Assembly (NCBI RefSeq): GCF_002077945.1
Contig: NZ_LVYD01000043.1
Coordinates: 62,001 to 126,000, forward strand
Direction: 5' to 3'
DNA: 64,000 nt
From: Niastella vici
GTDB taxonomy: Bacteria > Bacteroidota > Bacteroidia > Chitinophagales > Chitinophagaceae
Shown: in pieces, positions 1-64,000 of the stretch
Position numbering within the stretch: position 1 is the stretch's first letter
Layout of the letters: the number at the start of each line of letters is the position of its first letter
The notes under the pieces: model-generated
The model's input: the letters and a program-made list of their open reading frames with translations, nothing else
Databases searched by the model: none
What the model was told of the DNA's origin: nothing
Made by a program: the position numbers and the translations under genes

Positions 1-669
1 GAAGGTAAACAGATCGGTCAGGCTTATTCGTATGTAAGTGAAGGTTATTATAATACCTGGGACCAACTGTATGGCAGCACCCAGCACAATACCAACGATA
101 ACCAGAAGCTGCCCGGCAACTATTACATCGTCGATTACAACGGCGATGGCGTAATTGACGCCCAGGACAATATTCCCTATGGCCATAGTGGCTGGCCACA
201 AAATACGTACAACGCAACGTTTGGTGTCGATTGGAAAGGATTAAGCGCTTTTGTACAGTTTTATGGCGTTAACAATGTAACCCGCCAGGTAGTGTTTAAC
301 AGTTTGGGCTCGCAAAGCCACGTGGTATACGATGAAGGCAGTTACTGGTCAAAAGACAATACGGGCGCCGATGTGCCCATGCCGCGCTGGCTTTCTACCC
401 CCGCCGGCTATTACAGAGGAACCCAATACATGTACGATGGTTCTTACCTGCGCCTGAAAAATGCTGAGATCGCCTATACCATTAATACAGGCATTGTGAA
501 AAAGCTGGGGCTTGAATCATTGCGGATATACGTAAATGGCAATAACCTGAAAGCCTGGAGCAAGATGCCCGACGACCGCGAATCGAATTTTGCCGGAACC
601 GGCTGGGCCTCACAGGGCGCATACCCTACAGTTAAGCGTTACAACCTCGGCGCTAATATAACTTTCTAA
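1..669 (+). CDS. SusC/RagA-type TonB-linked outer membrane protein, C-terminal part
   Basis: Frame 1 is open from the first base of the window to the TAA at 667-669, giving the last 222 residues of a protein whose start lies left of the window. The region from about residue 45 has the acidic 'DYNGDGVIDAQDN' loop seen near the C-terminus of SusC proteins, followed by 'YGHSGWPQNTYNATFG' and alternating aromatic/polar barrel strands, with a final 'NLGANITF' strand ending in Phe. A SusD gene follows after 11 bp, then a second SusC/SusD pair and a GH10 xylanase. This context makes it the first xylan-oligosaccharide transporter of the locus, equivalent to XusA of Prevotella. It would sit in the outer membrane and import oligosaccharides using TonB energy. 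The substrate is inferred from neighbours only. Confidence 0.93.
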   Translation, partial: EGKQIGQAYSYVSEGYYNTWDQLYGSTQHNTNDNQKLPGNYYIVDYNGDGVIDAQDNIPYGHSGWPQNTYNATFGVDWKGLSAFVQFYGVNNVTRQVVFNSLGSQSHVVYDEGSYWSKDNTGADVPMPRWLSTPAGYYRGTQYMYDGSYLRLKNAEIAYTINTGIVKKLGLESLRIYVNGNNLKAWSKMPDDRESNFAGTGWASQGAYPTVKRYNLGANITF

Positions 670-680
670 ACAAGATCATT

Positions 681-2561
681 ATGAATAAGCATATAAAGAA
701 AATACTTTCCATTTGGGTGATGGCCATAACCCTTGGTGGAGTATCCTGCAAAAAGTTCCTTGACCGGGAACCGCAATCGGTGATCTCCTCAGCAGATGCC
801 TTCAAGAACTTCACCAACTTCCAGGGCTTTACCGAAGAGTTGTATCACTGTATTCCCGACTTCACCAATGCCTACTGGACAAACTCCTGGAACTGGGGCG
901 AAGATGAGATCCAATCCACTGCCCGTGATTTTCATTTTGTGGTAAAAATTGACAATGGTGATTTCTGGGGCTGGCAATCGCAGTTCGATGGCTGGCAGGC
1001 CGGTTGGATGGACAGGAATACTACCTCCACCAACGACGACCGCTTTGCCAAGTCATTGTGGAAACTGGGCTGGTATGGCATTCGCAAAGCCAACATGGGG
1101 CTTGAAAATATGGATAAGCTAACCGATGCCACGCAGGAAGAGAAAGACCTCATAAAAGGTCAGTTGTTATTTTTCCGCGGCTGGTTCCATTTTATGTTCA
1201 TCCAGTATTTTGGCGGTTTGCCCTATATAGATAAGGTATTGCCGGGTGATCAAAAACTCACTTTACCCCGCCTTAGTTACCACGAGTGTGCCGATAAAGC
1301 TGCCGAGGATTTCAGGGCGGCGGCTGACCTGTTGCCAACAGACTGGGATAACACCACTGCAGGAAAGAAAACTCTGGGTAAGAACCAGCTTCGCATCAAT
1401 AAGATCATGGCATTGGGTTACCTCGGTAAAAATTATCTCTATGCTGGTAGTCCGTTGATGAACTATTCTTCTACGGGTAATAGAACCTACCACAACGGGT
1501 ATTGTAAAAAAGCGGCAGAAGCGTTTGCCGAACTGTTGCGCTTATGCGACGAAGGCGCCGCTTCTTATAAACTGGTTGATTTTTCAAAATACTATACAAA
1601 CTTTTATACCAATGGTCAAAACTGGACCATGCCGGGTAATACCGAAGCCATTTTCCGCGGTCCTTATTATGGCGCCAATGGATCAAACTGGGGCACTGCC
1701 AAACAGTACCAGCCAGCACCGCAACTGGAAGGTGGCGATGTTAAGTTTTTGCCTTGCGCCAATTATGTTGATTATTATGGAATGGCCAATGGGTTGCCCA
1801 TCAAAGATATTACCCAGGCCGATGTAGAATCGGGTTATAATCCGGTATACCCCTGGAAGGGCCGTGATCCCCGCTTTTATAACGATATCGTATATGATGG
1901 GGTGAAATGCGTACAGGGCGCCACTACAGATGAGCCGAACCGTTATGCCAATCTGTATACCGGCGGCAGCTACCGAAATGTAAGTACCGGCAGCCGCACC
2001 GGTTATTTGTTGTACAAGTTCATCCCCATTACGGCAAACAAATATGACAATGGATACAGCTATGATAAAAGCCTGAACATTCACCTGCCCTATATGCGGC
2101 TGGCTGATATTTATTTAATGTATGCCGAAGCGGCCGCGCAGGCCTATGGTTCTGCCGCGGGCAAAGCGCCTGATTACAGCAAAACAGCCGAAGAGGCAGT
2201 GAATGTGATCCGCGACCGCGCCGGTGTTGGCCACGTGGCGCCTAAATTCCTCGTTTCGTTAGATGCCTTCATGGGTGAAGTAAGACGCGAACGGGCTGTT
2301 GAACTTTCATTTGAAGGACATCGTTTCAATGATCTCCGCCGCTGGATGCTGTTGATACAATCACCTTATACATTGAAAAAATCTATTGAGTTTGACAGAA
2401 CGGGAACGTTTAACAATACCGATCCAAAAGAAAATAAGGTCATTAACCTGAGAGAGCAGGTGATCCTGGAACGTAAATACACCGAAAAGCATTATTGGTT
2501 GCCGTTAAAGAACTCGGATGCCAATATGTACCTGGAGTTTCCGCAGAACCCGGGTTGGTAA
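681..2561 (+). CDS. SusD/RagB-family glycan-binding lipoprotein (first of the xylan locus)
   Basis: This 626-residue protein begins with a lipoprotein signal (MNKHIKKILSIWVMAITLGG, then VSC; lipidated Cys near residue 23). SusD signatures are plain: 'FRGWFHFMFIQYFGGLPYID' in the TPR-like part, 'YMRLADIYLMYAEAAAQAYG', 'VRRERAVELSFEGHRFNDLRRW', and a C-terminal 'YLEFPQNPGW'. SusD proteins sit on the cell surface, cap the SusC barrel and bind the oligosaccharide before import. The gene follows the SusC stop by 11 bp and precedes another SusC gene by 44 bp, so it is in the same operon. It is longer than many SusD proteins (about 500-600 residues). Xylan as ligand is inferred from the downstream GH10 xylanase. 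Confidence 0.95.
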   Translation: MNKHIKKILSIWVMAITLGGVSCKKFLDREPQSVISSADAFKNFTNFQGFTEELYHCIPDFTNAYWTNSWNWGEDEIQSTARDFHFVVKIDNGDFWGWQSQFDGWQAGWMDRNTTSTNDDRFAKSLWKLGWYGIRKANMGLENMDKLTDATQEEKDLIKGQLLFFRGWFHFMFIQYFGGLPYIDKVLPGDQKLTLPRLSYHECADKAAEDFRAAADLLPTDWDNTTAGKKTLGKNQLRINKIMALGYLGKNYLYAGSPLMNYSSTGNRTYHNGYCKKAAEAFAELLRLCDEGAASYKLVDFSKYYTNFYTNGQNWTMPGNTEAIFRGPYYGANGSNWGTAKQYQPAPQLEGGDVKFLPCANYVDYYGMANGLPIKDITQADVESGYNPVYPWKGRDPRFYNDIVYDGVKCVQGATTDEPNRYANLYTGGSYRNVSTGSRTGYLLYKFIPITANKYDNGYSYDKSLNIHLPYMRLADIYLMYAEAAAQAYGSAAGKAPDYSKTAEEAVNVIRDRAGVGHVAPKFLVSLDAFMGEVRRERAVELSFEGHRFNDLRRWMLLIQSPYTLKKSIEFDRTGTFNNTDPKENKVINLREQVILERKYTEKHYWLPLKNSDANMYLEFPQNPGW

Positions 2562-2605
2562 TTGAGGAACCGAAAAAGTATCACGTATTATTAAACCTGA
2601 AAAAC

Positions 2606-5428
2606 ATGCAATATTTAAGAATAATAGGGGTGTTATGTGCACTGATGGCCCTTTTGCCCGAGGGGCGCGCACAGGATACCACCGGTATAATTGTAATAAA
2701 TAATACAGGGAAACCAAAGCCGGTACAGGTGGCTTTTCGCAAGGTAAATAAAACAGACCTGTTGGGCGGTGTGTCTGCAGTTGATGTGCCGGGCCTTATA
2801 AAGAAGAACTACATGACCTGGAGCCTCGAGGGTATGGAAACATGGGCCCCCGGTTATAATGGCAACAACCTGTGGAGCATGGGCGATTATCTGTTGTTGA
2901 TTGATGGAGTGTCGCGCGAATCGGGCAATGTATTGCCGGTAGAAATAGATCAGATCACATTTCTGAAAGGGGTAAATGCCGTAGCGCTCTATGGCAGCCG
3001 GGCCGCCAAAGGCGTTGTTTATATAACAACAAAAAGAGGCGAAGCCAACAGCCGCCGGGTTGATGTACGGGTGAATACCGGCGTGAATGTACCGAAAAGA
3101 TATCCGGTGTACCTGGGTTCTGCTGAATATATGACCCTGTACAATGAGGCCCGCCGCAATGATGGATTGGCTGAACTCTACAGCGCTACCACTATTTACA
3201 ATTATGCATCTGGCAAAAATCCGTACCGTTATCCCAATGTAGATTATTATTCCAGTGATTACCTTAAGCAAATGTATAACCGTTACGATGCTACTGCCGA
3301 GATCTCAGGCGGTAGTGACAAGGCGCGTTATTATACCAACATCGGTTTCCAGACTTCCGGCTCGCTGCTGAATTTTGGCGAGGCCAAAAAGAACGACCGC
3401 GCCGATCGCCTGAACGTGCGGGGTAATATTGATATCAACCTGAACGATTATATTTCCTGTAATGTAGATGCCTCTGCTGTGTTTTATACAGGCCGTGGTG
3501 TAAATACCAACTATTGGTCAGGTGCTGCCACCCTGCGCCCGCACCGGTTTGCACCGCTTATTCCCCTGAGTATGATAGAAGATGCGGATGAACCCTCACA
3601 GGTTTTAATAAAGAATAGCAACCACATCATTGATGGCCAGTATTTGTTGGGCGGAACCCAATTAGATCAAACCAATCCGTTTGCCGCCATTTACGCGGGT
3701 GGAAATAATAAATACAACAGCCGCCAGTTCCAATTCAACACCGGTGTGAATGCCGATCTGCGGAATGTGCTGAAAGGGCTTTCCTTTCGTTCTACTTTCG
3801 CAGTGGATTATTCCACCTCGTACAACCTGGCATACAATAATACCTATGCTACCTATGCGCCCACCTGGAACAATTACGCGGGTGAAGACCTTATAAGCAG
3901 CTTGACCAAATATGGCCAGGATGCCACTTCGGGCGTACAGAATGTAAGCAACAGCTGGTACCGGCAGACCATTTCGGCAACCGGCCAGTTCAATTATGTA
4001 AACTCTATAAATAACATTCATAATTTATCTGCGGTGTTGCTGGTGAACGGTTATCAGCAATCTGAGTCGGCTGTTTATCACCGTACCAGCAATGCAAACC
4101 TTGGTCTGCAACTGGGATATAATTATTTGAACCGGTACTATGTTGATTTCAGCAGCGCCATGATCCATTCGGCCAAATTGCCCGAAGGCAACCGCGAGGC
4201 ATTTTCACCTACGGTTTCACTGGGCTGGCGCATCAGTGGCGAAAAATTCCTGAGCGGTTCCAATGTGGTTAACGACCTCCGTTTAACCGCTTCTGCCGGT
4301 GTGCTGCATACCGATCTGGATATACCCGGTTATTACCTGTACCAGGGATATTATACGGCGCAGGGTTCCTGGTTTGGCTGGAAAGATGGCACCGGTATTC
4401 AGGCCACCGAGTCAAGAAGAGGTGATAACCCGAATATGAAATTCCCAAAACGCGAAGAAGTAAGCGTAGGGGTGGAAGGTTCGTTCTTTAAAAACCTGCT
4501 TACGTTGCAAGGAAATTTTTTCATGAACAAGATCACCGGGAATATTATTCAGGCCGGTGTGCTGTTCCCTTCTTATTTCACCACGGGCTGGCCGGTATCT
4601 TCTTTTATTCCATATGTAAACTACAATGACGACAAACGGGTGGGCATTGATTTCGGGGCCGGCCTTAACAAAAAGCTCGGCGGCATCGACTGGTCATTGA
4701 ATGTTACCGGTACCTGGTATAAGACTACTGCATCAAAACGCGCAGAAGTATACCAGGACGATTATCAATACCGCCAGGGAAAACCGCTCGATGCCATCTG
4801 GGGGCTGCAAAGCCTTGGCTTCTTCCGGGATAAAGATGATATCAACAGTTCGCCAACACAAACATTCGGACAGGTAAAGCCCGGCGATATCAAGTATAAA
4901 GATCAGAATGGCGATGGCATCATTGATACCCGCGATGAAGTGTTTCTTGGCCGGGCCGGCTGGTACGGTGCTCCATTGACGTTGGGCATAAACCTGACGG
5001 CAAAATGGAAGCAGCTTACCTTCTTTGCATTGGGAACAGGCCGCTTTGGCGCTTATGCCATGAAGAACAGTTCTTATTTCTGGATCGATGGAGAAGATAA
5101 ATATTCTGTTGTGGTACGCGACCGCTGGACCGAAGGAACTGCGCAAACGGCAAAATATCCCCGGTTAACAACTTTGAATAGCGATAACAATTTCCGCTCT
5201 TCCGATTTCTGGTTGTACCGCACCAATCGTTTCGACCTCACTAAGGTGCAGATCGGTTACGATATCACCGGTATGCTCCGGAATAAGAAATTCATTAAGG
5301 AATTGGGGACCTATGTCAGCGGTTTCAATTTGCTGACCATTTCGCCCGAACGTGATATAATGGAGCTGAACATTGGAAGCGCTCCGCAAACCCGCTTGTA
5401 TAATGTAGGTGTAAAAGCTTTGTTTTAA
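2606..5428 (+). CDS. SusC-like TonB-dependent outer membrane protein lacking the usual N-terminal CarboxypepD_reg domain
   Basis: The best start is ATG 2606, which gives a clean signal peptide (MQYLRIIGVLCALMALLPEG, RAQ-DTTG) and a 940-residue protein. An upstream in-frame start at 2495 would overlap the SusD gene and bury the signal. The plug is recognisable at 'DYLLLIDGVSR', 'DQITFLKGVNAVALYGSRAA' and 'GVVYITTKRGEANSRRVDV'. The barrel ends in '...GVKALF', with the 'DQNGDGIIDTRDEVFLG' loop near the C-terminus. The mature protein starts almost directly with the plug: the carboxypeptidase-like Ig domain normal in SusC (compare the protein at 11109) is missing. This is the second SusC of the xylan locus (XusC position) and should pair with the SusD at 5453. 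Confidence 0.93.
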   Translation: MQYLRIIGVLCALMALLPEGRAQDTTGIIVINNTGKPKPVQVAFRKVNKTDLLGGVSAVDVPGLIKKNYMTWSLEGMETWAPGYNGNNLWSMGDYLLLIDGVSRESGNVLPVEIDQITFLKGVNAVALYGSRAAKGVVYITTKRGEANSRRVDVRVNTGVNVPKRYPVYLGSAEYMTLYNEARRNDGLAELYSATTIYNYASGKNPYRYPNVDYYSSDYLKQMYNRYDATAEISGGSDKARYYTNIGFQTSGSLLNFGEAKKNDRADRLNVRGNIDINLNDYISCNVDASAVFYTGRGVNTNYWSGAATLRPHRFAPLIPLSMIEDADEPSQVLIKNSNHIIDGQYLLGGTQLDQTNPFAAIYAGGNNKYNSRQFQFNTGVNADLRNVLKGLSFRSTFAVDYSTSYNLAYNNTYATYAPTWNNYAGEDLISSLTKYGQDATSGVQNVSNSWYRQTISATGQFNYVNSINNIHNLSAVLLVNGYQQSESAVYHRTSNANLGLQLGYNYLNRYYVDFSSAMIHSAKLPEGNREAFSPTVSLGWRISGEKFLSGSNVVNDLRLTASAGVLHTDLDIPGYYLYQGYYTAQGSWFGWKDGTGIQATESRRGDNPNMKFPKREEVSVGVEGSFFKNLLTLQGNFFMNKITGNIIQAGVLFPSYFTTGWPVSSFIPYVNYNDDKRVGIDFGAGLNKKLGGIDWSLNVTGTWYKTTASKRAEVYQDDYQYRQGKPLDAIWGLQSLGFFRDKDDINSSPTQTFGQVKPGDIKYKDQNGDGIIDTRDEVFLGRAGWYGAPLTLGINLTAKWKQLTFFALGTGRFGAYAMKNSSYFWIDGEDKYSVVVRDRWTEGTAQTAKYPRLTTLNSDNNFRSSDFWLYRTNRFDLTKVQIGYDITGMLRNKKFIKELGTYVSGFNLLTISPERDIMELNIGSAPQTRLYNVGVKALF

Positions 5429-5452
5429 AAGCTGTTGAAACCCGTCAAGAAA

Positions 5453-7222
5453 ATGAATATGAAAAGAAGTATGATCATCTTGTTGGCTGCTGTCTTTATG
5501 CTTGCCAGTTGTAAAGACCTCATAAAGCCGGAGATAGAAAATAACCGGGAGCTGAACCCCGATGCCTATCTGCCTAATGATGCAAGATTTCCATTCGGAA
5601 TATTGCTCAACGCATACAATCGCATTCCAACCAACTCCTGGTCGTTCAACGATGTGGCCACCGATGATGCGGTAACCAACGACCAAAGCAATGGGTATTT
5701 AAAAATAGCCACTGGTCAGTGGACGGCCAATAACAACCCACTTAGCCAGTGGACCAATTCGTATGCCGCGATCCAGTACCTCAATATTACGCTCGGCGAA
5801 ATAGATAAGGTACAATGGACCACCGATGAAAGAGTAAGCAAGTTGTTTGCCATGCGTATCAAGGGCGAAACCTACGGCTTGCGGGCCTTGTTCCTGTATT
5901 ATTTACTGCAGGCGCATGCAGGTATGTCTAACTCCACATTGCTTGGCGTACCCATCGTTCTGGATGTACAGGGAACCAATGCCAACTTCAATAATCCCAG
6001 GGCCACGTTTGAAGAATGCATGAAGCAGATCTACAGCGATCTGGATAAGGCCGAAGAAATGCTGCCACTGGATTATGAAAATATTGCCAGCGCAGCTGTG
6101 ATCCCCACTAAATTCGGTTCCATTACCAAAGTGGAATATGACCGCGCATTTGGTTCTGCATTTCGTGGATTATTCACCGGTCGTATTGCCAAAGCCATCC
6201 GGTCAAAGGCGGCTTTGCTGGCTGCAAGTCCGGCATTTGCTTCCGGTACATCAACCACCTGGGCCGATGCGGCTAATTATGCAGCGGCGGTGATCAATTT
6301 GAAAGGTGGGGTGAGTGCCCTGGCAGCGAATGGTACTACCTGGTACTCGAACGCCTCAGAAATTTCTGGGCTGGCCGATGGCGCGAATCCCGGCGAAATA
6401 TTATGGCGGGGAAATTATGGCGATAACCGGGACCTGGAACAGTCAAACTATCCGCCCAGTCTTTTTGGAAGCGGGCGCATAAATCCAACCCAGAATCTCG
6501 TTGATGCCTTTCCGATGGCTAATGGCTATCCCATAGCAGATGCCGCCAGCGGCTATGATGCGGCCAATCCATACAACAATCGCGATCCCCGCCTGAAACA
6601 ATATATTCTGGTGAATGGCGGAACTGCGGGGCCTAACAGTACCGCTATCAATACAGCGGCTGATGGTACTACGAACGATGCCCTTGGCAAGGTAGAAACA
6701 TCTACAAGAACAGGTTACTACCTGCGCAAATTACTTCGCCAGGATGTAAACCTGAATCCCACATCCGCCAACAATCAAAGACATTATAAACCCCACATCC
6801 GGTACACGGAAATATACCTCAATTATGCAGAGGCTGCCAACGAAGCCTGGGGGCCAACCGGTGCTGGCGCTAATAGTTTTTCTGCCTATGATATCATTAA
6901 GGCCATACGTAAAAGGGCAGGAGTAGGCTTATCAAACGGCGATCCATATCTGGAAGCGGCCAAAAGCAGTAAAGAGCAAATGCGCATATTGATAAAGAAT
7001 GAACGGCGGCTGGAGCTTTGCTTTGAGGGCTACCGCTTTTGGGACCTTCGCCGCTGGAAAGAAAACCTCACCGATGCAGCCCGGGGAGTGAGCATAAAGA
7101 ATGGTCAGCCAACCGGTATCAAAGTGGAAGACCGGCAATTTCAACCCTATATGATCTATGGTCCCATCCCGTATGGCGAGATCCTGAAGTTTGGCGAATT
7201 ACAGCAAAACCAGGGATGGTAA
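5453..7222 (+). CDS. SusD/RagB-family glycan-binding lipoprotein (second of the xylan locus)
   Basis: ATG 5453, or the ATG two codons later at 5459, gives a lipoprotein signal ending LASC-KDLI. A TTG at 5435 is less likely. The protein has about 589 residues. SusD marks include 'IRYTEIYLNYAEAANEAWG', 'IKNERRLELCFEGYRFWDLRRW' and the C-terminal 'GELQQNQGW'. It starts 24 bp after the SusC stop. The pair SusC(2606)-SusD(5453) is distinct in sequence from the first pair, as expected for a tandem susCD xylan locus. It should bind oligosaccharides at the cell surface and cap the SusC channel. The substrate is inferred from position. Confidence 0.94.
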   Translation: MNMKRSMIILLAAVFMLASCKDLIKPEIENNRELNPDAYLPNDARFPFGILLNAYNRIPTNSWSFNDVATDDAVTNDQSNGYLKIATGQWTANNNPLSQWTNSYAAIQYLNITLGEIDKVQWTTDERVSKLFAMRIKGETYGLRALFLYYLLQAHAGMSNSTLLGVPIVLDVQGTNANFNNPRATFEECMKQIYSDLDKAEEMLPLDYENIASAAVIPTKFGSITKVEYDRAFGSAFRGLFTGRIAKAIRSKAALLAASPAFASGTSTTWADAANYAAAVINLKGGVSALAANGTTWYSNASEISGLADGANPGEILWRGNYGDNRDLEQSNYPPSLFGSGRINPTQNLVDAFPMANGYPIADAASGYDAANPYNNRDPRLKQYILVNGGTAGPNSTAINTAADGTTNDALGKVETSTRTGYYLRKLLRQDVNLNPTSANNQRHYKPHIRYTEIYLNYAEAANEAWGPTGAGANSFSAYDIIKAIRKRAGVGLSNGDPYLEAAKSSKEQMRILIKNERRLELCFEGYRFWDLRRWKENLTDAARGVSIKNGQPTGIKVEDRQFQPYMIYGPIPYGEILKFGELQQNQGW

Positions 7223-7225
7223 TGG

Positions 7226-7282
7226 CCCTGAGCGTTCTGAGCGAAGTCGAAGGATCGAAGGGGCGTCGGGCGAAGTCGAGAC
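7226..7282. repeat. Dispersed short repeat (CCTGAGCGTTCTGAGCGAAG type)
   Basis: The gap between the SusD stop and the next lipoprotein contains CCTGAGCGTTCTGAGCGAAG followed by TCGAAGGATCG, then a second GCGAAGTCGAG half. A near copy (CCTGAGCGTACTGAGCTCAG, then TCGAAG) lies at 37024-37049, also between genes. This is a non-coding interspersed element inserted inside an apparent operon. Confidence 0.7.
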
Positions 7283-7294
7283 GTGTATTATCAA

Positions 7295-8272
7295 ATGAAC
7301 TTGAAAAAACTTATGATGAAAAAATTTCTTTTACCAGCGGTCCTGCTCTTTGTACTGGCATCGTGCGGTAACAAAGACGTGGATTTTCCTGACTACAAAT
7401 ACCAAACGGTTTACTTTGCCTACCAGTACCCGGTGCGTACCATAACATTTGGCGAAGATATCTTCAATACCGATCTCGATAACCAGGGCAAGTGCCAGAT
7501 CATGGCTACTACCGGTGGCGTGTACACCAGTCCAAAGAATGTTGTTATCGGTATTTCTGTTGATAAGTCCTTATTAGGTACGGGGCTTTTATTCAAGGCC
7601 GGCGGCGACACGGTGGTGCCTATGCCCGATAACTATTTTACCCTGGCTTCCAATACTATTACCATTCCTGAGGGCAGCCTTACTGGCGGGGTAGAAGTGC
7701 AACTCACCGATGCTTTTTTTAATGATCCCAAAGCTATAAAGAATACCTATGTTATTCCAATACGAATGAGTAGTAAAACAAATGCCGATTCCATTCTTTC
7801 AGGTAAGGATTTTACCCTCTATGCCATCAAGTATGTGAATCCCTGGCATGGCAATTACCTGCGCCGGGGAAAAGATGTGGTCACCGGCAGTGTTAGCCAA
7901 ACAATTACCCGGCACAAACAATATGTTGAAGATGATGAAGTCACAAAGTTATACACCCGGTCAAGGAAGAAGATCGATTTCCCGGTGGTATTTAAAGACA
8001 AGAACGGCGTGAACGTCAATTGTCCCCTGGTGTTGAATTTTGATGATGCCGGTAATTGCACCATCACCGCCGGCGCCAGCAATTTCACGGTTACCGGAAG
8101 CGGCCAGTTTGTGAAGAAAGGGGAGAAGAACAGCTGGGGCAGCAAGGACCGTGATGCCATCTACTTAAAATACGATGTTACATTACCAGATATGCAGGTG
8201 TCATCAATGGATACCCTGGTATTAAGAGACCGTTCGGTAACCATGGAAACTTATACACCTGTGGGCTGGTAA
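7295..8272 (+). CDS. DUF1735/DUF4361 surface lipoprotein, XusE-like glycan-binding protein
   Basis: ATG 7295 (alternative ATG 7313) gives a lipoprotein signal, 'KKFLLPAVLLFVLASC'. The protein is about 325 residues. The first half resembles DUF1735 (BT_3987-like N-terminal Ig fold: 'TVYFAYQYPVRTITFGED', 'NTITIPEGSLTGGVEVQLTD'). The second half resembles DUF4361 ('WHGNYLRRGKD', 'WGSKDRDAIYLKYDV', 'MDTLVLRDRSVTMETYTP'). Such lipoproteins sit after the second SusD and before the GH10 xylanase in Bacteroidota xylan loci, and in those loci act as surface glycan-binding proteins. It is not an enzyme by sequence. The dispersed repeat just upstream may disturb operon continuity. Confidence 0.85.
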   Translation: MNLKKLMMKKFLLPAVLLFVLASCGNKDVDFPDYKYQTVYFAYQYPVRTITFGEDIFNTDLDNQGKCQIMATTGGVYTSPKNVVIGISVDKSLLGTGLLFKAGGDTVVPMPDNYFTLASNTITIPEGSLTGGVEVQLTDAFFNDPKAIKNTYVIPIRMSSKTNADSILSGKDFTLYAIKYVNPWHGNYLRRGKDVVTGSVSQTITRHKQYVEDDEVTKLYTRSRKKIDFPVVFKDKNGVNVNCPLVLNFDDAGNCTITAGASNFTVTGSGQFVKKGEKNSWGSKDRDAIYLKYDVTLPDMQVSSMDTLVLRDRSVTMETYTPVGW

Positions 8273-8301
8273 TTATTTCACCATCTTTAATCCTAAATGC
8301 A

Positions 8302-10455
8302 ATGAATATACTATTGAAAATAGCAGGCTTTACCACCCTGGTAATAATGGCTTCCTGCAACAAGTATAAAGCAGCTGGGTTCACCGTCGATAAACCGGAA
8401 TCGGTTGTCATACAGGAAGACCTGGATGCGTATCCTGCGCTGAAAACTTATATAAACCATACCGCACAGCCCGGTTTCAAATTGGGCGTGGCCGGGTCAT
8501 TATCAGATTATCTCACAAAAGGCGTAATGTACCGCCTGGCCAATAAGAACTTCGAAGAGTTTGCGGTGGGGTACGAAATGAAACATGGCGCCGTAGTGCA
8601 GGCCAATGGTACATTGGCTTTGGATAACGTAAAAAACTTTTTATCAGCAACGAGCCAGGCCGGGATGTCTGTATATGGACATACACTGGTTTGGCATGCC
8701 AATAATAATGCAACTTATTTGAAGGGGCTGTTGTCACCCATGATAGTTACCACACCTGCATTTAATAATGACCTACCCATTGCGGGCTTGCAGAATAAAA
8801 CATTTACCGGGTGGAACCTGGCAAATGCCGGCGCTGGTATCACCATCGCCGATGGGGAAGGAATGGGCACCGGGAATAAGGCCATAAAGCTGATATCAAC
8901 AGCAGGCTCAGCTGCAGCAACCGATCTGCAGTTGATCAGTCCTTCCATTGCAATAAATAAAACGCACAAGTATGAAGTGGTGATGTATATAAGATCAGAT
9001 GTTGCAGGCGAAGGACGAATAAGTTTTGAAGGGTTAAATAATAATACCCCACCGATCGACTACACAAAATCGGGTACTGCCACTGCCACATTTACAACCG
9101 GCATTTCCTGGAAGGAGATCAGGTTTCAGCTGACTGATTTTGCGGCGGATAATATTAAACTCCACTTTGACCTGGGTTATAAACCTGGTGTTACTTATAC
9201 CATTGATGTGAACACCTTGTTTGTATACGATACGCAGGGTTCTCCTCTTGTGACCAATCTTGTCTCGAATGGTGATTTTGAATCGGGCAGCGCCTGGAGC
9301 GGTTGGGGAAATAACTCCGTGCGAGGCATTACCGCAGCCGGCATGGGGGTTAATAACACGGGCAAGGCACTGTATGTAACCAATCCGTCAAAGACTACCA
9401 ATTACTGGGATGTGCAAACCAGTTATGCTTTTGCCGCCCCGTTGAAAAGTGGGGAAACCTATAACCTGAGCTTTTGGGTGAAAGGCACGGCGGCGGGTAT
9501 CATCAGACCCGAACTGCAAAGCGCCAACTATTCTTCCAATGGGTTTGGGCAGGTACCCGTTACTACCTCCTGGACGCTGATTAGCATTAACACCACAGCC
9601 ACTACAGCCGACCGCATTCGATTGATCGTTAGTTATGGTGAATTCGCCGGCACCGTATACATTGATGATGTAGTGCTCAAGAGCGCTTCAGCAACCGGCG
9701 GCACCACCATCACCGTAGATAAAACGCCTGCAGAAAAAGCGCTCATCGTAACCAATGCCATGGATAAATGGATCTCAGGCATGCTGGGCGCCAGCAAATC
9801 ATATGTAAAGGCATGGGATGTGGTCAATGAACCCATGGATGATGCCAAACCCTATGAATTGAAAACAGGAGTAGGGCAGTCGAACCTGGCTGCAGATATC
9901 TTCCACTGGCAGGATTACCTGGGTAAAGATTATGCCGTAACTGCGCTTAAAATGGCCAGGCAATACGGCAATCCGGGTGATCTTCATTTTATCAATGATT
10001 ATAACCTCGAATACAACCTCGATAAATGCCGTGGCCTCATCGCTTATATAAATTATGTGGAAAGCAAGGGCGCTAAAGTTGATGGTATTGGTACCCAGAT
10101 GCACATCAGCATCAGTGCCGATAAAACGAAGATCGCCGAATCGTTCAAATTACTGGCGGCAACAGGCAAGCTGATAAAGATCTCTGAACTGGATATCGGT
10201 GTTGGCGTAAAGACCACCGATGCTACTACCGAACATTATAAAGCCCAGGCCGACATGTACAAATATGTAATTGATAAATATTTCGAGCTGATACCAGTCA
10301 AACAACGGTATGGAATTACGATCTGGAGTCCGCTCGATAGTCCGGTCAGTTCCTACTGGCGGGCTGGTGAACCCATCGGGTTATGGACAGAAGCGTATGT
10401 GCGCAAACTGGCTTATGAAGCAGTGGCAAAAGCACTGGAGGCGAATGCTAAATAG
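8302..10455 (+). CDS. GH10 endo-1,4-beta-xylanase with tandem CBM insertion
   Basis: This 717-residue lipoprotein (lipobox TLVIMASC19) hydrolyses internal beta-1,4 bonds of xylan at the cell surface. The GH10 barrel begins at about residue 40 ('FKLGVAGSLSDY', 'GHTLVWHANNN' near 127-137). It is then interrupted from about 150 to 465 by two CBM4/9/22-like beta-sandwich modules ('FTGWNLANAGAGITIADGEG', 'LVSNGDFESGSAWSGWGNNS', 'GETYNLSFWVKGTAAG'). It resumes with 'AWDVVNEPMDD' (acid/base Glu510), 'HFINDYNLEY', 'GIGTQMHI', 'KISELDIGV' (nucleophile Glu629) and 'GITIWSPLDSPVSSYW'. All catalytic residues are present. CBM insertion into GH10 is the known design of Prevotella Xyn10C and related Bacteroides xylanases. 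It is the last gene of the locus and is followed by a strong terminator. Confidence 0.95.
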   Translation: MNILLKIAGFTTLVIMASCNKYKAAGFTVDKPESVVIQEDLDAYPALKTYINHTAQPGFKLGVAGSLSDYLTKGVMYRLANKNFEEFAVGYEMKHGAVVQANGTLALDNVKNFLSATSQAGMSVYGHTLVWHANNNATYLKGLLSPMIVTTPAFNNDLPIAGLQNKTFTGWNLANAGAGITIADGEGMGTGNKAIKLISTAGSAAATDLQLISPSIAINKTHKYEVVMYIRSDVAGEGRISFEGLNNNTPPIDYTKSGTATATFTTGISWKEIRFQLTDFAADNIKLHFDLGYKPGVTYTIDVNTLFVYDTQGSPLVTNLVSNGDFESGSAWSGWGNNSVRGITAAGMGVNNTGKALYVTNPSKTTNYWDVQTSYAFAAPLKSGETYNLSFWVKGTAAGIIRPELQSANYSSNGFGQVPVTTSWTLISINTTATTADRIRLIVSYGEFAGTVYIDDVVLKSASATGGTTITVDKTPAEKALIVTNAMDKWISGMLGASKSYVKAWDVVNEPMDDAKPYELKTGVGQSNLAADIFHWQDYLGKDYAVTALKMARQYGNPGDLHFINDYNLEYNLDKCRGLIAYINYVESKGAKVDGIGTQMHISISADKTKIAESFKLLAATGKLIKISELDIGVGVKTTDATTEHYKAQADMYKYVIDKYFELIPVKQRYGITIWSPLDSPVSSYWRAGEPIGLWTEAYVRKLAYEAVAKALEANAK

Positions 10456-10494
10456 AAAGATATAACTGGTAAGCGCATTGACAACTAATAAAAT

Positions 10495-10528
10495 AGCCCC
10501 GGAAGTCTTAGCACTTCCGGGGCTGTTT
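10495..10528 (+). terminator. Rho-independent terminator after the xylanase
   Basis: A perfect 12-bp stem AGCCCCGGAAGT / ACTTCCGGGGCT (10495-10506 with 10513-10524), a 6-nt loop and a short T run. It lies 39 bp after the xylanase stop and closes the xylan operon. Confidence 0.88.
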
Positions 10529-11108
10529 CATTAAAAGTACCTTCCCATTGTTTTTGGTGTATAAGAACCAGAAGGATGAATCACTTCAGGCATGCATACC
10601 TGTCCCGGAAATGCTTACTGTATAGGCAGGCAATACGCTGTTTTCCATTGACCGTAAAGACTGTTACAAATATTTTTTTTGGAATGGAAAAAAAATATTA
10701 TTTTGTCTACTCTATTAGTAGACTATTTGATGATAGTTTGCTGATGATTAAATGGTAGCTGTTAACCACCAGCAGTATACCGGTTTATACCGTATTTTAA
10801 AACAACTGAAATGAGACCTTCAAAAATCAGTGAGCCATACCGCGCCCTCGCGGTAGCAGGGGTGGTATTACATTACGCTAATTCTTCTTACAGAAGTTTC
10901 TGTTGTTGTTGTTAAGATTATTTTCCTCCGGATTATAGCTTGTTACGTTCAGTAGCAGGGCTTTACCCCTTATTGATATAATACTATGATCTGCGCAACA
11001 GCCCGGTGCTGTGGTTAACCGGTGGTTGGTTAGCCGCAAACTTTGCCGGCTGTTGCTCAGGTTACTTGCCTGCCGCAGCTATTATTTAAATAATCAAAAT
11101 TAATTGGT
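10529..11108. other. Long intergenic region with AT-rich hairpins upstream of the second SusC
   Basis: No convincing gene is seen in these 580 bp. There are several inverted repeats. A 12-bp A/T stem AATATTTTTTTT / AAAAAAAATATT (10669-10680 with 10688-10699) is followed at once by GTCTAC-tctatta-GTAGAC (10705-10723). A GC stem TACCGCG / CGCGGTA lies at 10838-10855. A perfect 14-bp palindrome ATTATTTAAATAAT lies at 11091-11104, ending 4 bp before the SusC start codon. The region should carry the promoter and control sites of the second SusCD operon. I could not place a full -33/-7 promoter with confidence. Confidence 0.5.
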
Positions 11109-14100
11109 ATGAAATTATTTTCAGGAAGAAGCATGCTCATTGCTTTTATCCTTTTGCCCGTATTTATAACGGCGCAAACAATCAATAAACCGGTTATCAA
11201 TTCTATTGTTACCGGCAAAGTAACTGACGGCAATGCACCTCTTGAAGGTACCACTGTTCAAATTAAAGGGACCACCAATACAGCCACTACCGATTTTGAA
11301 GGAAACTTTACGTTGAAAACAGGGCAGAAACTTCCTTTTACCCTGGTAGTGACTTATATCGGCTATCAAAAGGAGGAAGTGCTGGCCACCGGCGCCCATG
11401 TTGATGTTTTGTTGCATGCATCGAAAAATAAACTCGATGAAGTAGTGGTGGTTGGGTATGGCACGCAAAGAAAAAAAGATCTTACCGGTTCTGTGGCGAG
11501 TGTTTCCAGGGAAAATCTCAGCCGTCCGGCTTCTTCTCTCGATAATCTTTTGCAGGGTGCTGTTGCCGGTGTGGTGGTTAACCAAAGCTCTGGTCAGCCG
11601 GGCGCAACGGCTACCATCCGCATCCGCGGCGGTAACTCGCTGAGTTTTGGTAACGATCCTTTGTATGTGATCGATGGGTTTATCTATTACAACGATAATA
11701 GTCTTACCAATCTCGCGCCTGCATCTGGTACGGTACCTGCGGTAACCGGGGTTTCAACCAATGGACTGTCTACCATAAACCCTTCTGATATTGAATCGAT
11801 AGACGTATTGAAAGATGCCGCCGCTACCGCTATCTATGGATCGCGCGGCGCCAATGGCGTGGTGATCGTTACCACAAAAAGAGGCACCAAAGGCAGCAAC
11901 AACATATCTTTCAATTCATCTTACGGGCAACAATACAAAACAAAGCTGATCCCCGTGCTTAACGGGCAGCAATGGGCAAAATTATTTGACGACCTGTACC
12001 ATGCAACGCCCACTATTCAGGCAGGGTTGGCGGCCAATAAAAAGCTGATCGATTCTGCAGGGGCTGCCGGTGTTAATGGCAACTGGACCGAAGCGGCCAT
12101 TAGAACAGGCGCTGTACAAAATCACCAGCTTACCCTTTTTGGTGGTGATGATAAGTCGCGCTACTCGGTGAGTGGTAATTATTTCAACCAGAAAGGTATT
12201 GTGCTGGCCTCTGATTTTAAACGGTATTCAGCACGGGTGAATTATGAAAAGGAGTATTCCAAAAAGCTGAAACTGGCTACCAGTATTTTTGGCAGCAGTT
12301 CATCGGAAAATAAACTTCCGGGTGCTACCTATAACGGCATCGGATTCAGCAATGCGTTTTCTTCCCTCAGCCTTGCTAACCCGCTGCAAACAGTGAAAAA
12401 TGCCGACGGTTCGTATAATACTACCGCGCAACCGGCCATCAATCCAACGCTGAACACCATTAGCGGACAACAATTTTCCGACAATGCCATTCTCGGCATC
12501 GCCGTCACTATCAACCAAACGAAATTGTCGCGCGTGCTGGGCAATTTTTCTGCCGAGTATAAAATAACCAGTGAACTCGTGGCAAAATCTACGATAGGGG
12601 CCGATCTGTTAAATACAAAGCTGAACTATTACACCCCTTCGTATACCAATTCGGGTAACCTTGGGGGAACCATCACCGGTTCGGGTTCGGTTGGCACCAT
12701 TAATTACATAAGCTGGCTCAACGAAAATACCCTTACGTATGATCATGCATTTGAGGACAAACATTTTCTAAATCTGTTGGTGGGTTATACAACGCAGTAC
12801 CAGAAATCGGAGAATACATTTCTGGCCGGGCAAACTTTTTCTTCCGATGCCACCACCTATAATAACCTGTACAATGCTTCCGCCAATAAAGTGATAGGCT
12901 CAGCAGAGGCCAAACAAACCCGCAACTCATGGCTGGGAAGAATTTCCTATTCCTTACTGCACCGGTATAACCTCACCCTGGCTGCCAGGGCCGACGGCGC
13001 ATCACCGGCAGGCGCCAATAAAAAATGGGGTTTGTTTCCCTCTGTTGGTTTTTCATGGAATGTATCCGACGAAGACTTTTTTAAAAGATTCGATAAAACC
13101 ATCAATAACCTGAAATTACGATTAACGTATGGGCGGGTGGGTAATGCCAATTTCCCGGCATACAGTTCACTGGCCACCATTACTTCTTATGGGTATTATC
13201 TGGGCAATCCGCTTACCGGTACTAACGGTTTGGCGCCTTCACAGTTGTCAAATCCTGATCTAACCTGGGAAACTACTACACAATACAATGCCGGTATTGA
13301 TCTGGGCTTGCTTAAAAACAGGATTGTCATAACTGCCGATGCGTATTACAAAAAGACCACCAACCTGTATGTCAGCGGTTCAGGCCTGGTGCCATTGTCC
13401 TCGGGTTATGCATCGGTATCGGAAAATATCGGCAGCCTGGAAAATAAAGGTGTTGAACTTACCATTAATACAGACAATATCAAGTCGAAAAATTTCACCT
13501 GGCGATCAACACTGATCTATGCCCGCAATGCCAATAAAGTGTTGAGCCTGGGACCCAGCGAGTCATTTTTCCCGGTAGCGCCCACAGGGCAGGTATCACC
13601 GGTGATCGTTAAAGTAGGGTTGCCCGTAGGCACTTTCTGGGGATACAATACTGCAGGTCTTTTAACGACTGCCGATGTATACGGCGCCAAAAAAGCGCCC
13701 ATACTGGCAGGCGTATCGCAGGTAACCGGCGACCGGAAGTATGTTGATTCCGATGGCGATGGGGTAGTAACCACCGCAGATAAGCACAACCTCGGCAACG
13801 CGCAACCAAAGTTTACCGCCAGTTTCAGCAACACCATTACCTGGAAAAATCTCGACCTGTCTGTATTCTTCCAGGGTTCATTCGGTAATAAAATATTCAA
13901 TCTTTTACAGCAACAGCTCGAAAAGACCACCACCACCCAGAATGTATCGACTGTGCTGCTTGATCGCTGGGATTCTGTTTCCAATCCAAACGGCAAGTTC
14001 CCGAAAGTGGTTAATGCGCCGGTGGTACAGGTGGCCGACACGTATATTGAAGATGGCTCTTATATAAGGCTGAAAAATATAACGCTCGGGTATAATTTTC

Positions 14101-14300
14101 CCAAAGACCTTGCTGCAAAGATCCTGGCGAAACAGATCAGGATTTATGGTTCCGTTACAAACCTGTTGACCATTACAAAATATAAGGGACTTGATCCGGA
14201 AGCCAATTTCTATGATCAGAATAACCTGCAGCCCGGTATTGATTATGGCGTATATCCCAACTATCGCACCTATACACTGGGCATTAATGTTACTTTTTAA
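11109..14300 (+). CDS. SusC/RagA-type TonB-linked outer membrane transporter (full length)
   Basis: The 1063-residue protein has a signal peptide ending about residue 22 (LLPVFITAQT). An N-terminal CarboxypepD_reg-like domain follows ('VTGKVTDGNAPLEGTTVQIK', 'GNFTLKTG', 'VTYIGYQKEEV'), then a TonB-box region 'DEVVVVGYGTQRKKDLTGSV'. The plug shows 'IRIRGGNSLSFGNDPLYVID' and 'IDVLKDAAATAIYGSRGANG', and the barrel ends 'YRTYTLGINVTF'. The domain order and length match canonical SusC. It imports a glycan fragment across the outer membrane with the SusD encoded 24 bp downstream. The adjacent arylsulfatase and GH39 xylosidase hint at a (possibly sulfated) plant or algal polysaccharide, but the true substrate is unknown. 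Confidence 0.96.
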   Translation: MKLFSGRSMLIAFILLPVFITAQTINKPVINSIVTGKVTDGNAPLEGTTVQIKGTTNTATTDFEGNFTLKTGQKLPFTLVVTYIGYQKEEVLATGAHVDVLLHASKNKLDEVVVVGYGTQRKKDLTGSVASVSRENLSRPASSLDNLLQGAVAGVVVNQSSGQPGATATIRIRGGNSLSFGNDPLYVIDGFIYYNDNSLTNLAPASGTVPAVTGVSTNGLSTINPSDIESIDVLKDAAATAIYGSRGANGVVIVTTKRGTKGSNNISFNSSYGQQYKTKLIPVLNGQQWAKLFDDLYHATPTIQAGLAANKKLIDSAGAAGVNGNWTEAAIRTGAVQNHQLTLFGGDDKSRYSVSGNYFNQKGIVLASDFKRYSARVNYEKEYSKKLKLATSIFGSSSSENKLPGATYNGIGFSNAFSSLSLANPLQTVKNADGSYNTTAQPAINPTLNTISGQQFSDNAILGIAVTINQTKLSRVLGNFSAEYKITSELVAKSTIGADLLNTKLNYYTPSYTNSGNLGGTITGSGSVGTINYISWLNENTLTYDHAFEDKHFLNLLVGYTTQYQKSENTFLAGQTFSSDATTYNNLYNASANKVIGSAEAKQTRNSWLGRISYSLLHRYNLTLAARADGASPAGANKKWGLFPSVGFSWNVSDEDFFKRFDKTINNLKLRLTYGRVGNANFPAYSSLATITSYGYYLGNPLTGTNGLAPSQLSNPDLTWETTTQYNAGIDLGLLKNRIVITADAYYKKTTNLYVSGSGLVPLSSGYASVSENIGSLENKGVELTINTDNIKSKNFTWRSTLIYARNANKVLSLGPSESFFPVAPTGQVSPVIVKVGLPVGTFWGYNTAGLLTTADVYGAKKAPILAGVSQVTGDRKYVDSDGDGVVTTADKHNLGNAQPKFTASFSNTITWKNLDLSVFFQGSFGNKIFNLLQQQLEKTTTTQNVSTVLLDRWDSVSNPNGKFPKVVNAPVVQVADTYIEDGSYIRLKNITLGYNFPKDLAAKILAKQIRIYGSVTNLLTITKYKGLDPEANFYDQNNLQPGIDYGVYPNYRTYTLGINVTF

Positions 14301-14324
14301 TTCACGGCAAATAATAATAGAACA

Positions 14325-15914
14325 ATGAAAAATATTGGAATGATAATAACAGCTGCCGGGGCAATGGGCATTCTTGTGTCGTCGTGCACAAAGCTGAGTG
14401 AAGGTCCTCAGGGCAGCTTAACCCAGGACAATTTTTACAAAACACAAAGTGATGCAGTTGCGGCGGTAACGGCGGTTTACAGTACACTGACAACCGATAT
14501 AAACAATGATTTCCCGATCTACGGGCGCAACCTCAATCTTATTGTTGATAATACCAGCGATAACCAGGTGTACAGTCCTTCGAATACCAATCCCGATGTG
14601 CGGGCGCTTGGTACAGCCACTTATGTAAGTACCAACGACCGGGTGCGCAAAATTTATGCGCAGTTATATTGGGGCATCAATAAGGCCAATGTGGCCATTG
14701 ATAAAATTCCCACCATTCCCGCGGGGCAATTTGTAGATCCGGCGCGGTCGGCGGCCAGCCTCGTGAACGAGGCAAAGTTTATCAGGGCCTTGTTGTATTT
14801 TGACCTGGTTCGTTTGTACGGGGACGTTCCCTTATTGTTGCACGACCAGGGCACAGTGGCGGAGGCCAGTGCACTGGTTGATCGTACACCTAAAGAAACA
14901 GTATACCAGCAGATAATCACTGACCTGGACTCCGCTACCAGTTTGCCAGGCAGTTACACTGGTACCAGCGTTGGCCGCGTAACCAGTGGTGCGGCACATG
15001 CGCTGCTGGCCAAAGTATATATCACCCGCCAGGAGTGGGCAAAGGCGATAACAGAACTTAAAAAAGTGATCACGGCCGGCACTGCCAACCTCACAAACGC
15101 CACTACCGGGGCCTATGGTTATGATCTTTTCGCAAAATTTTCAGATGCTTTTCAACCCGCCACCAAGAACGGGAAGGAGCATATTTTTTCCGCACAATTC
15201 AATGGCACCACAGGTGGGTTCACCAGTACGAATACGTTGAGTTCGTTTACCTGGAGCAATTCTGCTTATACCGCCGATATTCCCGCCGATAAAAGCGTGG
15301 TAGAATTGTTTGACCTGACAGACCAGCGCCGTGCAGCCACTTTTTACGATTCATTGTTCAATCAGTCCACCGGCAAATGGGTTAAATGGCCTTTTTCTAA
15401 CTTCCTGAAGTTTGTAGATCAAAGCACCGGTTTTGTTACTGCGCTGCAGGGTAATCAGGGCGCAAACAGTAAGATGAATTTTCCTGTGATTCGCTATTCA
15501 GAAGTGCTGTTGTTGTATGCAGAAGCATTGAACGAATTAAATGGCGGCCCAACCTCCGATGCATATGCAGCGATCAATATCGTTCGGGGAAGGGCTTACA
15601 ATTCTTATACCTCCGGTGGTAACTACACCAACCATACGTATGATCTGGCGCCAGGTCTCAGTCAGCTTGCTTTCAGGGATGCCGTTTTTACTGAAAGAAG
15701 AAAAGAATTCATTCAGGAAAGCCAACGCTGGTTTGATCTGGTGCGCAGAACAGATCAGGGGCCCGGGCAGTATTACCTGAAATCGGTGTATGCCATGCCT
15801 GGGAATCCAAAATCGGCAGCAACGCTCAGGGATACCCTTTTCCCCATACCGCAAACCGAGATCGATTTGTATGGCGGCAAGAACCCAAATTTTCAACAAA
15901 ACCCGGGATGGTAA
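14325..15914 (+). CDS. SusD/RagB-family glycan-binding lipoprotein, partner of the SusC at 11109
   Basis: A 529-residue lipoprotein (signal to 'GAMGILVSSC'). SusD features include 'EAKFIRALLYFDLVRLYGDV' with 'PLLL', 'KVYITRQEWAKAITELKKVI' (TPR-like), 'VIRYSEVLLLYAEALNEL', 'FTERRKEFIQESQRWFDLVR' and the C-terminal 'PNFQQNPGW'. It is close to the usual SusD length. It follows the SusC stop by 24 bp in the same operon. It is predicted to bind the glycan at the cell surface and to form the lid of the SusC channel. Confidence 0.95.
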   Translation: MKNIGMIITAAGAMGILVSSCTKLSEGPQGSLTQDNFYKTQSDAVAAVTAVYSTLTTDINNDFPIYGRNLNLIVDNTSDNQVYSPSNTNPDVRALGTATYVSTNDRVRKIYAQLYWGINKANVAIDKIPTIPAGQFVDPARSAASLVNEAKFIRALLYFDLVRLYGDVPLLLHDQGTVAEASALVDRTPKETVYQQIITDLDSATSLPGSYTGTSVGRVTSGAAHALLAKVYITRQEWAKAITELKKVITAGTANLTNATTGAYGYDLFAKFSDAFQPATKNGKEHIFSAQFNGTTGGFTSTNTLSSFTWSNSAYTADIPADKSVVELFDLTDQRRAATFYDSLFNQSTGKWVKWPFSNFLKFVDQSTGFVTALQGNQGANSKMNFPVIRYSEVLLLYAEALNELNGGPTSDAYAAINIVRGRAYNSYTSGGNYTNHTYDLAPGLSQLAFRDAVFTERRKEFIQESQRWFDLVRRTDQGPGQYYLKSVYAMPGNPKSAATLRDTLFPIPQTEIDLYGGKNPNFQQNPGW

Positions 15915-16036
15915 AATATCCTGTTGTTTCACTTTAATAATAAAGCATGAACTCAAAAGTTGCCGGTTCGCCGTAAAACGATCTATGATCTTATAATATC
16001 TATCAACTTAATTCCTCACGTATTAAATACAACAAC

Positions 16037-17941
16037 ATGCGTTTTCAGAAAATGAACGGGGTAACCAAAAAGATGCTGGCCTCATCAATGATTGCGGGTA
16101 TTAGTGCCCTGTCATTGGGTGTGCATGCGCAATCATCGCCCCAAACTTACCAGGGTGTAGTGGGTAAAACCTATGCCGATTCAAAAGAATGGTGGCCGAC
16201 GCCGGTGAAAGCGCCTGCCGGAGCGCCCAATATAATTTGGATCCTACTCGATGATGTTGGCTTTGGTGCTTCCAGCGCTTTTGGCGGTTTAATTCCTACG
16301 CCCACATTTGATAGCCTCGCTAACCAGGGCTTGCGATATACCAACTTTCATACAGCCGCCATTTGCGCACCTACCCGTGCCGCTTTATTAACCGGCCGTA
16401 ATCAGCATTACGTTCATATGGGCGGATTTGCGCATACTGCTTTGTCGGCCGGTTTTCCCGGTTGGGATGGTCGCATCCCTGCCGATAAGGGAACGGTGGC
16501 CGAAGTGCTGCGCGAGAACGGTTATAACACATTTGCGGTTGGAAAGTATGGCGTAACGCCAGATGAAGATGCAACCGATGCGGGTCCGTTCGATCGCTGG
16601 CCTACCGGTAAAGGATTCGATCATTTTTATGGATTCCTGGGATCACAAACCGATCAGTACAAACCCGATCTGGTTGAAGATAATGCGCATGTAACACCCG
16701 ATGGCCGCAACCTGAATGAGTCCATTACCGATAAAGCGATCAGCTATATTTCAAAACAGAAAAAAGCGGCGCCCGATAAACCTTTCTTCCTCTATTATGC
16801 TCCCGGCGCCACGCATGCGCCACACCAGGTTCCATCATCCTGGTTCGATCTGTATAAAGGAAAGTTTGATGAAGGTTGGGATGTGTACCGCGAAAAAGTG
16901 ATCGCCAATCAGAAGAAGCTGGGGGTTATTCCGGCCAATGCCCAGTTGCCCGCCCGCAATGAATATATAAAAGCATGGAATACCTTAACGCCCGATCAGA
17001 AAAAAGTGTATGCCCGTTTTATGGAAATATATGCCGCTTACCTCACGTACATTGATGCGCAGGTTGGCCGCATAGTTAACCACCTGAAAGAGATAAATCA
17101 GCTCGACAATACCTTGTTCTTTGTGATCATTGGCGACAATGGCGCCAGTAAGGAAGGTACCTTCCAGGGCGTGCTGAACCGCGGACCGCTGGGAGCCAAA
17201 GTTTCGGATGAAGAACAGTTTAAATCGAACCTGGAAAAAATTGGTGAAATAGGTACGCCTTCAGGTACAAATACCAATTACCCGCTTGGCTGGGCACAGG
17301 CAACCAATACACCTTTCAAATACTGGAAACAGGATGCCAATGCAGAAGGTGGCACGCATAATCCGCTGATCATTTTTTATCCCAATGGTATTAAGGACAA
17401 AGGTGGTATCAGAAATCAATATGGGCATGTGGTTGATATATTGCCAACCACTATAGAGTTAGCAGGCCTTAAATTGCCCGGGTATGTAAAAGGTATTAAA
17501 CAGGATACGCTGCAAGGTACCTCGTTGTATTATTCGCTGGAAAATGCAACGGCTCAATCCCGTCACACAGAACAGTATTACTACATTTTTGGTTCCCGGG
17601 CTATTTATAAAGACGGCTGGAAAGCTGCCGCTGCGCATCACCCTGATTATATTGATCTGAATGTATTGAGTGGAAAAGATTCTGTTGAGCACAGCTTCGA
17701 CAAAGATGTATGGGAACTGTACAATCTGAATGAAGATTTTAATGAAAGGAACGATCTGGCAAAAAAGTATCCTGAAAAGCTGAAAGAACTGCAGGGGCTT
17801 TTTGATGTAACTGCAAAGCGATACAACGTATATCCTTTAATTGACTGGGCAGATGTGTTAAAGAGAAGATTGCATGTTGCTAACCATGCATCGGCAAATA
17901 CGGGAAATCCCACAAATGCAGGAAATGCTGCAAAAGAATAA
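16037..17941 (+). CDS. Secreted S1-family arylsulfatase (formylglycine type)
   Basis: The protein has 634 residues with a signal peptide ending about residue 32 (SLGVHAQS). The sulfatase core begins at residue 64: 'PNIIWILLDDVG' gives metal ligands Asp72 and Asp73. The signature 'AICAPTRAALLTGRN' has Cys110 in C-x-P-x-R, the residue converted to formylglycine. Further family motifs are 'FAVGKYGVTPDEDA', 'IIGDNGASKEG' and 'NAEGGTHNPLIIFYP', all typical of the large PAS/AslA-like arylsulfatases. It removes sulfate esters in the periplasm or at the surface. Maturation needs an anaerobic-type or other formylglycine-generating enzyme, which is not in this window. It lies 122 bp after SusD and is probably part of that locus. 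Confidence 0.93.
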   Translation: MRFQKMNGVTKKMLASSMIAGISALSLGVHAQSSPQTYQGVVGKTYADSKEWWPTPVKAPAGAPNIIWILLDDVGFGASSAFGGLIPTPTFDSLANQGLRYTNFHTAAICAPTRAALLTGRNQHYVHMGGFAHTALSAGFPGWDGRIPADKGTVAEVLRENGYNTFAVGKYGVTPDEDATDAGPFDRWPTGKGFDHFYGFLGSQTDQYKPDLVEDNAHVTPDGRNLNESITDKAISYISKQKKAAPDKPFFLYYAPGATHAPHQVPSSWFDLYKGKFDEGWDVYREKVIANQKKLGVIPANAQLPARNEYIKAWNTLTPDQKKVYARFMEIYAAYLTYIDAQVGRIVNHLKEINQLDNTLFFVIIGDNGASKEGTFQGVLNRGPLGAKVSDEEQFKSNLEKIGEIGTPSGTNTNYPLGWAQATNTPFKYWKQDANAEGGTHNPLIIFYPNGIKDKGGIRNQYGHVVDILPTTIELAGLKLPGYVKGIKQDTLQGTSLYYSLENATAQSRHTEQYYYIFGSRAIYKDGWKAAAAHHPDYIDLNVLSGKDSVEHSFDKDVWELYNLNEDFNERNDLAKKYPEKLKELQGLFDVTAKRYNVYPLIDWADVLKRRLHVANHASANTGNPTNAGNAAKE

Positions 17942-17957
17942 TCGGATCTTATCAAAA

Positions 17958-17984
17958 AAAGCATCCGTCAATGGCGGATGCTTT
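17958..17984 (+). terminator. Terminator hairpin after the arylsulfatase
   Basis: Stem AAAGCATCCG / CGGATGCTTT (10 bp) with a 7-nt loop, 16 bp after the stop codon. The flanking A and T runs suit a bidirectional terminator. Confidence 0.8.
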
Positions 17985-18057
17985 ATAACAATTTCTACAT
18001 GATTAATAAAAGTTCTGTTTCACTTTTGACGTAATGGTTAATGCTCGTTTCATTCTG

Positions 18058-18089
18058 GCCGCCCCGATAACTATCGGGGCGGCTTTTTT
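18058..18089 (+). terminator. Second terminator hairpin with poly-T
   Basis: Stem GCCGCCCCGAT / ATCGGGGCGGC (11 bp, 4-nt loop) followed by TTTTTT. The core CCCGAT..ATCGGG resembles the palindromes at 61249-61399, so it may also be a copy of a dispersed palindromic repeat. Confidence 0.8.
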
Positions 18090-18240
18090 AATGTAGATGG
18101 TTGCAGAAAAAATTGATGAAAGAAGTAAGTTGACAGACCTGTTAAAAAGCAGGCCTGTTTTTATTTTTTAGGAGAATCCTTATTGAAAATGGCTGAATCA
18201 AAAGAAAAAATGTAGAAATAACAGTTTTATGTATATTCGC

Positions 18241-18257
18241 ATTCAACTTTGTTGAAT
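18241..18257. promoter_or_regulatory. Palindrome upstream of the XRE-cupin regulator, candidate autoregulatory operator
   Basis: A perfect 7+3+7 inverted repeat ATTCAAC-TTT-GTTGAAT ends 13 bp before the GTG start of the regulator gene. XRE repressors commonly bind such sites in their own promoter; the pairing here is inferred from position. Confidence 0.45.
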
Positions 18258-18270
18258 AGAAGTAAACAAA

Positions 18271-18855
18271 GTGGAAAAGCAGCAACCAATGGATGAATCG
18301 TTGTTAGAAGAAAAGCTGAATAAATTAAATATCGGCGACCGCATAAAAGCCTTGCGCATAGCCCAAAACCGCACCATGCAGGAGATAGCCGAAGCCAGTG
18401 ATCTTTCCAAAAGCATGATCTCAAAAATTGAGAACAACCGGGCCATCCCTTCAGTGGCGGCCCTGGTAAAGATCGCAAAGGCATTGGGAACCAGTATTTC
18501 CAGTTTGCTCGAACAGGATGGATGGGTGAACGCTGTTCTCACCAAAATAAAACAGGCAAAAGATAATCTCACGTCAACAGAAAAAGGTTATCTGATCTAT
18601 CCCTATGCGTCGGAATACCATGAAAAAAAGATGCAGCCTTTTTTATTTGTTGGGCGCAAAGGCGAGGTGGTACCCCATGAGGTGTCGCACGAAGGCGAAG
18701 AATTCATTTACGTAATAAAAGGGAAAATGAAAATGCAGGTGGGGGAAACAGAGTATCTGTTGCAGACCGGCGACAGCCTGTATTTCAATGCTGTTCAAAA
18801 GCACGGCATCATGCCGGTTTCAGATGAAGTGATGTATCTGGATATTTTCGTTTAA
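18271..18855 (+). CDS. XRE-family transcriptional regulator with C-terminal cupin
   Basis: The 194-residue protein has an HTH_3 domain at about residues 21-75 ('IGDRIKALRIAQNRTMQEIA', 'LSKSMISKIENNRAIPSVAA') and a cupin_2 fold at about 115-190 ('VPHEVSHEGEEFIYVIKGKM', 'YLLQTGDSLYFNAVQKHG'). This is the usual architecture of one-component regulators whose cupin senses a small ligand. The start is probably GTG 18271, with ATG 18289 as alternative. It sits between the sulfatase and the GH39 gene behind two terminators, so it is probably transcribed alone and may control the flanking sugar genes. Confidence 0.88.
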   Translation: MEKQQPMDESLLEEKLNKLNIGDRIKALRIAQNRTMQEIAEASDLSKSMISKIENNRAIPSVAALVKIAKALGTSISSLLEQDGWVNAVLTKIKQAKDNLTSTEKGYLIYPYASEYHEKKMQPFLFVGRKGEVVPHEVSHEGEEFIYVIKGKMKMQVGETEYLLQTGDSLYFNAVQKHGIMPVSDEVMYLDIFV

Positions 18856-18955
18856 TCAGGCTACATAATGGATCTCCTGAGTTCGTGTGCAAAAGAACTG
18901 AATGGTTCTTCCGGAATGCTATTGCCTTAAATAATCCGATAAAATAAAGTAACAC

Positions 18956-20680
18956 ATGTTCGAAAGTTTGTCATTAAAAAACGGTTGCAGGCTGGCTGTT
19001 GTGCTGAGCAGCTTTCAATTGGCTGCGGTATCAGGTAGCGCACAATCTGTTGCTGCCACAGAAAAAAACACCGCTGTTGTACAGGTTGATCTGGGTAAGT
19101 CTGTTGGCCCTATGTACCCGGCATGGGCCTGGTTCGGCTACGATGAACCCAACTATACTTATATGAAAGATGGGAAAAAGCTGTTGTCTGAACTGGCGGC
19201 CCTGAGCCCGGTTCCTGTATATGTACGTGCTCATAGCTTACTGGTAACAGGTGATGGAACGCCTGCTTTAAAATGGGGTTCTACCAATGCCTATACAGAA
19301 GATGCCAATGGGAGACCCATCTATAGCTGGACGATCATCGACAGCATTTTTGATACGTATATACAACGTGGTATGAAGCCGCTGGCGCAGATCGGTTTTA
19401 TGCCGGAAGCTTTGTCTACAAAACCACAACCTTACAAACACGATTGGAAACCCGGTGATCCGTATGGAAAGATCATGACGGGCTGGGCCTATCCACCAAA
19501 GGATTATAAAAAATGGGCCGAACTGGTATACCAATGGGTGAAACACAGTGTGGACCGTTATGGCAAAAAAGAAGTGGAAAGCTGGTATTGGGAATTATGG
19601 AATGAACCGAATGGATACTGGAAGGGCACCATGGACGAATACTTTAAATTATACGACTATACAACCGATGCCGTAAAACGTGCTTTGCCCACGGCGAAGA
19701 TCGGTGGTATCAACATCGCAGGCACCGGCAGTGAAGGTGCACAGAAATGGTTGAACGCTTTTGCCAAACATTGTTTAAAAGATACCAACTATGTTACCGG
19801 TAAAATTGGTGCACCTGTCGACATGATCCTGTTCCATGCAAAAGGTTCACCCAAACTGGTGAATGGACATGTGCGAATGAATATGGGCACACAATTAAGG
19901 GATATTGAAAGAGGGTTTAAATTCGTTGCCTCTTACCCGCAATTGAAAAACCTTCCCATTGTTATTGGTGAATCAGATCCTGAAGGTTGTGCTGCCTGTG
20001 GCATGCATACCAATCCCGAGAACGCTTATCGCAACGGCACCATGTATTCAAGCTATACGGCCGCTTCCTTTGCCCGGAAATATTTACTGGCCGATCTGTA
20101 TAAAGTGAATTTCAAAGGCGCGGTTAACTGGTCGTTCGAGTTTGAGGGCCAGCCCTGGTTCTATGGGTTTCGCGACCTGGCAACCAACGGCGTTGATAAA
20201 CCAGTACTGAATGTATTCCGCATGTTCGGTATGATGAAAGGCAGCCGGGTGCCGGTTTCATCTGATCACGGATATGATCTTCGCACGGCGGTGGATTCAA
20301 GCTTCCGGAAAGCCTGGTCCGATATCAATGGCATGGCCTGTAAGGATGTCGATAATGCTACTGTACTGTTATGGAATTACCACGATGACGATGTAAAACC
20401 GGCTCCCGAACAGGTAACGGTACAGGTAAAAGGCATTCCGGCCAAACAGGTATTGTTGCAGCATTACCGTATAGATGATGAGCACAGTAATTCCTATGAA
20501 GTATGGAAGAAGATGGGTTCGCCGCAAGATCCTTCTGCAGCGCAAATTGCCGAACTGGAAAAAGCAGGTCAGTTGCATTTGTTAAGCTCACCGGAATATA
20601 TAAAAACAAACAATGGCGAGGCTGTCATTCGCTTTGAATTACCACGCCAGGGCGTGTCATTCCTGAAGTTTGACTGGTAG
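18956..20680 (+). CDS. GH39 beta-xylosidase-like glycoside hydrolase
   Basis: The 574-residue protein has a signal peptide to about residue 30 (AVSGSAQS). The (beta/alpha)8 barrel shows GH39 hallmarks: 'VPVYVRAHSLLVTGDG', 'GMKPLAQIGFMPEALS', the acid/base Glu217 in 'WYWELWNEPNGYW', 'FHAKG', and the nucleophile Glu339 in 'PIVIGESDPEGCAACGM'. It probably releases xylose from the non-reducing ends of xylo-oligosaccharides in the periplasm. This suits the upstream xylanase locus, but GH39 also includes other activities. It is followed 160 bp later by a sugar dehydrogenase-cytochrome fusion. Confidence 0.9.
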   Translation: MFESLSLKNGCRLAVVLSSFQLAAVSGSAQSVAATEKNTAVVQVDLGKSVGPMYPAWAWFGYDEPNYTYMKDGKKLLSELAALSPVPVYVRAHSLLVTGDGTPALKWGSTNAYTEDANGRPIYSWTIIDSIFDTYIQRGMKPLAQIGFMPEALSTKPQPYKHDWKPGDPYGKIMTGWAYPPKDYKKWAELVYQWVKHSVDRYGKKEVESWYWELWNEPNGYWKGTMDEYFKLYDYTTDAVKRALPTAKIGGINIAGTGSEGAQKWLNAFAKHCLKDTNYVTGKIGAPVDMILFHAKGSPKLVNGHVRMNMGTQLRDIERGFKFVASYPQLKNLPIVIGESDPEGCAACGMHTNPENAYRNGTMYSSYTAASFARKYLLADLYKVNFKGAVNWSFEFEGQPWFYGFRDLATNGVDKPVLNVFRMFGMMKGSRVPVSSDHGYDLRTAVDSSFRKAWSDINGMACKDVDNATVLLWNYHDDDVKPAPEQVTVQVKGIPAKQVLLQHYRIDDEHSNSYEVWKKMGSPQDPSAAQIAELEKAGQLHLLSSPEYIKTNNGEAVIRFELPRQGVSFLKFDW

Positions 20681-20786
20681 TGAAAGAGGAACGCAATCGT
20701 TCCCGGAAAAAATAAATTAAAGCAGAATGGCAAACTATTAAGCAATTATCACTTTTTAATCATACATAACACAAATGGCGGTATTT

Positions 20787-20809
20787 TGAATGATATTAAT
20801 GATCATTCA
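20787..20809. promoter_or_regulatory. Inverted repeat upstream of the sugar dehydrogenase
   Basis: TGAATGAT-attaatg-ATCATTCA, a perfect 8-bp inverted repeat with a 7-nt spacer, ends 31 bp before the ATG at 20841. Candidate operator; no protein can be assigned. Confidence 0.35.
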
Positions 20810-20840
20810 TATTAATAAGTCATATTTAAAGGACGACGAA

Positions 20841-22550
20841 ATGAACTTACCCAGGAACAATGTATTCACAGCGTTTTTTTTATTATTGCTTTTGCCTTTT
20901 ACCGGAACAACACAAACTCCGCAGCCCGACACTACAGGTTTAAAATTACCTGAAGGTTTTTCTTCGCTCATTGTGGCTGATAAGCTGGGCAAAACGCGGC
21001 ATTTGCTTATAACGCCGCAAAACGACATTTACGTACGGCTGGCCCGCCCGGTGAATGGCAACGGCACGCTGTTGTTACACCAGGAAAATGGAAAAGCGAC
21101 GGTGAAATTCGGCTTTGGCAATTATGGTGGCACAGGTATCTATCTGCGCGATGGTTATTTGTACACCGCTTCCAATTCGGAAATTTTCCGCTATAAAGTA
21201 GATGCGAACAATCAGGTAGACACCAATTCCATGGAAAGGATCGTGACCGGTTTGGTTGACAAAGGTACACATGAAACAAAATCGATCATGATGGATAAGG
21301 AGGGCAATATGTATATTCCCATTGGCTGCCCTTCCAACTCCTGCCAGGAAAAAGACCGGCAGAAAGGTTCATTGGGTATGGCAGGTTGTCCGCTCCTGGA
21401 AACAAGTGGCGGCGTATGGATGTTTAAACGTGATAAAAAAGACCAGACCTATGCCGATGGCATTCGGTATGCAACCGGTTTGCGTAATGTGGTGGCTGTT
21501 GACTGGAATTACCAGGCCAACAAGTTGTTTGTGATGCAGCATGGAAGAGACCAGCTGAATTTTATTTTCCCCGACATGTATACGGCAAAAGACAATGCTG
21601 AACTGCCCGCAGAATGTATGTATGCGTTGAATAAGGGCGATAATGCCGGCTGGCCTTTTATTTACTACGATCGTTTTCAAAAAAAGAAAATGCTGGCGCC
21701 CGAATATGGCGGTGATGGAAAAAAAGAGGGAAGCGCTGAGTTTATTGAACCGGCTGCAGCTTATCCTGCGCACATGGCCCCGAATGATTTATTGTTTTAT
21801 ACCGGAAACCAGTTCCCTGAAAAATACCGGAACGGCGCCTTTATTGCCTTTCACGGTTCCTGGAACCGGGCGCCTGAACCACAAGCTGGTTTTTTTGTAG
21901 TGTTCCAGCCATTTAAAAATGGAATGCCTTCCGGCGAATGGGAAGTGTTTGCCGATAACTTCTCCGGTTCATCCGATAAAACTGCCAATGGCCGCGCCGA
22001 TCATCGTCCGTGCGGGCTGGCACAGGGCCCCGATGGTTCTTTATATGTATGCGATGATAAAGGTGGCACTATCTTTAAAATATCGTATAATAAAAAAGAA
22101 AGCACAGTAAAAGCGGTTCCTGCAAAACAAACTACAGCAGTTAAAAAGACGCCTGCGGGTACAACCGCCGTGAAAACTGCAGCCGCCACAAAACCTGCGA
22201 CAAAAGCGACGCCAGCAGCAAGTCCGGCAATTGCCGCCGGAAAAATTGTGTATACGCAAAACTGTGCAGCCTGTCACCAGGCAGATGGGGGCGGGGTGCA
22301 GGACCTGAATCCGCCATTGTCGAAAACAAGTTATGTATTGGGTAATAAAACCCGGTTGATCAATGTAGTATTGGAAGGCCTTAGCCAGCAGCTGGTAGAT
22401 GGCGAAAAATATGGCAACGCCATGCCGCCATTGAATTACCTCAGCGATAAAGATATTGCCAATGTGCTCACCTTTATACGCGCCAGCTTTGGCAACAAGG
22501 CCAGCGCCGTAACGGAAGGGGAGGTGAAGAAGGCACGGGCTAAAAAATAA
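20841..22550 (+). CDS. PQQ-type sugar dehydrogenase (sorbosone/glucose dehydrogenase-like) fused to cytochrome c
   Basis: ATG 20841 is chosen because AAAGGACGACGAA lies just before it and the next residues form a signal peptide (VFTAFFLLLLLPFTGTTQT). The resulting protein has 569 residues. Residues about 30-400 form a six-bladed PQQ-dependent sugar dehydrogenase-like propeller ('LPEGFSSLIVADKLGKTRHL', 'GLRNVVAVDWN', 'MQHGRDQL', 'FIAFHGSWNRAP'). A Lys/Thr/Ala/Pro-rich linker leads to a class I cytochrome c domain with C475-A-A-C-H479 and 'GNAMPPLNYLSD', whose Met is the likely axial ligand. It should oxidise sugars in the periplasm and pass electrons to the respiratory chain. The substrate is unknown; aldose products of xylan breakdown are possible. 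Confidence 0.88.
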   Translation: MNLPRNNVFTAFFLLLLLPFTGTTQTPQPDTTGLKLPEGFSSLIVADKLGKTRHLLITPQNDIYVRLARPVNGNGTLLLHQENGKATVKFGFGNYGGTGIYLRDGYLYTASNSEIFRYKVDANNQVDTNSMERIVTGLVDKGTHETKSIMMDKEGNMYIPIGCPSNSCQEKDRQKGSLGMAGCPLLETSGGVWMFKRDKKDQTYADGIRYATGLRNVVAVDWNYQANKLFVMQHGRDQLNFIFPDMYTAKDNAELPAECMYALNKGDNAGWPFIYYDRFQKKKMLAPEYGGDGKKEGSAEFIEPAAAYPAHMAPNDLLFYTGNQFPEKYRNGAFIAFHGSWNRAPEPQAGFFVVFQPFKNGMPSGEWEVFADNFSGSSDKTANGRADHRPCGLAQGPDGSLYVCDDKGGTIFKISYNKKESTVKAVPAKQTTAVKKTPAGTTAVKTAAATKPATKATPAASPAIAAGKIVYTQNCAACHQADGGGVQDLNPPLSKTSYVLGNKTRLINVVLEGLSQQLVDGEKYGNAMPPLNYLSDKDIANVLTFIRASFGNKASAVTEGEVKKARAKK

Positions 22551-22570
22551 TAGTATTGGTACAGGAATAG

Positions 22571-22598
22571 AAAGGGTCCCGGCGCGCCGGGACCCTTT
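22571..22598. terminator. Bidirectional terminator between convergent genes
   Basis: A perfect 28-bp palindrome AAAGGGTCCCGGCG / CGCCGGGACCCTTT with T-rich flank, lying between the stops of the dehydrogenase (+) and the gene at 22620 (-). It can serve both strands. Confidence 0.9.
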
Positions 22599-22619
22599 TC
22601 TTTTACTAAACAATGAAAA

Positions 22620-23459
22620 TTACTTACCCAACCCGGCCAGCCATTGCTGTGCAAATTTTCGGCTAACCTCGGTTATGTCTTTTCCGGCCCTGAAGATCTC
22701 TTTCCAATCGGCCGGTTTACCTTCATAATCGGGGTTTACAAATTTTTGTTTACCATTTACTTCTTTCAGTTCCGCATTAAAATCAACGGTGGCTGATAAT
22801 TCGAGGAATTTTTGCAAACGTGTTTTTATCAGCTCACGATAATCGGCTGGGTATGATTCTTTCCATTTAGTCAGGTCTTTAGTATACCCGTCTGTTGACC
22901 TTTCATATTTTAATTTTTCGCCCTGGAAAAATAATTCGATCGTCTTACTGTTGGGATCTTTATAATCAACAATATTCTTTTTGTACATGTCTATAACACC
23001 CTGCATGCTCTTGGCAAGGCTGGGTGTTTTCCTGATCATCTCCTCTGTTTGCTTTAACCCTTTTTCCATTTTGTCAATTTCATCTTTGCGCACTTCCTCT
23101 TTGGTTCGCATAGGGGTTGCATCCTGATGTGGCTTTGCCTGTTGCCTTTCCTGGTCGTATTCTTTTTTAAAGGCATCGCTGTTAATGTATTGTTTTACGG
23201 TTGTTAGCAGCTCACCGGCTACTGCAACGCGGTCGCCCTTCGCAATGCTTTTGATGTTTTTGGCGCCGTAATAATAAAGATAGCCCCGCATAAAGCTGTT
23301 TTTGGCGCCTTCAAATCCCTCAGTTTTATTCATTCCCAGTCGTGCCCAAAGGTCGTCGGTCACAGTATGAACGGTTTTAAAAGCATACAGCGAAAGAACT
23401 ATTACAATGCCTGCAAATGCGGCAATACCTATACGGGCGGTGGAGAGGATCGATCTCAT
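22620..23459 (-). CDS. Conserved hypothetical membrane-anchored protein
   Basis: The 279-residue protein has one N-terminal hydrophobic segment (about residues 8-27, 'ARIGIAAFAGIVIVLSLYAF') and then a long, charged, mostly helical region without Cys. 'EEVRKDEIDKMEKGLKQTEE' suggests a coiled coil around residues 120-165. No enzyme motif is visible. Gene and coding pattern look real: it has good codon use, a terminator at its end, and no competing frame. It is alone on the minus strand between the dehydrogenase and the SRPBCC-MarR operon. Probable location is the inner membrane with a periplasmic domain, or a secreted form if the segment is cleaved. Function unknown. Confidence 0.78.
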   Translation of the reverse strand: MRSILSTARIGIAAFAGIVIVLSLYAFKTVHTVTDDLWARLGMNKTEGFEGAKNSFMRGYLYYYGAKNIKSIAKGDRVAVAGELLTTVKQYINSDAFKKEYDQERQQAKPHQDATPMRTKEEVRKDEIDKMEKGLKQTEEMIRKTPSLAKSMQGVIDMYKKNIVDYKDPNSKTIELFFQGEKLKYERSTDGYTKDLTKWKESYPADYRELIKTRLQKFLELSATVDFNAELKEVNGKQKFVNPDYEGKPADWKEIFRAGKDITEVSRKFAQQWLAGLGK

Positions 23460-23586
23460 TTTTAATCAATTTTTAGTGCAAGATTAGGCCGGCATACCAG
23501 TAAAGTAAATACAAACGGGTACGAATTGCTTTTTTTACTGACTGAATTGTAAATTTTGGTGCGTAGGGAAGGCGATTTATTTATTA

Positions 23587-23618
23587 TTTGGATATTATAA
23601 GTATACTTATTATATTTG
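23587..23618 (+). promoter_or_regulatory. Bacteroidota-type promoter with embedded palindromic operator (SRPBCC-MarR operon)
   Basis: TTTG (23587-23590), a 20-bp spacer and TATATTTG (23611-23618) match the TTTG-N19/20-TAnnTTTG sigma-70 promoter of Bacteroidota. The spacer holds a perfect 14-bp palindrome ATAAGTATACTTAT (23597-23610). It extends to a 24-bp imperfect palindrome with one mismatched pair. This is the form of a MarR operator that would block polymerase. A MarR gene is second in the operon. Confidence 0.8.
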
Positions 23619-23640
23619 CACTTATAAAATAGAAAATACT

Positions 23641-24060
23641 ATGTGGACCAGATCCTATTCAATCGTTACAAAGGAGGTTACCAAAGAACAAATGTGGAAA
23701 CTTTTTGCAGATGTAAATAATTGGCATACCTGGGATGAAGGCATTGAATTCGCCCAATTGGAAGGCCGGTTTGAAAAAGGCAATCATTTCACCCTGAAAC
23801 CTAAAGGTGGCCCAAAACTGAAAGTGGAGTTGCTTGAAACGCACGTCAATAAAAGCTTTCTCGATGTTACTACATTCCCATTAGCCAGAATGTACGACAA
23901 TCATACCTTTGAAGAAACGCCAGACGGGCTGAAAATAACGAATACTATTACCGTAAAAGGTTTATTGTCCTTTGTTTGGATTAAATTGGTGGCTCAAAAT
24001 ATCGTGAACGCCTTGCCTGCAGATATAAAAAAGCAAATCGAGGCAGCCAGTAAGCGTTGA
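23641..24060 (+). CDS. SRPBCC-family (polyketide cyclase/START-like) protein
   Basis: The 139-residue cytoplasmic protein fits the single-domain SRPBCC fold: an initial strand 'WTRSYSIVTKEVTKEQMWKL' with the 'FADVNNWHTWDEG' motif, central strands, and a long C-terminal helix 'KLVAQNIVNALPADIKKQIE'. Such proteins bind hydrophobic small molecules in a deep cavity. Activity cannot be read from sequence. It is the first gene behind the promoter at 23587 and is followed 18 bp later by a MarR regulator. It may handle the ligand or stress molecule that the regulator senses. Confidence 0.85.
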   Translation: MWTRSYSIVTKEVTKEQMWKLFADVNNWHTWDEGIEFAQLEGRFEKGNHFTLKPKGGPKLKVELLETHVNKSFLDVTTFPLARMYDNHTFEETPDGLKITNTITVKGLLSFVWIKLVAQNIVNALPADIKKQIEAASKR

Positions 24061-24078
24061 TTATTTATTTTTTTCAAT

Positions 24079-24543
24079 ATGAAGAAACCGGATAAAGCTT
24101 TTGGTGTAAAAACTGCTGAAGAAAGTTCAGGCTTCCTGCTATGGCAGGTAACCACGCTCTGGCAAAGAGGGATCAAGAGATCTTTGGATAGTATTGATAT
24201 TACCCATCCGCAATTTGTTTTGCTGGCAAGTTTGTTATGGTTATCCCGGCAGCAGGAAAGTGTAACTCAGATAGACCTTTCAAATCATAGCAAAATTGAC
24301 CCGATGACCACTTCAACAGTGATCAGAACACTGGAAAGAAAACAGTTGATTGAAAGACAGGAGCACCATTCCGACACAAGGGCAAAAAGCATCTCCCTTA
24401 CTGAACAGGGCATTAAGATCACCAGGCAGGCGGTAAAGATCATTGAAAAATTCGATTCAGAATTTTTTCAATCACTGGGCGAAAAAACAAAGAATTTTAA
24501 CAATGGGCTCCTGACATTACTGAATGCACAAAAGGAAGAATAA
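24079..24543 (+). CDS. MarR-family transcriptional regulator
   Basis: The 154-residue protein shows the MarR winged helix: 'ITHPQFVLLASLLWLSRQQE', 'VTQIDLSNHSKIDPMTTSTV', recognition helix, then wing 'RQEHHSDTRAKSISLTEQG'. It has a single Cys-free core with N- and C-terminal dimerisation helices. It is co-transcribed with the SRPBCC gene. The 14-bp palindrome inside their shared promoter is the likely binding site, so autoregulation is expected. The inducing ligand is unknown. Confidence 0.9.
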   Translation: MKKPDKAFGVKTAEESSGFLLWQVTTLWQRGIKRSLDSIDITHPQFVLLASLLWLSRQQESVTQIDLSNHSKIDPMTTSTVIRTLERKQLIERQEHHSDTRAKSISLTEQGIKITRQAVKIIEKFDSEFFQSLGEKTKNFNNGLLTLLNAQKEE

Positions 24544-24555
24544 TATAATAAAAAG

Positions 24556-24577
24556 AGTCCCGCCACGCGGCGGGACT
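24556..24577. terminator. Terminator after the MarR gene
   Basis: Stem AGTCCCGCC / GGCGGGACT (9 bp, 4-nt loop) just after the MarR stop, with an upstream A run that makes it usable for the minus-strand transcript too. Confidence 0.82.
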
Positions 24578-24602
24578 GTATCTTCTTACGTTCACATCCT
24601 GT

Positions 24603-24839
24603 CTATTTTATTATTATCTTCTGAAAGTGGTTCTCCCCATCTGCAAAGATCTTTATGAAGTAAGTTCCCTTGCCATATTGATGAAGATGATTTAAAGAAA
24701 GGGCATTGTTACCGGCGCTCAAATGTATTGGCTTCGATACCATTTTTCTACCATTAATATCCAACAGTTCAATTGAACTGGATTGCGCGCCGGTGGCAAT
24801 AATGTTGATGTGTGCTCGGGTAATTGACGTCATTAACAC
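24603..24839 (-). pseudogene. Type IX secretion C-terminal sorting-domain fragment
   Basis: The minus-strand frame encodes about 78 residues ending in a typical T9SS type A tail: 'IELLDINGRKMVS', 'LSLNHLHQYGKGTYFIKIF', '...HFQKIIIK'. Such domains are normally the last 70-80 residues of a large secreted protein. Here an in-frame TGA lies about 20 codons upstream of position 24839 and there is no signal peptide or passenger domain. So it is most likely the surviving 3' end of a lost gene, just downstream of the TonB-type gene on the same strand. A short translated orphan cannot be excluded. Confidence 0.6.
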
Positions 24840-24921
24840 CGAAAATATCAGAACGGCTGCCGGTCAAAGCTGAAGTAGGAGAGTTCGCCGTGGTGGCTAC
24901 CACAAGGGTAACTGCCAGGGT

Positions 24922-27618
24922 CTAGAAATAATAGCTCAGCCGCAGTATTCCCATGCGCCCCCTGATGTGGTACTGATCTATCATAAGTTGGTAAGGTGTT
25001 AAGGAATACAGGGTGTAGTTGGTAACATTAAACAAATTGGTGACAGAAAAGATCAGGTCCATTCTTTTGGCAGTATAGGTGGCTTTGGCATCCATAAAAA
25101 AGTATTGAACTCCGGTGCTGTTCGATTTATTGCTGAAGCTATGCCTGGCTGTTACTTCAATATTCGTTTTCTTCAGGGGCGCCGCTCCCAGCGACAGGTA
25201 CTGGTCAAGCCGGAAGGCATGATGCACCAGGCTGCCTGCCTTACTATCTGTTCCACTGGCGTGGGAAGTATTCCATGATCCCCTCGGTTCGTAAATAATG
25301 GTAATGGCAGGAGATATCTTTTTCATCAGTTTCGCGCTGAACAACAAGGCGTCATTATAACACGGCTGGGTAGTGTTGTTCAGGATCTGTACATACCTGA
25401 ACCGGCTCCATTGAGACTTCAGTGAAAGCGTTGTTTTGAGCTTGAAAAGATATTTACTGAAACCGGCCTTTAAAGACAACCTGCTTTGCGTGTTCCTGTA
25501 GGGCAGGAAGACCGTCTTTTGTATATTGTTCAGGAATTCAGTAGACAGGATGGTTTCTGCGATCGTTTTGTCAAAGCTGATGGCCGAATTGATGAATAGC
25601 ATGTTGATGGCCTTTTGGAAATTATAATTGGCCGCTAGCGAATGAGTGGCTTTCTGTTGCAGGTCGGCGTCTTTTGCATTGAATGTTCTATAATTTTCCA
25701 ATATTCCACCCCGGTATATTCCCGAGATGTCACTAAAGCTGTTATTGAACGTATAGCTGGCGCCCAGGTACTGCTCCGGATTGAGATCGTACCTGAAATC
25801 AGCCGAAGGGTTAAAGAGGAGATTGTTGTTCTTCGAATCCAGACCATATTCCTGCTGGGAATAATGGATGTTTTGATAAGTTACCGGTAACAGAATGGTT
25901 GATCTTATACTTTTGTATTTAACCTGGTATTCCGGTGTAAAATAAATATTGTTCCTGTGCCATTGCAGATTGTTGCCCGCATCTCCTGAATATGGGGTGG
26001 TTCCTCCATTCCTGATCAGCTCCAGTTGTGAAACCAGGTCCTGCGATTCAATAATATAACCCGCGGTATATTTCTGTGTAAGTATAGTGCCGGGCAATCT
26101 GTACCCGAGATACAGATGGGAGAATAATGCGGGAATGCGCAGGTTTTGAATGACATCATCGTAATAATCCTGTTGATTGCCTATCTCAAAATTGTATCCA
26201 CTTCCAATATCGAGGAATTGCCGATTCTCATTATAGCTAACAAGCCATCTTAACTCTCCGATACCCCTGCCCGGTAGTGATGGTATGTAGTTTATGTCGT
26301 TCGAGAAGTTTTTGATCTTTCTGTTTACGCCCTGGTTAAACGTGTTATCGTTGAATTGCATAAAGCTGCCGTTATCTTCATGACTAAGTTCAACTTTCAT
26401 GTTGTTGTTGAGAAAATACGGCTCTTTATTGATCATTATATTGAATGAAGCATTCAGCAACGAGGGCTTGTTGGTAAGATACTGTCGTTCCCTGAAAGAG
26501 ATGGTATCGTTGAGCAAATAGTTATCTGTTCTGCTCAGGTATTCCAGGTTATTCCTGTCGGTAAAAGCCTGCATATTTATTTTGAACTGAATATCATTCT
26601 TCGTTTTATAAAGATTGTTAAGGTTAATGATTTTGGAGTTATTGAAATAATAGTTGGGTAGGGGCAGGTCGGGCGGACCAATAGTGGCCATGGACAAAGC
26701 CATTTTAGGCGGCGTATTGTTGATCTCTGAAATGAAATTGGAAGCCCCCAACTGTTTAAAGTCGTCTGTATAGTTTACGCCGCTGTTGTTGAGCCCGATA
26801 TTATTGAGCGCCTTGATGCGGCTGTTCAACAATACGGCTGTTGCCGATGCATCGTACAGCCGGGGCAAGCCTGCGCCAATCATTCCGTTGACCGATAGCT
26901 TCAGGCTGTTTTCGTCTTTCAGTACCAGGTTGAGCGCTGTATTATCAGTTGGTATTTTATTCTTAAGCACTTTGACAGGCTGGTGGTTCATGATGATGTC
27001 CACGCTTTCAATCATCTCTTTCCGTATCACTTTGGTGGCAGCACCATATCTTCCGGTCATCAGGTCGTCTCCATGAATGTACAGGTTGCTGATCTTTTTC
27101 CCATTGAAGTAAACGGAGCCGTCGTCGCCAACTTCAATGCCGGGCATACGCTTCAGCACATCGCCGATGCTTCTGTCTTCTTTCCGCGCGAATTTACTGA
27201 CGTTGTAGTGCAGGGTATCGCCCGTTTGTTCAACCGGCGGTTTAGTTCGCACAATCACTTCGTTGAGAATGCCCGGATCGCGAACAAGTTTGAAATGATA
27301 AACATTTTGACCGGGTGAAAGGGCTATCCGTTGATTCCGGTGGCCTACATAGCTTGCTTCCAGCCAAAGTGGTAAAGCCGCTTCCCCGGCGGTCAGATTG
27401 AAGGTGAACGCGCCATTTTCGTCGGTAAAATCGTATTTTATGATAGTTGCTTTATCATTGACAAGGTTCACCGTGGCCGATGGCAGTGGTTTATTGGCGC
27501 TGTCACTTACAACACCGGTCAGTTTTCGTTGTTGGGCATAAGCAACAGGCGCCAAAAGGATAAGGAAGACAACGGCAGTAGTAACGAGCTGCCCGCGAAT
27601 GTATTTAATCCTTCTCAA
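24922..27618 (-). CDS. TonB-dependent receptor-like outer membrane beta-barrel protein
   Basis: The 898-residue protein has a signal peptide to about residue 29 (LAPVAYAQQ). A CarboxypepD_reg-like domain occupies about 30-115 ('KLTGVVSDSANKPLPSATVN', 'DENGAFTFNLTAGE'). A plug-like region follows ('NEVIVRTKPPVEQTGDTLHY', 'VLKRMPGIEVGDDGSVYFNG', 'ISNLYIHGDDLMTG') and then a long barrel ending '...GRMGILRLSYYF'. The 'GKKISNLYIHG' plug is the subtype that often pairs with GLPGLI proteins. The gene overlaps the upstream GLPGLI gene by 14 bp, so the two are translationally coupled. It probably transports or secretes an unknown ligand together with the other products of this operon; the small peptide encoded at 30245 is a candidate. 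Confidence 0.9.
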   Translation of the reverse strand: MRRIKYIRGQLVTTAVVFLILLAPVAYAQQRKLTGVVSDSANKPLPSATVNLVNDKATIIKYDFTDENGAFTFNLTAGEAALPLWLEASYVGHRNQRIALSPGQNVYHFKLVRDPGILNEVIVRTKPPVEQTGDTLHYNVSKFARKEDRSIGDVLKRMPGIEVGDDGSVYFNGKKISNLYIHGDDLMTGRYGAATKVIRKEMIESVDIIMNHQPVKVLKNKIPTDNTALNLVLKDENSLKLSVNGMIGAGLPRLYDASATAVLLNSRIKALNNIGLNNSGVNYTDDFKQLGASNFISEINNTPPKMALSMATIGPPDLPLPNYYFNNSKIINLNNLYKTKNDIQFKINMQAFTDRNNLEYLSRTDNYLLNDTISFRERQYLTNKPSLLNASFNIMINKEPYFLNNNMKVELSHEDNGSFMQFNDNTFNQGVNRKIKNFSNDINYIPSLPGRGIGELRWLVSYNENRQFLDIGSGYNFEIGNQQDYYDDVIQNLRIPALFSHLYLGYRLPGTILTQKYTAGYIIESQDLVSQLELIRNGGTTPYSGDAGNNLQWHRNNIYFTPEYQVKYKSIRSTILLPVTYQNIHYSQQEYGLDSKNNNLLFNPSADFRYDLNPEQYLGASYTFNNSFSDISGIYRGGILENYRTFNAKDADLQQKATHSLAANYNFQKAINMLFINSAISFDKTIAETILSTEFLNNIQKTVFLPYRNTQSRLSLKAGFSKYLFKLKTTLSLKSQWSRFRYVQILNNTTQPCYNDALLFSAKLMKKISPAITIIYEPRGSWNTSHASGTDSKAGSLVHHAFRLDQYLSLGAAPLKKTNIEVTARHSFSNKSNSTGVQYFFMDAKATYTAKRMDLIFSVTNLFNVTNYTLYSLTPYQLMIDQYHIRGRMGILRLSYYF

Positions 27619-28483
27619 GGGGATTGTATTGTTTTATTTTTATCACCTTCTTTGTGCCCGTGCTGTCCATGGGCAGAACAAATATTCTGGCTTCCGGATG
27701 TTCGGCAAGGATGATCGCTTCAGGGTCCTGATCGAACGAAGCCCTTGTGCGATTGTAGCTTTTTAAATTTGTAGTAATGGTGTATGGGTCTTTCAAAAAT
27801 GACATAACCGTTTCTGCTGAATCGTCGTTCCGGCTTATTCCCTTGCAGGTAAACACTACCTCGTTGTTTGTATCATGGGCTTCAAGTATAAGGCCCGGCA
27901 GGCCCTGCAGTTTCCAGGGACCATCCCGAAAAGGCAGATCGGGTGCAAACCAAACTTCATAATCCCGGCCCGCGTACCGGCCCAATGCCCGCTGACAGCC
28001 ATACTTGTCGATCGTTTTTCTTTCCGGCCGCAGCTCCCAGTTTATTTTGGGCAGTTCCGTCTGTACTGTATATACCTTGGAGCCGATGAAGCCGGTTGTT
28101 TCCAGTTTCCGTTTAGGAATATCTTTCATTATTTCCTCTCTGATGGCAACACCCGATCTGCCTACAAAAAGCGCCGGACCGCCGGCTACAGCTTTCACCG
28201 GCCTTGGTGCCGCAGCCGTCTGCGTTTGCTGCAGCTTCCTTTTGGCAATACTGTTCCTGTCATTATCCTTATAGTCTTTTTCTGTACAATAGCGGCTGGT
28301 GCCTTTGCCCAGCGATAATACCATGTTCGATATATAGGGATTGTCTTTTTGTGAAAGATCCCGAACGTAACTGAATTCATACACCACATTCAGCGATATT
28401 GATTCCTGGGCAAAGGAAACACCGGCGGTTATAACGAGCAAAATGCCCAACAGCAATCTTTTTGTTTTCATCGTATAAAACAT
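27605..28483 (-). CDS. GLPGLI-family periplasmic protein
   Basis: The 292-residue protein has a signal peptide ending 'AGVSFAQES'. Starts at ATG 28483 and ATG 28471 are both possible. The family name motif is present as 'WKLQGLPGLILEAHDTNNEV', preceded by 'RDYEVWFAPDLPFRDGPW', the best conserved part of this Bacteroidota-specific family (TIGR01200). Family function is unknown, but members lie next to TonB-type receptors with a carboxypeptidase-like domain, as here. Overlap with that gene is 14 bp; the CxxC lipoprotein gene ends 39 bp upstream of the start. It is the fourth gene of the leftward operon. Confidence 0.9.
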   Translation of the reverse strand: MFYTMKTKRLLLGILLVITAGVSFAQESISLNVVYEFSYVRDLSQKDNPYISNMVLSLGKGTSRYCTEKDYKDNDRNSIAKRKLQQTQTAAAPRPVKAVAGGPALFVGRSGVAIREEIMKDIPKRKLETTGFIGSKVYTVQTELPKINWELRPERKTIDKYGCQRALGRYAGRDYEVWFAPDLPFRDGPWKLQGLPGLILEAHDTNNEVVFTCKGISRNDDSAETVMSFLKDPYTITTNLKSYNRTRASFDQDPEAIILAEHPEARIFVLPMDSTGTKKVIKIKQYNPLEKD

Positions 28484-28522
28484 TTAATAAACAAAAATAG
28501 GCAAACAGCATTCGCACGCTTG

Positions 28523-29059
28523 TTATTCAGTATTCCGGATAATATGCAGGAACTGGTCCTTGTCCTTGTTGTTTTCAATCGGGTTACCGGTAAGCAATAC
28601 CTGGTCATGGGCATTGGTGAGGGCGGTAAAATCACCAGCTCTTGCCAGCGAACTGTTTTTGATGGCGAAGGAATCCTTTAGGTCCAGTACCAGTGGAAAA
28701 TGTATGTTGGGGAATTTATGGCTCTCAAACATAAACTTCAGCAACTCAAAATTATCCCTCGAATAACAAACGGGTATAATAGCAACTTTGCCAAAATCAG
28801 GGTCCTGCGATTGTATCTTGTCCCATCTCACCAGTTTTTCGAGACAGCTGGAACACGACACATTGATGAAGGCGTAAATTTTGTACTGGCTATTATCTGC
28901 TTTTAAAGTAACATTGTTTGTATCGGTTATATAGGGGTTATAAACTTCTGTTTGTGCAGGCATAACGATCTTTACGGCCGCATCAGCTGCTTTTTTGCGA
29001 TTAATACAGGAAGGCAGCAGCCAGATACTTAATAGCAGCAAGTAATATATAGGCTTCAT
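28523..29059 (-). CDS. Thioredoxin-like lipoprotein with CSSC motif
   Basis: The 178-residue lipoprotein (signal 'LLLLSIWLLPSC18') has a thioredoxin-like stretch: 'KIYAFINVSCSSCLEKLVRW' with C69-S-S-C72, then 'VAIIPVCYSRDNFELLKFMF' and 'FPLVLDLKDSFAIKN'. A thiol-disulfide role in the periplasm is therefore possible. The surrounding sequence is far from standard TlpA, so activity is not certain. Its ATG overlaps the TAA of the propeller gene (TAATG), which shows translational coupling. A neighbouring secreted peptide with four Cys is an attractive substrate. Confidence 0.82.
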   Translation of the reverse strand: MKPIYYLLLLSIWLLPSCINRKKAADAAVKIVMPAQTEVYNPYITDTNNVTLKADNSQYKIYAFINVSCSSCLEKLVRWDKIQSQDPDFGKVAIIPVCYSRDNFELLKFMFESHKFPNIHFPLVLDLKDSFAIKNSSLARAGDFTALTNAHDQVLLTGNPIENNKDKDQFLHIIRNTE

Positions 29060-30126
29060 TACTTTGTAAGTTTTGCAACGCTGATGAATTTAGACAGGGG
29101 ATTGTAAGTATATAACAGGGAATCATTGCGGGTAACGGCAAAATCTTTCACGTCGTTAGCCAGTTCCAGTCTTTGAACCGGTTTTCCGTCCCAGTCATAT
29201 ACGTAAATATATTTTCCATAGAACAAGTGTTTGGTGCCGTCTACATTGCCTGAATACAGCAGGTAAATAAAGTTGTTGGTCACTTCTCCCCGCACAAATG
29301 CCTGCCTGGTATTAGGTCCGCTGATGCTTATTTTTCTGCCATCACGTCCGCTGACTACTTTCATTTCAGGTTCAAATCCTTCCGTTCCTTTAACGACTAT
29401 TGATTTGCGGGAGTTCAGGTCTATGATTTCGATCCTGTCGGTATAGCGGCTGGCCAGCACACATTTGTCTTTTGAAGGCCTTACAAACAGAAAACTTTCG
29501 TAAGCCATTTTCTGGGCCCGGTTGAATGATGCGGAACTGTCAGGCGCATAAGGTGTCATTTGATTGGAGATTTGGCCATTCATAAGGTTTATGGTCGCAA
29601 TCTTGTAATCGTCTTTGGCGTCGTAATTTCCACTGGTCAGCAGGGTACTGTCGTTCAGTAATTGAACAGAGTAGTAGTGTCCGGGAGCTGGTAATTCCTT
29701 TATGAAATGATTGCTGCTGGTGTCCCGGAGGCTATCCAAACCTGTGCAAGTGATCTTTTCCTTGTTTACATCGTAGACCCACAAATAGTTATTTTCAAAA
29801 CCATACGAATGGAAGCCCAGTGCCTGGCCTTCTTTTCTTCCTGCAGGAAGCAGGGGATGAAGGAATGTCTTTTCTTGCAGGTGGTATAAAGCAAAATGAT
29901 ACCTTTTCTCGCCGTTGGCACTTACAAAATATAAAATGGAATCGTTGTGAAGATCAATAAAGTCGGGAGTAAATTCATCAATCTTGCGCAGCTCAACTTC
30001 ATCGAGCTTTTTTTCAACAGGAAAAGCTTCAAAATCTGTTTTTGATTGTTTGGGTGTATGGCTGTAGCAACCGGCAAAAAGGGTAACAGCCAATACATTT
30101 AAGAAAAGGCGTGTATTGGTAAACAT
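29059..30126 (-). CDS. BF3164-like six-bladed beta-propeller lipoprotein
   Basis: The 355-residue lipoprotein (lipobox 'VTLFAGC') is built of repeated beta-blade segments: 'EFTPDFIDLHNDSILYFVSA', 'YGFENNYLWVYDVNKEKITC', 'YSVQLLNDSTLLTSGNYD', 'NFIYLLYSGNVDGTKHLFYG', 'KYIYVYDWDGKPVQRLEL' and 'DFAVTRNDSLLYTYNP'. This agrees with the TolB-like propeller family named after BF3164. Such genes occur beside small secreted peptides and redox lipoproteins in Bacteroidota. Their function is not known. Two matching palindromes 27-65 bp upstream of its ATG (30154-30191) are probably its regulatory sites. Confidence 0.85.
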   Translation of the reverse strand: MFTNTRLFLNVLAVTLFAGCYSHTPKQSKTDFEAFPVEKKLDEVELRKIDEFTPDFIDLHNDSILYFVSANGEKRYHFALYHLQEKTFLHPLLPAGRKEGQALGFHSYGFENNYLWVYDVNKEKITCTGLDSLRDTSSNHFIKELPAPGHYYSVQLLNDSTLLTSGNYDAKDDYKIATINLMNGQISNQMTPYAPDSSASFNRAQKMAYESFLFVRPSKDKCVLASRYTDRIEIIDLNSRKSIVVKGTEGFEPEMKVVSGRDGRKISISGPNTRQAFVRGEVTNNFIYLLYSGNVDGTKHLFYGKYIYVYDWDGKPVQRLELANDVKDFAVTRNDSLLYTYNPLSKFISVAKLTK

Positions 30127-30153
30127 GATTAGTATCTATGTAGGATGAAAAGA

Positions 30154-30191
30154 TAATCAGTACTGATTAAATGAATAGTCAGTACTGATTA
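30154..30191. promoter_or_regulatory. Two spaced copies of a TAATCAGTACTGATTA palindrome
   Basis: TAATCAGTACTGATTA (30154-30169) is a perfect 16-bp palindrome. TAGTCAGTACTGATTA (30176-30191) is the same with one mismatched pair. Their centres are 22 bp apart, about two helical turns. They sit in the 118-bp gap between the peptide gene and the propeller gene. They look like a paired operator, or alternatively RNA hairpins that separate expression of the peptide from the rest of the operon. Confidence 0.65.
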
Positions 30192-30244
30192 TGTCAAATC
30201 TGGCGTGCCCGTTTTGGCACCGTCTTAATTTTTAGGAAACACTA

Positions 30245-30433
30245 CTAGTAACCGCAGCTGGTTGAACCAGGGCGGCAGTTAATAACTATAATGTTGCTGG
30301 TGCCGTCTGAAGTGTAACATTCGTCGGCGGCATTTCCTGTGTAAGCGCAATTGTAGGCTGGCTCAACTTGAGCGAATAAGCTCGCTGTAATGGATAAAGT
30401 TGCGAAGGCGATTAAAAGCAATCCTTTCTTCAT
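30245..30433 (-). CDS. Small secreted four-cysteine peptide
   Basis: ATG 30433 is chosen: it starts a clear signal peptide (MKKGLLLIAFATLSITASLF, A-QVEP) and gives 62 residues. An upstream in-frame start would bury the signal. The mature part of about 40 residues has Cys at 29, 39, 53 and 60, enough for two disulfides, and is rich in Asn, Thr, Ser and Tyr ('EPAYNCAYTGNAADECYTSD', ending 'RPGSTSCGY'). It resembles in size and place the small NVEALA-type secreted peptides next to BF3164 genes in Bacteroides, but the NVEALA motif is not present. It is the first gene of the leftward operon. A product could be a structural, signalling or antagonistic peptide; none can be shown from sequence. Confidence 0.72.
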   Translation of the reverse strand: MKKGLLLIAFATLSITASLFAQVEPAYNCAYTGNAADECYTSDGTSNIIVINCRPGSTSCGY

Positions 30434-30801
30434 TTTAATAAAGGTTGATGGTTGGTTAATGTTGCTCGTCTTGAATATTTTGCAGATATAGGGCGTACAG
30501 CAATTCTCCCGCATGGGTGCAAGCCAATTCTATGAAGATGTTAACATGCAATAAAAATAAATATTGCGCATAATATAGAAAAGAAAAAACCTGCTTAACT
30601 TTTTGCTTAATTTTTTGCTTAACATTTTTCGCATCTATAACGGTTAGTTTCAATTGGTTTGTTAAATCACGGCATTGATCACGTAATTACAGGAAGCGGC
30701 TGATTTAATTTTTTTCAATTCTTTATTGCTGATGGTGATCCCCGGATAAAAGGTTTGATTTATCTTAGTCAATATTATCTCCTACCTTAAATAATCGTTC
30801 A
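30434..30801. promoter_or_regulatory. Divergent control region with a 12-bp tandem repeat
   Basis: These 368 bp separate the leftward peptide operon from the rightward transglutaminase operon and must hold both promoters. Three copies of TGCTTAAYTTTT begin at 30592, 30604 and 30616, an exact 12-bp period. I could not place a perfect TTTG/TAnnTTTG promoter on either strand. A short minus-strand ORF over the repeat is not credible. Confidence 0.6.
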
Positions 30802-32358
30802 TTGAAAGCCGTTAACAATTTACTGATTGCAATAATCTCATTTTGCTGGGGAAGCTGTATGCGCCCTGCGCCAGCAGATATTGAACAGATCATAGCCGCA
30901 ACTTCCAATAAAAAGGAACTGATAAAGCTGATCAGCCATTACCAGCAACCGAATGACAGCCTGAAGCTGAAAGCTGCCTATTTTTTGATCAGGAATATGG
31001 ACGATCAGTTTCATCTGGCAGGTGAATCGGTGCAGGAATCCCGTAGAATTTTCAATCAAATGGATTCCCTGAACAAATTGGGTAAAGGCAGCGCCAGAAA
31101 AATATGGGATTCCCTGACAGCGTCATTGGGCCAACGGGTAACAACTACCCCCGATACTATTAAAGATATAGATATAATAACATGCGAGCTGCTGGTAGAT
31201 AATATAGATAATGCATTCAACGCCTGGAATTACCCCTGGGCCCGCCGGCTGAATTTCGATGACTTCTGCAAATATATACTGCCGTATAAATTAAAAAATG
31301 AAAGCCCTGAAAGCTGGCGGGTAAACATGATGCAGCGGTATGCCTGGGTGCTTAAAACTGTTAAAGACAGTGGCAGCCTTATAGAAGCAGCCTCTTTGAT
31401 CAATAATGATATCCGCAAGTGGTTCTATATCACGCCGAAATTCAACTGTGTTGGCGACCCTAACTGCGGCGAGTTGCTGAAATTAAAAGCGGGGCAATGT
31501 ATCCAGGCTGCTCAACTGGCGGCCTATGCTATGCGTGCCATGGGTATTCCCGTTACACTCGATTATACGCCCTTCTGGGCAAATAAAAGCGGCAGGCACG
31601 ACTGGAATAGTTTGATTTCCCCGCTCGGCGATATCACCTTTATGGGAGGCGAATCGGACCCGGGTTTTGAAAAAGTAGAAGACCCTGGTTACAATTATCT
31701 GGGCGCCACTCAAATGAAACGAAAGCGGGCAAAGATCTACAGGTACAGTTTTGAAAAAGTGACAGACACCATTAATGCCAGGCAGGTTGCTGATGTGCCC
31801 GTTTTTTTTCAGGACCATCATCACGAGGATGTAACAGACAGGGTTATTCCTGTTTCAACTATAACGCTTACGCTCGATACCATTCTGCCTCAACAGGGGC
31901 TGGCCTACCTGTGTGTTTTCAATAATAAACAATGGGAGCCGGTGCAGTGGGGAAAAACAGGCGCTGATAAAAAAGTGTCATTTGCCACTTTGGGCAGGGA
32001 TGTCGTATACCTGCCGATGATATATCGTAATAATGAATACTGGCCGGCAGCCGACCCGCTTATTTTGCACAGGAACGGAACGGTACGTACCCTGCATGCC
32101 AATCTGCAGCAATGCAGGGAAATAATAATAGTAAAAAAGTACCCTGAAGACCAGAGTAACAATATTATACCCGGTTATAACTACGAACTGTATTACTGGA
32201 ATAAAGAATGGATATCATTAGGAAAACAAATGGCAACGAAAGACTATCTGGTCTTTGATCATGTTCCTGAAAATGCATTGCTTTTTATCCGTAACCTGGA
32301 TGCAGGGTTCCAGGAAAGGATCTTCACGTTCGAAAACAAACAACAGATATGGTGGTAA
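30802..32358 (+). CDS. Transglutaminase-like lipoprotein, TTG start
   Basis: TTG 30802 is the only start that gives the lipoprotein signal ('AVNNLLIAIISFCWGSC19'); an in-frame TAG at 30766 and the lack of an ATG upstream support it. The 518-residue protein has a transglutaminase-like core at about residues 180-290 with a full triad: Cys233 in 'LKAGQCIQAAQLAAYAMRAM', His266 in 'KSGRHDW' and Asp277 in 'SPLGDITF'. Beta-rich segments follow to the C-terminus. It may act as a peptidase or cross-linking/acyl-transfer enzyme on the outside of the inner or outer membrane. It overlaps the CBM9-like gene by 10 bp. Confidence 0.85.
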   Translation: MKAVNNLLIAIISFCWGSCMRPAPADIEQIIAATSNKKELIKLISHYQQPNDSLKLKAAYFLIRNMDDQFHLAGESVQESRRIFNQMDSLNKLGKGSARKIWDSLTASLGQRVTTTPDTIKDIDIITCELLVDNIDNAFNAWNYPWARRLNFDDFCKYILPYKLKNESPESWRVNMMQRYAWVLKTVKDSGSLIEAASLINNDIRKWFYITPKFNCVGDPNCGELLKLKAGQCIQAAQLAAYAMRAMGIPVTLDYTPFWANKSGRHDWNSLISPLGDITFMGGESDPGFEKVEDPGYNYLGATQMKRKRAKIYRYSFEKVTDTINARQVADVPVFFQDHHHEDVTDRVIPVSTITLTLDTILPQQGLAYLCVFNNKQWEPVQWGKTGADKKVSFATLGRDVVYLPMIYRNNEYWPAADPLILHRNGTVRTLHANLQQCREIIIVKKYPEDQSNNIIPGYNYELYYWNKEWISLGKQMATKDYLVFDHVPENALLFIRNLDAGFQERIFTFENKQQIWW

Positions 32359-33509
32359 ATAAAAGAACAGCAATAGCCCTTTTAACACTGGTTTTGCTTA
32401 ATGCCTGCCGGTCAAAAATTAGTGTTCCGGTCAATCACGGGGAACCTGCGCTAATAATGGCTTCGACAATAACAGGTAATACGCACAATGCCATACCGCT
32501 GATAAATAAAAAATACAATAATAAACCCCGGCTGGCTGCGCTCGTGAACATACCTGACTATTGCGATACAATGCAGTCATTCACCATTAAGCAGGATGCA
32601 GCCGTGCAGGTATATGGGGTAGGAGAGCTGGTAAGGCCCCTTGCTCAGGTAAGAGCGCCTTATTTCCTGAAAAATGACGATCTGGAATTCTTCTTTCATC
32701 CTTCACAGAATGATCACCGTAATTACCTTTTCACTGCGGTGGAAGGGTTCATGGGTACTTCAGGGGCAAAGAAAAGTGCTATCACTTTTTCCAAAAAGAT
32801 CGATTCGACTAACCATACTGCTGAATTTTTAATTTCCATTCCCTGGAATGAACTGGGCACGCAACCCAAAGAAGGTGTTGAAATGGATTTTGATTTTGCC
32901 GTAGGTGATAACGATGATGGCATAAGGCAGGAAGGAAAGATCGGATGGCATACCGGTACCGATCCTTTAGTGGATCATATTTATAATTATGGTAAGCTCC
33001 GGTTAACCGCGAAAAAGGACCTTTCTTCACAACAGGATTGCATTTATAGTAAATATAAAACTACGGATACTTTATGCTGGGATAATATTCCGGCCACTGC
33101 CATTGAAAAGGTCATTGCCGGAGAGGTAAAAGATAAATATGATTGCGGGGCTTTGCTAAGATCGTGTTGGGATAAAAAAAACCTTTACTTTTTAGTGAGA
33201 GTATACGATTTTTTTATTCAGTATGAGCGGCGATACATCTCAAAAGAAAAAGTTTCCACCTTAAAAACTTTATGTGATTACGGTTATATCGAAGATGATA
33301 AGGGGCGCATTGTATGGGCAATGAGTGCAATGAATACCATACATGCCGGCGGTTGTGTCAAGAACCGGCTTGCAGATACGGTGATCAGTTTAAAAGCTGG
33401 CACCTACACATTGAAATATTCGTCTGATGAATCACATGCCTATGGCCATTGGGACGCCGACCCGCCCTTAACTCCTTTTTATGGAATTGTTTTGTACCAG
33501 GCAAACTGA
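32349..33509 (+). CDS. CBM9-like carbohydrate-binding lipoprotein
   Basis: The 386-residue lipoprotein (signal 'ALLTLVLLNAC') has two beta-sandwich regions like CBM9. The first shows 'KNDDLEFFFHPSQNDHRNYL', 'TAEFLISIPWNELG' and 'EMDFDFAVGDNDDG'. The second shows 'ATAIEKVIAGEVKDKYDCGA' and 'WDKKNLYFLVRVYD'. The tail 'KYSSDESHAYGHWDADPPLT' is a motif seen in sensor and surface proteins of this phylum. It is predicted to bind glycans without catalysis. It starts inside the transglutaminase stop region and ends 4 bp before the Wzy-like gene, so the three are one translation-coupled operon. Confidence 0.78.
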   Translation: MVVNKRTAIALLTLVLLNACRSKISVPVNHGEPALIMASTITGNTHNAIPLINKKYNNKPRLAALVNIPDYCDTMQSFTIKQDAAVQVYGVGELVRPLAQVRAPYFLKNDDLEFFFHPSQNDHRNYLFTAVEGFMGTSGAKKSAITFSKKIDSTNHTAEFLISIPWNELGTQPKEGVEMDFDFAVGDNDDGIRQEGKIGWHTGTDPLVDHIYNYGKLRLTAKKDLSSQQDCIYSKYKTTDTLCWDNIPATAIEKVIAGEVKDKYDCGALLRSCWDKKNLYFLVRVYDFFIQYERRYISKEKVSTLKTLCDYGYIEDDKGRIVWAMSAMNTIHAGGCVKNRLADTVISLKAGTYTLKYSSDESHAYGHWDADPPLTPFYGIVLYQAN

Positions 33510-33513
33510 AAAA

Positions 33514-35367
33514 ATGAATACCATCGATAAATTGTTAACACCGCTTGTTTTTCTCACTTTTGTTATTCTTTATGCTTACTATCTTTTCTATTACCCGTTT
33601 GCATTCAATTATCTATTGAATGAAAATGGCCAGTATTTCGCCGCCTTTGTAGCTTTATGTTGCTGGTTCGTAAGTATGTTGCTGTTCGTGTTTTCTAAAA
33701 AAAAGCCCGGTGTCAGGCAAAGCCTGTCAATGCTTTTGGTAAATGTATTTATCCTTTGCCTGTTATTCTGCCGTTACTACTCTTTTGCGAATGAGTATTT
33801 TACAAATATCACTGTTGTGATCCTGCTTTGTACGCTCTTGATGTGGACGGGTATACGAGTAGCGCATTTCCTGTTAATAGTTCTGGGAATTATGTTCTTC
33901 TGGCAATTATGCCTGGCCTTTGAACAGATGGGTGGATTTGCTCTCAACATTCAGAAACTGAACATCCAGGGAACATTGCAAAATTCGGGTGTATTCAGTT
34001 TTTATCTTGTCGCTCAACTTCCTTTCCTGTACTACCTCTTTTTTTCAATGACCGGCCTTTTCCCGGGTATGAAGCAGCCAATCATGCCCAAAAGGCTTGT
34101 GCAGTTATTGAAAGGTATAAAATGTATTGTTTTTGCCGTGGTGGTTGGCTTTGTTGTATTCATCGTGTGGCAATCGCAATCACGTACTGCGCTTTTGGCG
34201 CTGATCGTATTACTGCTTTATTTTTTCATACTGCATTATGGGAAAACAATAAAAGCAGTTATTTTAAAATTACCAAAGGTGCTTATCCTTACTGCTGCAG
34301 GAGTATTACTTGCCGCATTGGGTTATATGGCCTGGAACCTGTTTAATTTGAAAAAACTATCGGCACTTGGCCGCTTAATGGCCCTGGATACGGCAACAGA
34401 TCACCTCACCGATCATTTCTGGTTGGGAACAGGAATAGGCCGGTTCACCTGGTATTACCCACAATGGCAGGCGCAATACTTTGCCATGCATTCGGCTCCT
34501 TCAAGGGATTACTTCCTGAGTGCCGGCGAAAGTTACATCCTTTTCAATGAATATGTTCAGCTCTTTCATACGATCGGGCTTCCGGGTTTTATAATTGTTG
34601 CATTGCTTTTAACAGGGTTCTTTGCTGCGAAGTCGATCCGCCACGCCGACCTGTTGAATGCAGCCAAGCTTACGGCCACCGGCATTCTTGTTTGTGGGCT
34701 TAGTTCTTATCCGTTGCATGTAAACTGCATGCTTATGTTGCTTGCATTGTGTTTTGCGATCGCAGCGGTTGTAAATGAAACCAGGTACGCCTGGTTTAAG
34801 ATGCCCGGTCAATTATCCAATGCCCCTGCCAGACTGTTGCCTGCAATTCTCATCATACCAGCAGCAATAGTTGCTTGTCGGGCTTTCGGTTTATGGCAGG
34901 CAAAACAGGAATTAGATACACTGCGTAATCAGCTAAATGCATCGCGGACCGGCTTAAATGGAGAATATATCAGACTTATGGAGCCTTTTAAGTATAATGG
35001 AAAATTTTTAACTGAATATGGCATTTTCCTTTCAGAAGACAGTGCAGATTGCGTAAAGGCTTCCATTATACTGGAAGAAGCAAAAAAATATTTTATCTCC
35101 AGGATCACTATTGAAACGCTGGCAGAAGCATACAGAAAAAGCGGCAATCAAAAAAAAGCGATTGAAAATTATGAATGGTTGTGTCATTATTTGCCCAATA
35201 AGTTTGGAACGAAAGTGGAGTTATTAAAACTCTTCCATGAAACAAAGGACACCCTCAACGCCAGGGCGATAGCACATACAATATTGACAATGCCGGTAAA
35301 AATTCCTTCTACAGAGGTAGATAAGCTGAAGGCCGAAGCGGAAACTATATTAAACCACCTGCCATGA
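33514..35367 (+). CDS. Wzy_C/O-antigen-ligase-like membrane protein with C-terminal TPRs
   Basis: ATG 33514 follows the upstream stop by 4 bp and gives 617 residues; an earlier ATG at 33481 overlaps that gene and adds no useful sequence. About ten to twelve hydrophobic segments fill residues 1-450. The Wzy_C signature region is visible: 'SQSRTALLALIVLLLYFF', 'HFWLGTGIGRFTWYYPQWQA' and 'GESYILFNEYVQLFHTIGLP'. The last 130 residues are soluble and TPR-like ('TIETLAEAYRKSGNQKKAIE', 'YEWLCHYLPNKFGTKVEL'). The superfamily includes O-antigen ligases, polymerases and protein O-oligosaccharyltransferases. With no glycan synthesis genes nearby, glycan transfer to a secreted protein or peptide is a reasonable guess, not shown. 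Confidence 0.82.
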   Translation: MNTIDKLLTPLVFLTFVILYAYYLFYYPFAFNYLLNENGQYFAAFVALCCWFVSMLLFVFSKKKPGVRQSLSMLLVNVFILCLLFCRYYSFANEYFTNITVVILLCTLLMWTGIRVAHFLLIVLGIMFFWQLCLAFEQMGGFALNIQKLNIQGTLQNSGVFSFYLVAQLPFLYYLFFSMTGLFPGMKQPIMPKRLVQLLKGIKCIVFAVVVGFVVFIVWQSQSRTALLALIVLLLYFFILHYGKTIKAVILKLPKVLILTAAGVLLAALGYMAWNLFNLKKLSALGRLMALDTATDHLTDHFWLGTGIGRFTWYYPQWQAQYFAMHSAPSRDYFLSAGESYILFNEYVQLFHTIGLPGFIIVALLLTGFFAAKSIRHADLLNAAKLTATGILVCGLSSYPLHVNCMLMLLALCFAIAAVVNETRYAWFKMPGQLSNAPARLLPAILIIPAAIVACRAFGLWQAKQELDTLRNQLNASRTGLNGEYIRLMEPFKYNGKFLTEYGIFLSEDSADCVKASIILEEAKKYFISRITIETLAEAYRKSGNQKKAIENYEWLCHYLPNKFGTKVELLKLFHETKDTLNARAIAHTILTMPVKIPSTEVDKLKAEAETILNHLP

Positions 35368-35405
35368 TCCGGCGATATGGTTTTTGACCCTTGCAACCAG
35401 TAGGA

Positions 35406-36116
35406 TTACCCTAACCTTCTGTAGATCCAGAAAGGAAGTCTTTTCAAAAGGAAAGCGATCAGCCACCACCGTTTTGTTATATAAGCCACCCGCTTTTTGG
35501 CTGCGATGGCAGCGATGATCTGGCGGGCAGCTTTTGTTACGGGCGCCACCCAGAATTGCCCATAACCTTTGGCCATTTTAGTATTTACAAATCCGGGACG
35601 GATATCGGTGACAACAATATCGAGTTGAAGTTTGCGGGCTTTTATGTTCAGGCCTTCTGAATAATTGCTCACATACGCTTTGCTGGCGCTGTAGGCGGGC
35701 GTCCAGCTGTTGCCTCTTACTGCCGCTACTGAAGAGATCACGGCCAGTTGGCCATGGCCCTGTTTGCGGAAATAATTAAAGGAGAAAGCGGCTATTTTTA
35801 CAAAGCCCATTACGTTAGTGGTGGTAGCATCAATTTCTGTTTCCTCAACCAGGTCGGCAGAAGGTTCCCCATAGCCGGCGCTGTAGATCAACAGATCGAG
35901 GCCGTCTAATTTTGTTATCAGTGACTGCAGTTCCAGTACAGCATTGGCAGCCTGCACATCAAAACAGGCGGTTTCAATGGCCGCATGCTGCGTTTTCAGC
36001 TCCAGCAACAATGGCTGTCTTCTGCCCGTAACTGCCACTGTATGGCCCAGCATTATATATTGTTGCGCCAGCTCCCTTCCAATACCGGAAGTAGCGCCGA
36101 TAATGATGATCTTCAT
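35406..36116 (-). CDS. Short-chain dehydrogenase/reductase (SDR)
   Basis: The start at ATG 36116 places the Rossmann strand at once ('MKIIIIGATSGIGRELAQQY', with TGxxxGxG-type glycine motif); a start 7 codons earlier is possible. The 236-residue protein has 'LDLLIYSAGYGEP' (NAG-like), catalytic Ser in 'LAVISSVAAVRG', 'YSASKAYVSNY' (YxxxK) and 'DIRPGFVNTKM'. These identify a classical SDR using NAD(P)H in the cytoplasm. It is close to the SDR subgroup often found with lipid or steroid-type substrates, but no substrate can be assigned. It converges with the Wzy-like gene and diverges from the LytTR gene. Confidence 0.92.
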   Translation of the reverse strand: MKIIIIGATSGIGRELAQQYIMLGHTVAVTGRRQPLLLELKTQHAAIETACFDVQAANAVLELQSLITKLDGLDLLIYSAGYGEPSADLVEETEIDATTTNVMGFVKIAAFSFNYFRKQGHGQLAVISSVAAVRGNSWTPAYSASKAYVSNYSEGLNIKARKLQLDIVVTDIRPGFVNTKMAKGYGQFWVAPVTKAARQIIAAIAAKKRVAYITKRWWLIAFLLKRLPFWIYRRLG

Positions 36117-36238
36117 ATTGTGAGCTTCGCTTGTCAAAAATAGGGGTAATTATTAAAAATAATTGTATGTGAAAATAAATGCCTGGGGTGGATAAATAAA
36201 AAGAAAGAAAACGGCGCATAAGTTGTTATATAAACAAT

Positions 36239-37003
36239 ATGCGTACTCTAATTATTGACCAGGATTCCCAGGCTATAAAACATCTTGAAAAATTATTAAA
36301 TGAGATCGCGCCTGAAAAGAAAATATGCGGCCGGTGCGGGGATATTAAAACTGCCCGGCAATGGTTGCAAAAAAATCCCCTGCCTGATCTGGTAATTGCT
36401 GCTATCGAGCTGCCCGATGGGTTAAGCTTTGAGATCTTTAAAACCCTGCCCAAAAAGCCACCGGTAATATTCACCTGCCTGTATGAGAAATATACCATTG
36501 ATGCATTTAAAGCAAATGGGATCTATTATTTATTAAAACCTGTAAAAAGGGATGAACTGAAAGAAGCGCTTAACCGGTATGAAACTTTTTTTTCACCGGG
36601 TGAGCATGCCGGTGAAATTAAATTCATAGTAAAACCCGGCAAAACTTCCTGGCAGGAAAGGTTCCTCGTTACCATTGGCCGGCAAATGAAATTGATACCC
36701 GCAGAAGACGTGGCTTATTTTTTCACCGAGCAAAAAATTGTTTATCTGGTTACTTTTCAAAAGGTGAAATACAATACGGGATTTACGTTAGAAAAGCTGG
36801 AACAGCAACTGAACCCTTCCAGCTTCTTTCGTATTAACCGGCAGTTCATCATTAATATTTCTGCTATAGTAAAATTACTGCCTGCCAGTAAATCAAGAAT
36901 GCAGGTGGTGTTGAAGCCTGAAACCATTCACGACACCATCACCAGTTTTGGCCGCACCGAATCATTTTGCAACTGGATGCTGGGCGGGTTCGAAATGGCT
37001 TAA
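36239..37003 (+). CDS. LytTR-type response regulator with degenerate receiver
   Basis: The 254-residue protein has a receiver domain (about 1-125) and a LytTR DNA-binding domain (about 150-250: 'RFLVTIGRQMKLIPAEDVAY', 'EKLEQQLNPSSFFRINRQFI'). In the receiver, the expected phospho-acceptor in 'DLIFLDIELPDG'-type sequence is Ala55: here it reads 'DLVIAAIELPDGLSFEIF'. The acidic pair is 'DQD' and the Lys in 'YYLLKPVKRDEL' is kept. So it probably cannot be phosphorylated at the normal site, and no histidine kinase is beside it. It may respond to protein partners or act constitutively. It is transcribed alone; targets are unknown. Confidence 0.9.
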   Translation: MRTLIIDQDSQAIKHLEKLLNEIAPEKKICGRCGDIKTARQWLQKNPLPDLVIAAIELPDGLSFEIFKTLPKKPPVIFTCLYEKYTIDAFKANGIYYLLKPVKRDELKEALNRYETFFSPGEHAGEIKFIVKPGKTSWQERFLVTIGRQMKLIPAEDVAYFFTEQKIVYLVTFQKVKYNTGFTLEKLEQQLNPSSFFRINRQFIINISAIVKLLPASKSRMQVVLKPETIHDTITSFGRTESFCNWMLGGFEMA

Positions 37004-37023
37004 CTATATCCGCCCCAGAGGAT

Positions 37024-37049
37024 CCTGAGCGTACTGAGCTCAGTCGAAG
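37024..37049. repeat. Dispersed short repeat, second copy
   Basis: CCTGAGCGTACTGAGCTCAG followed by TCGAAG; matches 7227-7252 with few changes. It lies 21 bp after the LytTR stop, and GGATCC-like flanks (37019, 37055) may form a stem around it. Confidence 0.65.
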
Positions 37050-37181
37050 CATGGAAGGATCCCATTCAGCCCCTTAATACGACTATCCGGTATTCAATTT
37101 CTACCAGTGGGTATTTTGAAATTGTATCATGATAATATCAGCATAGAAATTGAGTTTAAAAAGTACCCTTTTATTCATTTA

Positions 37182-37565
37182 ATGAAAACTACTGTGAAAC
37201 TTAGTTTGATCGTTGCGTTTAGTATAACTGCATTCCTTGTTGTAACCTGCAAGCATGAGATCCCGCTCAAAGATGGAAATAATAACAGCGACACCTGCGG
37301 TACTATTGTATCTACTTATTCAGGCGGTGTAGCACCATTATTGACTACTTATTGTACAAAATGCCATAACGCTACCACTACCAGGGCTGGAATAGACCTA
37401 AGCGCCTACGACGGGGTAAAAACTGTTGCGCTTAATGGCAGGCTGCTGGGCAGCATAAAGCAGGCAACCGGGTATAAACCGATGCCGCCGGGAACTACCA
37501 AACTTACAGGTTGCCAGATTCGTCAAATTGAAAAATGGGTCTCAGCAGGGGCCATAAACAACTAA
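37182..37565 (+). CDS. Haem-c lipoprotein (monohaem, CTKCH)
   Basis: ATG 37182 starts a lipoprotein signal ('LIVAFSITAFLVVTC23') and gives 127 residues; the ORF upstream of it is not needed. A single haem c site lies at C58-T-K-C61-H62 ('APLLTTYCTKCHNATTTRAG'). 'GYKPMPPGTTKLTGCQIRQI' holds a Met that can be the second axial ligand. It is a small membrane-bound electron carrier or sensor on the periplasmic side. It starts a five-gene operon and is similar in plan to the next gene, suggesting an old duplication. Confidence 0.88.
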   Translation: MKTTVKLSLIVAFSITAFLVVTCKHEIPLKDGNNNSDTCGTIVSTYSGGVAPLLTTYCTKCHNATTTRAGIDLSAYDGVKTVALNGRLLGSIKQATGYKPMPPGTTKLTGCQIRQIEKWVSAGAINN

Positions 37566-37571
37566 ACTCAT

Positions 37572-37958
37572 ATGAATAACCAACGAATACGATTCCTGGC
37601 AAACAGGAAGCGATGGTACATTATGTCCATCATAACCGTCATGGCTACATTTACTACAGGGTGTTATTACGATAAAGAAGAATTGCTGTACCCCAACAGT
37701 GCGGTCGATTGTTCTACGGTATCGGCCACCTATGCCAAAGTGCAATCCATTCTGACGAACAAATGTAATAACTGTCACAGTGCGCGCAACGCGGCCGGAG
37801 GTGTGGTGCTCGAAACCTATGATCAGGTGAAGGCCCATGCCGGCCGCATTAACCAGCGCGCAATTGTTGAAAAAACAATGCCACCCACAGCGGCACTGGC
37901 CACTGAGGAAATTGCTATACTGAAATGCTGGATCAGCTCAGGCACACCTAATAACTGA
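37572..37958 (+). CDS. Haem-c lipoprotein (monohaem, CNNCH)
   Basis: The 128-residue protein follows by 6 bp. It has a lipobox 'TFTTGC31' and a haem site C65-N-N-C68-H69 ('VQSILTNKCNNCHSARNAAG'), with 'EKTMPPTAALATEEIAILKC' supplying a likely Met ligand. It is a paralogue-like partner of the preceding cytochrome (same order of motifs and the same C-terminal 'W-S-x-G' ending). ATG 37623 is an alternative start that still keeps the lipoprotein signal. Confidence 0.87.
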   Translation: MNNQRIRFLANRKRWYIMSIITVMATFTTGCYYDKEELLYPNSAVDCSTVSATYAKVQSILTNKCNNCHSARNAAGGVVLETYDQVKAHAGRINQRAIVEKTMPPTAALATEEIAILKCWISSGTPNN

Positions 37959-37967
37959 ACGATATTT

Positions 37968-38387
37968 ATGCGTACATGGAAAAAGATAATAACAGGCGTC
38001 ATCGTGCTGGCGCTGGCAGCAGCCGGCTATGGCTGGTTCCTGTATCAAAAACCACCGCCTGATATAAGAAAAGAAAAAGGCGGTATTGAAATAACGGCCA
38101 TTGAGCTGTTAAAAGCATTTCAGCAGGATGAAATGGCCGGCAATGCAAAATATGTCGACAAGGTATTGATTGTATCAGGTATCGTTAACGGTATTCAAAC
38201 CGATAGCAGCGGTCAGGCAACGGTGACCTTGCGAACAAACGACCTGCTTGCTGCCGTAACCTGCAGCTTTTACCAGGATGATGAAGGCGTAAAAAAAATT
38301 AAGACCGGTGCTCCTGTTCGTATAAAAGGAATATGCACCGGTATGTTAAGCGATATAGTATTAAACAAATGCAGCCTTGCGGAATAA
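37968..38387 (+). CDS. OB-fold (tRNA_anti-like) membrane-anchored protein
   Basis: The 139-residue protein has one N-terminal transmembrane segment (about 7-25, 'IITGVIVLALAAAGYGWFLY') and a C-terminal OB-like fold. The latter shows 'AIELLKAFQQDEMAGNAKYV', 'DKVLIVSGIVNGIQTDSSGQ' and 'GAPVRIKGICTGMLSDIVLN', matching the tRNA_anti-like domain found in envelope proteins of this phylum. It is not likely to bind tRNA, since it is outside the cytoplasm. It sits between haem-c lipoproteins and YceI. Function unknown. Confidence 0.82.
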   Translation: MRTWKKIITGVIVLALAAAGYGWFLYQKPPPDIRKEKGGIEITAIELLKAFQQDEMAGNAKYVDKVLIVSGIVNGIQTDSSGQATVTLRTNDLLAAVTCSFYQDDEGVKKIKTGAPVRIKGICTGMLSDIVLNKCSLAE

Positions 38388-38414
38388 GGTTGCCAATAAA
38401 ATAAATTCTATTCT

Positions 38415-38966
38415 ATGAAACAGATGCTGATTGCGGTTGTATTACTGGTGCTCACGATACCGGTTTTTTCGCAGAAAAGATATTTTACAAAAAGCGGTCA
38501 AATAAGTTTTGCCGCCGGTACGGCCGCGGAAGATATTGACGGGGTCAATAAGGCTACCACCAGTGTATTTGATGCCGCAACGGGGCAAATTGAATTTGCC
38601 TTGCTGGTTAAAGGGTTCGAGTTTAAAAGAGCCCTGATGCAGGAGCATTTCAATGAAAATTATATGGAAAGCGATAAGTTTCCCAAATCGGTTTTCAAAG
38701 GAAAGATCGTGAATATCGACAAAGTGAATTTTCAGAAAGATGGTTCTTACCCGGTAACTGTAAAAGGCGTGCTCGATATGCATGGAGAAAAAAAAGAAAT
38801 AGAAACAACCGGTACCTTAAAAGTGACCGGGGAAACCGTTCATTCAGATGCTTCCTTTACCGTGTTACTGGCCGATTATAAAATTGAGATCCCCTCGCTG
38901 GTAAAAGATAAAGTTTCCAAAACAGTTACCATAAAAATTAACTGCAATTATAATGTGCTTAAGTAA
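38415..38966 (+). CDS. YceI-family periplasmic lipid-binding protein
   Basis: The 183-residue protein has a signal peptide (LLVLTIPVFSQ). The YceI barrel is visible in 'FTKSGQISFAAGTAAEDIDG', 'FALLVKGFEFKRALMQEHFN', 'NYMESDKFPKSVFKGKIVNI' and 'VKGVLDMHGEKKEIETTGTL'. YceI barrels bind isoprenoid chains such as quinones or polyprenyl. In this operon, with haem-c lipoproteins, a role in handling a quinone or electron carrier is a fair guess. It overlaps the next gene by 14 bp. Confidence 0.92.
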   Translation: MKQMLIAVVLLVLTIPVFSQKRYFTKSGQISFAAGTAAEDIDGVNKATTSVFDAATGQIEFALLVKGFEFKRALMQEHFNENYMESDKFPKSVFKGKIVNIDKVNFQKDGSYPVTVKGVLDMHGEKKEIETTGTLKVTGETVHSDASFTVLLADYKIEIPSLVKDKVSKTVTIKINCNYNVLK

Positions 38967-39864
38967 AATCAAATCCTGGAACATACAAAAATTAGTGGCC
39001 GGCCTGTTACTGGTAATTGTTTCACAAATTGGGTATGCGCAGGGCGATCTGCTTTCCCTTGTTGAAAAGAACGACACCATAAAAAGAGAGCGGGTAACCA
39101 ATGCATTTAAATCGTCCCGCGTCATCAACGGGCATTCTATAGAATTTCTGGGAAAAGGCGTGCTGGATGTTCGCATCCTGCATCGCTTTGGCGAAGTGAG
39201 TTCGGGCATCAGTAACCTGTTTGGGCTTGACCAGGCCAGCATGCGTTTTGGATTGGATTATGGTATCTCGAATAACCTCACCGTTGGTGTTGGCCGCAGC
39301 AATGTAGGGAAGGAACTGGATGGCTTTATCAAGTTCAGACCGGTTGCGCAAACCAAAGGCCCGGGTTCTTTTCCATTTTCCATTGTGCTGGTAAGTGGCA
39401 TAACCCTGGGTACCCAGCCATGGACCGATACCACCCGCAAGAATTATTTCACCAGCCGCATGGACTTTTATAATGAGCTGATCATTGGCCGCAAATTCAG
39501 CGACCGCTTTAGTTTGCAGCTGGCGCCCATTTTTATTCATCGCAACCTGGTACAGCTGGCCAGTGAAGAAAACGACGTGTATGCCCTGGGCATTGGCACC
39601 AGGTTCAAACTGTGGAAGCGGATAGCTTTTGTGGCCGATTACCATTATATCGCAAAAGGGCTCGATAAAAAAATATACAAAGATCCCCTGTCTGTGGGCT
39701 TTGATATTGAGACCGGCGGCCATGTATTTCAGTTACATTTTTCAAATTCCACCGGTATGAACGAGAAAGCATTTATTACCAATACCACGGGCGACTGGGG
39801 CAAGGGAGAAGTGCGTTTCGGATTTAATTTATCGCGGGTGTTTACGGTCGGCAGGCATCATTAA
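38953..39864 (+). CDS. DUF5777-family outer membrane beta-barrel protein
   Basis: The 303-residue protein has a signal peptide (AGLLLVIVSQIGYAQ) and an all-beta pattern with many amphipathic strands ('VLDVRILHRFGEVSSG', 'SMRFGLDYGISNNLTVGVGR', 'FSLQLAPIFIHRNLVQLA'), ending in an aromatic/polar barrel strand. The 'FGLDQASMRFGLDYG' region is typical of DUF5777, which in Bacteroidota is found next to YceI and haem proteins. It probably spans the outer membrane. It is last in the operon and translationally coupled to yceI-like. Function unknown. Confidence 0.87.
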   Translation: MCLSKIKSWNIQKLVAGLLLVIVSQIGYAQGDLLSLVEKNDTIKRERVTNAFKSSRVINGHSIEFLGKGVLDVRILHRFGEVSSGISNLFGLDQASMRFGLDYGISNNLTVGVGRSNVGKELDGFIKFRPVAQTKGPGSFPFSIVLVSGITLGTQPWTDTTRKNYFTSRMDFYNELIIGRKFSDRFSLQLAPIFIHRNLVQLASEENDVYALGIGTRFKLWKRIAFVADYHYIAKGLDKKIYKDPLSVGFDIETGGHVFQLHFSNSTGMNEKAFITNTTGDWGKGEVRFGFNLSRVFTVGRHH

Positions 39865-39909
39865 GGAATCGGTTTTACAAATGAAGCTCATCATCATCTG
39901 TAACGGCAT

Positions 39910-41202
39910 TCATGACAAATTTTCTTTGTGAAAAAGTATTTTGAGAACATTGGTGTTATACAAAAAAGCGCAACAAAGCAATGAGGCTGCCCCCGTTTTT
40001 AATACCATGGCGTCAGCGGTTAAAATGCCCCCTGCGAAACAGCAAAATCCAAACAGGTAACTAATTGCCATGCCATTAAATACTTTGTCGCTGAAAAGAT
40101 CTTTGGGATTGGGCGTTTGGCCCAGTCCGGCTTTTGCATGATACTTTTTATTCCAGATAATAAAAGGCAATGTTTTAAAGGTCATTCCTAAAATAATGGC
40201 TGTCAGCCACCCGAAAAAGATCGTGAAACCATAAGTCAGTACCACATGGGTATTCACCGGCGAATTAAGCAGCATGGTAATTATGATTAGCAGGAATAAT
40301 AGGGGCACTGCCATCATGGCTGCAGATAGCAGGGAGACCTTCATTTGTCCGTCAGGCTGTTTGCGAATGCGCAGCTGATAGGCTTTGAAGCAATAATACC
40401 CGAAAAGGACCAGTGCAATTGTAATAAGTGCAACAGGGATGAGGAACAGGAACGGCAATTGGATAAAAAGAAAAATGAAAACAAAAGCTAGTAGTCCTGC
40501 ATTAATTAAAGCAAAGATCCATTTTAACAGGCTGGTGTTGCTGTATTGGGAAATTAAGAACAGGGGAATGAGTTTAGTGCCAACACCAATGACAAGTAGT
40601 AAAAACCATCCGGTAATGCCCAGGTGGGCGTGCAACGAAAGATAATGCAGCGAATCTTTGGGTAACAAATTATAAGTGAAATTAAAAACCAGCAGGCCGC
40701 CTATCAGGGTTGTAATGAATAACCAGATGCCTGAAGTGAGCACAAAAACGGCATGTATGTTTTCGTGCTGGCTTTTTAGAATGCTTGCCGTTACATTTAT
40801 TAAATACAGCAGTACGGCAATATTAATTAGAAGGGCGCCCGATTGGGCAGGCCATAGCATATTAAAAGTATAAAACGACCACACCAACATGGGTATGCCC
40901 ACTGCAGCAAAGGCAAAGGTGAAATGGGCCAGGGTATTACTGTACAGTTCTCTTTCAACCAGTATCGGCAATAGCTGGTGGCTTGAACCTAAGATGATCA
41001 TAGTGCCCCAGCCAAGGGCCATCGTATGCGTAATGGCTAATAGTTGCGGTTGAAAATAATATTGTGAAAACGTGTGTGACGAAGTAAACAAAAGCCAGGC
41101 AGCTACCAGGAAAGCCAATGCCGCATAGATGTAAAATGGTACTACTACCTTGTGGGTGGTTGTTTTAACCAATTCGTTATGGTTATTACCTGTAAGCATC
41201 AC
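39910..41202 (-). CDS. Haem-copper-oxidase subunit I-like / NnrS-like membrane protein
   Basis: The 430-residue protein has about 12 hydrophobic segments with conserved His in several of them ('LLAITHTMALGWGTMIILGS', 'SSHQLLPILVE', 'LHYLSLHAHLGITGWFLLLV'). These are features shared by NnrS-like and cytochrome-oxidase-I-like proteins. The pattern of copper ligands of a true terminal oxidase is not complete. It belongs to a gene set for nitrate/NO chemistry: its start overlaps the DUF2249 gene by 4 bp, with hemerythrin and NarK beyond. A role in NO handling or haem-metal chemistry is inferred from context. Confidence 0.8.
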   Translation of the reverse strand: MMLTGNNHNELVKTTTHKVVVPFYIYAALAFLVAAWLLFTSSHTFSQYYFQPQLLAITHTMALGWGTMIILGSSHQLLPILVERELYSNTLAHFTFAFAAVGIPMLVWSFYTFNMLWPAQSGALLINIAVLLYLINVTASILKSQHENIHAVFVLTSGIWLFITTLIGGLLVFNFTYNLLPKDSLHYLSLHAHLGITGWFLLLVIGVGTKLIPLFLISQYSNTSLLKWIFALINAGLLAFVFIFLFIQLPFLFLIPVALITIALVLFGYYCFKAYQLRIRKQPDGQMKVSLLSAAMMAVPLLFLLIIITMLLNSPVNTHVVLTYGFTIFFGWLTAIILGMTFKTLPFIIWNKKYHAKAGLGQTPNPKDLFSDKVFNGMAISYLFGFCCFAGGILTADAMVLKTGAASLLCCAFLYNTNVLKILFHKENLS

Positions 41203-42005
41203 GAATTGAAAATTAAAAGATGCACTTCCCGGTCGCTGATCTCTTTTATTCTGTAATCAAATTTCCTTTGCACCAGTTCGGGGAGCAGCAATACGGGAAT
41301 GCGTTTATGATAAACAAATAAAGCAGTCCCTGCAGCTAAATTATCCAGCGCTTCCAGGATTGTTAACATGGGCAAAGGCATCTCCAGGTTTCTAACATCA
41401 ATTGTTTGCAGCCGGTCTTTGAACCGTTCGAAGAGTTGGTTCCAGTTTTTAGTAGCATCGGTGAGCGGTGTATTATTTGGTGGCGCCGTTGCTGACCGCC
41501 CGTAAAACCAGGTCTCTACCAGGTTGTTATTAATTGCTGTGGCATAGGATTCGAATCCCTGTTTCTGCAACAGTTTCATTAAAGGCGTGGGCTCAAATGT
41601 GTTCTGGATCTTCAGGACCTGTTTAGGTTGAAGCGCCCTGATCTTTTCAAGGATAATATTCAATGGATCTTTTCCCGATGCCATCACCGGCCGCACATCC
41701 AGCACAACAATTTGTTCTTTTTGAATCGACCTGATAAAATCAGGTGCCTCTCTTTTTTCTTCAGCGAAAGCAGGGACGGTTTCGTCAACAACAAAACCCA
41801 ATGGTTGTAGTTTTTCAAAAAGCTCATGTAGCCGGCAGCCGCTGATCTTACTGGCCATTGAAAGGGAAGCCCGCCCTGCCATTAATTTTCTCAATACTGG
41901 ATTTCGCAACTTCTCAAATTTGGGAGAAATGCTAACGATGGCTTCCAACGCCGCGGGATTATGCTTTAAAATAGCGGCAATTTTTGTATTGGCTGTTATA
42001 ACCAT
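41199..42005 (-). CDS. DUF1858-DUF2249 protein
   Basis: The 268-residue cytoplasmic protein starts with a DUF1858-like helical domain (residues 1-70, 'TKIAAILKHNPAALEAIVSI'). It is followed by two DUF2249-like TusA-type alpha/beta units: 'EQIVVLDVRPVMASGKDPLN', 'ILEKIRALQPKQVLKIQN' and 'LQTIDVRNLEMPLPMLTILE', 'ALDNLAAGTALFVYHKRIPV'. The TusA-like Cys is replaced (Asp-Val-Arg-Pro and Asp-Val-Arg-Asn), so sulfur transfer is unlikely. Such proteins are linked with NO and nitrate genes. It lies 10 bp after hemerythrin and overlaps the next gene by 4 bp. Confidence 0.85.
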   Translation of the reverse strand: MVITANTKIAAILKHNPAALEAIVSISPKFEKLRNPVLRKLMAGRASLSMASKISGCRLHELFEKLQPLGFVVDETVPAFAEEKREAPDFIRSIQKEQIVVLDVRPVMASGKDPLNIILEKIRALQPKQVLKIQNTFEPTPLMKLLQKQGFESYATAINNNLVETWFYGRSATAPPNNTPLTDATKNWNQLFERFKDRLQTIDVRNLEMPLPMLTILEALDNLAAGTALFVYHKRIPVLLLPELVQRKFDYRIKEISDREVHLLIFNS

Positions 42006-42015
42006 GGCGGGGTGA

Positions 42016-42447
42016 TCATTTAGTATGTAACAGGATCTCTTCCAATTCGGCTGGTTTCAATATTTCCTGTAAATGATTAAAAAGGGTCCTTTCCTCAAAC
42101 CGGATATGCGCTTCCAGTAAATTGGCAAAATGCTGCAATAATTGTTTATCGATCCGGTTGTTTTTTATAGAGTCAATAAGAAGATACAGTTGGGCATGTT
42201 CAGCTTCTGCCTGCTTGCGCAATGGATCTTCAGCGGGTAGTTTACTGAAAATAAGTTCTTCTTCTTCCTTAAAATGTTTTGCCAGGTCTTTCTCAAAGAA
42301 ATCCAGTATATACTTGCCGATAGTCGCGGCAGCTGTGTTTTTGTTTATATCCTGCCTTATCTGCCAAATATGCAATAAGCCAAAATGATGGTCTTTTGAA
42401 AATTGAACAAACGCCTTACTGCGTTTAATTGGTTTATGCGTTTCCAT
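42016..42447 (-). CDS. Hemerythrin HHE domain protein
   Basis: ATG 42447 gives 143 residues; an earlier frame start adds 11 residues with no support. It shows a four-helix hemerythrin pattern with iron ligands: 'FSKDHHFGLLHIWQIRQD', 'KDLAKHFKEEEELIFSKL', 'EAEHAQLYLLID' and 'LLEAHIRFEERTLFNHLQEI'. A di-iron site that binds O2 or NO is expected in the cytoplasm. It is first of a three-gene minus-strand operon with DUF2249 and the oxidase-I-like protein, a set that goes with NO or nitrosative stress. A -7-type element TACTTTTG lies on the minus strand at 42478-42485. Confidence 0.9.
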   Translation of the reverse strand: METHKPIKRSKAFVQFSKDHHFGLLHIWQIRQDINKNTAAATIGKYILDFFEKDLAKHFKEEEELIFSKLPAEDPLRKQAEAEHAQLYLLIDSIKNNRIDKQLLQHFANLLEAHIRFEERTLFNHLQEILKPAELEEILLHTK

Positions 42448-42477
42448 GATTAAAATTTTTATCAGTTGCCGCTGAAA

Positions 42478-42485
42478 CAAAAGTA
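42478..42485 (-). promoter_or_regulatory. -7 promoter element for the hemerythrin operon
   Basis: The minus strand reads TACTTTTG, an exact TAnnTTTG match, 31 bp upstream of ATG 42447. No good TTTG -33 element is seen at the usual distance, so a transcription activator may be needed. Confidence 0.45.
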
Positions 42486-42546
42486 GGAGGATTTGAAATG
42501 GCTGATATAGAAGTACTGCAATACTTTTATTAATTGACGAAGTATC

Positions 42547-42580
42547 ATCTGTTGGCCTGATGACTGTCAGGCCAGCAGAT
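42547..42580. promoter_or_regulatory. 14-bp stem hairpin between narK and the hemerythrin operon
   Basis: ATCTGTTGGCCTGA / TCAGGCCAGCAGAT pair over 14 positions (one T-G wobble) with a 6-nt loop. There is no T run after it on the minus strand, so it may be a terminator helper, RNA-stability hairpin or operator. Confidence 0.5.
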
Positions 42581-42612
42581 GACCATATTCATAAATTTGG
42601 AGGCTATATGGC

Positions 42613-44112
42613 TTATTGAACAGGTACATTCTCAATTTTGTCGGCCAGCCGTGGCGCTTCTTTCTTCATCATATTGGTAATGACCGAGTGCATCCACAAT
42701 AAACTGGCGCCCGATAACAGGCATACGAACATCCAGGAGCTGGTCCATAGGCCCGTTACGTTTAACAGATACCCAAACAGAATAGGGCCAATAAAACCGC
42801 CTAATCCGCCGAGCATACCCACCATGCCGCCAACAGCGCCAATTTCTTTCGGAAAATATTCCGGTATATGTTTGAACACGGCAGCAGTACCAATACCCCA
42901 ACACGCGCCTATCAATGTAATGAAGACCACAAACATCCACCGGTTTGCATTGAAAAAGATCAGGGTTGTTCCCTTTGCCAGTAATTGTTTTTTTGCCACT
43001 TTATCGCCCTGTTTTACCACCGGTTCCTGCCAAACATCTTTTCCCGGTAATATCATGGCCTCCCGGTCACTATTCCCAAATTTGTTGGTTTTTTGTATAA
43101 CAGGATATTGCTTTTGATCAACCTGTATAACCGTATTGGAGACATTTGTAACAGTACCGGCCTGTGTTGCCATAATGCCGGTACCAGGCGTAAAAATTTC
43201 CATGCGTGGTATCATCAGCAAAAAGCTTAACACAATTGAACTGTTAAGCACCCAGTACATCACCTTGCGGGCGCCGTATTTATCACTCAGCCAGCCGCCA
43301 ACAGCCCTGAAAGCACCTGCTGGCAAACTAAAGGCTGATGCCAGAAAACCTGCCGTGATGAGGTTTACACTATACACATTAACAAAATAGGGCAGCAGCC
43401 ACTGCGAAAAAGTAACAAAGCAGCCAAAGGCCAGAAAATAGTACAACCCAAAGCGCCAAACCCGCACGTTCTTTAATGGCTGTAATAATTTAAGCAGTGT
43501 TTTATCTGATGTCTCCGGTTTTTTGTTTTTGGTGAATACCATGAAAAGAACGCCCATAACAGCTAACGCAACCGCATATATAACCGGCAATTGCCGCCAG
43601 CCTTCGGGATTGCTTCCATTGCCCGTCAATGATTTTAATAAGGAAGGCGCCATCAAGGTGGTAAGGGCAGACCCAATATTGCCCATTCCGAACAATCCCA
43701 ATGCCCGGCCCTGCCAGTTTTTAGGATACCATACAGAAGTAAATCCAACCCCAATCGAAAAACCAGTACCTAATAACCCAAAGAAAAAGCTCAGCGCCAG
43801 AAAAGCCCCATAACTATTGGCTTTTGATAAAAGGAACATAGGGATTGAACAGCCCAGTAATAAGGTAGAGAAAACCCATTTGCCACCAATCCGGTCCGTG
43901 ATCATGCCCATTGGCAGCCGCATCAATGATCCGGTAAGCACCGGTACACCCAACAACCAGCCAACTTCTACCAGGCTCCAGTTAAAAATACCGGCATCAA
44001 CAAGGTAGGTTACCAATACGCCGTTCAGCATCCAGCCGGCAAAACAAACAGTAAAAGCAAGGGTGTTGAAGAGCAGGATCCGGTGTGCGGTAGGTGAAGG
44101 TGCACTGTTCAT
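42613..44112 (-). CDS. narK: NarK-type MFS nitrate/nitrite transporter with large soluble insertion
   Basis: The 499-residue MFS protein has 12 membrane segments. NNP-family signature regions are 'GFSIGVGFTSVWYPKNWQGR' with 'ALGLFGMGNIGSALTTLMAP' and, in the second half, 'GIGTAAVFKHIPEYFPKEIG' with 'AVGGMVGMLGGLGGFIGPIL'. It imports nitrate or exchanges nitrate for nitrite at the inner membrane. Unusual is a hydrophilic insert at about residues 304-390 between membrane segments. It ends in 'VVKQGDKVAKKQLLAKG', which looks like the beta-hairpin of biotinyl/lipoyl folds. It is divergent from the nitrate reductase operon and upstream of NO-related genes on its own strand. Confidence 0.92.
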   Translation of the reverse strand: MNSAPSPTAHRILLFNTLAFTVCFAGWMLNGVLVTYLVDAGIFNWSLVEVGWLLGVPVLTGSLMRLPMGMITDRIGGKWVFSTLLLGCSIPMFLLSKANSYGAFLALSFFFGLLGTGFSIGVGFTSVWYPKNWQGRALGLFGMGNIGSALTTLMAPSLLKSLTGNGSNPEGWRQLPVIYAVALAVMGVLFMVFTKNKKPETSDKTLLKLLQPLKNVRVWRFGLYYFLAFGCFVTFSQWLLPYFVNVYSVNLITAGFLASAFSLPAGAFRAVGGWLSDKYGARKVMYWVLNSSIVLSFLLMIPRMEIFTPGTGIMATQAGTVTNVSNTVIQVDQKQYPVIQKTNKFGNSDREAMILPGKDVWQEPVVKQGDKVAKKQLLAKGTTLIFFNANRWMFVVFITLIGACWGIGTAAVFKHIPEYFPKEIGAVGGMVGMLGGLGGFIGPILFGYLLNVTGLWTSSWMFVCLLSGASLLWMHSVITNMMKKEAPRLADKIENVPVQ

Positions 44113-44173
44113 ATACTTATAATTAAACCGTAAAAACTTTTTTTAAATCACTGGCAATAATAGCTGGCCCTGC

Positions 44174-44185
44174 TAAGATATCTTA
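44174..44185. promoter_or_regulatory. Palindrome between narK and the nitrate reductase operon
   Basis: TAAGATATCTTA is a perfect 12-bp palindrome in the 216-bp divergent gap. On the minus strand TATTTTTG (44222-44229) is an exact TAnnTTTG element that could serve narK. The palindrome may be a shared operator. Confidence 0.4.
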
Positions 44186-44328
44186 TTACCGAATTGGGCT
44201 TTGTATTTTACCTGTATTTCACAAAAATATTTTCAGTAAATTACTCTGTGCCTGACCATGTCACGCATAAAGGCATGATTTCTATCAGGTATTTTTTATT
44301 GGCGGCACTCTATTTTTACACTATTCGT

Positions 44329-45402
44329 ATGACAGTTATGAAGTTCCGACTCAACAAAAAAGCATTCCTCGTTGCATTGTGCTGTTGTATTATTACCGTG
44401 GCGTTGGTGTTTTATGGTTCCCGCAAGCTACAGAATTTTGATGCGGCCTTAATAGCCTACTTATTCGGTACGGTGTTCGCCCTGTTTGGCATCATCTATC
44501 GCTACTGCGTTTGGTTGCAGCGGCCGCCCACCTGGATGTATTTTAAAAGGGGATGGCAACTGCTTTTTTCAAAAAGTTTTGTGGAATATGCCGGCCTGTC
44601 GATCCAGAAGCTGGTGCGCAATATCGCATTTCAACGGTTTATTTATCCGCGTGGAAAAGCAAGATGGTGGGGCCATTTTCTGTTGGCAACGGGCTGCCTG
44701 CTGGCATTTTCAGTTACCATCCCGCTCACCCTGGGCTGGATCCATTTTACCATGAACCCTGCCACCAGCATCGATCCCGCCGATACCAATTTATACGAAG
44801 CCCATTTGTTCGGGTTTAAAGTAATGGAGTTTAAGCTGGGCTCATGGATTGCGTTTTTCATTTTTCATATTCTCAACTGGTGCTCGTGGCTGGTGATCAT
44901 TGGCTGTTTATTATTTATGCGCCGCCGCTTAACGCATGCGGGGCAAATTGCCACCCAAACCTTTGAAGGCGACTGGCTGCCGCTGATCTTGCTAATAGGC
45001 ATTTCCGTTACCGGGTTGGGACTTACCTACGATTATGAATTTCTGAAAGGTAAAACATATGAATTTATGGCGGTAACACATGCGGTTACCGTGATACTGT
45101 TTTTGATCTGGATCCCGTTTGGAAAGTTCTTTCATATCATACAACGGCCAGCGCAGGTCGGCGCGCATTTATATAAAAAGGAAGGCGAGAAAAAAGGAAT
45201 GGCTGTATGCCCGCATACCCATAAACCATTTGCCACCCAAATGCATATCGACGATCTGAAAACCGTAACCACCGAATTGGGTTTTGATTTTACGTTGGAA
45301 GATGGCAGCTCGCACCTTGACCTGAGCCCCGAAGGAAAAAGATCGGCCCTGGCAAAGGCGCACCTGAAGGCCCGTGAAGAAAGTGGTAAGTTTTTCGGGT
45401 AA
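44329..45402 (+). CDS. Membrane cytochrome b-like subunit of the nitrate reductase operon
   Basis: The start is uncertain: ATG 44329, ATG 44338 (MKFRLNKKAFLVAL) and the earlier ATG 44275 are all in frame; 44329 is used here (357 residues). About six hydrophobic segments carry His residues fit for haem b ('WGHFLLATGCLLAFS', 'WIAFFIFHILNWCSWL', 'MAVTHAVTVILFLIW', 'FFHIIQRPAQ'). A soluble C-terminal tail of about 90 residues has two Cys/His spots ('GMAVCPHTHKPFATQMH'). It probably takes electrons from quinol and passes them to the FeS and molybdenum subunits encoded next. Gap to the next gene is 38 bp. Confidence 0.8.
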   Translation: MTVMKFRLNKKAFLVALCCCIITVALVFYGSRKLQNFDAALIAYLFGTVFALFGIIYRYCVWLQRPPTWMYFKRGWQLLFSKSFVEYAGLSIQKLVRNIAFQRFIYPRGKARWWGHFLLATGCLLAFSVTIPLTLGWIHFTMNPATSIDPADTNLYEAHLFGFKVMEFKLGSWIAFFIFHILNWCSWLVIIGCLLFMRRRLTHAGQIATQTFEGDWLPLILLIGISVTGLGLTYDYEFLKGKTYEFMAVTHAVTVILFLIWIPFGKFFHIIQRPAQVGAHLYKKEGEKKGMAVCPHTHKPFATQMHIDDLKTVTTELGFDFTLEDGSSHLDLSPEGKRSALAKAHLKAREESGKFFG

Positions 45403-45440
45403 GAACAATTTCTATTTTAAGCAGTTTGAAATAAATACTC

Positions 45441-47657
45441 ATGGCTACATTACCAGTTCCGGCAGAAAAGCTCATAGCGCAATTTGGACCTCATTTGAAT
45501 TTTGCTCCCCAGGAAGGTTTTGCGGGAAGAGATGAGCCTGATAAAGTGGTGGAAACCCATTGTTGCTTTTGTGGCATGCAATGTGGAATAAAATTGCTGG
45601 TTAAAAATAATAAGGTAGTTGGTTTTGATCCCTGGATGGAATTTCCTTTTAATGAAGGCAGGCTTTGTCCCAAAGGCGTACAGCGGTATTTGCAAAACAA
45701 CCATCCCGACCGCTTGCTGGAACCGCTTCAACGAGTGGAAGGCGTAGGCTTTAAACCTATGAGCTGGGAAGCCTCGATGGAAAAAACGATTGCCGAAATA
45801 AAGCGCATTCAACAAACTTATGGCAATGATGCATTCGCCATGTTGTCAGGCGTATCAATTACCAACGAAAAAAGTTACCTCGTCGGAAAATTTGCCCGCG
45901 TGGCATTGAAGACCCGTAACCTCGATTATAATGGTCGCCTTTGCATGGTAAGCGCCGGCGCCGGTAATAAAAAAGCGTTTGGACTCGACCGGGGCTCCAA
46001 TAACTATTCAGACCTCGGCAAGGCCGAAGTGATCATGGTTTGCGGGGCCAACGTAAGCGAAACATTTCCCACGCTAACGCATTGGATCTGGCAGGCCAGG
46101 GACAATGGCGCCAAATTGATCGTCGTTGATCCAAGGGTAATACCACTGGCACGCACAGCTGATCTGCATTTAGATATACGGCCGGGAACCGATTCGGCCC
46201 TGTATGGCGCCATGCTTCGCTACCTGGTTGAAAAGGATCTGCTGGACCATGATTTTATAAATAACCATACAAGCGGTTTTCAACAAACCATCGATGCGGT
46301 AAAAGATTATACCCTTGAATGGGCAGAGCAGGTGACTGGTATTGCCAAAGAAAAAATTGCCATCGCAGCCGAATGGTGGGGCAAGGCCGCGACCAGTTTT
46401 TTATTGCATGCAAGAGGTATTGAGCACCATTCAAAAGGAGTCGACAATGTGCTGGGCTGCATAAACCTGGTGTTGGCTACCGGAAGAATTGGCAAACCGT
46501 ATTGCGGCTACGCCACCATAACGGGGCAGGGCAATGGCCAGGGCGGTCGCGAGCATGGTCACAAATGCGATCAGCTGCCCGGCAATCGCGATATTAATAA
46601 TCCCGCACATAGAAAATACATTGCGGAGGTTTGGGGTATTGAAGAAAGCGAAATGCCCAGTGCCGGCTATACTGCGTATGAACTGATAGAAGCTATTCAC
46701 CGCGGTGAAGTAAAAGGACTGATCTCCCTCTGCTTCAATCCATTGGTATCATTGCCCAATAATAATTATGTTCGGGAAGCATTTGAGAAACTGGAATTTT
46801 ATGCTACCATAGATTTCTTTATGAACGAAACGGCGCGCCATGCAGATATTATTTTTCCCGGTTCTTTACATGAAGAAGAGGAGGGAACCGTTACTACGGC
46901 CGAAGGCCGCGTAACCCGGATACGCCAGGCCGTTACCCCACCGCGGCACGCCCGCACCGATACTTCTATCCTTCTTGAATTAGCTAAACGCCTGGGCGCC
47001 GGTGATAAATTTTCTTATAACAGCAGTGAAGATATTTTTAATGAGCTCAGGGTGGCATCACGGGGAGGAACTGCTGATTATTATGGCATCACCTACGAAA
47101 AAATTGAAAAGAACATGGGCGTATTCTGGCCCTGTCCCACTATGGACCACCCCGGTACACCGCGTTTATGGGAAGACAGGAAATTTGCCACTGTCGATGG
47201 AAAAGCCCATTTCAATCCGGTGCTGTATAAAGACCCCGGAGAAGTGGTAGATGCCGAATACCCTGTAGTGCTCACCACAGGCAGAGTAGTATCGCAATAC
47301 CTGAGTGGTACGCAAACCAGGCGCATTGGCAAACTGGTAAATCAATATCCCGAGCCTTTACTCGAGATACATCCCGAGCTGGCAGCTAAATATGGCATTG
47401 CACAGCGCGAACTGGTGAAAGTGATCACCCGCAGGGGTGAGGCGGAGTTCCCGGCAAATATTGTAGAGACCATTCGCAAGGATACGGTCTTTATACCTTA
47501 TCACTGGCCTGGTCGTAAATCGGCTAATCAGTTAACACCGGGAACGCTGGACCCTATTTCCAAAATACCCGAATTTAAAGTGTGTGCCTGCCAGTTGGTA
47601 CCGTTAAGAAAACAGGCGCCTTCGCCGCAGGAATCACATGCCTATGACAGTATTTAA
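45441..47657 (+). CDS. NasA/NarB-type molybdopterin oxidoreductase (nitrate reductase catalytic subunit)
   Basis: The 738-residue protein has an N-terminal [4Fe-4S] site C41-x2-C44-x3-C48-x27-C76 ('[19 protein letters not shown]', 'NEGRLCPKG'). The likely Mo ligand is Cys168 in '[20 protein letters not shown]'. Bis-MGD binding stretches follow ('[20 protein letters not shown]', '[20 protein letters not shown]', '[20 protein letters not shown]'), with a C-terminal molybdopterin-binding domain. Length and the CMVSA region match assimilatory NasA/NarB. There is no Tat signal, so it is cytoplasmic. It reduces nitrate to nitrite. No Mo-cofactor or nitrite reductase genes are in the window. Confidence 0.92.
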
Positions 47658-47683
47658 TAATAGTCCACACTAAAAACGATCGC

Positions 47684-48250
47684 ATGACTACCTATTACAA
47701 AACCGAGATGGAATTTTTTGTGGATATGCAGCGTTGCATTGGCTGCAAGGCCTGTGAAGCGGCCTGCGCCGAATGTGAAACCAACGGACAGCAGTCCATG
47801 ATTCATGTGAATTATGTGGAGCGGGCGGTAACTATACAAACCACGGTACAGGTGTGCATGCATTGTGATGATCCCGTATGTGCGAATGTTTGTCCGGCCG
47901 ATGCCATCAGCAAAGATGAATTTGGGGTAGTGCATACCGCCAATTCAGCCCGCTGTATAGGTTGTTCAAATTGTGTAATGGCCTGTCCGTTCGGGGTGCC
48001 CATCAAGGAAGAGAAATACGACATGATGATGAAATGCAACATGTGTTACGACCGCACCAGCGCCGGTAAAAAGCCCATGTGCGCCACCGTATGCCCCAGT
48101 CAGGCCCTGTATTATGGAACCAGGGAAGAAATGCGGAAGATGCGGCCCAACAGCGTGCCGGTAAATACTTTCCAGTTCGGCAAGCTGGAAGTAAAGACCA
48201 AGGTTAATATCATGATGCCGGCAGGTTCAACCAGGTTGAAAGTTGACTAA
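47684..48250 (+). CDS. 4Fe-4S dicluster electron-transfer protein (DmsB/NrfC-like)
   Basis: The 188-residue protein has four cysteine clusters: 'QRCIGCKACEAACAECETNG', 'QVCMHCDDPVCANVCPADAI', 'ARCIGCSNCVMACPFGVPIK' and 'KCNMCYDRTSAGKKPMCATV'. They fit four [4Fe-4S] centres in the DmsB/NrfC/PhsB style. No signal peptide is present, so it is on the cytoplasmic side with the molybdoenzyme and links it to the membrane subunit. It starts 26 bp after the catalytic gene. Confidence 0.93.
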   Translation: MTTYYKTEMEFFVDMQRCIGCKACEAACAECETNGQQSMIHVNYVERAVTIQTTVQVCMHCDDPVCANVCPADAISKDEFGVVHTANSARCIGCSNCVMACPFGVPIKEEKYDMMMKCNMCYDRTSAGKKPMCATVCPSQALYYGTREEMRKMRPNSVPVNTFQFGKLEVKTKVNIMMPAGSTRLKVD

Positions 48251-48287
48251 CAAAACGATTTATAGTTATCATTGAATATTTGTTACT

Positions 48288-48794
48288 ATGTCTGATAATA
48301 ATGAGAAATATCCTGATTGGAAAAATGATTTCCCCATCAGTCAGTCAGAAACTACGTCCGTAACCCGCAGACAGTTTGCAAAATTCCTTTGCCTGGTATC
48401 GGGCGGTTTGGCAACAGGCAGCGCATTTGTGGCCGCGAAATCTGTTCTTTCCCCCGACAAAAAAATAAAGGGCGCACACCGGGTGTGCAGTATTACTGAA
48501 TTACCGGTAGGTGGCACCAGGTCATTTGTTTTGGAAGGAAGCACCACGCCTTATATCCTGATACACCTCGAAAACGGTGAGTTCAAAGCCTATGAACAAA
48601 AATGTACCCATCTGTCCTGTGCGGTATTTTATAAACCGGGCAGCGGCAAAATTGAATGTCCCTGCCATAATGGTTGGTTCGATGCCATGACGGGTGAAGT
48701 GCTGCAGGGCCCGCCGCCGCGACCGCTTCCGCGGTTGGATGTACAGGTGAAGGGGAACGATATTTTTGTTGCTGCGGCAAAAGAAGAGGCATAA
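48288..48794 (+). CDS. Rieske [2Fe-2S] protein with twin-arginine leader
   Basis: The 168-residue protein has an N-terminal Tat-like anchor ('SVTRRQFAKFLCLVSGGLAT', RR at 27-28). The Rieske site is C106-T-H108 and C124-P-C-H127, with the extra Cys pair C111/C126 that forms the disulfide in high-potential, exported Rieske proteins. So the cluster is expected on the periplasmic face, as in cytochrome bc complexes. In the same operon the catalytic subunit lacks a Tat signal, which makes the electron path unusual. It lies 37 bp after the 4Fe-4S gene. Confidence 0.93.
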   Translation: MSDNNEKYPDWKNDFPISQSETTSVTRRQFAKFLCLVSGGLATGSAFVAAKSVLSPDKKIKGAHRVCSITELPVGGTRSFVLEGSTTPYILIHLENGEFKAYEQKCTHLSCAVFYKPGSGKIECPCHNGWFDAMTGEVLQGPPPRPLPRLDVQVKGNDIFVAAAKEEA

Positions 48795-48821
48795 CAACAC
48801 GATAAATTAATTTAGGATACC

Positions 48822-49061
48822 ATGAGTACTTTTCGCAGGGCGCAAAGCCAGGCACATCCCAACAAGACCAGCACGCTGATGCTGGCCATCATCGTGCTGT
48901 TGATCCTGAACGTGACCATTCAGATCTGGTTGCTTTACAGTGGGCTCAACAATGCATTGGCACATAACAGCGGCATTGCCTTTCCCGCCTTCATAGCATC
49001 GCTGGTTATTTTCATTATCAATTGCTGGTTGCTTTATTACCTGCCGCGGAGCCGGCAATAG
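48822..49061 (+). CDS. Small two-TM membrane protein
   Basis: The 79-residue protein has two hydrophobic segments (about residues 18-42 and 50-73: 'LMLAIIVLLILNVTIQIWLL' and 'FPAFIASLVIFIINCWLLYY') and short basic ends. It follows the Rieske gene by 27 bp and closes the operon. Small membrane proteins of this kind (annotated as DUF6755 in related genomes, by memory) accompany Rieske-containing complexes. It may help assemble or anchor the complex. No motif gives a function. Confidence 0.78.
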   Translation: MSTFRRAQSQAHPNKTSTLMLAIIVLLILNVTIQIWLLYSGLNNALAHNSGIAFPAFIASLVIFIINCWLLYYLPRSRQ

Positions 49062-49130
49062 CCAGTTGAAATGTCAGGCATTATCCTGAATTGGCCGGCA
49101 GTGGAAAGGCTCATACAATTGCTTAGCTAA

Positions 49131-49153
49131 CACCTGGCCTATTTAGCCAGGTG
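49131..49153. terminator. Hairpin between convergent genes
   Basis: CACCTGGC / GCCAGGTG (8 bp, 7-nt loop) overlaps the stop of the gene at 49139. It probably ends the nitrate reductase transcript; there is no T run, so confidence is limited. Confidence 0.45.
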
Positions 49154-50326
49154 AATTCCTTCCGTATCATCTATGCGCGCAATGATGCCCCAGCCATAGA
49201 AAAAATTGGCCAGCCCTATCAGCACTTCATTTTTACCTTTCTTTAGCGGCAACTTTATTACTGCGTTCTCGATCGAGCACCTTCCCCGGGGAAATTTTTG
49301 ACCAGGGGTGCCATAGAAATTTTTATCGGCAAACAGGAACTGTCCATTTACATAAAGGCAGATCTCATCCACAAAGCCGAGATGAAGCGTACGCTCCTGC
49401 GCACTGTCCGATTCAATCGTTGTTTTCAACCAGGCAAGCCGGCGTTTGGTGAATGGTGTACGGCCGAAAAGCCGGGTTATATTAATTACGCCACGGGGTT
49501 CTGCCCATATGGGCGTCCATGTTGTTGTGCTATCTGGGAAGCCAACGCTTTTGAGCGGCCCGGCCAAATAGGGAAATGGCGGCGGGATCTCTTTCCCAAA
49601 AGCAAAATCGCTGGCCGGGCTTACCTGCCAGCTACGCAGGTACCGGGTATCATTGTACGTGGATATATATCCCGGCGCTGCACAAAGACCCTCAACGGAG
49701 TCGGGTCTTATTATAAAATTGGCGATGGTTACATTGCCGCCTGAAAAAGCGATGCCGCCTTTTTCCAGGCCGCCTTCCAGTGCCGGCACCATCAATGCGG
49801 GCCGGTTCATATCATTTACATAAGCTTTCATTTGTTTGCCCGACACTACAAGTTTTACATGGTTCCAACCGGGTATGTTCAGGGTGGCGCCTGCCTGGTA
49901 TTCATCCGTCAGGTTCCACATGCTCGTACTGTCAACGATCGCCGCATATTGCAGGGTAGTTCGGCTTTCGGGTGAGGTGGTGCCAAAATAGCGCAGGTAA
50001 AAATGATCCCCCTGTTTACTGTCGGGCGACAGGCGGAAGGCTACACCGGGAAATCCCTGGCCCAATGCTACATCATATTCAATAATACCGTTTGAAAATT
50101 GAACCTCTTTAGGAAACAGGGGCAGCGGTTTTTTAAGGTGAGCAGCCTTCACATTATTGTATAAAATAAATTCTACGCCACTGGTATCGTATCGCCAGTA
50201 GGCCGGCTCCATAGGAATGGTGATCTCCTTTGCAGCCGGCTTTTTGTTTTTTTGAGCAAAGGCAGAAAAAGCGAACAGGAAAAGAATACAGGGAAGGATG
50301 GTGATTTTTTTGAATATTAATTTCAT
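49139..50326 (-). CDS. Secreted concanavalin-A-like (LamG/DUF1080-type) protein
   Basis: The 395-residue protein has a signal peptide (CILFLFAFSAFAQ). The first half is a jelly-roll ConA-like domain: 'FPKEVQFSNGIIEYDVALGQ', 'GFPGVAFRLSPDSK', 'HFYLRYFG', 'GWNHVKLVVSGKQMKAYVND'. This matches the fold of LamG and DUF1080 glycan-active proteins. The second half ('TLHLGFVDEICLYVNGQFLF', 'LKKGKNEVLIGLANFFYGWG') is a beta-sandwich like the galactose-binding type. It may bind or cut glycans; no catalytic residue set can be named. It is divergent from a membrane regulator that itself ends in a similar ConA-like domain. Confidence 0.8.
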   Translation of the reverse strand: MKLIFKKITILPCILFLFAFSAFAQKNKKPAAKEITIPMEPAYWRYDTSGVEFILYNNVKAAHLKKPLPLFPKEVQFSNGIIEYDVALGQGFPGVAFRLSPDSKQGDHFYLRYFGTTSPESRTTLQYAAIVDSTSMWNLTDEYQAGATLNIPGWNHVKLVVSGKQMKAYVNDMNRPALMVPALEGGLEKGGIAFSGGNVTIANFIIRPDSVEGLCAAPGYISTYNDTRYLRSWQVSPASDFAFGKEIPPPFPYLAGPLKSVGFPDSTTTWTPIWAEPRGVINITRLFGRTPFTKRRLAWLKTTIESDSAQERTLHLGFVDEICLYVNGQFLFADKNFYGTPGQKFPRGRCSIENAVIKLPLKKGKNEVLIGLANFFYGWGIIARIDDTEGIHLAK

Positions 50327-50390
50327 AAAGGCTGTTTTATAACTTTATGTGTTAGCCCAACAAGTTACATGGGTATACAGCCTTCATGGT

Positions 50391-50429
50391 GTGCAAGCGC
50401 ACGCCAATGTGGTGCAAATGCACGCCAAT
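50391..50429. promoter_or_regulatory. Two 21-bp-spaced direct repeats GTGCNNNNGCACGCCAAT
   Basis: GTGCAAGCGCACGCCAAT (50391-50408) and GTGCAAATGCACGCCAAT (50412-50429) repeat with a 21-bp period, two helical turns. Each contains the inverted repeat GTGC-N4-GCAC. They lie just upstream of the membrane-tethered regulator at 50448 in the divergent gap, and are good candidates for its binding sites. Confidence 0.65.
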
Positions 50430-50447
50430 TCATTTTAAACGAATAAA

Positions 50448-51707
50448 ATGAGCAACAACAACGAACACCTTGCCCATATCCTTAAGCAGATCGAGGGTAT
50501 TCTTGACCGCGGGGCCAGCAGCGAGTGGTCGACCTATGACTTTGAAAAACTGTCCGATGCGATCTATGATCGTACGCAGGTACGCCTGAGTGTGACTACC
50601 CTCAAACGCATTTTTGGCCGGCTGAAATACGATAGCGCACCAACATTGGCTACCCTCAATACCCTGGCACAATTCGCCGGGTTTAATGATTGGCAGCATT
50701 TCAAACAAAATACAGTCAAACCGGTTGAACAGGAAAAGATGGTTGTTGAGGCGATGCCGGCATCGCAGCGGAAATCGAAACGGTTTATGCTGGGGCTTGC
50801 AGGCATACTGGTTTTGGTTGCCGTCGTGTTTGTCGTTTTCCTTTCTGCGGGGCGGCGCACTAAATTATACGACCCCGCTCAGTTCGATTTCAGTGCCAAC
50901 AAAATAATGACTGAAGGGGTGCCCAATTCCGTGATATTTCATTACACCGCCAGGCAAAAACCAGATTCTTTATTTATAGTGCAAACCTGGGATATTACCC
51001 GCAAAACATTGGTGCCAGCTGATAAACACGAGCATTCTGCCATTTATTATTATCCCGGCTACTTCAAGGCCAAACTCATTGCCGATGGCCAAATTGTAAA
51101 AACGCACGAACTGTGGATCACCACCGGTGGCTGGTTGTGCCTGCTCGAGGAGCAGCCGGTTCCGGTTTATTTTAAAAAAGAGCAGTGTTTGCAAAACGGA
51201 ATTGTTGAAGTAACCGATTCCATGTTGAGCGCACATCAGCAGGTATCACAGACGCCAAAGCTGCGTTTTTTTAACCAGCAGGATCTCGGGGAACTGATGA
51301 ATGACAATTTCACCTTCGAAACCATGGTGAAAAACAACTTTGACGATGGCGCCAATGCCTGTCACAAAACCCAGGTGCTTATTCAATGCAAGAATGATAT
51401 CATCATTATACCACTGGCTGCCCAATCCTGTGTAGGTGACCTGTCGCTATACTTTTGTGGATGGCAGGCCGAGAGTAAAACGGCTGATCTGTCGGCGTTT
51501 GGCTGCGATCTTACTCAATGGACATCGTTGCGGGTTGAAACAGTCAATAAAACAGCTACGATCTATGTCAATAACAAAAAGGCCAGTACGTTTACGTTTC
51601 CCAATAAGCCAACCGGTATTGTTGGTGTGCAATACAGATTCAATGGGGCCGCTGCTGTGAAAGAAACCCGGTTTACTGCGGGCGGGAAATTGTATGAACT
51701 GAAGTAA
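50448..51707 (+). CDS. Membrane-tethered putative regulator with extracytoplasmic ConA-like domain
   Basis: The 419-residue protein has a soluble N-terminus (1-110) with an HTH-like stretch at about 46-88 ('RLSVTTLKRIFGRLKYDSAP', 'TLATLNTLAQFAGFNDWQHF'). A single membrane segment follows at about 114-134 ('MLGLAGILVLVAVVFVVFLS'), then a beta-rich periplasmic part: a PKD-like region to about 260 and a ConA/LamG-like end ('FTFETMVKNNFDDGANACHK', 'LRVETVNKTATIYVNNKKAS'). There is no signal peptide, in line with N-in topology. This order suggests sensing of a glycan outside and DNA binding inside. The HTH call is tentative. Confidence 0.78.
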   Translation: MSNNNEHLAHILKQIEGILDRGASSEWSTYDFEKLSDAIYDRTQVRLSVTTLKRIFGRLKYDSAPTLATLNTLAQFAGFNDWQHFKQNTVKPVEQEKMVVEAMPASQRKSKRFMLGLAGILVLVAVVFVVFLSAGRRTKLYDPAQFDFSANKIMTEGVPNSVIFHYTARQKPDSLFIVQTWDITRKTLVPADKHEHSAIYYYPGYFKAKLIADGQIVKTHELWITTGGWLCLLEEQPVPVYFKKEQCLQNGIVEVTDSMLSAHQQVSQTPKLRFFNQQDLGELMNDNFTFETMVKNNFDDGANACHKTQVLIQCKNDIIIIPLAAQSCVGDLSLYFCGWQAESKTADLSAFGCDLTQWTSLRVETVNKTATIYVNNKKASTFTFPNKPTGIVGVQYRFNGAAAVKETRFTAGGKLYELK

Positions 51708-51745
51708 AAACAGCGGGGCCGTTAACAAAGTCCCGTTGCCAATAC

Positions 51746-52154
51746 TTGCTACTGCTGCTGATACGTCAAATGAAAACTGCCTGGCCTGGGGTCTTTCTGG
51801 AACCGCAATTAGGCAGATCGAAATTTGCAATCATCTATCTGGTAACAGGTATTGTTGCCAGTATTACAAGTTTGTGGTGGCATACCGCAACGGTGAGCGT
51901 AGGTGCTTCAGGCGCCATCTTCGGTTTGTACGGGGTTTTATTAGCGTAAGGCGCTCCCAAAAGAGTTAAGCAAAGCATTACTGGCAAGTACTTTATTTTT
52001 TGTTGGTTACAATCTGATCATGGGGCTTGCCGGTGGTATTGACAATGCAGCCCATCTTGGCGGATTGATAAGCGGATTTATTATCGGGATTGTTTTGTCG
52101 ACACAGCTTAAAAGCGACCGGGAATATGAACCCGTTGAAGAAAAGGCGGGCTAA
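51746..52154 (+). pseudogene. Rhomboid intramembrane serine protease remnant (truncated and frameshifted)
   Basis: Frame 51746-51949 reads '...KFAIIYLVTGIVASITSLWW' and then 'GASGAIFGLYGVLLA', the rhomboid catalytic Ser motif, and stops at TAA 51947. The family sequence resumes in another frame at about 51951 ('ALPKELSKALLASTLFFVGY', 'GLAGGIDNAAHLGGLISGFI') with the catalytic His in AHLGG and ends at TAA 52152. The N-terminal membrane segments are missing. So the gene is both shortened and broken by a frameshift near 51949. A sequencing error could explain the shift but not the missing N-terminus. Confidence 0.85.
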
Positions 52155-52237
52155 GATCTTTCAACAGTTTAAGCAACCAATTTTCAAAGAGCTTGATTAC
52201 ATTCGTCAATAAAATAATAAAGCAAGTGAAAGTTAGG

Positions 52238-52609
52238 ATGTCATTTGATATTTCTTCGGAGTCGAAAGTATACGCTATTATGGATCCAATAAGAGAAAAG
52301 CTGCAGCGCTTCTTTGCAGAAAAAAGCTATGGAAATGGTTTGGTTGAAATATTTATTGTTTTTACCTGTCGCCCAGGGAACTTTAAAGTAAGAAAGCGCT
52401 TTGATAAAGCGATACGTGTGCTGTCTTATGATGTGATCACCAGTTTTGAAGATGTAGTGGCGCTTCCTGTTACGGAAATGAAAAGGATGCTGATCGAAGC
52501 GTTAAATGGGTCTGTTGAAGTGATCCTGGGTTATCATAAAAAAATAAATGATTTTGACTTTGACAGCTTTGAGAAGCATTGGGACATTTTTTTTGAAGAG
52601 TTAAATTAA
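52238..52609 (+). CDS. Small hypothetical cytoplasmic protein (possible immunity-like fold)
   Basis: ATG 52238 is preceded by AGTTAGG and gives 123 residues; a TTG start 15 codons earlier would be inside the pseudogene tail region and is less likely. It is an alpha/beta protein without signal peptide or membrane segment: 'SFDISSESKVYAIMDPIREK', 'NGLVEIFIVFTCRPGNFKVR', 'VALPVTEMKRMLIEALNGSV', and an aromatic C-terminus 'FEKHWDIFFEELN'. The size, acidic tail and shape remind me of polymorphic-toxin immunity proteins (an Imm44-like look), but no toxin is beside it. Treat as unknown. Confidence 0.6.
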   Translation: MSFDISSESKVYAIMDPIREKLQRFFAEKSYGNGLVEIFIVFTCRPGNFKVRKRFDKAIRVLSYDVITSFEDVVALPVTEMKRMLIEALNGSVEVILGYHKKINDFDFDSFEKHWDIFFEELN

Positions 52610-52849
52610 TGGTGGGCTCCTATAGTTCATCCTTTACCGTATTCTTTACTGCCATGCCTGGCTTCTTCCTGTAATCCCCATAAATACAACTAAAGTTGTA
52701 TTGCTGCAACTGTTTGATGTTAATACATTCGTGTTAACAAACCAATCAATTCTATTAAGGCCATCGGATCGGAAAGGTAATATCCGCAGGAATATTGCAA
52801 GGCAATTATTGTCTCAATAATAATCAATATAACCATTAATCAATTTTGT

Positions 52850-53800
52850 ATGGCACATGTACGAACAAAGTATATAGTGTATAATCACAGTGGTGGCGGC
52901 GTACGGCATCACCATTTTACTTCTTCCAACAATATTACGGCAGAAACAAACGACAATTATCCGGGCACTACAAACAGCAGCCCGGGAAGCCACACGGCTA
53001 ACGGCTGGCCATCATTGCCATTTGGCGGTTTCAATTTGCCATTTGCATTTATGTCGGTGCATGGCACTGCCGATGGCAACCTACTGTATACTTCTTCAGG
53101 TAATCGAACCTTTCCCGTAGGCTCATCCGATGTAGATGTATTGGTAGTATACGCTCCCCAGGGCGGCATAGGAGGCCCCGGTGGGCCTGGTGTTTGGGTT
53201 GATGCATTTAATGTTGATACCGGCGATTTCTCTGACGATCTTCACTTTATTACCATCTTAACCCCGCCCACGCCACCAGATAATGTTGATACGGCCAAAA
53301 CAACATTTGCCAACCAGGAAGGTGAAGTGTCTTCTCTTGCTGCTGAACATATCAGGGCCAGCGCAACAATTGATGGCGGTGTTCCTTTTGTGGAATGGAA
53401 AAGGATCATACCGGTTGAAACCATTTCAACGGATGCCGATTTTAACCTGGCGCAGAATGAAACCGGTGAGATCTGGTTTGCTTTTTATCAGCGAATACCA
53501 CCATCACGCGATATCGTGTCGATTATTGAGAGGATCGAATATTCCTTAGGAAAATGGGTAATAGATGATTACTGCGGAACGCCCTGGCCTCACCCGGTTG
53601 GTCCTCCAGGCCCTGCATTCCGGATCAATATTGATGACAGAATTCTCAAAACACTTCCGCCCGAACAACAGAAAATGCTGAAAGCCTATATGGATGAATA
53701 TCCTGCGGTCGCTCAGTCAGCATATAATCAAATGAAAAATGCAACAGGTATTCTTAAGAACGTAGCTTCTGTTTTAACAAAAGCAAATGTTGGTAAATAG
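52850..53800 (+). CDS. Orphan hypothetical protein with Gly/His/Pro-rich parts
   Basis: The 316-residue protein has no signal peptide or membrane segment. Its N-terminus is polar and His-rich ('VYNHSGGGVRHHHFTSSNN'). Next comes a Gly/Pro stretch 'YAPQGGIGGPGGPGVWVDAF', a beta-rich middle ('GDFSDDLHFITILTPPTPPD', 'GVPFVEWKRIIPVET') and a helical C-terminus 'LPPEQQKMLKAYMDEYPAVA'. I do not recognise a family. It has its own terminator and long upstream gap (240 bp), so it is transcribed alone. The CAATTTTG just before the ATG is one base off a -7 element, which would make a nearly leaderless transcript. Confidence 0.7.
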   Translation: MAHVRTKYIVYNHSGGGVRHHHFTSSNNITAETNDNYPGTTNSSPGSHTANGWPSLPFGGFNLPFAFMSVHGTADGNLLYTSSGNRTFPVGSSDVDVLVVYAPQGGIGGPGGPGVWVDAFNVDTGDFSDDLHFITILTPPTPPDNVDTAKTTFANQEGEVSSLAAEHIRASATIDGGVPFVEWKRIIPVETISTDADFNLAQNETGEIWFAFYQRIPPSRDIVSIIERIEYSLGKWVIDDYCGTPWPHPVGPPGPAFRINIDDRILKTLPPEQQKMLKAYMDEYPAVAQSAYNQMKNATGILKNVASVLTKANVGK

Positions 53801-53819
53801 TTTTTTGGGATAGTATCAT

Positions 53820-53856
53820 AAAAGCATCCTCCTGGTTTCCGGGAGGATGCTTTTTT
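53820..53856 (+). terminator. Terminator after the orphan gene
   Basis: AAAGCATCCTCC / GGAGGATGCTTT, 12 bp, with the inner TGG/CCG also paired and a TTT loop, followed by a T run. Very strong stem-loop. Confidence 0.92.
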
Positions 53857-53926
53857 ATGCAGGGTTGTTGAATAAAAGAATGAATAGGAAGCATATGGAA
53901 CAGGATGCGGTCCTTCAAAAAAGAAC

Positions 53927-53934
53927 TAATTTTG
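53927..53934 (+). promoter_or_regulatory. -7 promoter element for the alpha-hydroxyacid oxidase gene
   Basis: TAATTTTG matches TAnnTTTG exactly and lies 22 bp before ATG 53957. A matching -33 TTTG is not seen. Confidence 0.4.
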
Positions 53935-53956
53935 CGGCCTTGAAATCAAATTGTCA

Positions 53957-55120
53957 ATGAGTAAACAAGTTGTCAAAGTGAAGTATAACACCAGTTATCC
54001 TTCCATTGAAGACCTGCGCGACAAGGCCAGGCGCAAGATCCCAAAATTTGCCTTTGAATACCTCGATGGGGGCTGTAATGAAGATGTGAACCTGCATAAG
54101 AACACGGCAGAGATCAGGGAAGTGGAATTAGCCCCCTATTACCTGAGCAAACACAAGGGGTCGAGCCTGCAAACCGAATTGTTCGGCCACGTATACGACG
54201 CCCCTTTTGGCATTGCGCCCGTTGGCTTACAGGGCCTTATTTGGCCCAATTCGCCCCAAATACTTGCCAAAGCCGCCCTTGACCACAATATTCCCTTTAT
54301 ACTCAGTACAGTTACTACGGCCGATATTGAAACCATCAGCAAAATAACCGAGGGCCGGGCCTGGTACCAGCTGTACCACCCCGCCGAAAATGAAGTGCGC
54401 GACGATATCTTAAAGCGGCTTGAAGCCGCTCAGTATCCAGTACTGGTGCTGCTGAGCGATGTGCCTTCGTTCGGGTTCAGACCAAGGGATATCCGCAATG
54501 GACTGGCCATGCCGCCCCGGATGACCCTGAGGAATATCCTCCAGATCATGGGCCGGCCCGAATGGGCGTTGAAAACCCTGAAGTACGGTACGCCCAATTT
54601 TGCCACGCTGAAGCCCTATATGCCAAAGGGATTAAATATGAAACAGCTGGGACTGTTCATGAACCGCACCTTTGCAGGACGGCTGAATGCAGAAAAAATA
54701 GCGCCCATCCGCGATAAATGGAAAGGAAAGATCGTAGTGAAAGGAATTGCCACCGAGGCCGATACCGAAATGTGCATCAGGCTGGGTGTGGATGGTATTA
54801 TTGTGTCGAACCATGGCGGCAGACAGCTCGATGCCGGGCAGTCGGCCATAAAATCGATGCACCCCATCATCGATAAGTATAAAGGAAAATTAAAGATCAT
54901 GATGGACAGTGGCCTGCGTTCGGGCCCCGATGTGGCGCGGGTAATGGCCAGCGGCGCCGATTTTACCTTTATGGGCCGTTCGTTTATGTACAGCGTGGCT
55001 GCACTGGGCGACGAAGGCGGCGACCATGTGATCGCCATGCTGAAAACCCAGTTACAGCAGGTAATGGAACAGGTTTGTTGTGAGAACATCTTTGACCTGC
55101 CGAAGCATATTATCAAATAG
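53957..55120 (+). CDS. FMN-dependent alpha-hydroxy-acid oxidoreductase
   Basis: ATG 53957 is used (387 residues); a TTG two codons upstream is also in frame. The TIM-barrel shows family motifs: 'FAFEYLDGGCNEDVNLHKNT', 'APFGIAPVGLQGLIWPNS', 'FILSTVTTADIETISK', 'WYQLYHPA', 'IVVKGIATEADTEMCIRLGV', the catalytic His286 in 'IIVSNHGGRQLDAG', and 'KIMMDSGLRSGPDVARVMAS' for FMN phosphate. It oxidises an (S)-2-hydroxy acid such as lactate or glycolate to the keto acid. Which acceptor it uses cannot be seen. It is cytoplasmic or membrane-associated and is transcribed alone. Confidence 0.93.
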   Translation: MSKQVVKVKYNTSYPSIEDLRDKARRKIPKFAFEYLDGGCNEDVNLHKNTAEIREVELAPYYLSKHKGSSLQTELFGHVYDAPFGIAPVGLQGLIWPNSPQILAKAALDHNIPFILSTVTTADIETISKITEGRAWYQLYHPAENEVRDDILKRLEAAQYPVLVLLSDVPSFGFRPRDIRNGLAMPPRMTLRNILQIMGRPEWALKTLKYGTPNFATLKPYMPKGLNMKQLGLFMNRTFAGRLNAEKIAPIRDKWKGKIVVKGIATEADTEMCIRLGVDGIIVSNHGGRQLDAGQSAIKSMHPIIDKYKGKLKIMMDSGLRSGPDVARVMASGADFTFMGRSFMYSVAALGDEGGDHVIAMLKTQLQQVMEQVCCENIFDLPKHIIK

Positions 55121-55146
55121 CATTCTATCGGTTATAAAAGAGAGTG

Positions 55147-55181
55147 AGCCCTGTTCGCCCGTTGGCGGATAGGGCTTTTTG
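55147..55181 (+). terminator. Imperfect terminator after the alpha-hydroxyacid gene
   Basis: AGCCCT-GTTCGCC / GGCGGAT-AGGGCT with wobble pairs, followed by TTTTTG, 26 bp after the stop. Confidence 0.65.
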
Positions 55182-55272
55182 TTTCATTCAGCCTTCAATT
55201 CCGGCTGTTCATATAAAAAAATGCACCATTTATAATCGCATTTTATATTTTCAGTACTTAGCCCTTAAGAAT

Positions 55273-56832
55273 ATGAAAAATATTTTACTGATATCCGTCC
55301 TGCTTATTTATACCGCCACCGGTTTAATGGCGCAGGCCAATACGCCACTTGTTTATACTATCGATCTTACAACAGTAAAGAACGACAAACTCCAGGTGTC
55401 GTTAAATGTTCCACCGTTATCAAAGAAAAACCTGGTGTTTGCCTTCCCAAAAATTATTCCCGGCACTTATAACATCAGTGATTTTGGAAAATTTGTAAGC
55501 GAGCTGCATGCATGGGATAGAACCGGTAAAAAATTGGCGGTTCAACATTTAACAAAAGATACCTGGACGATCTCAAACGCCGCAAACCTGCGGAAGATAA
55601 CCTACAGTGTTGAAGATATTTTTGATACCCGGCAAAAGCATATCATCTATCCAATGGCCGCTACCAATTTTGAAGCGGGGCAGGATTATGTGTTGAATTT
55701 GCCGGGCGTTGTTGGCTTTTTTGAAGGGTTTGAAGGGTTGCCTGTTCATATAAATTTCAAAAAGCCGCTTTCATTTTATGCTTCTACCGCCGCCATACCG
55801 GTGAGAACTGGCGAAACGGAAGATGAATTTGCATATAACAGTATTCATGAAGCATATGACCAGCCGCTTATGTACAACCTGCCCGATACGGCAACGGTAC
55901 AGGCGGGCATTTGTTCGGTGCTGGTTTCGGTATATTCTCCCAATAAACTGGTAAAGGCCTCGTCGGTTGCTGGATGGTTGTCAACAATGCTGCATGCCAC
56001 GCTTGATTATTTGAACGGAAAGCTGCTTGTTGATAAATATGCCTTTATTTATTATTTCAAACCTGAATCGGCTAAGCATACCTTTCCGCCAAATCTTACG
56101 GGCGCCTTGGAACATACGACCTCTTCTTTTTATTATGTGAAGGTAAAACCTGAGCAGGAATTGAAGCAATCGATTATCGACATGTCATCACATGAATTCC
56201 TGCACATTATTACGCCGCTCACCATTGCTTCCAAAGAAGTAAAATTATTTAACTACCTGCAGCCCCACCTTTCCAAACATTTATGGTTGTATGAAGGCGT
56301 AACAGAGTATACGGCTCACCATATACAGGTGAAGGGAGAATTGATCACACCGCAGGAGTTCTATGACATACTTACCGAAAAAATTGCTACCTCGCGCAAG
56401 TTATTAAATGATAGCTTATCATTTACCGATCTCAGTAAAGAAAGCGCCGGCAGGTATGCTTCCCAGTTTTTAAATGTATACCTGAAAGGCGCTATGATAG
56501 GCGCCTGCCTCGATATATACCTGCTTCATTTGTCAAAAGGAACGTATGGTCTTAAAAACCTTGTGCACGAGCTGGGTGTCAAATACGGCCGGGAACGTTT
56601 TTTTAATGATGACCAGCTTTTTGAAACCATTGTGCAGATGACCTACCCGGAGATCGGGCAATTTTTTACCGATTATGTGGCAGGCGCCAGGCCCATACCG
56701 TATGAGTATTTTTTTGATTTGGCAGGAGTTGAATATTTGCCAAAAGAACACCTGATGAGGCCCAAAAAAAATCCTACGCCGGAAGAATTGGTTGTTTTCA
56801 ACAGGTGGTTGAAGAAGGATGCGGGTGAATAA
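55273..56832 (+). CDS. M61-family metallopeptidase, short form without PDZ domain
   Basis: ATG 55273 starts a signal peptide (LLISVLLIYTATGLMAQ), giving 519 residues; the frame upstream overlaps a terminator and is rejected. The N-terminal beta region ('VYTIDLTTVKNDKLQVSLNV', 'FPKIIPGTYNISDFGKFVSE') matches M61. The gluzincin site is H307-E308-F-L-H311 in 'MSSHEFLHIITPLTI', with Glu341 in 'HLWLYEGVTEYTAHH'. Zinc ligands are complete, so it should be active on N-terminal glycine or similar residues in the periplasm. The usual C-terminal PDZ domain is absent: the protein ends soon after the peptidase domain. Confidence 0.9.
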   Translation: MKNILLISVLLIYTATGLMAQANTPLVYTIDLTTVKNDKLQVSLNVPPLSKKNLVFAFPKIIPGTYNISDFGKFVSELHAWDRTGKKLAVQHLTKDTWTISNAANLRKITYSVEDIFDTRQKHIIYPMAATNFEAGQDYVLNLPGVVGFFEGFEGLPVHINFKKPLSFYASTAAIPVRTGETEDEFAYNSIHEAYDQPLMYNLPDTATVQAGICSVLVSVYSPNKLVKASSVAGWLSTMLHATLDYLNGKLLVDKYAFIYYFKPESAKHTFPPNLTGALEHTTSSFYYVKVKPEQELKQSIIDMSSHEFLHIITPLTIASKEVKLFNYLQPHLSKHLWLYEGVTEYTAHHIQVKGELITPQEFYDILTEKIATSRKLLNDSLSFTDLSKESAGRYASQFLNVYLKGAMIGACLDIYLLHLSKGTYGLKNLVHELGVKYGRERFFNDDQLFETIVQMTYPEIGQFFTDYVAGARPIPYEYFFDLAGVEYLPKEHLMRPKKNPTPEELVVFNRWLKKDAGE

Positions 56833-56836
56833 GAAA

Positions 56837-56856
56837 GGGACCGTATGCACGGCCCC
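56837..56856. terminator. Hairpin between convergent genes
   Basis: GGG-A-CCGT / ACGG-C-CCC with one mismatch, between the M61 gene (+) and the MBL gene (-). A weak bidirectional terminator. Confidence 0.45.
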
Positions 56857-56866
56857 GTTCATTATT

Positions 56867-57748
56867 TTAATCCTGCCAGTTATTTTTCAGGTAAAACCCA
56901 AGATAGATATCTATCAGGTGCACGCCGCCATAGTTGGGATAGGCTGCCAGCATTTTGGACTTATAGGCAGCCTTTGTGTTGGTGGTTGCCAGTATCTTGT
57001 CAACAACATCGAGGTATTTCAGGTCTTCATCAATAACCGAACGGTCAGTTGGCTTTCCGTGACCGGGTAAGATGAGGGTATATTGGGATTCGTTTTTAAT
57101 TTGCTGGAGTGCTTTCCGCCAGCCGAGGGTACTGCCCGAGATAAACAAATGGATCTTGTTGTAAGCTATATCCTGGGCAATATAGGCCTTTACCTCAGGG
57201 ATCTTGATGATAAGGGATACTGCCGCTTCGTTGTCGGTAGACTTTTCAAAGAGAAAGGTTACCCCATCTATGGTCTCTTTACCTTCTTGCTGTACATGCG
57301 TAGGCGTTTTAAGTGTTTTTGCGATGATAGCGCCAAATTGCTCCTGTCTTTGTTTTAAGGTTTCCAAACCTGTTTTCTCAATACCGGTCTTTGTTTCTTC
57401 CAGTGCGTATACTTCTGCATTAGGGAATGCATCGCCAAAGCCAATGTAGTGATCGGGATGGTCATGTGAAATATAAAACCGGGTAACCGGTTTCTTCAGG
57501 CTGTCGGTGAAAGCTTTTAGTTGCCAGGCATAGGGAGCAAAGAACTGTCCGTCTACGACGATCAGTTCATGCGGCAACTCAATAACATGACTGGTATTGG
57601 CGAACATGTCATCGGGCGCAACAAGGGTATGGATGGTTACGTTCTTTGATTTTGCTGCCAGCACGATCGATGCTTTGGGTAATTCCTGGGCTATGGCCTG
57701 GGTCAGTAATGTTTGAACGAAAGCAAAGGCTACCATGATCTTTTTCAT
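56867..57748 (-). CDS. Metallo-beta-lactamase-fold hydrolase, exported
   Basis: The 293-residue protein has a signal peptide (FVQTLLTQAIAQ). The MBL zinc motif is complete: 'FYISHDHPDHYIGFGDAFPN' (H-x-H-x-D-H), later 'AYIAQDIAYNKIHLF' and 'YTLILPGHGKPTD'. It is a periplasmic hydrolase of unknown substrate; the lack of a typical lactamase pattern makes beta-lactam cleavage uncertain. It is divergent from an HxlR regulator, and the shared gap holds two imperfect copies of a GTTACT-N5/6-ATACTA element. Confidence 0.9.
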   Translation of the reverse strand: MKKIMVAFAFVQTLLTQAIAQELPKASIVLAAKSKNVTIHTLVAPDDMFANTSHVIELPHELIVVDGQFFAPYAWQLKAFTDSLKKPVTRFYISHDHPDHYIGFGDAFPNAEVYALEETKTGIEKTGLETLKQRQEQFGAIIAKTLKTPTHVQQEGKETIDGVTFLFEKSTDNEAAVSLIIKIPEVKAYIAQDIAYNKIHLFISGSTLGWRKALQQIKNESQYTLILPGHGKPTDRSVIDEDLKYLDVVDKILATTNTKAAYKSKMLAAYPNYGGVHLIDIYLGFYLKNNWQD

Positions 57749-57771
57749 GTTTTTAATATTTGGGTATTTAG

Positions 57772-57857
57772 TTACTTTTGTATACTAAAGGTAGAAGTAG
57801 CCTGTAAGTCTACCAAGATGGCACTTTTTCGTCATTTGGTTACTAAAAGGATACTAT
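57772..57857. promoter_or_regulatory. Two GTTACT-N5/6-ATACTA elements, candidate HxlR sites
   Basis: GTTACTTTTGTATACTA (57772-57788) and GTTACTAAAAGGATACTA (57840-57857) lie in the 131-bp divergent gap between the MBL gene and the HxlR gene. A related half-site ATACTAAT recurs in the palindrome at 58398-58414. They are likely control sites for the pair. Confidence 0.5.
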
Positions 57858-57879
57858 TATTGAAAACTAACTTTGTAGC

Positions 57880-58266
57880 ATGAAAAAAAATCTGGAAATA
57901 TTTTCAAATTCGCCAACCTGCCCCATAAGAAATGTCTTTGATCGCTTTGGCGACAAGTGGTCGGTACTGGTTTTAATGGTGTTGGGCACCCATGGTGGAT
58001 TGATGCGTTTTGGTGAATTAAAAGAAGTGATTGATGATATTACGCAAAAGATGCTGACTGTTACGTTGCGTACGCTGGAGGCAGATGGCCTGGTGGCGCG
58101 GAAATATTACCAGGAGATACCCCCACGGGTAGAATATCAATTGACTGATCTGGGTAAGGACCTGGTACCACATATTGAAAATTTGGCAAACTGGGCCAGT
58201 AAGCATGTAGACCAGATCCTGAGATCAAGAAAGCGATTTGAGAAAAAGGTGGCCAGTAAAGATTAG
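57880..58266 (+). CDS. HxlR-family transcriptional regulator
   Basis: The 128-residue winged-helix protein shows the HxlR pattern: 'SPTCPIRNVFDRFGDKWSVL' with the conserved N-terminal Cys14, 'MRFGELKEVIDDITQKMLTV', 'TLRTLEADGLVARKYYQEIP' and 'PRVEYQLTDLGKDL'. Members often sense redox or electrophiles through that Cys. It is divergent from the MBL hydrolase, the likely target. An exact TAACTTTG element ends 4 bp before the ATG, so the transcript may be nearly leaderless. Confidence 0.92.
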   Translation: MKKNLEIFSNSPTCPIRNVFDRFGDKWSVLVLMVLGTHGGLMRFGELKEVIDDITQKMLTVTLRTLEADGLVARKYYQEIPPRVEYQLTDLGKDLVPHIENLANWASKHVDQILRSRKRFEKKVASKD

Positions 58267-58337
58267 AAATAATTTATAAGTGACGTATTGAGGTTAAATT
58301 GTTGGAAAAAAGGGCGGCAATGCCTTTTGATCTGGAA

Positions 58338-58366
58338 AAAGGCTGTCAGGGATAGCCTTTTTTTAT
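58338..58366 (+). terminator. Terminator after the HxlR gene
   Basis: AAAGGCT / AGCCTTT (7 bp, 9-nt loop) followed by seven T residues. Confidence 0.82.
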
Positions 58367-58397
58367 TGTATGTTCACCTGCTTTGTATTAATTATTG

Positions 58398-58414
58398 ATT
58401 AGTATAATACTAAT
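58398..58414. promoter_or_regulatory. Palindrome ATTAGTATaATACTAAT
   Basis: A perfect inverted repeat with a single central base in the 324-bp gap 58267-58591. The half-site ATACTAA is shared with the elements beside HxlR, so it may be another HxlR site. It is about 90 bp before the promoter at 58504. Confidence 0.45.
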
Positions 58415-58503
58415 GGCGTTTAAGGTAAGCGAAAATATTTTATGCAGGTTGTTATCTTCTTATTACTTCCCCATCAACAAAGCATTAACTCTATGGCATA
58501 CAA

Positions 58504-58533
58504 TTTGCCAAATGCAGGCGCGCATTAACTTTG
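58504..58533 (+). promoter_or_regulatory. Bacteroidota promoter TTTG-N18-TAACTTTG
   Basis: TTTG at 58504-58507, an 18-bp spacer, and an exact -7 TAACTTTG at 58526-58533. It would start a transcript about 50 nt before ATG 58592. Confidence 0.7.
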
Positions 58534-58591
58534 TGCTGTAAACGAAAAAGAAAGATTGTTTGCCTTCCATAGTAACAATAAACGTTAATAT

Positions 58592-59005
58592 ATGAGCAAG
58601 ACAAACATCCGCATCAACCATTTAATCAAAGCAGTATTATTTGTAGCTGCAGTAACCTTCACTTCATTTGTATATGCCACGCCTGGTCATGATGGCGATA
58701 AAACAAAAGCAGCGCAAATGGAAGTTAGCATGGCGGGTGCTACCGATGGGGAAATACTGGTTGATGTGAAAGTATCCATTTCAGATGCGAAACGACTGGT
58801 ACTGGTTATTGAGAACGAACGTGGCGACGAATTATTCAGGAAGGAAATCGATAAAGCAGGCTTTCATTCAAGATTAAGATTTCTCAAAGAGAATAATATC
58901 GCCGAGTATACCATTAAATTGAAAGCAGGAATGAGATCAGTGGAGCAATATAAGATTGCAACAACATCGAGAGTGGTAGAAGATGTTACGATCTCGAAAT
59001 TGTAA
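58592..59005 (+). CDS. Small secreted hypothetical protein
   Basis: The 137-residue protein has a signal peptide (AVLFVAAVTFTSFVYA) and a mature beta-rich domain of about 100 residues ('GEILVDVKVSISDAKRLVLV', 'ELFRKEIDKAGFHSRLRFLK', 'AEYTIKLKAGMRSVEQYKIA'). The pattern resembles small Ig-like or T9SS-tail-like beta-sandwich domains, but it is not a T9SS tail since there is no conserved terminal motif. A strong promoter and a terminator frame it as a single, probably well expressed, gene. Function unknown. Confidence 0.8.
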   Translation: MSKTNIRINHLIKAVLFVAAVTFTSFVYATPGHDGDKTKAAQMEVSMAGATDGEILVDVKVSISDAKRLVLVIENERGDELFRKEIDKAGFHSRLRFLKENNIAEYTIKLKAGMRSVEQYKIATTSRVVEDVTISKL

Positions 59006-59042
59006 AGAATATTTCCAGCTTTTTTGATAACCTATAAGCGCC

Positions 59043-59075
59043 AAAGACCATTCCGGTTGGGATGGTCTTTTTTGT
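59043..59075 (+). terminator. Terminator after the small secreted protein gene
   Basis: AAAGACCATTCC / GGGATGGTCTTT with GGTT loop and T run. Confidence 0.85.
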
Positions 59076-59126
59076 TATTGGGTATCGACTGCTGACCTTC
59101 ACAGAATATTACAGTATATTGCTTAC

Positions 59127-59687
59127 ATGAAGGGGATAACTTTATTCTTTTGTTTAGGCCTTTCCTTTTCTGTTGCGGCGCAATCAGCCCGTCAAAAGAA
59201 AATAGATTCGGTTTGTAACCTGATAACAAAATACCTGAACGATAAGGCATACGATAGCCTGTACCAGTTAACAGGACATGTCTTCCGTACCAGGATATCA
59301 GCCAGTAGTTTCAAACGCATTGCTGAAGAGGCGTATCCTCCATTAGGAAAAGTGGAGAAAACGATTTTAAAAGGAAGTGCCGGAGAAACCACCTGGTATA
59401 AAATGTTTTTCCCCTCACAAACTTTAACCCTGATCATTAGTCTCGACGAGCAGGATAAGCTTGGATTTTTCAGGCTAAGAAAAGGGAAAGACAATGGCAA
59501 GGTTGCATCATCCAATCCCTTGCGAACGGATATAGATAGATTAGTAGAAGGAATAGCCCGCGCCTATATGGAACAGGAGAATACGGTAGGGCTCAGTATC
59601 GGAATTATGGTAGATGGAAAAGAATACTTTTATGGGTATGGCGAAACGGCCTTAGGAAACGGAAGGCTTCCACCATCTATCCGCTAA
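59127..59687 (+). pseudogene. Truncated serine hydrolase (beta-lactamase family) with DUF3887-like N-terminus
   Basis: The frame codes for 186 residues: a signal peptide (LGLSFSVAAQ), a DUF3887-like domain at about 25-125 ('KYLNDKAYDSLYQLTGHVFR', 'LIISLDEQDKLGFFRLRKGK'), then the first strand of a class-C-type serine hydrolase ('ENTVGLSIGIMVDGKEYFYG'). It stops before the catalytic S-x-x-K. The normal domain would run another 300 residues. The frame ends at the point where the convergent lipoprotein gene begins (its stop is at 59677), so the 3' part was probably lost by deletion or recombination there. Non-functional as a hydrolase. Confidence 0.8.
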
Positions 59688-60441
59688 TATTTACCAATTC
59701 AAGCGGTTCATTATGATGCCTTTCTTTAATTATGCCTATTCCGGGGGCATAGAATTTATACTCAATGGTGCCTTTTTCAAGATCACTCCACTCCTTTGTT
59801 TTCAAACAATCAAAGTAGGTATTAAAAGGTACCTGCACGGTGACTCCAATTGCTTCGATCTTTGCCTTATCCTCCGCAATACCTGCAGCAAATTCCTGCA
59901 GGTACGAAACTCCCTGCTTTAAGTCGGCAAGCATGATGATGCCTGCTACAGCATTATTTATACCAGCCTCCCAGGAACCTTCATGATCCCGTATGGTGCC
60001 ATCCGGATTGTAATTGTCCGTTGCTTCACCCATGTACCAAACGTTACCTGCATCATCCTGGGCATACCAGTCGCGGGTAACTTCGTCTACGATCCCATTC
60101 AAAGAGGACGAATCTTTAATTACTGCAACATGAATGCCCATAATTACCTTGTTGGCATCGATGCGTTGTAATTCATCGTGCTCAAAACCATCGGCCGATT
60201 CGCCTTCAAATACATACCTTCTTCCGATAGTATTATAAGGGAAATATGTATTGTTTAGCAAAGTAGGGTTGGTGAAAACGGCTGAGTTAAAATTTATCTC
60301 TAATAGATTTTGTTCCGTTGTTACTGTTGATGCTTCCTGAATGGTATTATCAGGATTATTATTGTTAGTCAGGTCTTTTTTGCATGAAGTGGCAATAGTA
60401 AGACCGGCTATTAAAGCAGGAAAAACGATTTTTGCTTTCAT
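59677..60441 (-). CDS. Hypothetical lipoprotein
   Basis: The 254-residue lipoprotein (signal 'LIAGLTIATSC20', then 'KKDLTNNNNPDN') has a beta-rich body with 'RYVFEGESADGFEHDELQRI', 'GIVDEVTRDWYAQDDAGNVW' with 'YMGEATDNYNPDG', and 'HEGSWEAGINNAVAGIIMLA'. The 'RDWYAQDDAGNVWYMGE' piece is a conserved core in a family of uncharacterised bacterial proteins. No enzyme motif is evident. Its 3' end overlaps the broken serine hydrolase by 11 bp. Confidence 0.82.
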   Translation of the reverse strand: MKAKIVFPALIAGLTIATSCKKDLTNNNNPDNTIQEASTVTTEQNLLEINFNSAVFTNPTLLNNTYFPYNTIGRRYVFEGESADGFEHDELQRIDANKVIMGIHVAVIKDSSSLNGIVDEVTRDWYAQDDAGNVWYMGEATDNYNPDGTIRDHEGSWEAGINNAVAGIIMLADLKQGVSYLQEFAAGIAEDKAKIEAIGVTVQVPFNTYFDCLKTKEWSDLEKGTIEYKFYAPGIGIIKERHHNEPLELVNISG

Positions 60442-60524
60442 GATTGTTGTTTTTAAGGAAATTATTATTCAAGGTGCACACCAATGTATATTCAAAAAAC
60501 ACACCAGGGGAAACTCAAAAAAAC

Positions 60525-60551
60525 AACGGGACCGCCCTTCGCAGTCCCGTT
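60525..60551 (-). terminator. Terminator after the Fn3 protein gene (minus strand)
   Basis: AACGGGAC / GTCCCGTT (8 bp, 11-nt loop); on the minus strand it is followed by TTTTTTTG. Confidence 0.82.
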
Positions 60552-60576
60552 CACTATTATGATATGTCTTGATCGG

Positions 60577-61179
60577 TTATTGTATCGATTTGGAAACAAC
60601 CGGTGAAATGGCCTTTTGACCTTTGCGGCCGATCGCTATTACACGGAACCAGTGCCGCTTGTCAGAAGCCAGTCCCTTGAACTTGTGTTCACGGATGGAA
60701 CTTTCTTCACTGACCCACACGGTATTGGGCCCCGGTAATTCGGTTGTATACTGATGTACATAAGCAACGGCGCTTGCTACTTTTTTAACGCGTACAATAG
60801 CCTCGCCGGGTGCACCCAGTTGAACATCCACTATTTCAATAGCAGTTGCAGGCGGAGTGGCTTGTCCATTAATAGCATCAAAGCCGCTGCTTAAGATCAA
60901 TGCCTGGTCGCCTTTACTGGCGGCGATCACATATGCTGCCAGTTCTTCCAGTAATGCTATGGCAATGGCCTTCTTGTTGTTTTTAATGGCCACCCATTCT
61001 TTATCGCGGCTTTTGGCTTTTACAAGCGCCTCCTCTAATTCAGGAAGCACTTTTTCGAGGTCTGCCAAAGCTGCCGGCAGATTGGGGAACGCCGGATTGC
61101 CTTTCGATTTTTCAATAACACGTTTGATAAGCGTTACCAAATCGTGTTCGTTCTTAAACATAATGATACCTTTTTTCAT
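60577..61179 (-). CDS. Fibronectin type III-domain protein
   Basis: The 200-residue protein (ATG 61179; ATG 61161 possible) has a helical N-terminal half ('FKNEHDLVTLIKRVIEKSKG', 'ALADLEKVLPELEEALVKAK', 'WVAIKNNKKAIAIALLEELA') and a C-terminal Fn3 domain at about 110-198 ('AIEIVDVQLGAPGEAIVRVK', 'NTVWVSEESSIREHKFKGLA', 'RHWFRVIAIGRKGQ'). No signal peptide is seen, so it is cytoplasmic or exported by another route. Similar helix+Fn3 proteins recur in this phylum; the function is unknown. Confidence 0.8.
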   Translation of the reverse strand: MKKGIIMFKNEHDLVTLIKRVIEKSKGNPAFPNLPAALADLEKVLPELEEALVKAKSRDKEWVAIKNNKKAIAIALLEELAAYVIAASKGDQALILSSGFDAINGQATPPATAIEIVDVQLGAPGEAIVRVKKVASAVAYVHQYTTELPGPNTVWVSEESSIREHKFKGLASDKRHWFRVIAIGRKGQKAISPVVSKSIQ

Positions 61180-61248
61180 GATAGAAAATTTTAAAAATTA
61201 AAAAATAAAGATTCAGGTCAGGCTACAAATCGAGCCCAACGTACCCTG

Positions 61249-61399
61249 TCCCGACGCGTCGGGATTTCATTGGCCAATGAAAGTGCATACAAATGAATCC
61301 CGGCATATCGGGATGCAGATGTTGGATCCTTCGTACTTTTTACAAAAAGGAAATCACATTGCGTTCATCGCATCCTGGTTTTCCCGATAGCCATCGGGA
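61249..61399. repeat. Cluster of three TCCCGA/TCGGGA palindromes
   Basis: TCCCGACGCGTCGGGA (61249-61264), ATCCCG-gcatat-CGGGAT (61297-61314) and TCCCGAT-agcc-ATCGGGA (61382-61399). A relative of the same core forms the terminator at 18058. They look like a REP/BIME-type dispersed palindrome. Confidence 0.65.
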
Positions 61400-61643
61400 T
61401 GAGCAGATGCAATGATTACTGATTGCAAGCTGCTAACTGTTTTGGGGAGCGGGAACGATAATGAACTTTGTCAATTGCAAGTACCCATCTGTTCGGTTAT
61501 ACATCATTGTTCATTTGTTCATAACAAATATAGGGTGGCGGAAAAGGAGTTTCCAGATATTGGCGACGCTTGGCAGTCTTTAAATAGAACTACTTATTGA
61601 CTCATCAGGAAATTTCACTTTTAAACGAGCTCGAAAAACTGAC

Positions 61644-62022
61644 ATTTACTACGGTTATCTATACCTGACCGATTGACAATTCAAATATAAGTTAGCAAAC
61701 ACATTGAAAAACCTACCAACCCTACCAGTACCTGTTGTACCTCATTGATTATGAAGGAGAAAAAATTTAAAAATTAGGTAAAGAGTATAAATTTTTCTCC
61801 CTAAAAACTAACCATCGTCATGATATTTACTACGCTTATTCATGCCTGATCGATTGACAATTCAAATATAGGTTAGAAAACAAATTGATAAGGGTTATAA
61901 CCGGTACCAGTACCCCTCCTAACGCAATGACTATCAGGAAGAAAAATTTTAAAAAAAGTTATAATCGGCACATTTATCTTCTTAACAAAATGAGTATCAG
62001 GAAGATGGTGTTTTAAAAAATG
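61644..62022. repeat. Degenerate 181-bp direct duplication
   Basis: The stretch from ATTTACTACG at 61644 recurs at 61825, exactly 181 bp on. The best conserved part is GATTGACAATTCAAATATA with RGTTAG (61671 and 61852). A further partial match (ATGANTATCAGGAAGA) is found at 61928 and 61990. It is non-coding. Confidence 0.75.
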
Positions 62023-62042
62023 TATATAGTGATGTAAATTAA

Positions 62043-62267
62043 TTAGTTATATATATGCGGGGATGTTTTCGAATGAGTAGTGCGCTGTAATGAAAAGCGC
62101 TGAGACTGCACTGCGATAACTATAGGCATAAACAGTTGCGGGTAGTAGTCCTGTAGGATCGCCGTAGGGGCCGTGTACAATAGTGAGGCCATTATACTAC
62201 CAGTTACGGACATTACCGGTATCATTACGCTACCATCTGCGCCAGCTATATTGTAAGAGTTTGTCAT
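62043..62267 (-). CDS. Possible small protein (weak)
   Basis: ATG 62267 gives 74 residues with a hydrophobic stretch ('GSVMIPVMSVTGSIMASLLY') and a basic C-terminus. The strongest support is indirect: ordered repeats lie upstream (62314-62341 and 62351-62379). There is no recognisable family and no clear ribosome site. It could be a membrane peptide or not a gene. Confidence 0.3.
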   Translation of the reverse strand: MTNSYNIAGADGSVMIPVMSVTGSIMASLLYTAPTAILQDYYPQLFMPIVIAVQSQRFSLQRTTHSKTSPHIYN

Positions 62268-62313
62268 GGTGGTTGTTTTATGATCACAAAGCTGGTGTAT
62301 TTGAGCGGAACGA

Positions 62314-62379
62314 TTAGCCAAGATGTAGCCAACTTGGCTAAGATTTATTTTTGCAACAAGTCTTTAAAAATTGCAACAA
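62314..62379. promoter_or_regulatory. TAGCCAA and TTGCAACAA repeat cluster
   Basis: TTAGCCAAG / CTTGGCTAA is a 9-bp inverted repeat (62314-62322 with 62333-62341) and a third TAGCCAA sits in its loop at 62326. Next to it TTGCAACAA occurs at 62351 and 62371, 20 bp apart. This has the look of a multi-site operator upstream of the small minus-strand ORF. Confidence 0.45.
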
Positions 62380-62680
62380 AAAAGGCATGGATGAAGTAGT
62401 TTATTACAGCAATGCATGACCGCCCATACGGAATTTTTCCGATATAATTTATCAATTGATAATAGCTATTTTAGCTGATCCTGGTCATCTAATTGATCTG
62501 GCTTACCTCAATTCCACCACATCGATCCTGAGGCTGAACCTGATCCCGGATCAAATAACTAAATGAAGTATTTTTAATGTCGCGAGTACGCATTTGTGTG
62601 AGTGATCAGCTATCTAAAATTGAACCTTTGAGCTAAGTGTTTGATGGTCAGGCTGGTTAAGTTTCAGGCAAGGCCAATTC
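62380..62680. other. Intergenic, no gene seen
   Basis: Three hundred bases with stops in all frames; nothing recognised. It borders the tandem repeat. Confidence 0.5.
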
Positions 62681-63016
62681 GATTAAAAAGAAAGTCAATT
62701 CCTTTTAATTAAACTGGCTTTTGATTAAACGAAATGGTCATTCTCTTAAAAGAAAAACAGTTTTAATTAAAAAGAAAGTCAATTCCTTTTAATTCAAACA
62801 GCTTTTGATTAAACGAAATGGTCATTCTCTTAAAAGAAAAACAGTTTTAATTTAAACGAAAGTCAATTCCTTTTAATCCAAACAGCTTTTGATTAAACGA
62901 AATGGTCATTCTTAAAAAGAAAAACACTTTTAATTAAACGAAACGTTCATTCTTTTTAAAGCAAAACACATTTAATTAAATCGAAACGCTGTTCCGTTTA
63001 ATCCCAAAGGCTCTTA
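62681..63016. repeat. 84-bp tandem repeat, about four copies
   Basis: The landmark GTCAATTCC occurs at 62694, 62778 and 62862, an exact 84-bp period, with a fourth degenerate unit to about 63016. Each unit is made of two 42-bp halves and these of about 21-bp pieces starting with ATTAAA. All frames on both strands contain stops, so it is not a protein repeat. Confidence 0.88.
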
Positions 63017-63110
63017 ATTCGTGAAATGAACTATTGCATTTAACTACGAAAAAGGCCCATCCCTTAATTTCCTAAGTTTGCAATAAGGCGATTTTAAAAC
63101 CACAATGTTT

Positions 63111-63200
63111 ATGAAATCCGAAAAACAAAAAATGCTCGCCGGGGAACTCTATAATGCTGCCGGAAATCCCTGCCGGGTAACAAGAAGTTTGGAAAAATAG
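63111..63200 (+). pseudogene. Maltose/galactoside O-acetyltransferase N-terminal remnant
   Basis: ATG 63111 to TAG 63198 codes for 29 residues beginning 'MKSEKQKMLAGELYNAAGN', which matches the start of the Maa/LacA sugar O-acetyltransferase family (Mac domain). The remaining 160 or so residues, including the hexapeptide-repeat acyltransferase part, are gone. TAAGTTTG (63073-63080), an exact -7 element, survives upstream. Confidence 0.7.
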
Positions 63201-63254
63201 GCGGTGGGCAACGGTGAATTATAATGTAATTTCCATCTTTAATTTAACCATGTA

Positions 63255-63947
63255 ATGAAAACAATAGGCCTCATCGGCGGTACAAGCTGGGTATCCACGA
63301 TCGATTATTACAAATTGATCAACCAATTGACAAATGAACAACTGGGCGGTGTGCATGCTGCCAAACTTATCCTTTATTCCCTGAACTTTGGCGAAATAAA
63401 AGCGCTGCTCGATGAGGATAACTGGGAACGCATAGCCGAAATTTATATAAGTGTAGCAACGGTATTAAAAGAAGCAGGTGCTGAATGTATCGCCCTTGCT
63501 GCCAATACACCCCATATGATTGCCGGTAAATTACAGCAAGCCGTGGACCTGCCGTTGATCCATATTGCGCAGGCAACCGCAAAAGCGATCAGCGAAACGG
63601 GCATCAAAAAAGTGGCTTTGCTCGGCACCCGGTTCGTTATGGAAAATACTTTTTATAGCGAGATACTTTCCCAACACGGTATCGAAACAATAGTTCCCGG
63701 CACACCCGACCGCACTTATATTAACAATTCTATTTTTTCCGAAATGGCCAAAGGCGTTTTTACGGCCGAAACAAAAGCTACCTACCTGGAACTGATCGAC
63801 CGGCTCATCAGTAAAGGCGCCGAAGGCATAGTATTCGCCTGTACTGAAATTCCCATCCTGTTAAAGGATACAAATGTTCCCGTTAAAACCTTCGATACCA
63901 CATTCATTCACGCCCTGGCTATAGTTGCATTTGCAATGGCGCATTAA
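63255..63947 (+). CDS. Aspartate/glutamate racemase-family protein, first catalytic Cys replaced
   Basis: The 230-residue cytoplasmic protein begins 'MKTIGLIGGTSWVSTIDYYK', typical of the YgeA-like group, with 'VALLGTRFVMENTFYSEILS' in the second half. These enzymes use two Cys. The second is present as Cys196 in 'EGIVFACTEIPILL'. The first, expected in 'LCTNTMH'-type sequence, is Ala82 here ('CIALAANTPHMIAG'). Loss of one Cys usually makes racemisation impossible or one-sided. The protein may therefore have another role or substrate, such as an isomerase or decarboxylase-like reaction. Confidence 0.87.
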   Translation: MKTIGLIGGTSWVSTIDYYKLINQLTNEQLGGVHAAKLILYSLNFGEIKALLDEDNWERIAEIYISVATVLKEAGAECIALAANTPHMIAGKLQQAVDLPLIHIAQATAKAISETGIKKVALLGTRFVMENTFYSEILSQHGIETIVPGTPDRTYINNSIFSEMAKGVFTAETKATYLELIDRLISKGAEGIVFACTEIPILLKDTNVPVKTFDTTFIHALAIVAFAMAH

Positions 63948-64000
63948 TTTTTGCTTAATAATTTTAGCTCGTTTTAATATTTTTTAGCAACTTAGCTGTG

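What the first reader, a model, noticed from the sequence alone, without database searches (positions are those of the whole stretch)
24603..30433. Operon of a small four-Cys secreted peptide with propeller, redox, GLPGLI and TonB-type proteins
Five genes run in one direction with tight coupling (TAATG overlap, 14-bp overlap): secreted 62-aa peptide with four Cys, BF3164-like propeller lipoprotein, CSSC lipoprotein, GLPGLI protein, TonB-type barrel. The parts read like a pathway to fold (CxxC), bind (propeller), and move (barrel) a small disulfide peptide across the outer membrane. All families other than the TonB type are functionally uncharacterised.
Basis: partly seen in the sequence, partly recalled or inferred. 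Interest (0 to 1): 0.75.

Follow-up and report, generated by a model that had tools for sequence, protein, structure and literature searches.

The report
Disulfide-peptide operon with propeller and thioredoxin
A Niastella bacterium carries genes for a tiny secreted peptide with four cysteines next to a propeller protein, a thioredoxin-like protein and other helpers, and relatives of this core gene set turn up in distant Bacteroidota, gut Bacteroides among them, where its job is not known.

Summary
In detail: five co-directional genes encode a 62-aa secreted four-Cys peptide, a PF15869 propeller lipoprotein, a CSSC lipoprotein, a GLPGLI protein and a TonB-type barrel. The order recurs in 5 of 22 Chitinophagaceae propeller loci.

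Over those 22 loci the thioredoxin-like gene is in 6 of 6 loci with the peptide and 0 of 16 without. GLPGLI (5 of 6; 12 of 16) and barrel (5 of 6; 10 of 16) do not track the peptide.

The peptide-propeller-thioredoxin core belongs to a wider Bacteroidota module. Of 20 chosen Bacteroidaceae loci with NVEALA peptides, 19 hold such propellers, 15 the thioredoxin-like protein, 11 the transglutaminase-like protein, 17 a membrane-bound regulator on the other strand. No paper on the module was found. Best reading: a system that makes, oxidises and holds disulfide peptides; target and export route unknown.

The parts
30245..30433 (-). 62-aa secreted peptide, Cys at 29, 39, 53, 60; framework C-x9-C-x(9-13)-C-x(6-8)-C in five relatives
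   Evidence: five-member family; no Pfam hit above cut-off
29059..30126 (-). TolB-like 6-blade propeller lipoprotein (PF15869, BF3164 type)
   Evidence: E 2e-34; 58% identical in N. populi; lipoprotein signal read by eye
28523..29059 (-). CSSC lipoprotein, predicted thioredoxin fold (ResA/TlpA-like)
   Evidence: AlphaFold2 pLDDT 75.9 with the CSSC at the start of a helix; Foldseek ResA E 1.2e-5; homologues
27605..28471 (-). GLPGLI family protein (TIGR01200 / PF09697); goes with the propeller and barrel, not with the peptide
24922..27618 (-). Outer-membrane TonB-type barrel with N-terminal CarboxypepD_reg domain; goes with GLPGLI, not with the peptide
   Evidence: low-confidence model
30434..30513 (-). 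5' leader of the peptide gene, nearly identical in N. populi (75 of 78 bases) although the peptide coding DNA is 49% identical; may hold the end of a short upstream ORF that stops about 23 bases before the peptide ATG
30802..32358 (+). Transglutaminase-like protein (PF01841) of a family found beside the peptides in Bacteroidales; Cys and His of the presumed active site invariant in 7 of 7
32349..33509 (+). CBM9-like protein (PF06452), lipoprotein by eye, between Tgl and Wzy and overlapping both ORFs; membership in the system unsure
33481..35367 (+). Wzy_C / O-antigen-ligase-like membrane protein (PF04932; scanned from 33514)
24556..24577 (.). Bidirectional terminator-like hairpin between the barrel end and the MarR-type gene
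   Evidence: pattern match only

Best explanation
The window holds the Chitinophagaceae form of a Bacteroidota-wide system that makes small disulfide peptides. Shown by comparison: a secreted peptide with a fixed four-Cys framework is encoded before a six-blade propeller lipoprotein and a thioredoxin-fold CxxC lipoprotein, and these occur with a transglutaminase-like Cys enzyme, a Wzy-like membrane protein and, in other lineages, a signal peptidase I and a membrane-bound regulator. Inferred: the peptide is exported by Sec and cleaved by signal peptidase I, its disulfides are made or reshuffled in the periplasm by the CxxC lipoprotein, and the propeller is its partner, holding or presenting it. 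Tgl (cysteine protease- or crosslinking-type) and Wzy (glycan- or ligase-type) probably modify or anchor it. GLPGLI and the barrel are a propeller-linked addition of Chitinophagaceae whose role in moving the peptide is unproven. The fast-changing body on a fixed Cys frame, and the many peptide and propeller genes per locus in Bacteroidaceae, fit an outward-acting peptide (signal or antagonist) better than a housekeeping part.
For: Peptide and CxxC go together: 6 of 6 against 0 of 16 Chitinophagaceae loci, p 1.3e-5; no CxxC match even at E 10 in the 16; the L151 CxxC gene was read. A secreted peptide with 3 or more Cys lies within 450 bases upstream of 20 of 59 propeller genes (by my PF15869-seeded profile) against 10 of 197 other genes in the same loci, p 5e-8; with 2 or more Cys 28 of 59 against 13 of 197 (a stricter form gave 18 of 59 against 11 of 320). 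In 20 NVEALA loci: propeller 19, CxxC 15, Tgl 11, SPase I 9, Wzy 7, whereas the Tgl profile hits 9 of 395 and the CxxC profile 6 of 395 genomes of the phylum. Of the 45 peptides there with a following gene on the contig, 27 have a PF15869-type propeller next (26 within 900 bases) and 12 more a gene within 900 bases; Pfam assigns these 12 to DUF5128 (9), DUF4221 (2) or TolB_like (1), where one protein may match two. The same core order TolB-CxxC-SPase-Wzy-Tgl stands in a Chitinophagaceae genome (L151, peptide first) and a Rikenellaceae MAG (L132). CxxC predicted fold. Of the gene products compared between window and N. populi the peptide is the least conserved: 0.41 against 0.48-0.66.
Against: 16 of 22 Chitinophagaceae propeller loci have no such peptide and still keep the propeller, 12 of them with GLPGLI. 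In the phylum sample 31 of 59 propeller genes have no Cys peptide just upstream by the 2-Cys rule, 39 of 59 by the 3-Cys rule. The CxxC, Wzy and Tgl profiles were built partly on the peptide-bearing loci, so presence there is partly by construction; the information lies in their absence elsewhere. The p-values ignore relatedness; on the tree only 2-4 independent pairs exist, too few for significance, although those paired on supported branches agree for CxxC (with one wrong label). No background rate was measured for Wzy and SPase I, which are common families. Several Bacteroidaceae peptides share one propeller (three in L183, two in L181) and 4 of 45 are followed by CxxC directly. Only 2 of 10 Niastella genomes carry the locus. 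No expression, binding or redox data. The nearest solved folds are ResA-type, in general reductants (recalled). L146 and L147 (no CxxC) have peptide-like ORFs with 1-2 Cys, which I read as decay but could be another state.
Confidence: 0.5

Rival explanations
1. Antagonistic peptide with built-in protection: the mature peptide is a bacteriocin-like toxin of related bacteria and the propeller lipoprotein is its immunity or binding protein.
For: Peptide-propeller pairing in most Bacteroidaceae cases, fast change on a fixed Cys frame, patchy presence (2 of 10 Niastella; PF15869 in 26 of 395 genomes), HlyD-type adaptor beside one NVEALA locus.
Against: No bacteriocin family match in Pfam (only sub-threshold hits such as plant AtDEF-like E 0.02). 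Propellers persist without peptides (16 of 22) and some peptides share a propeller. No export ABC transporter among the window genes annotated here.
Confidence: 0.2
2. Peptide signal: the peptide (or its complex with the propeller) is sensed in the periplasm and controls gene expression. In Bacteroidaceae the sensor is the two-TM protein with a winged-helix domain encoded on the other strand.
For: Such a regulator in 17 of 20 NVEALA loci, on the strand opposite to the peptide genes in all 17 and head to head in 16 (read); PF00486 at E below 1e-4 in 3 of 5 scanned, two of them over the cut-off.
Against: No such regulator in the window or in the 22 Chitinophagaceae loci, so it cannot be the general explanation; 2 of 5 scanned had no good PF00486 match.
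Confidence: 0.15
3. One reading: CxxC folds, propeller binds and the TonB-type barrel moves the peptide across the outer membrane.
For: Five-gene order with tight spacing in five genomes; 14-base GLPGLI-barrel overlap kept in N. populi.
Against: Barrel and GLPGLI are about as frequent without the peptide (10 of 16 and 12 of 16) as with it (5 of 6 each), p 0.6 and 1. No GLPGLI or barrel of this type in the 20 Bacteroidaceae loci. L151 has none by the profile; the iterated profile finds only a distant barrel gene 3.4 kb away on the other strand (E 5e-32).
Confidence: 0.12
4. Two unrelated units side by side: TolB-GLPGLI-barrel is an uptake or envelope system, and the peptide-CxxC pair is a passenger.
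For: The barrel and GLPGLI stand by the propeller without peptide and CxxC in 10 of 16 peptide-less Chitinophagaceae loci (barrel count; order).
Against: The peptide-TolB-CxxC order is wider than Chitinophagaceae: it stands in Flavobacterium undicola (L122) and in Bacteroidaceae (L060, L168) without GLPGLI and barrel; the CxxC gene lies inside the window operon between TolB and GLPGLI with a TAATG overlap.
Confidence: 0.08

Closest known systems
NVEALA proteins (PF14055) of Bacteroidales
   Same: Short secreted Cys peptides encoded just before PF15869 or DUF5128 propellers and near homologous CxxC, Tgl and Wzy genes
   Different: The window peptide does not match PF14055, has a plain signal peptide without the NVEALA stretch, and has its own Cys framework
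BF3164 / TolB_like propeller lipoproteins (PF15869)
   Same: The window propeller is a member above cut-off
   Different: In Chitinophagaceae it is often followed by GLPGLI and a barrel, a combination not seen at the 20 Bacteroidaceae loci
ResA/TlpA/StoA-type extracytoplasmic thioredoxins
   Same: Predicted thioredoxin fold with CxxC at a helix start, lipoprotein signal by eye
   Different: The window protein matches no Pfam or NCBIfam model; a Bacteroidaceae relative carries a C-terminal DUF1573 (L059; L060 by alignment); encoded beside peptide and propeller genes
GLPGLI plus TonB-type barrel pairs (TIGR01200; pair recalled as frequent in Bacteroidota)
   Same: Both proteins and their adjacency
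   Different: Here preceded by a propeller and, in five genomes, by a CxxC protein and a peptide
B. thetaiotaomicron BT0662-BT0669
   Same: PMC10434189 tables list BT0662 O-antigen ligase, BT0664 6-bladed propeller, BT0667 signal peptidase I, BT0669 RND adaptor, close by number (passages read)
   Different: The passages give only expression values and describe no system; I did not fetch that genome

Membership tests
NVEALA (PF14055) | Match to the Pfam model over its cut-off | tested here: not met
   No PF14055 hit for the window peptide up to E 1; L140, L149 and L150 peptides also none
NVEALA-type locus | Peptide before a PF15869 propeller, with CxxC, Tgl and Wzy homologues nearby | tested here: met
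NVEALA-type locus | Two-TM winged-helix regulator (17 of 20 Bacteroidaceae loci) and signal peptidase I (9 of 20) | tested here: not met
   No regulator hit in the window; signal peptidase in 1 of 22 Chitinophagaceae loci, not the window locus
TolB_like / BF3164 (PF15869) | Score over the curated cut-off | tested here: met
   119.7 bits against 29.2
GLPGLI (TIGR01200) | Score over the curated cut-off | tested here: met
   157.2 bits against 50
TonB-dependent receptor | Plug domain and 22-strand barrel, TonB box | tested here: inconclusive
   Plug E 0.14, below cut-off; model pLDDT 46 with long strands; TonB box not tested
Thioredoxin-fold thiol oxidoreductase | CxxC at the start of the first helix of a thioredoxin fold | tested here: met
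   Prediction only:
Thioredoxin-fold thiol oxidoreductase | Redox activity on the peptide | not testable with these tools
   Needs biochemistry
Transglutaminase-like superfamily (PF01841), window 30802-32358 | Score over cut-off and conserved Cys-His | tested here: met
   25.5 bits against 23; Cys233 and His266 invariant in 7 of 7
T9SS type A cargo | C-terminal sorting domain on the peptide | tested here: not met
   No sorting-domain hit for the peptide; the TIGR04183 match is the separate ORF 24606-24839

The most novel reading that the evidence does not exclude
An undescribed Bacteroidota-wide system in which disulfide peptides are paired with propeller lipoproteins, oxidised by a dedicated thioredoxin-fold lipoprotein and then covalently processed or attached by the Tgl and Wzy enzymes (for example ligated to a glycan or another protein), so that the cell displays or releases a changing repertoire of peptide signals or weapons; in gut Bacteroides it is switched by a periplasm-sensing membrane regulator.
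Probability: 0.28. Interest if true: 0.87.

Novelty: new variant of a known kind. Interest (0 to 1): 0.68.

Why it matters
NVEALA-type peptides occur in 44 of 98 Bacteroidaceae genomes searched, up to 23 matches in one, though in only 3 of 99 genomes drawn across the order. No paper in the library searched explains them. Linking them to an environmental operon with related propeller, thioredoxin, transglutaminase and Wzy partners gives the peptides candidate maturation enzymes and makes their purpose testable in ordinary laboratory strains such as B. thetaiotaomicron or Niastella populi.

Tried and rejected
A structured RNA in the conserved leader: both leaders fold no better than shuffles (z 1.2 and 0.39). 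A repeat within the genus: the leader is found once each in G000 and N. populi and not in the other 8 Niastella genomes. First thought, that the leader cannot be coding because of a 2-base indel, was too quick: in another frame the nearest upstream indel is 3 bases and the 2-base one lies after the stop, so a short leader ORF stays open. The peptide as an NVEALA member: rejected by Pfam. Barrel structure: model too poor for a fold search, so none was made. Sigma-factor-like neighbours (by eye) near propellers in 9 genomes were not pursued. An early reading that L151 has the peptide without CxxC was an artefact of my ORF filter, corrected; the tree labels carry that error and repeats the test with the right label. 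In one search the DNA figure printed for the peptide (1 of 1) is an aligner failure; one search gives 85 of 174. A phylogenetically controlled test was tried and is underpowered.

Dropped rows: and 56 genes closer than 450 bases to a locus end and short ORFs (propellers under 250 aa; other genes under 130 aa, under 250 aa) were left out. Of 45 PF15869 matches, the 40 fetched regions plus the window cover 44; G301:C57 (with stops) was not fetched. Of 44 NVEALA genomes I took 20, mostly those with the best hits, one region each; L172 and L176 are under 4 kb. Of 14 unassigned genes following NVEALA peptides, the 12 within 900 bases were scanned. Papers PMC8757827 and PMC5771137 (GLPGLI mentions) were seen only in the listing.
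Full report
What is there. The window is G000:C43:62001-126000 of a 10.06-Mb genome. On the minus strand lie, in order, the peptide (30245-30433), a PF15869 propeller lipoprotein, a CSSC lipoprotein, a GLPGLI protein and a TonB-type barrel. Stop and start of propeller and CSSC genes overlap as TAATG; GLPGLI and barrel overlap by 14 bases, as they do in N. populi. A two-way terminator-like hairpin follows at 24556-24577 (a pattern match). The peptide gene ends 118 bases before the propeller gene, so that step is co-directional but not translationally coupled.

The peptide. Residues 1-21 read as a signal peptide and the mature form would be 41 residues starting with Gln, in line with the Bacteroidetes Q-rule (PMC5837995; start of abstract seen in the listing); the cleavage site is my reading, no predictor was run. 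N. populi has a relative at 41% identity. Three further relatives stand in the same place in G471, G457 and G559. All five share C-x9-C-x(9-13)-C-x(6-8)-C. Between window and N. populi the peptide is the least conserved product of those compared (24 of 58 residues) against propeller 0.58, CSSC 0.48, GLPGLI 0.57, barrel 0.66 and Wzy 0.57.

Does the order recur? A profile of three propellers found 21 matches in 16 of 394 genomes of the family. With one named MAG (L119), 22 loci were read. The full five-gene order is in 5 of 22: window, N. populi, G471, G457, G559. A sixth peptide-bearing locus, L151 (G780), has peptide-TolB-CxxC-SPase I-Wzy-Tgl. The other 16 have no secreted peptide with 3 or more Cys by my rule; L146 and L147 have peptide-like ORFs with one or two Cys.

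Which genes belong to the peptide? Over the 22 loci: CxxC 6 of 6 against 0 of 16 (Fisher p 1.3e-5), Wzy 4 of 6 against 0 of 16 (p 0.002), Tgl 3 of 6 against 0 of 16 (p 0.013), SPase I 1 of 6 against 0 of 16 (p 0.27), GLPGLI 5 of 6 against 12 of 16 (p 1), barrel 5 of 6 against 10 of 16 (p 0.6), all, uncorrected. Two limits. The CxxC, Wzy and Tgl profiles were built partly on the peptide-bearing loci, so what counts is their absence from the others; for CxxC nothing appeared there even at E 10. And the p-values ignore relatedness: on a propeller tree only 2 well-supported independent pairs remain (4 on all branches); in the supported pairs CxxC goes with the peptide, but no test can be significant with so few (one search is the same tree with one wrong label). 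So the thiol protein, Wzy and Tgl track the peptide, and GLPGLI and barrel do not.

The CSSC protein. It had no Pfam or NCBIfam match. An AlphaFold2 model from five sequences has pLDDT 75.9, with the strand-helix order of a thioredoxin and the CSSC at the start of the helix 69-85. Foldseek's best solved structures are ResA, Etrx1 and peroxiredoxins (best E 1.2e-5; TM 0.44 on the model, 0.55 on the target). Its relatives in Bacteroidales stand beside NVEALA peptides; one carries a C-terminal DUF1573 domain by Pfam (L059) and L060 aligns with it over that part.

A wider module. PF15869 is found in 26 of 395 genomes of the phylum. Around 59 propeller genes (by my profile seeded with this family, which also takes in more distant propellers), 20 have a secreted peptide with 3 or more Cys within 450 bases upstream, against 10 of 197 other genes of 250 aa or more in the same loci (p 5e-8); with 2 or more Cys it is 28 against 13 (p 8e-12). 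So about half to two thirds of the propellers have no such peptide by this rule. Neighbours recurring in 3 or more genomes include CxxC (10), Wzy (7), signal peptidase I (5) and Tgl (4), and also sigma-factor-like proteins (9), efflux pumps (4) and HlyD-like adaptors (4) (some named by eye). Flavobacterium undicola has Wzy-peptide-TolB-CxxC; a Rikenellaceae MAG has TolB-CxxC-SPase-Wzy-Tgl-NVEALA peptide-TolB. Wzy and Tgl also occur together without a recognised peptide in seven loci (L154, L156-L161), so that pair has other uses.

NVEALA loci. PF14055 is in 3 of 99 genomes drawn across the order and in 44 of 98 Bacteroidaceae genomes. Twenty loci, one per genome and mostly best hits, hold propeller 19, CxxC 15, Tgl 11, SPase I 9, Wzy 7; phylum-wide the Tgl and CxxC profiles hit only 9 and 6 of 395 genomes. 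For Wzy and SPase I no background rate was measured. Of 48 peptides in these loci 3 run into a contig end; of the other 45, 27 are followed by a PF15869-type gene (26 within 900 bases), 4 by CxxC and 14 by something unassigned, 12 of these within 900 bases. Of those 12, Pfam DUF5128, 2 DUF4221 and 1 TolB_like, and a protein may count twice. Some peptides share one propeller: three in L183, two in L181. A protein with two TM segments around a roughly 150-residue stretch (read by eye) and a C-terminal winged helix (PF00486 E 1.6e-10 to 2e-5 in three of five scanned, weak in one, none in one) stands in 17 of the 20 loci, on the strand opposite to the peptide genes in all 17 and head to head in 16 (read). 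It is absent from the window and from the 22 Chitinophagaceae loci.

Opposite strand in the window. Tgl (30802-32358), a CBM9-like protein (32349-33509) and Wzy (33481-35367) overlap in turn and diverge from the peptide operon. Tgl's presumed catalytic Cys and His are invariant in 7 of 7. A profile of the family matches solved chains named 'carbohydrate binding family 6' (2yb7, which I recall as CBM62) at profile positions 446-504; the window form aligns to 2-429 and 549-633 only, so it lacks that part. Carbohydrate contact is therefore plausible for the longer Bacteroidales forms.

The leader. The bases just before the peptide gene are 75 of 78 identical to N. populi while the peptide coding DNA is 85 of 174. 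It does not fold well and is not seen in the other 8 Niastella genomes. One frame stays open in both, with a 3-base indel inside and only a synonymous change in the near-identical block. Promoter or operator, RNA target or leader ORF all remain possible.

Mechanism. Steps shown by comparison: co-occurrence, order and predicted fold. Steps inferred: Sec export, oxidation or isomerisation by the CxxC lipoprotein, capture by the propeller, processing by Tgl and Wzy. I put the general reading at 0.5, and its outward-acting forms (antagonist, signal) at 0.2 and 0.15. Direction of the thiol reaction is open, since ResA-type proteins generally reduce (recalled).

Literature. NVEALA, PF14055 and PF15869 gave no relevant paper (the five papers listed for the string PF14055 are Plasmodium and method papers, seen in the listing). 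BF3164 appears once in a 2007 table of group-specific proteins (PMC1887533; passage). GLPGLI appears in expression tables and discussion (PMC9603813; passages). PMC10434189 lists B. thetaiotaomicron BT0662 O-antigen ligase, BT0663 hypothetical, BT0664 6-bladed propeller, BT0667 signal peptidase I and BT0669 RND adaptor (passages), which looks like the same gene set in a model strain; I did not fetch that genome. Further searches listed no paper that describes the module. The library holds neither preprints nor most subscription journals, so this is not proof of absence.

Noticed in passing
window 24606-24839 (-): A 78-aa ORF matching the T9SS type A sorting domain (TIGR04183, E 5e-10); the same frame has stops just upstream, so it looks like a remnant or a frameshifted small protein.
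   Followed up: partly
L026 1010-3303: N. populi carries a second peptide locus: four small secreted peptides with CxC...CxC motifs, a 402-aa lipoprotein without a Pfam hit that looks like a propeller by eye, divergent from a DUF1573 protein and another Wzy_C protein.
   Followed up: partly
window 30434-30513 (-): Leader of the peptide gene nearly identical to N. populi although the peptide itself is only 41% identical; possible short leader ORF.
   Followed up: partly
L156-L161: In several unnamed Bacteroidota genomes the Wzy-Tgl pair stands without a recognised Cys peptide, in some beside 420-520-aa secreted-looking proteins; another use of the same enzyme pair.
   Followed up: no
L163 631-3575: Two Cys-rich peptides, a 171-aa membrane protein (MauE/DoxX-like by eye), CxxC and TolB-like genes in one row; suggests a membrane-linked oxidant for the peptides.
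   Followed up: no
L167 10390-11430 and relatives: Membrane regulator with a C-terminal winged helix, on the strand opposite to the NVEALA peptide genes, in 17 of 20 Bacteroidaceae loci.
   Followed up: partly
window 30205-30220: Short inverted repeat (5-pair arms, 6-base loop) in the gap between peptide and propeller genes; could set the peptide to propeller ratio.
   Followed up: no
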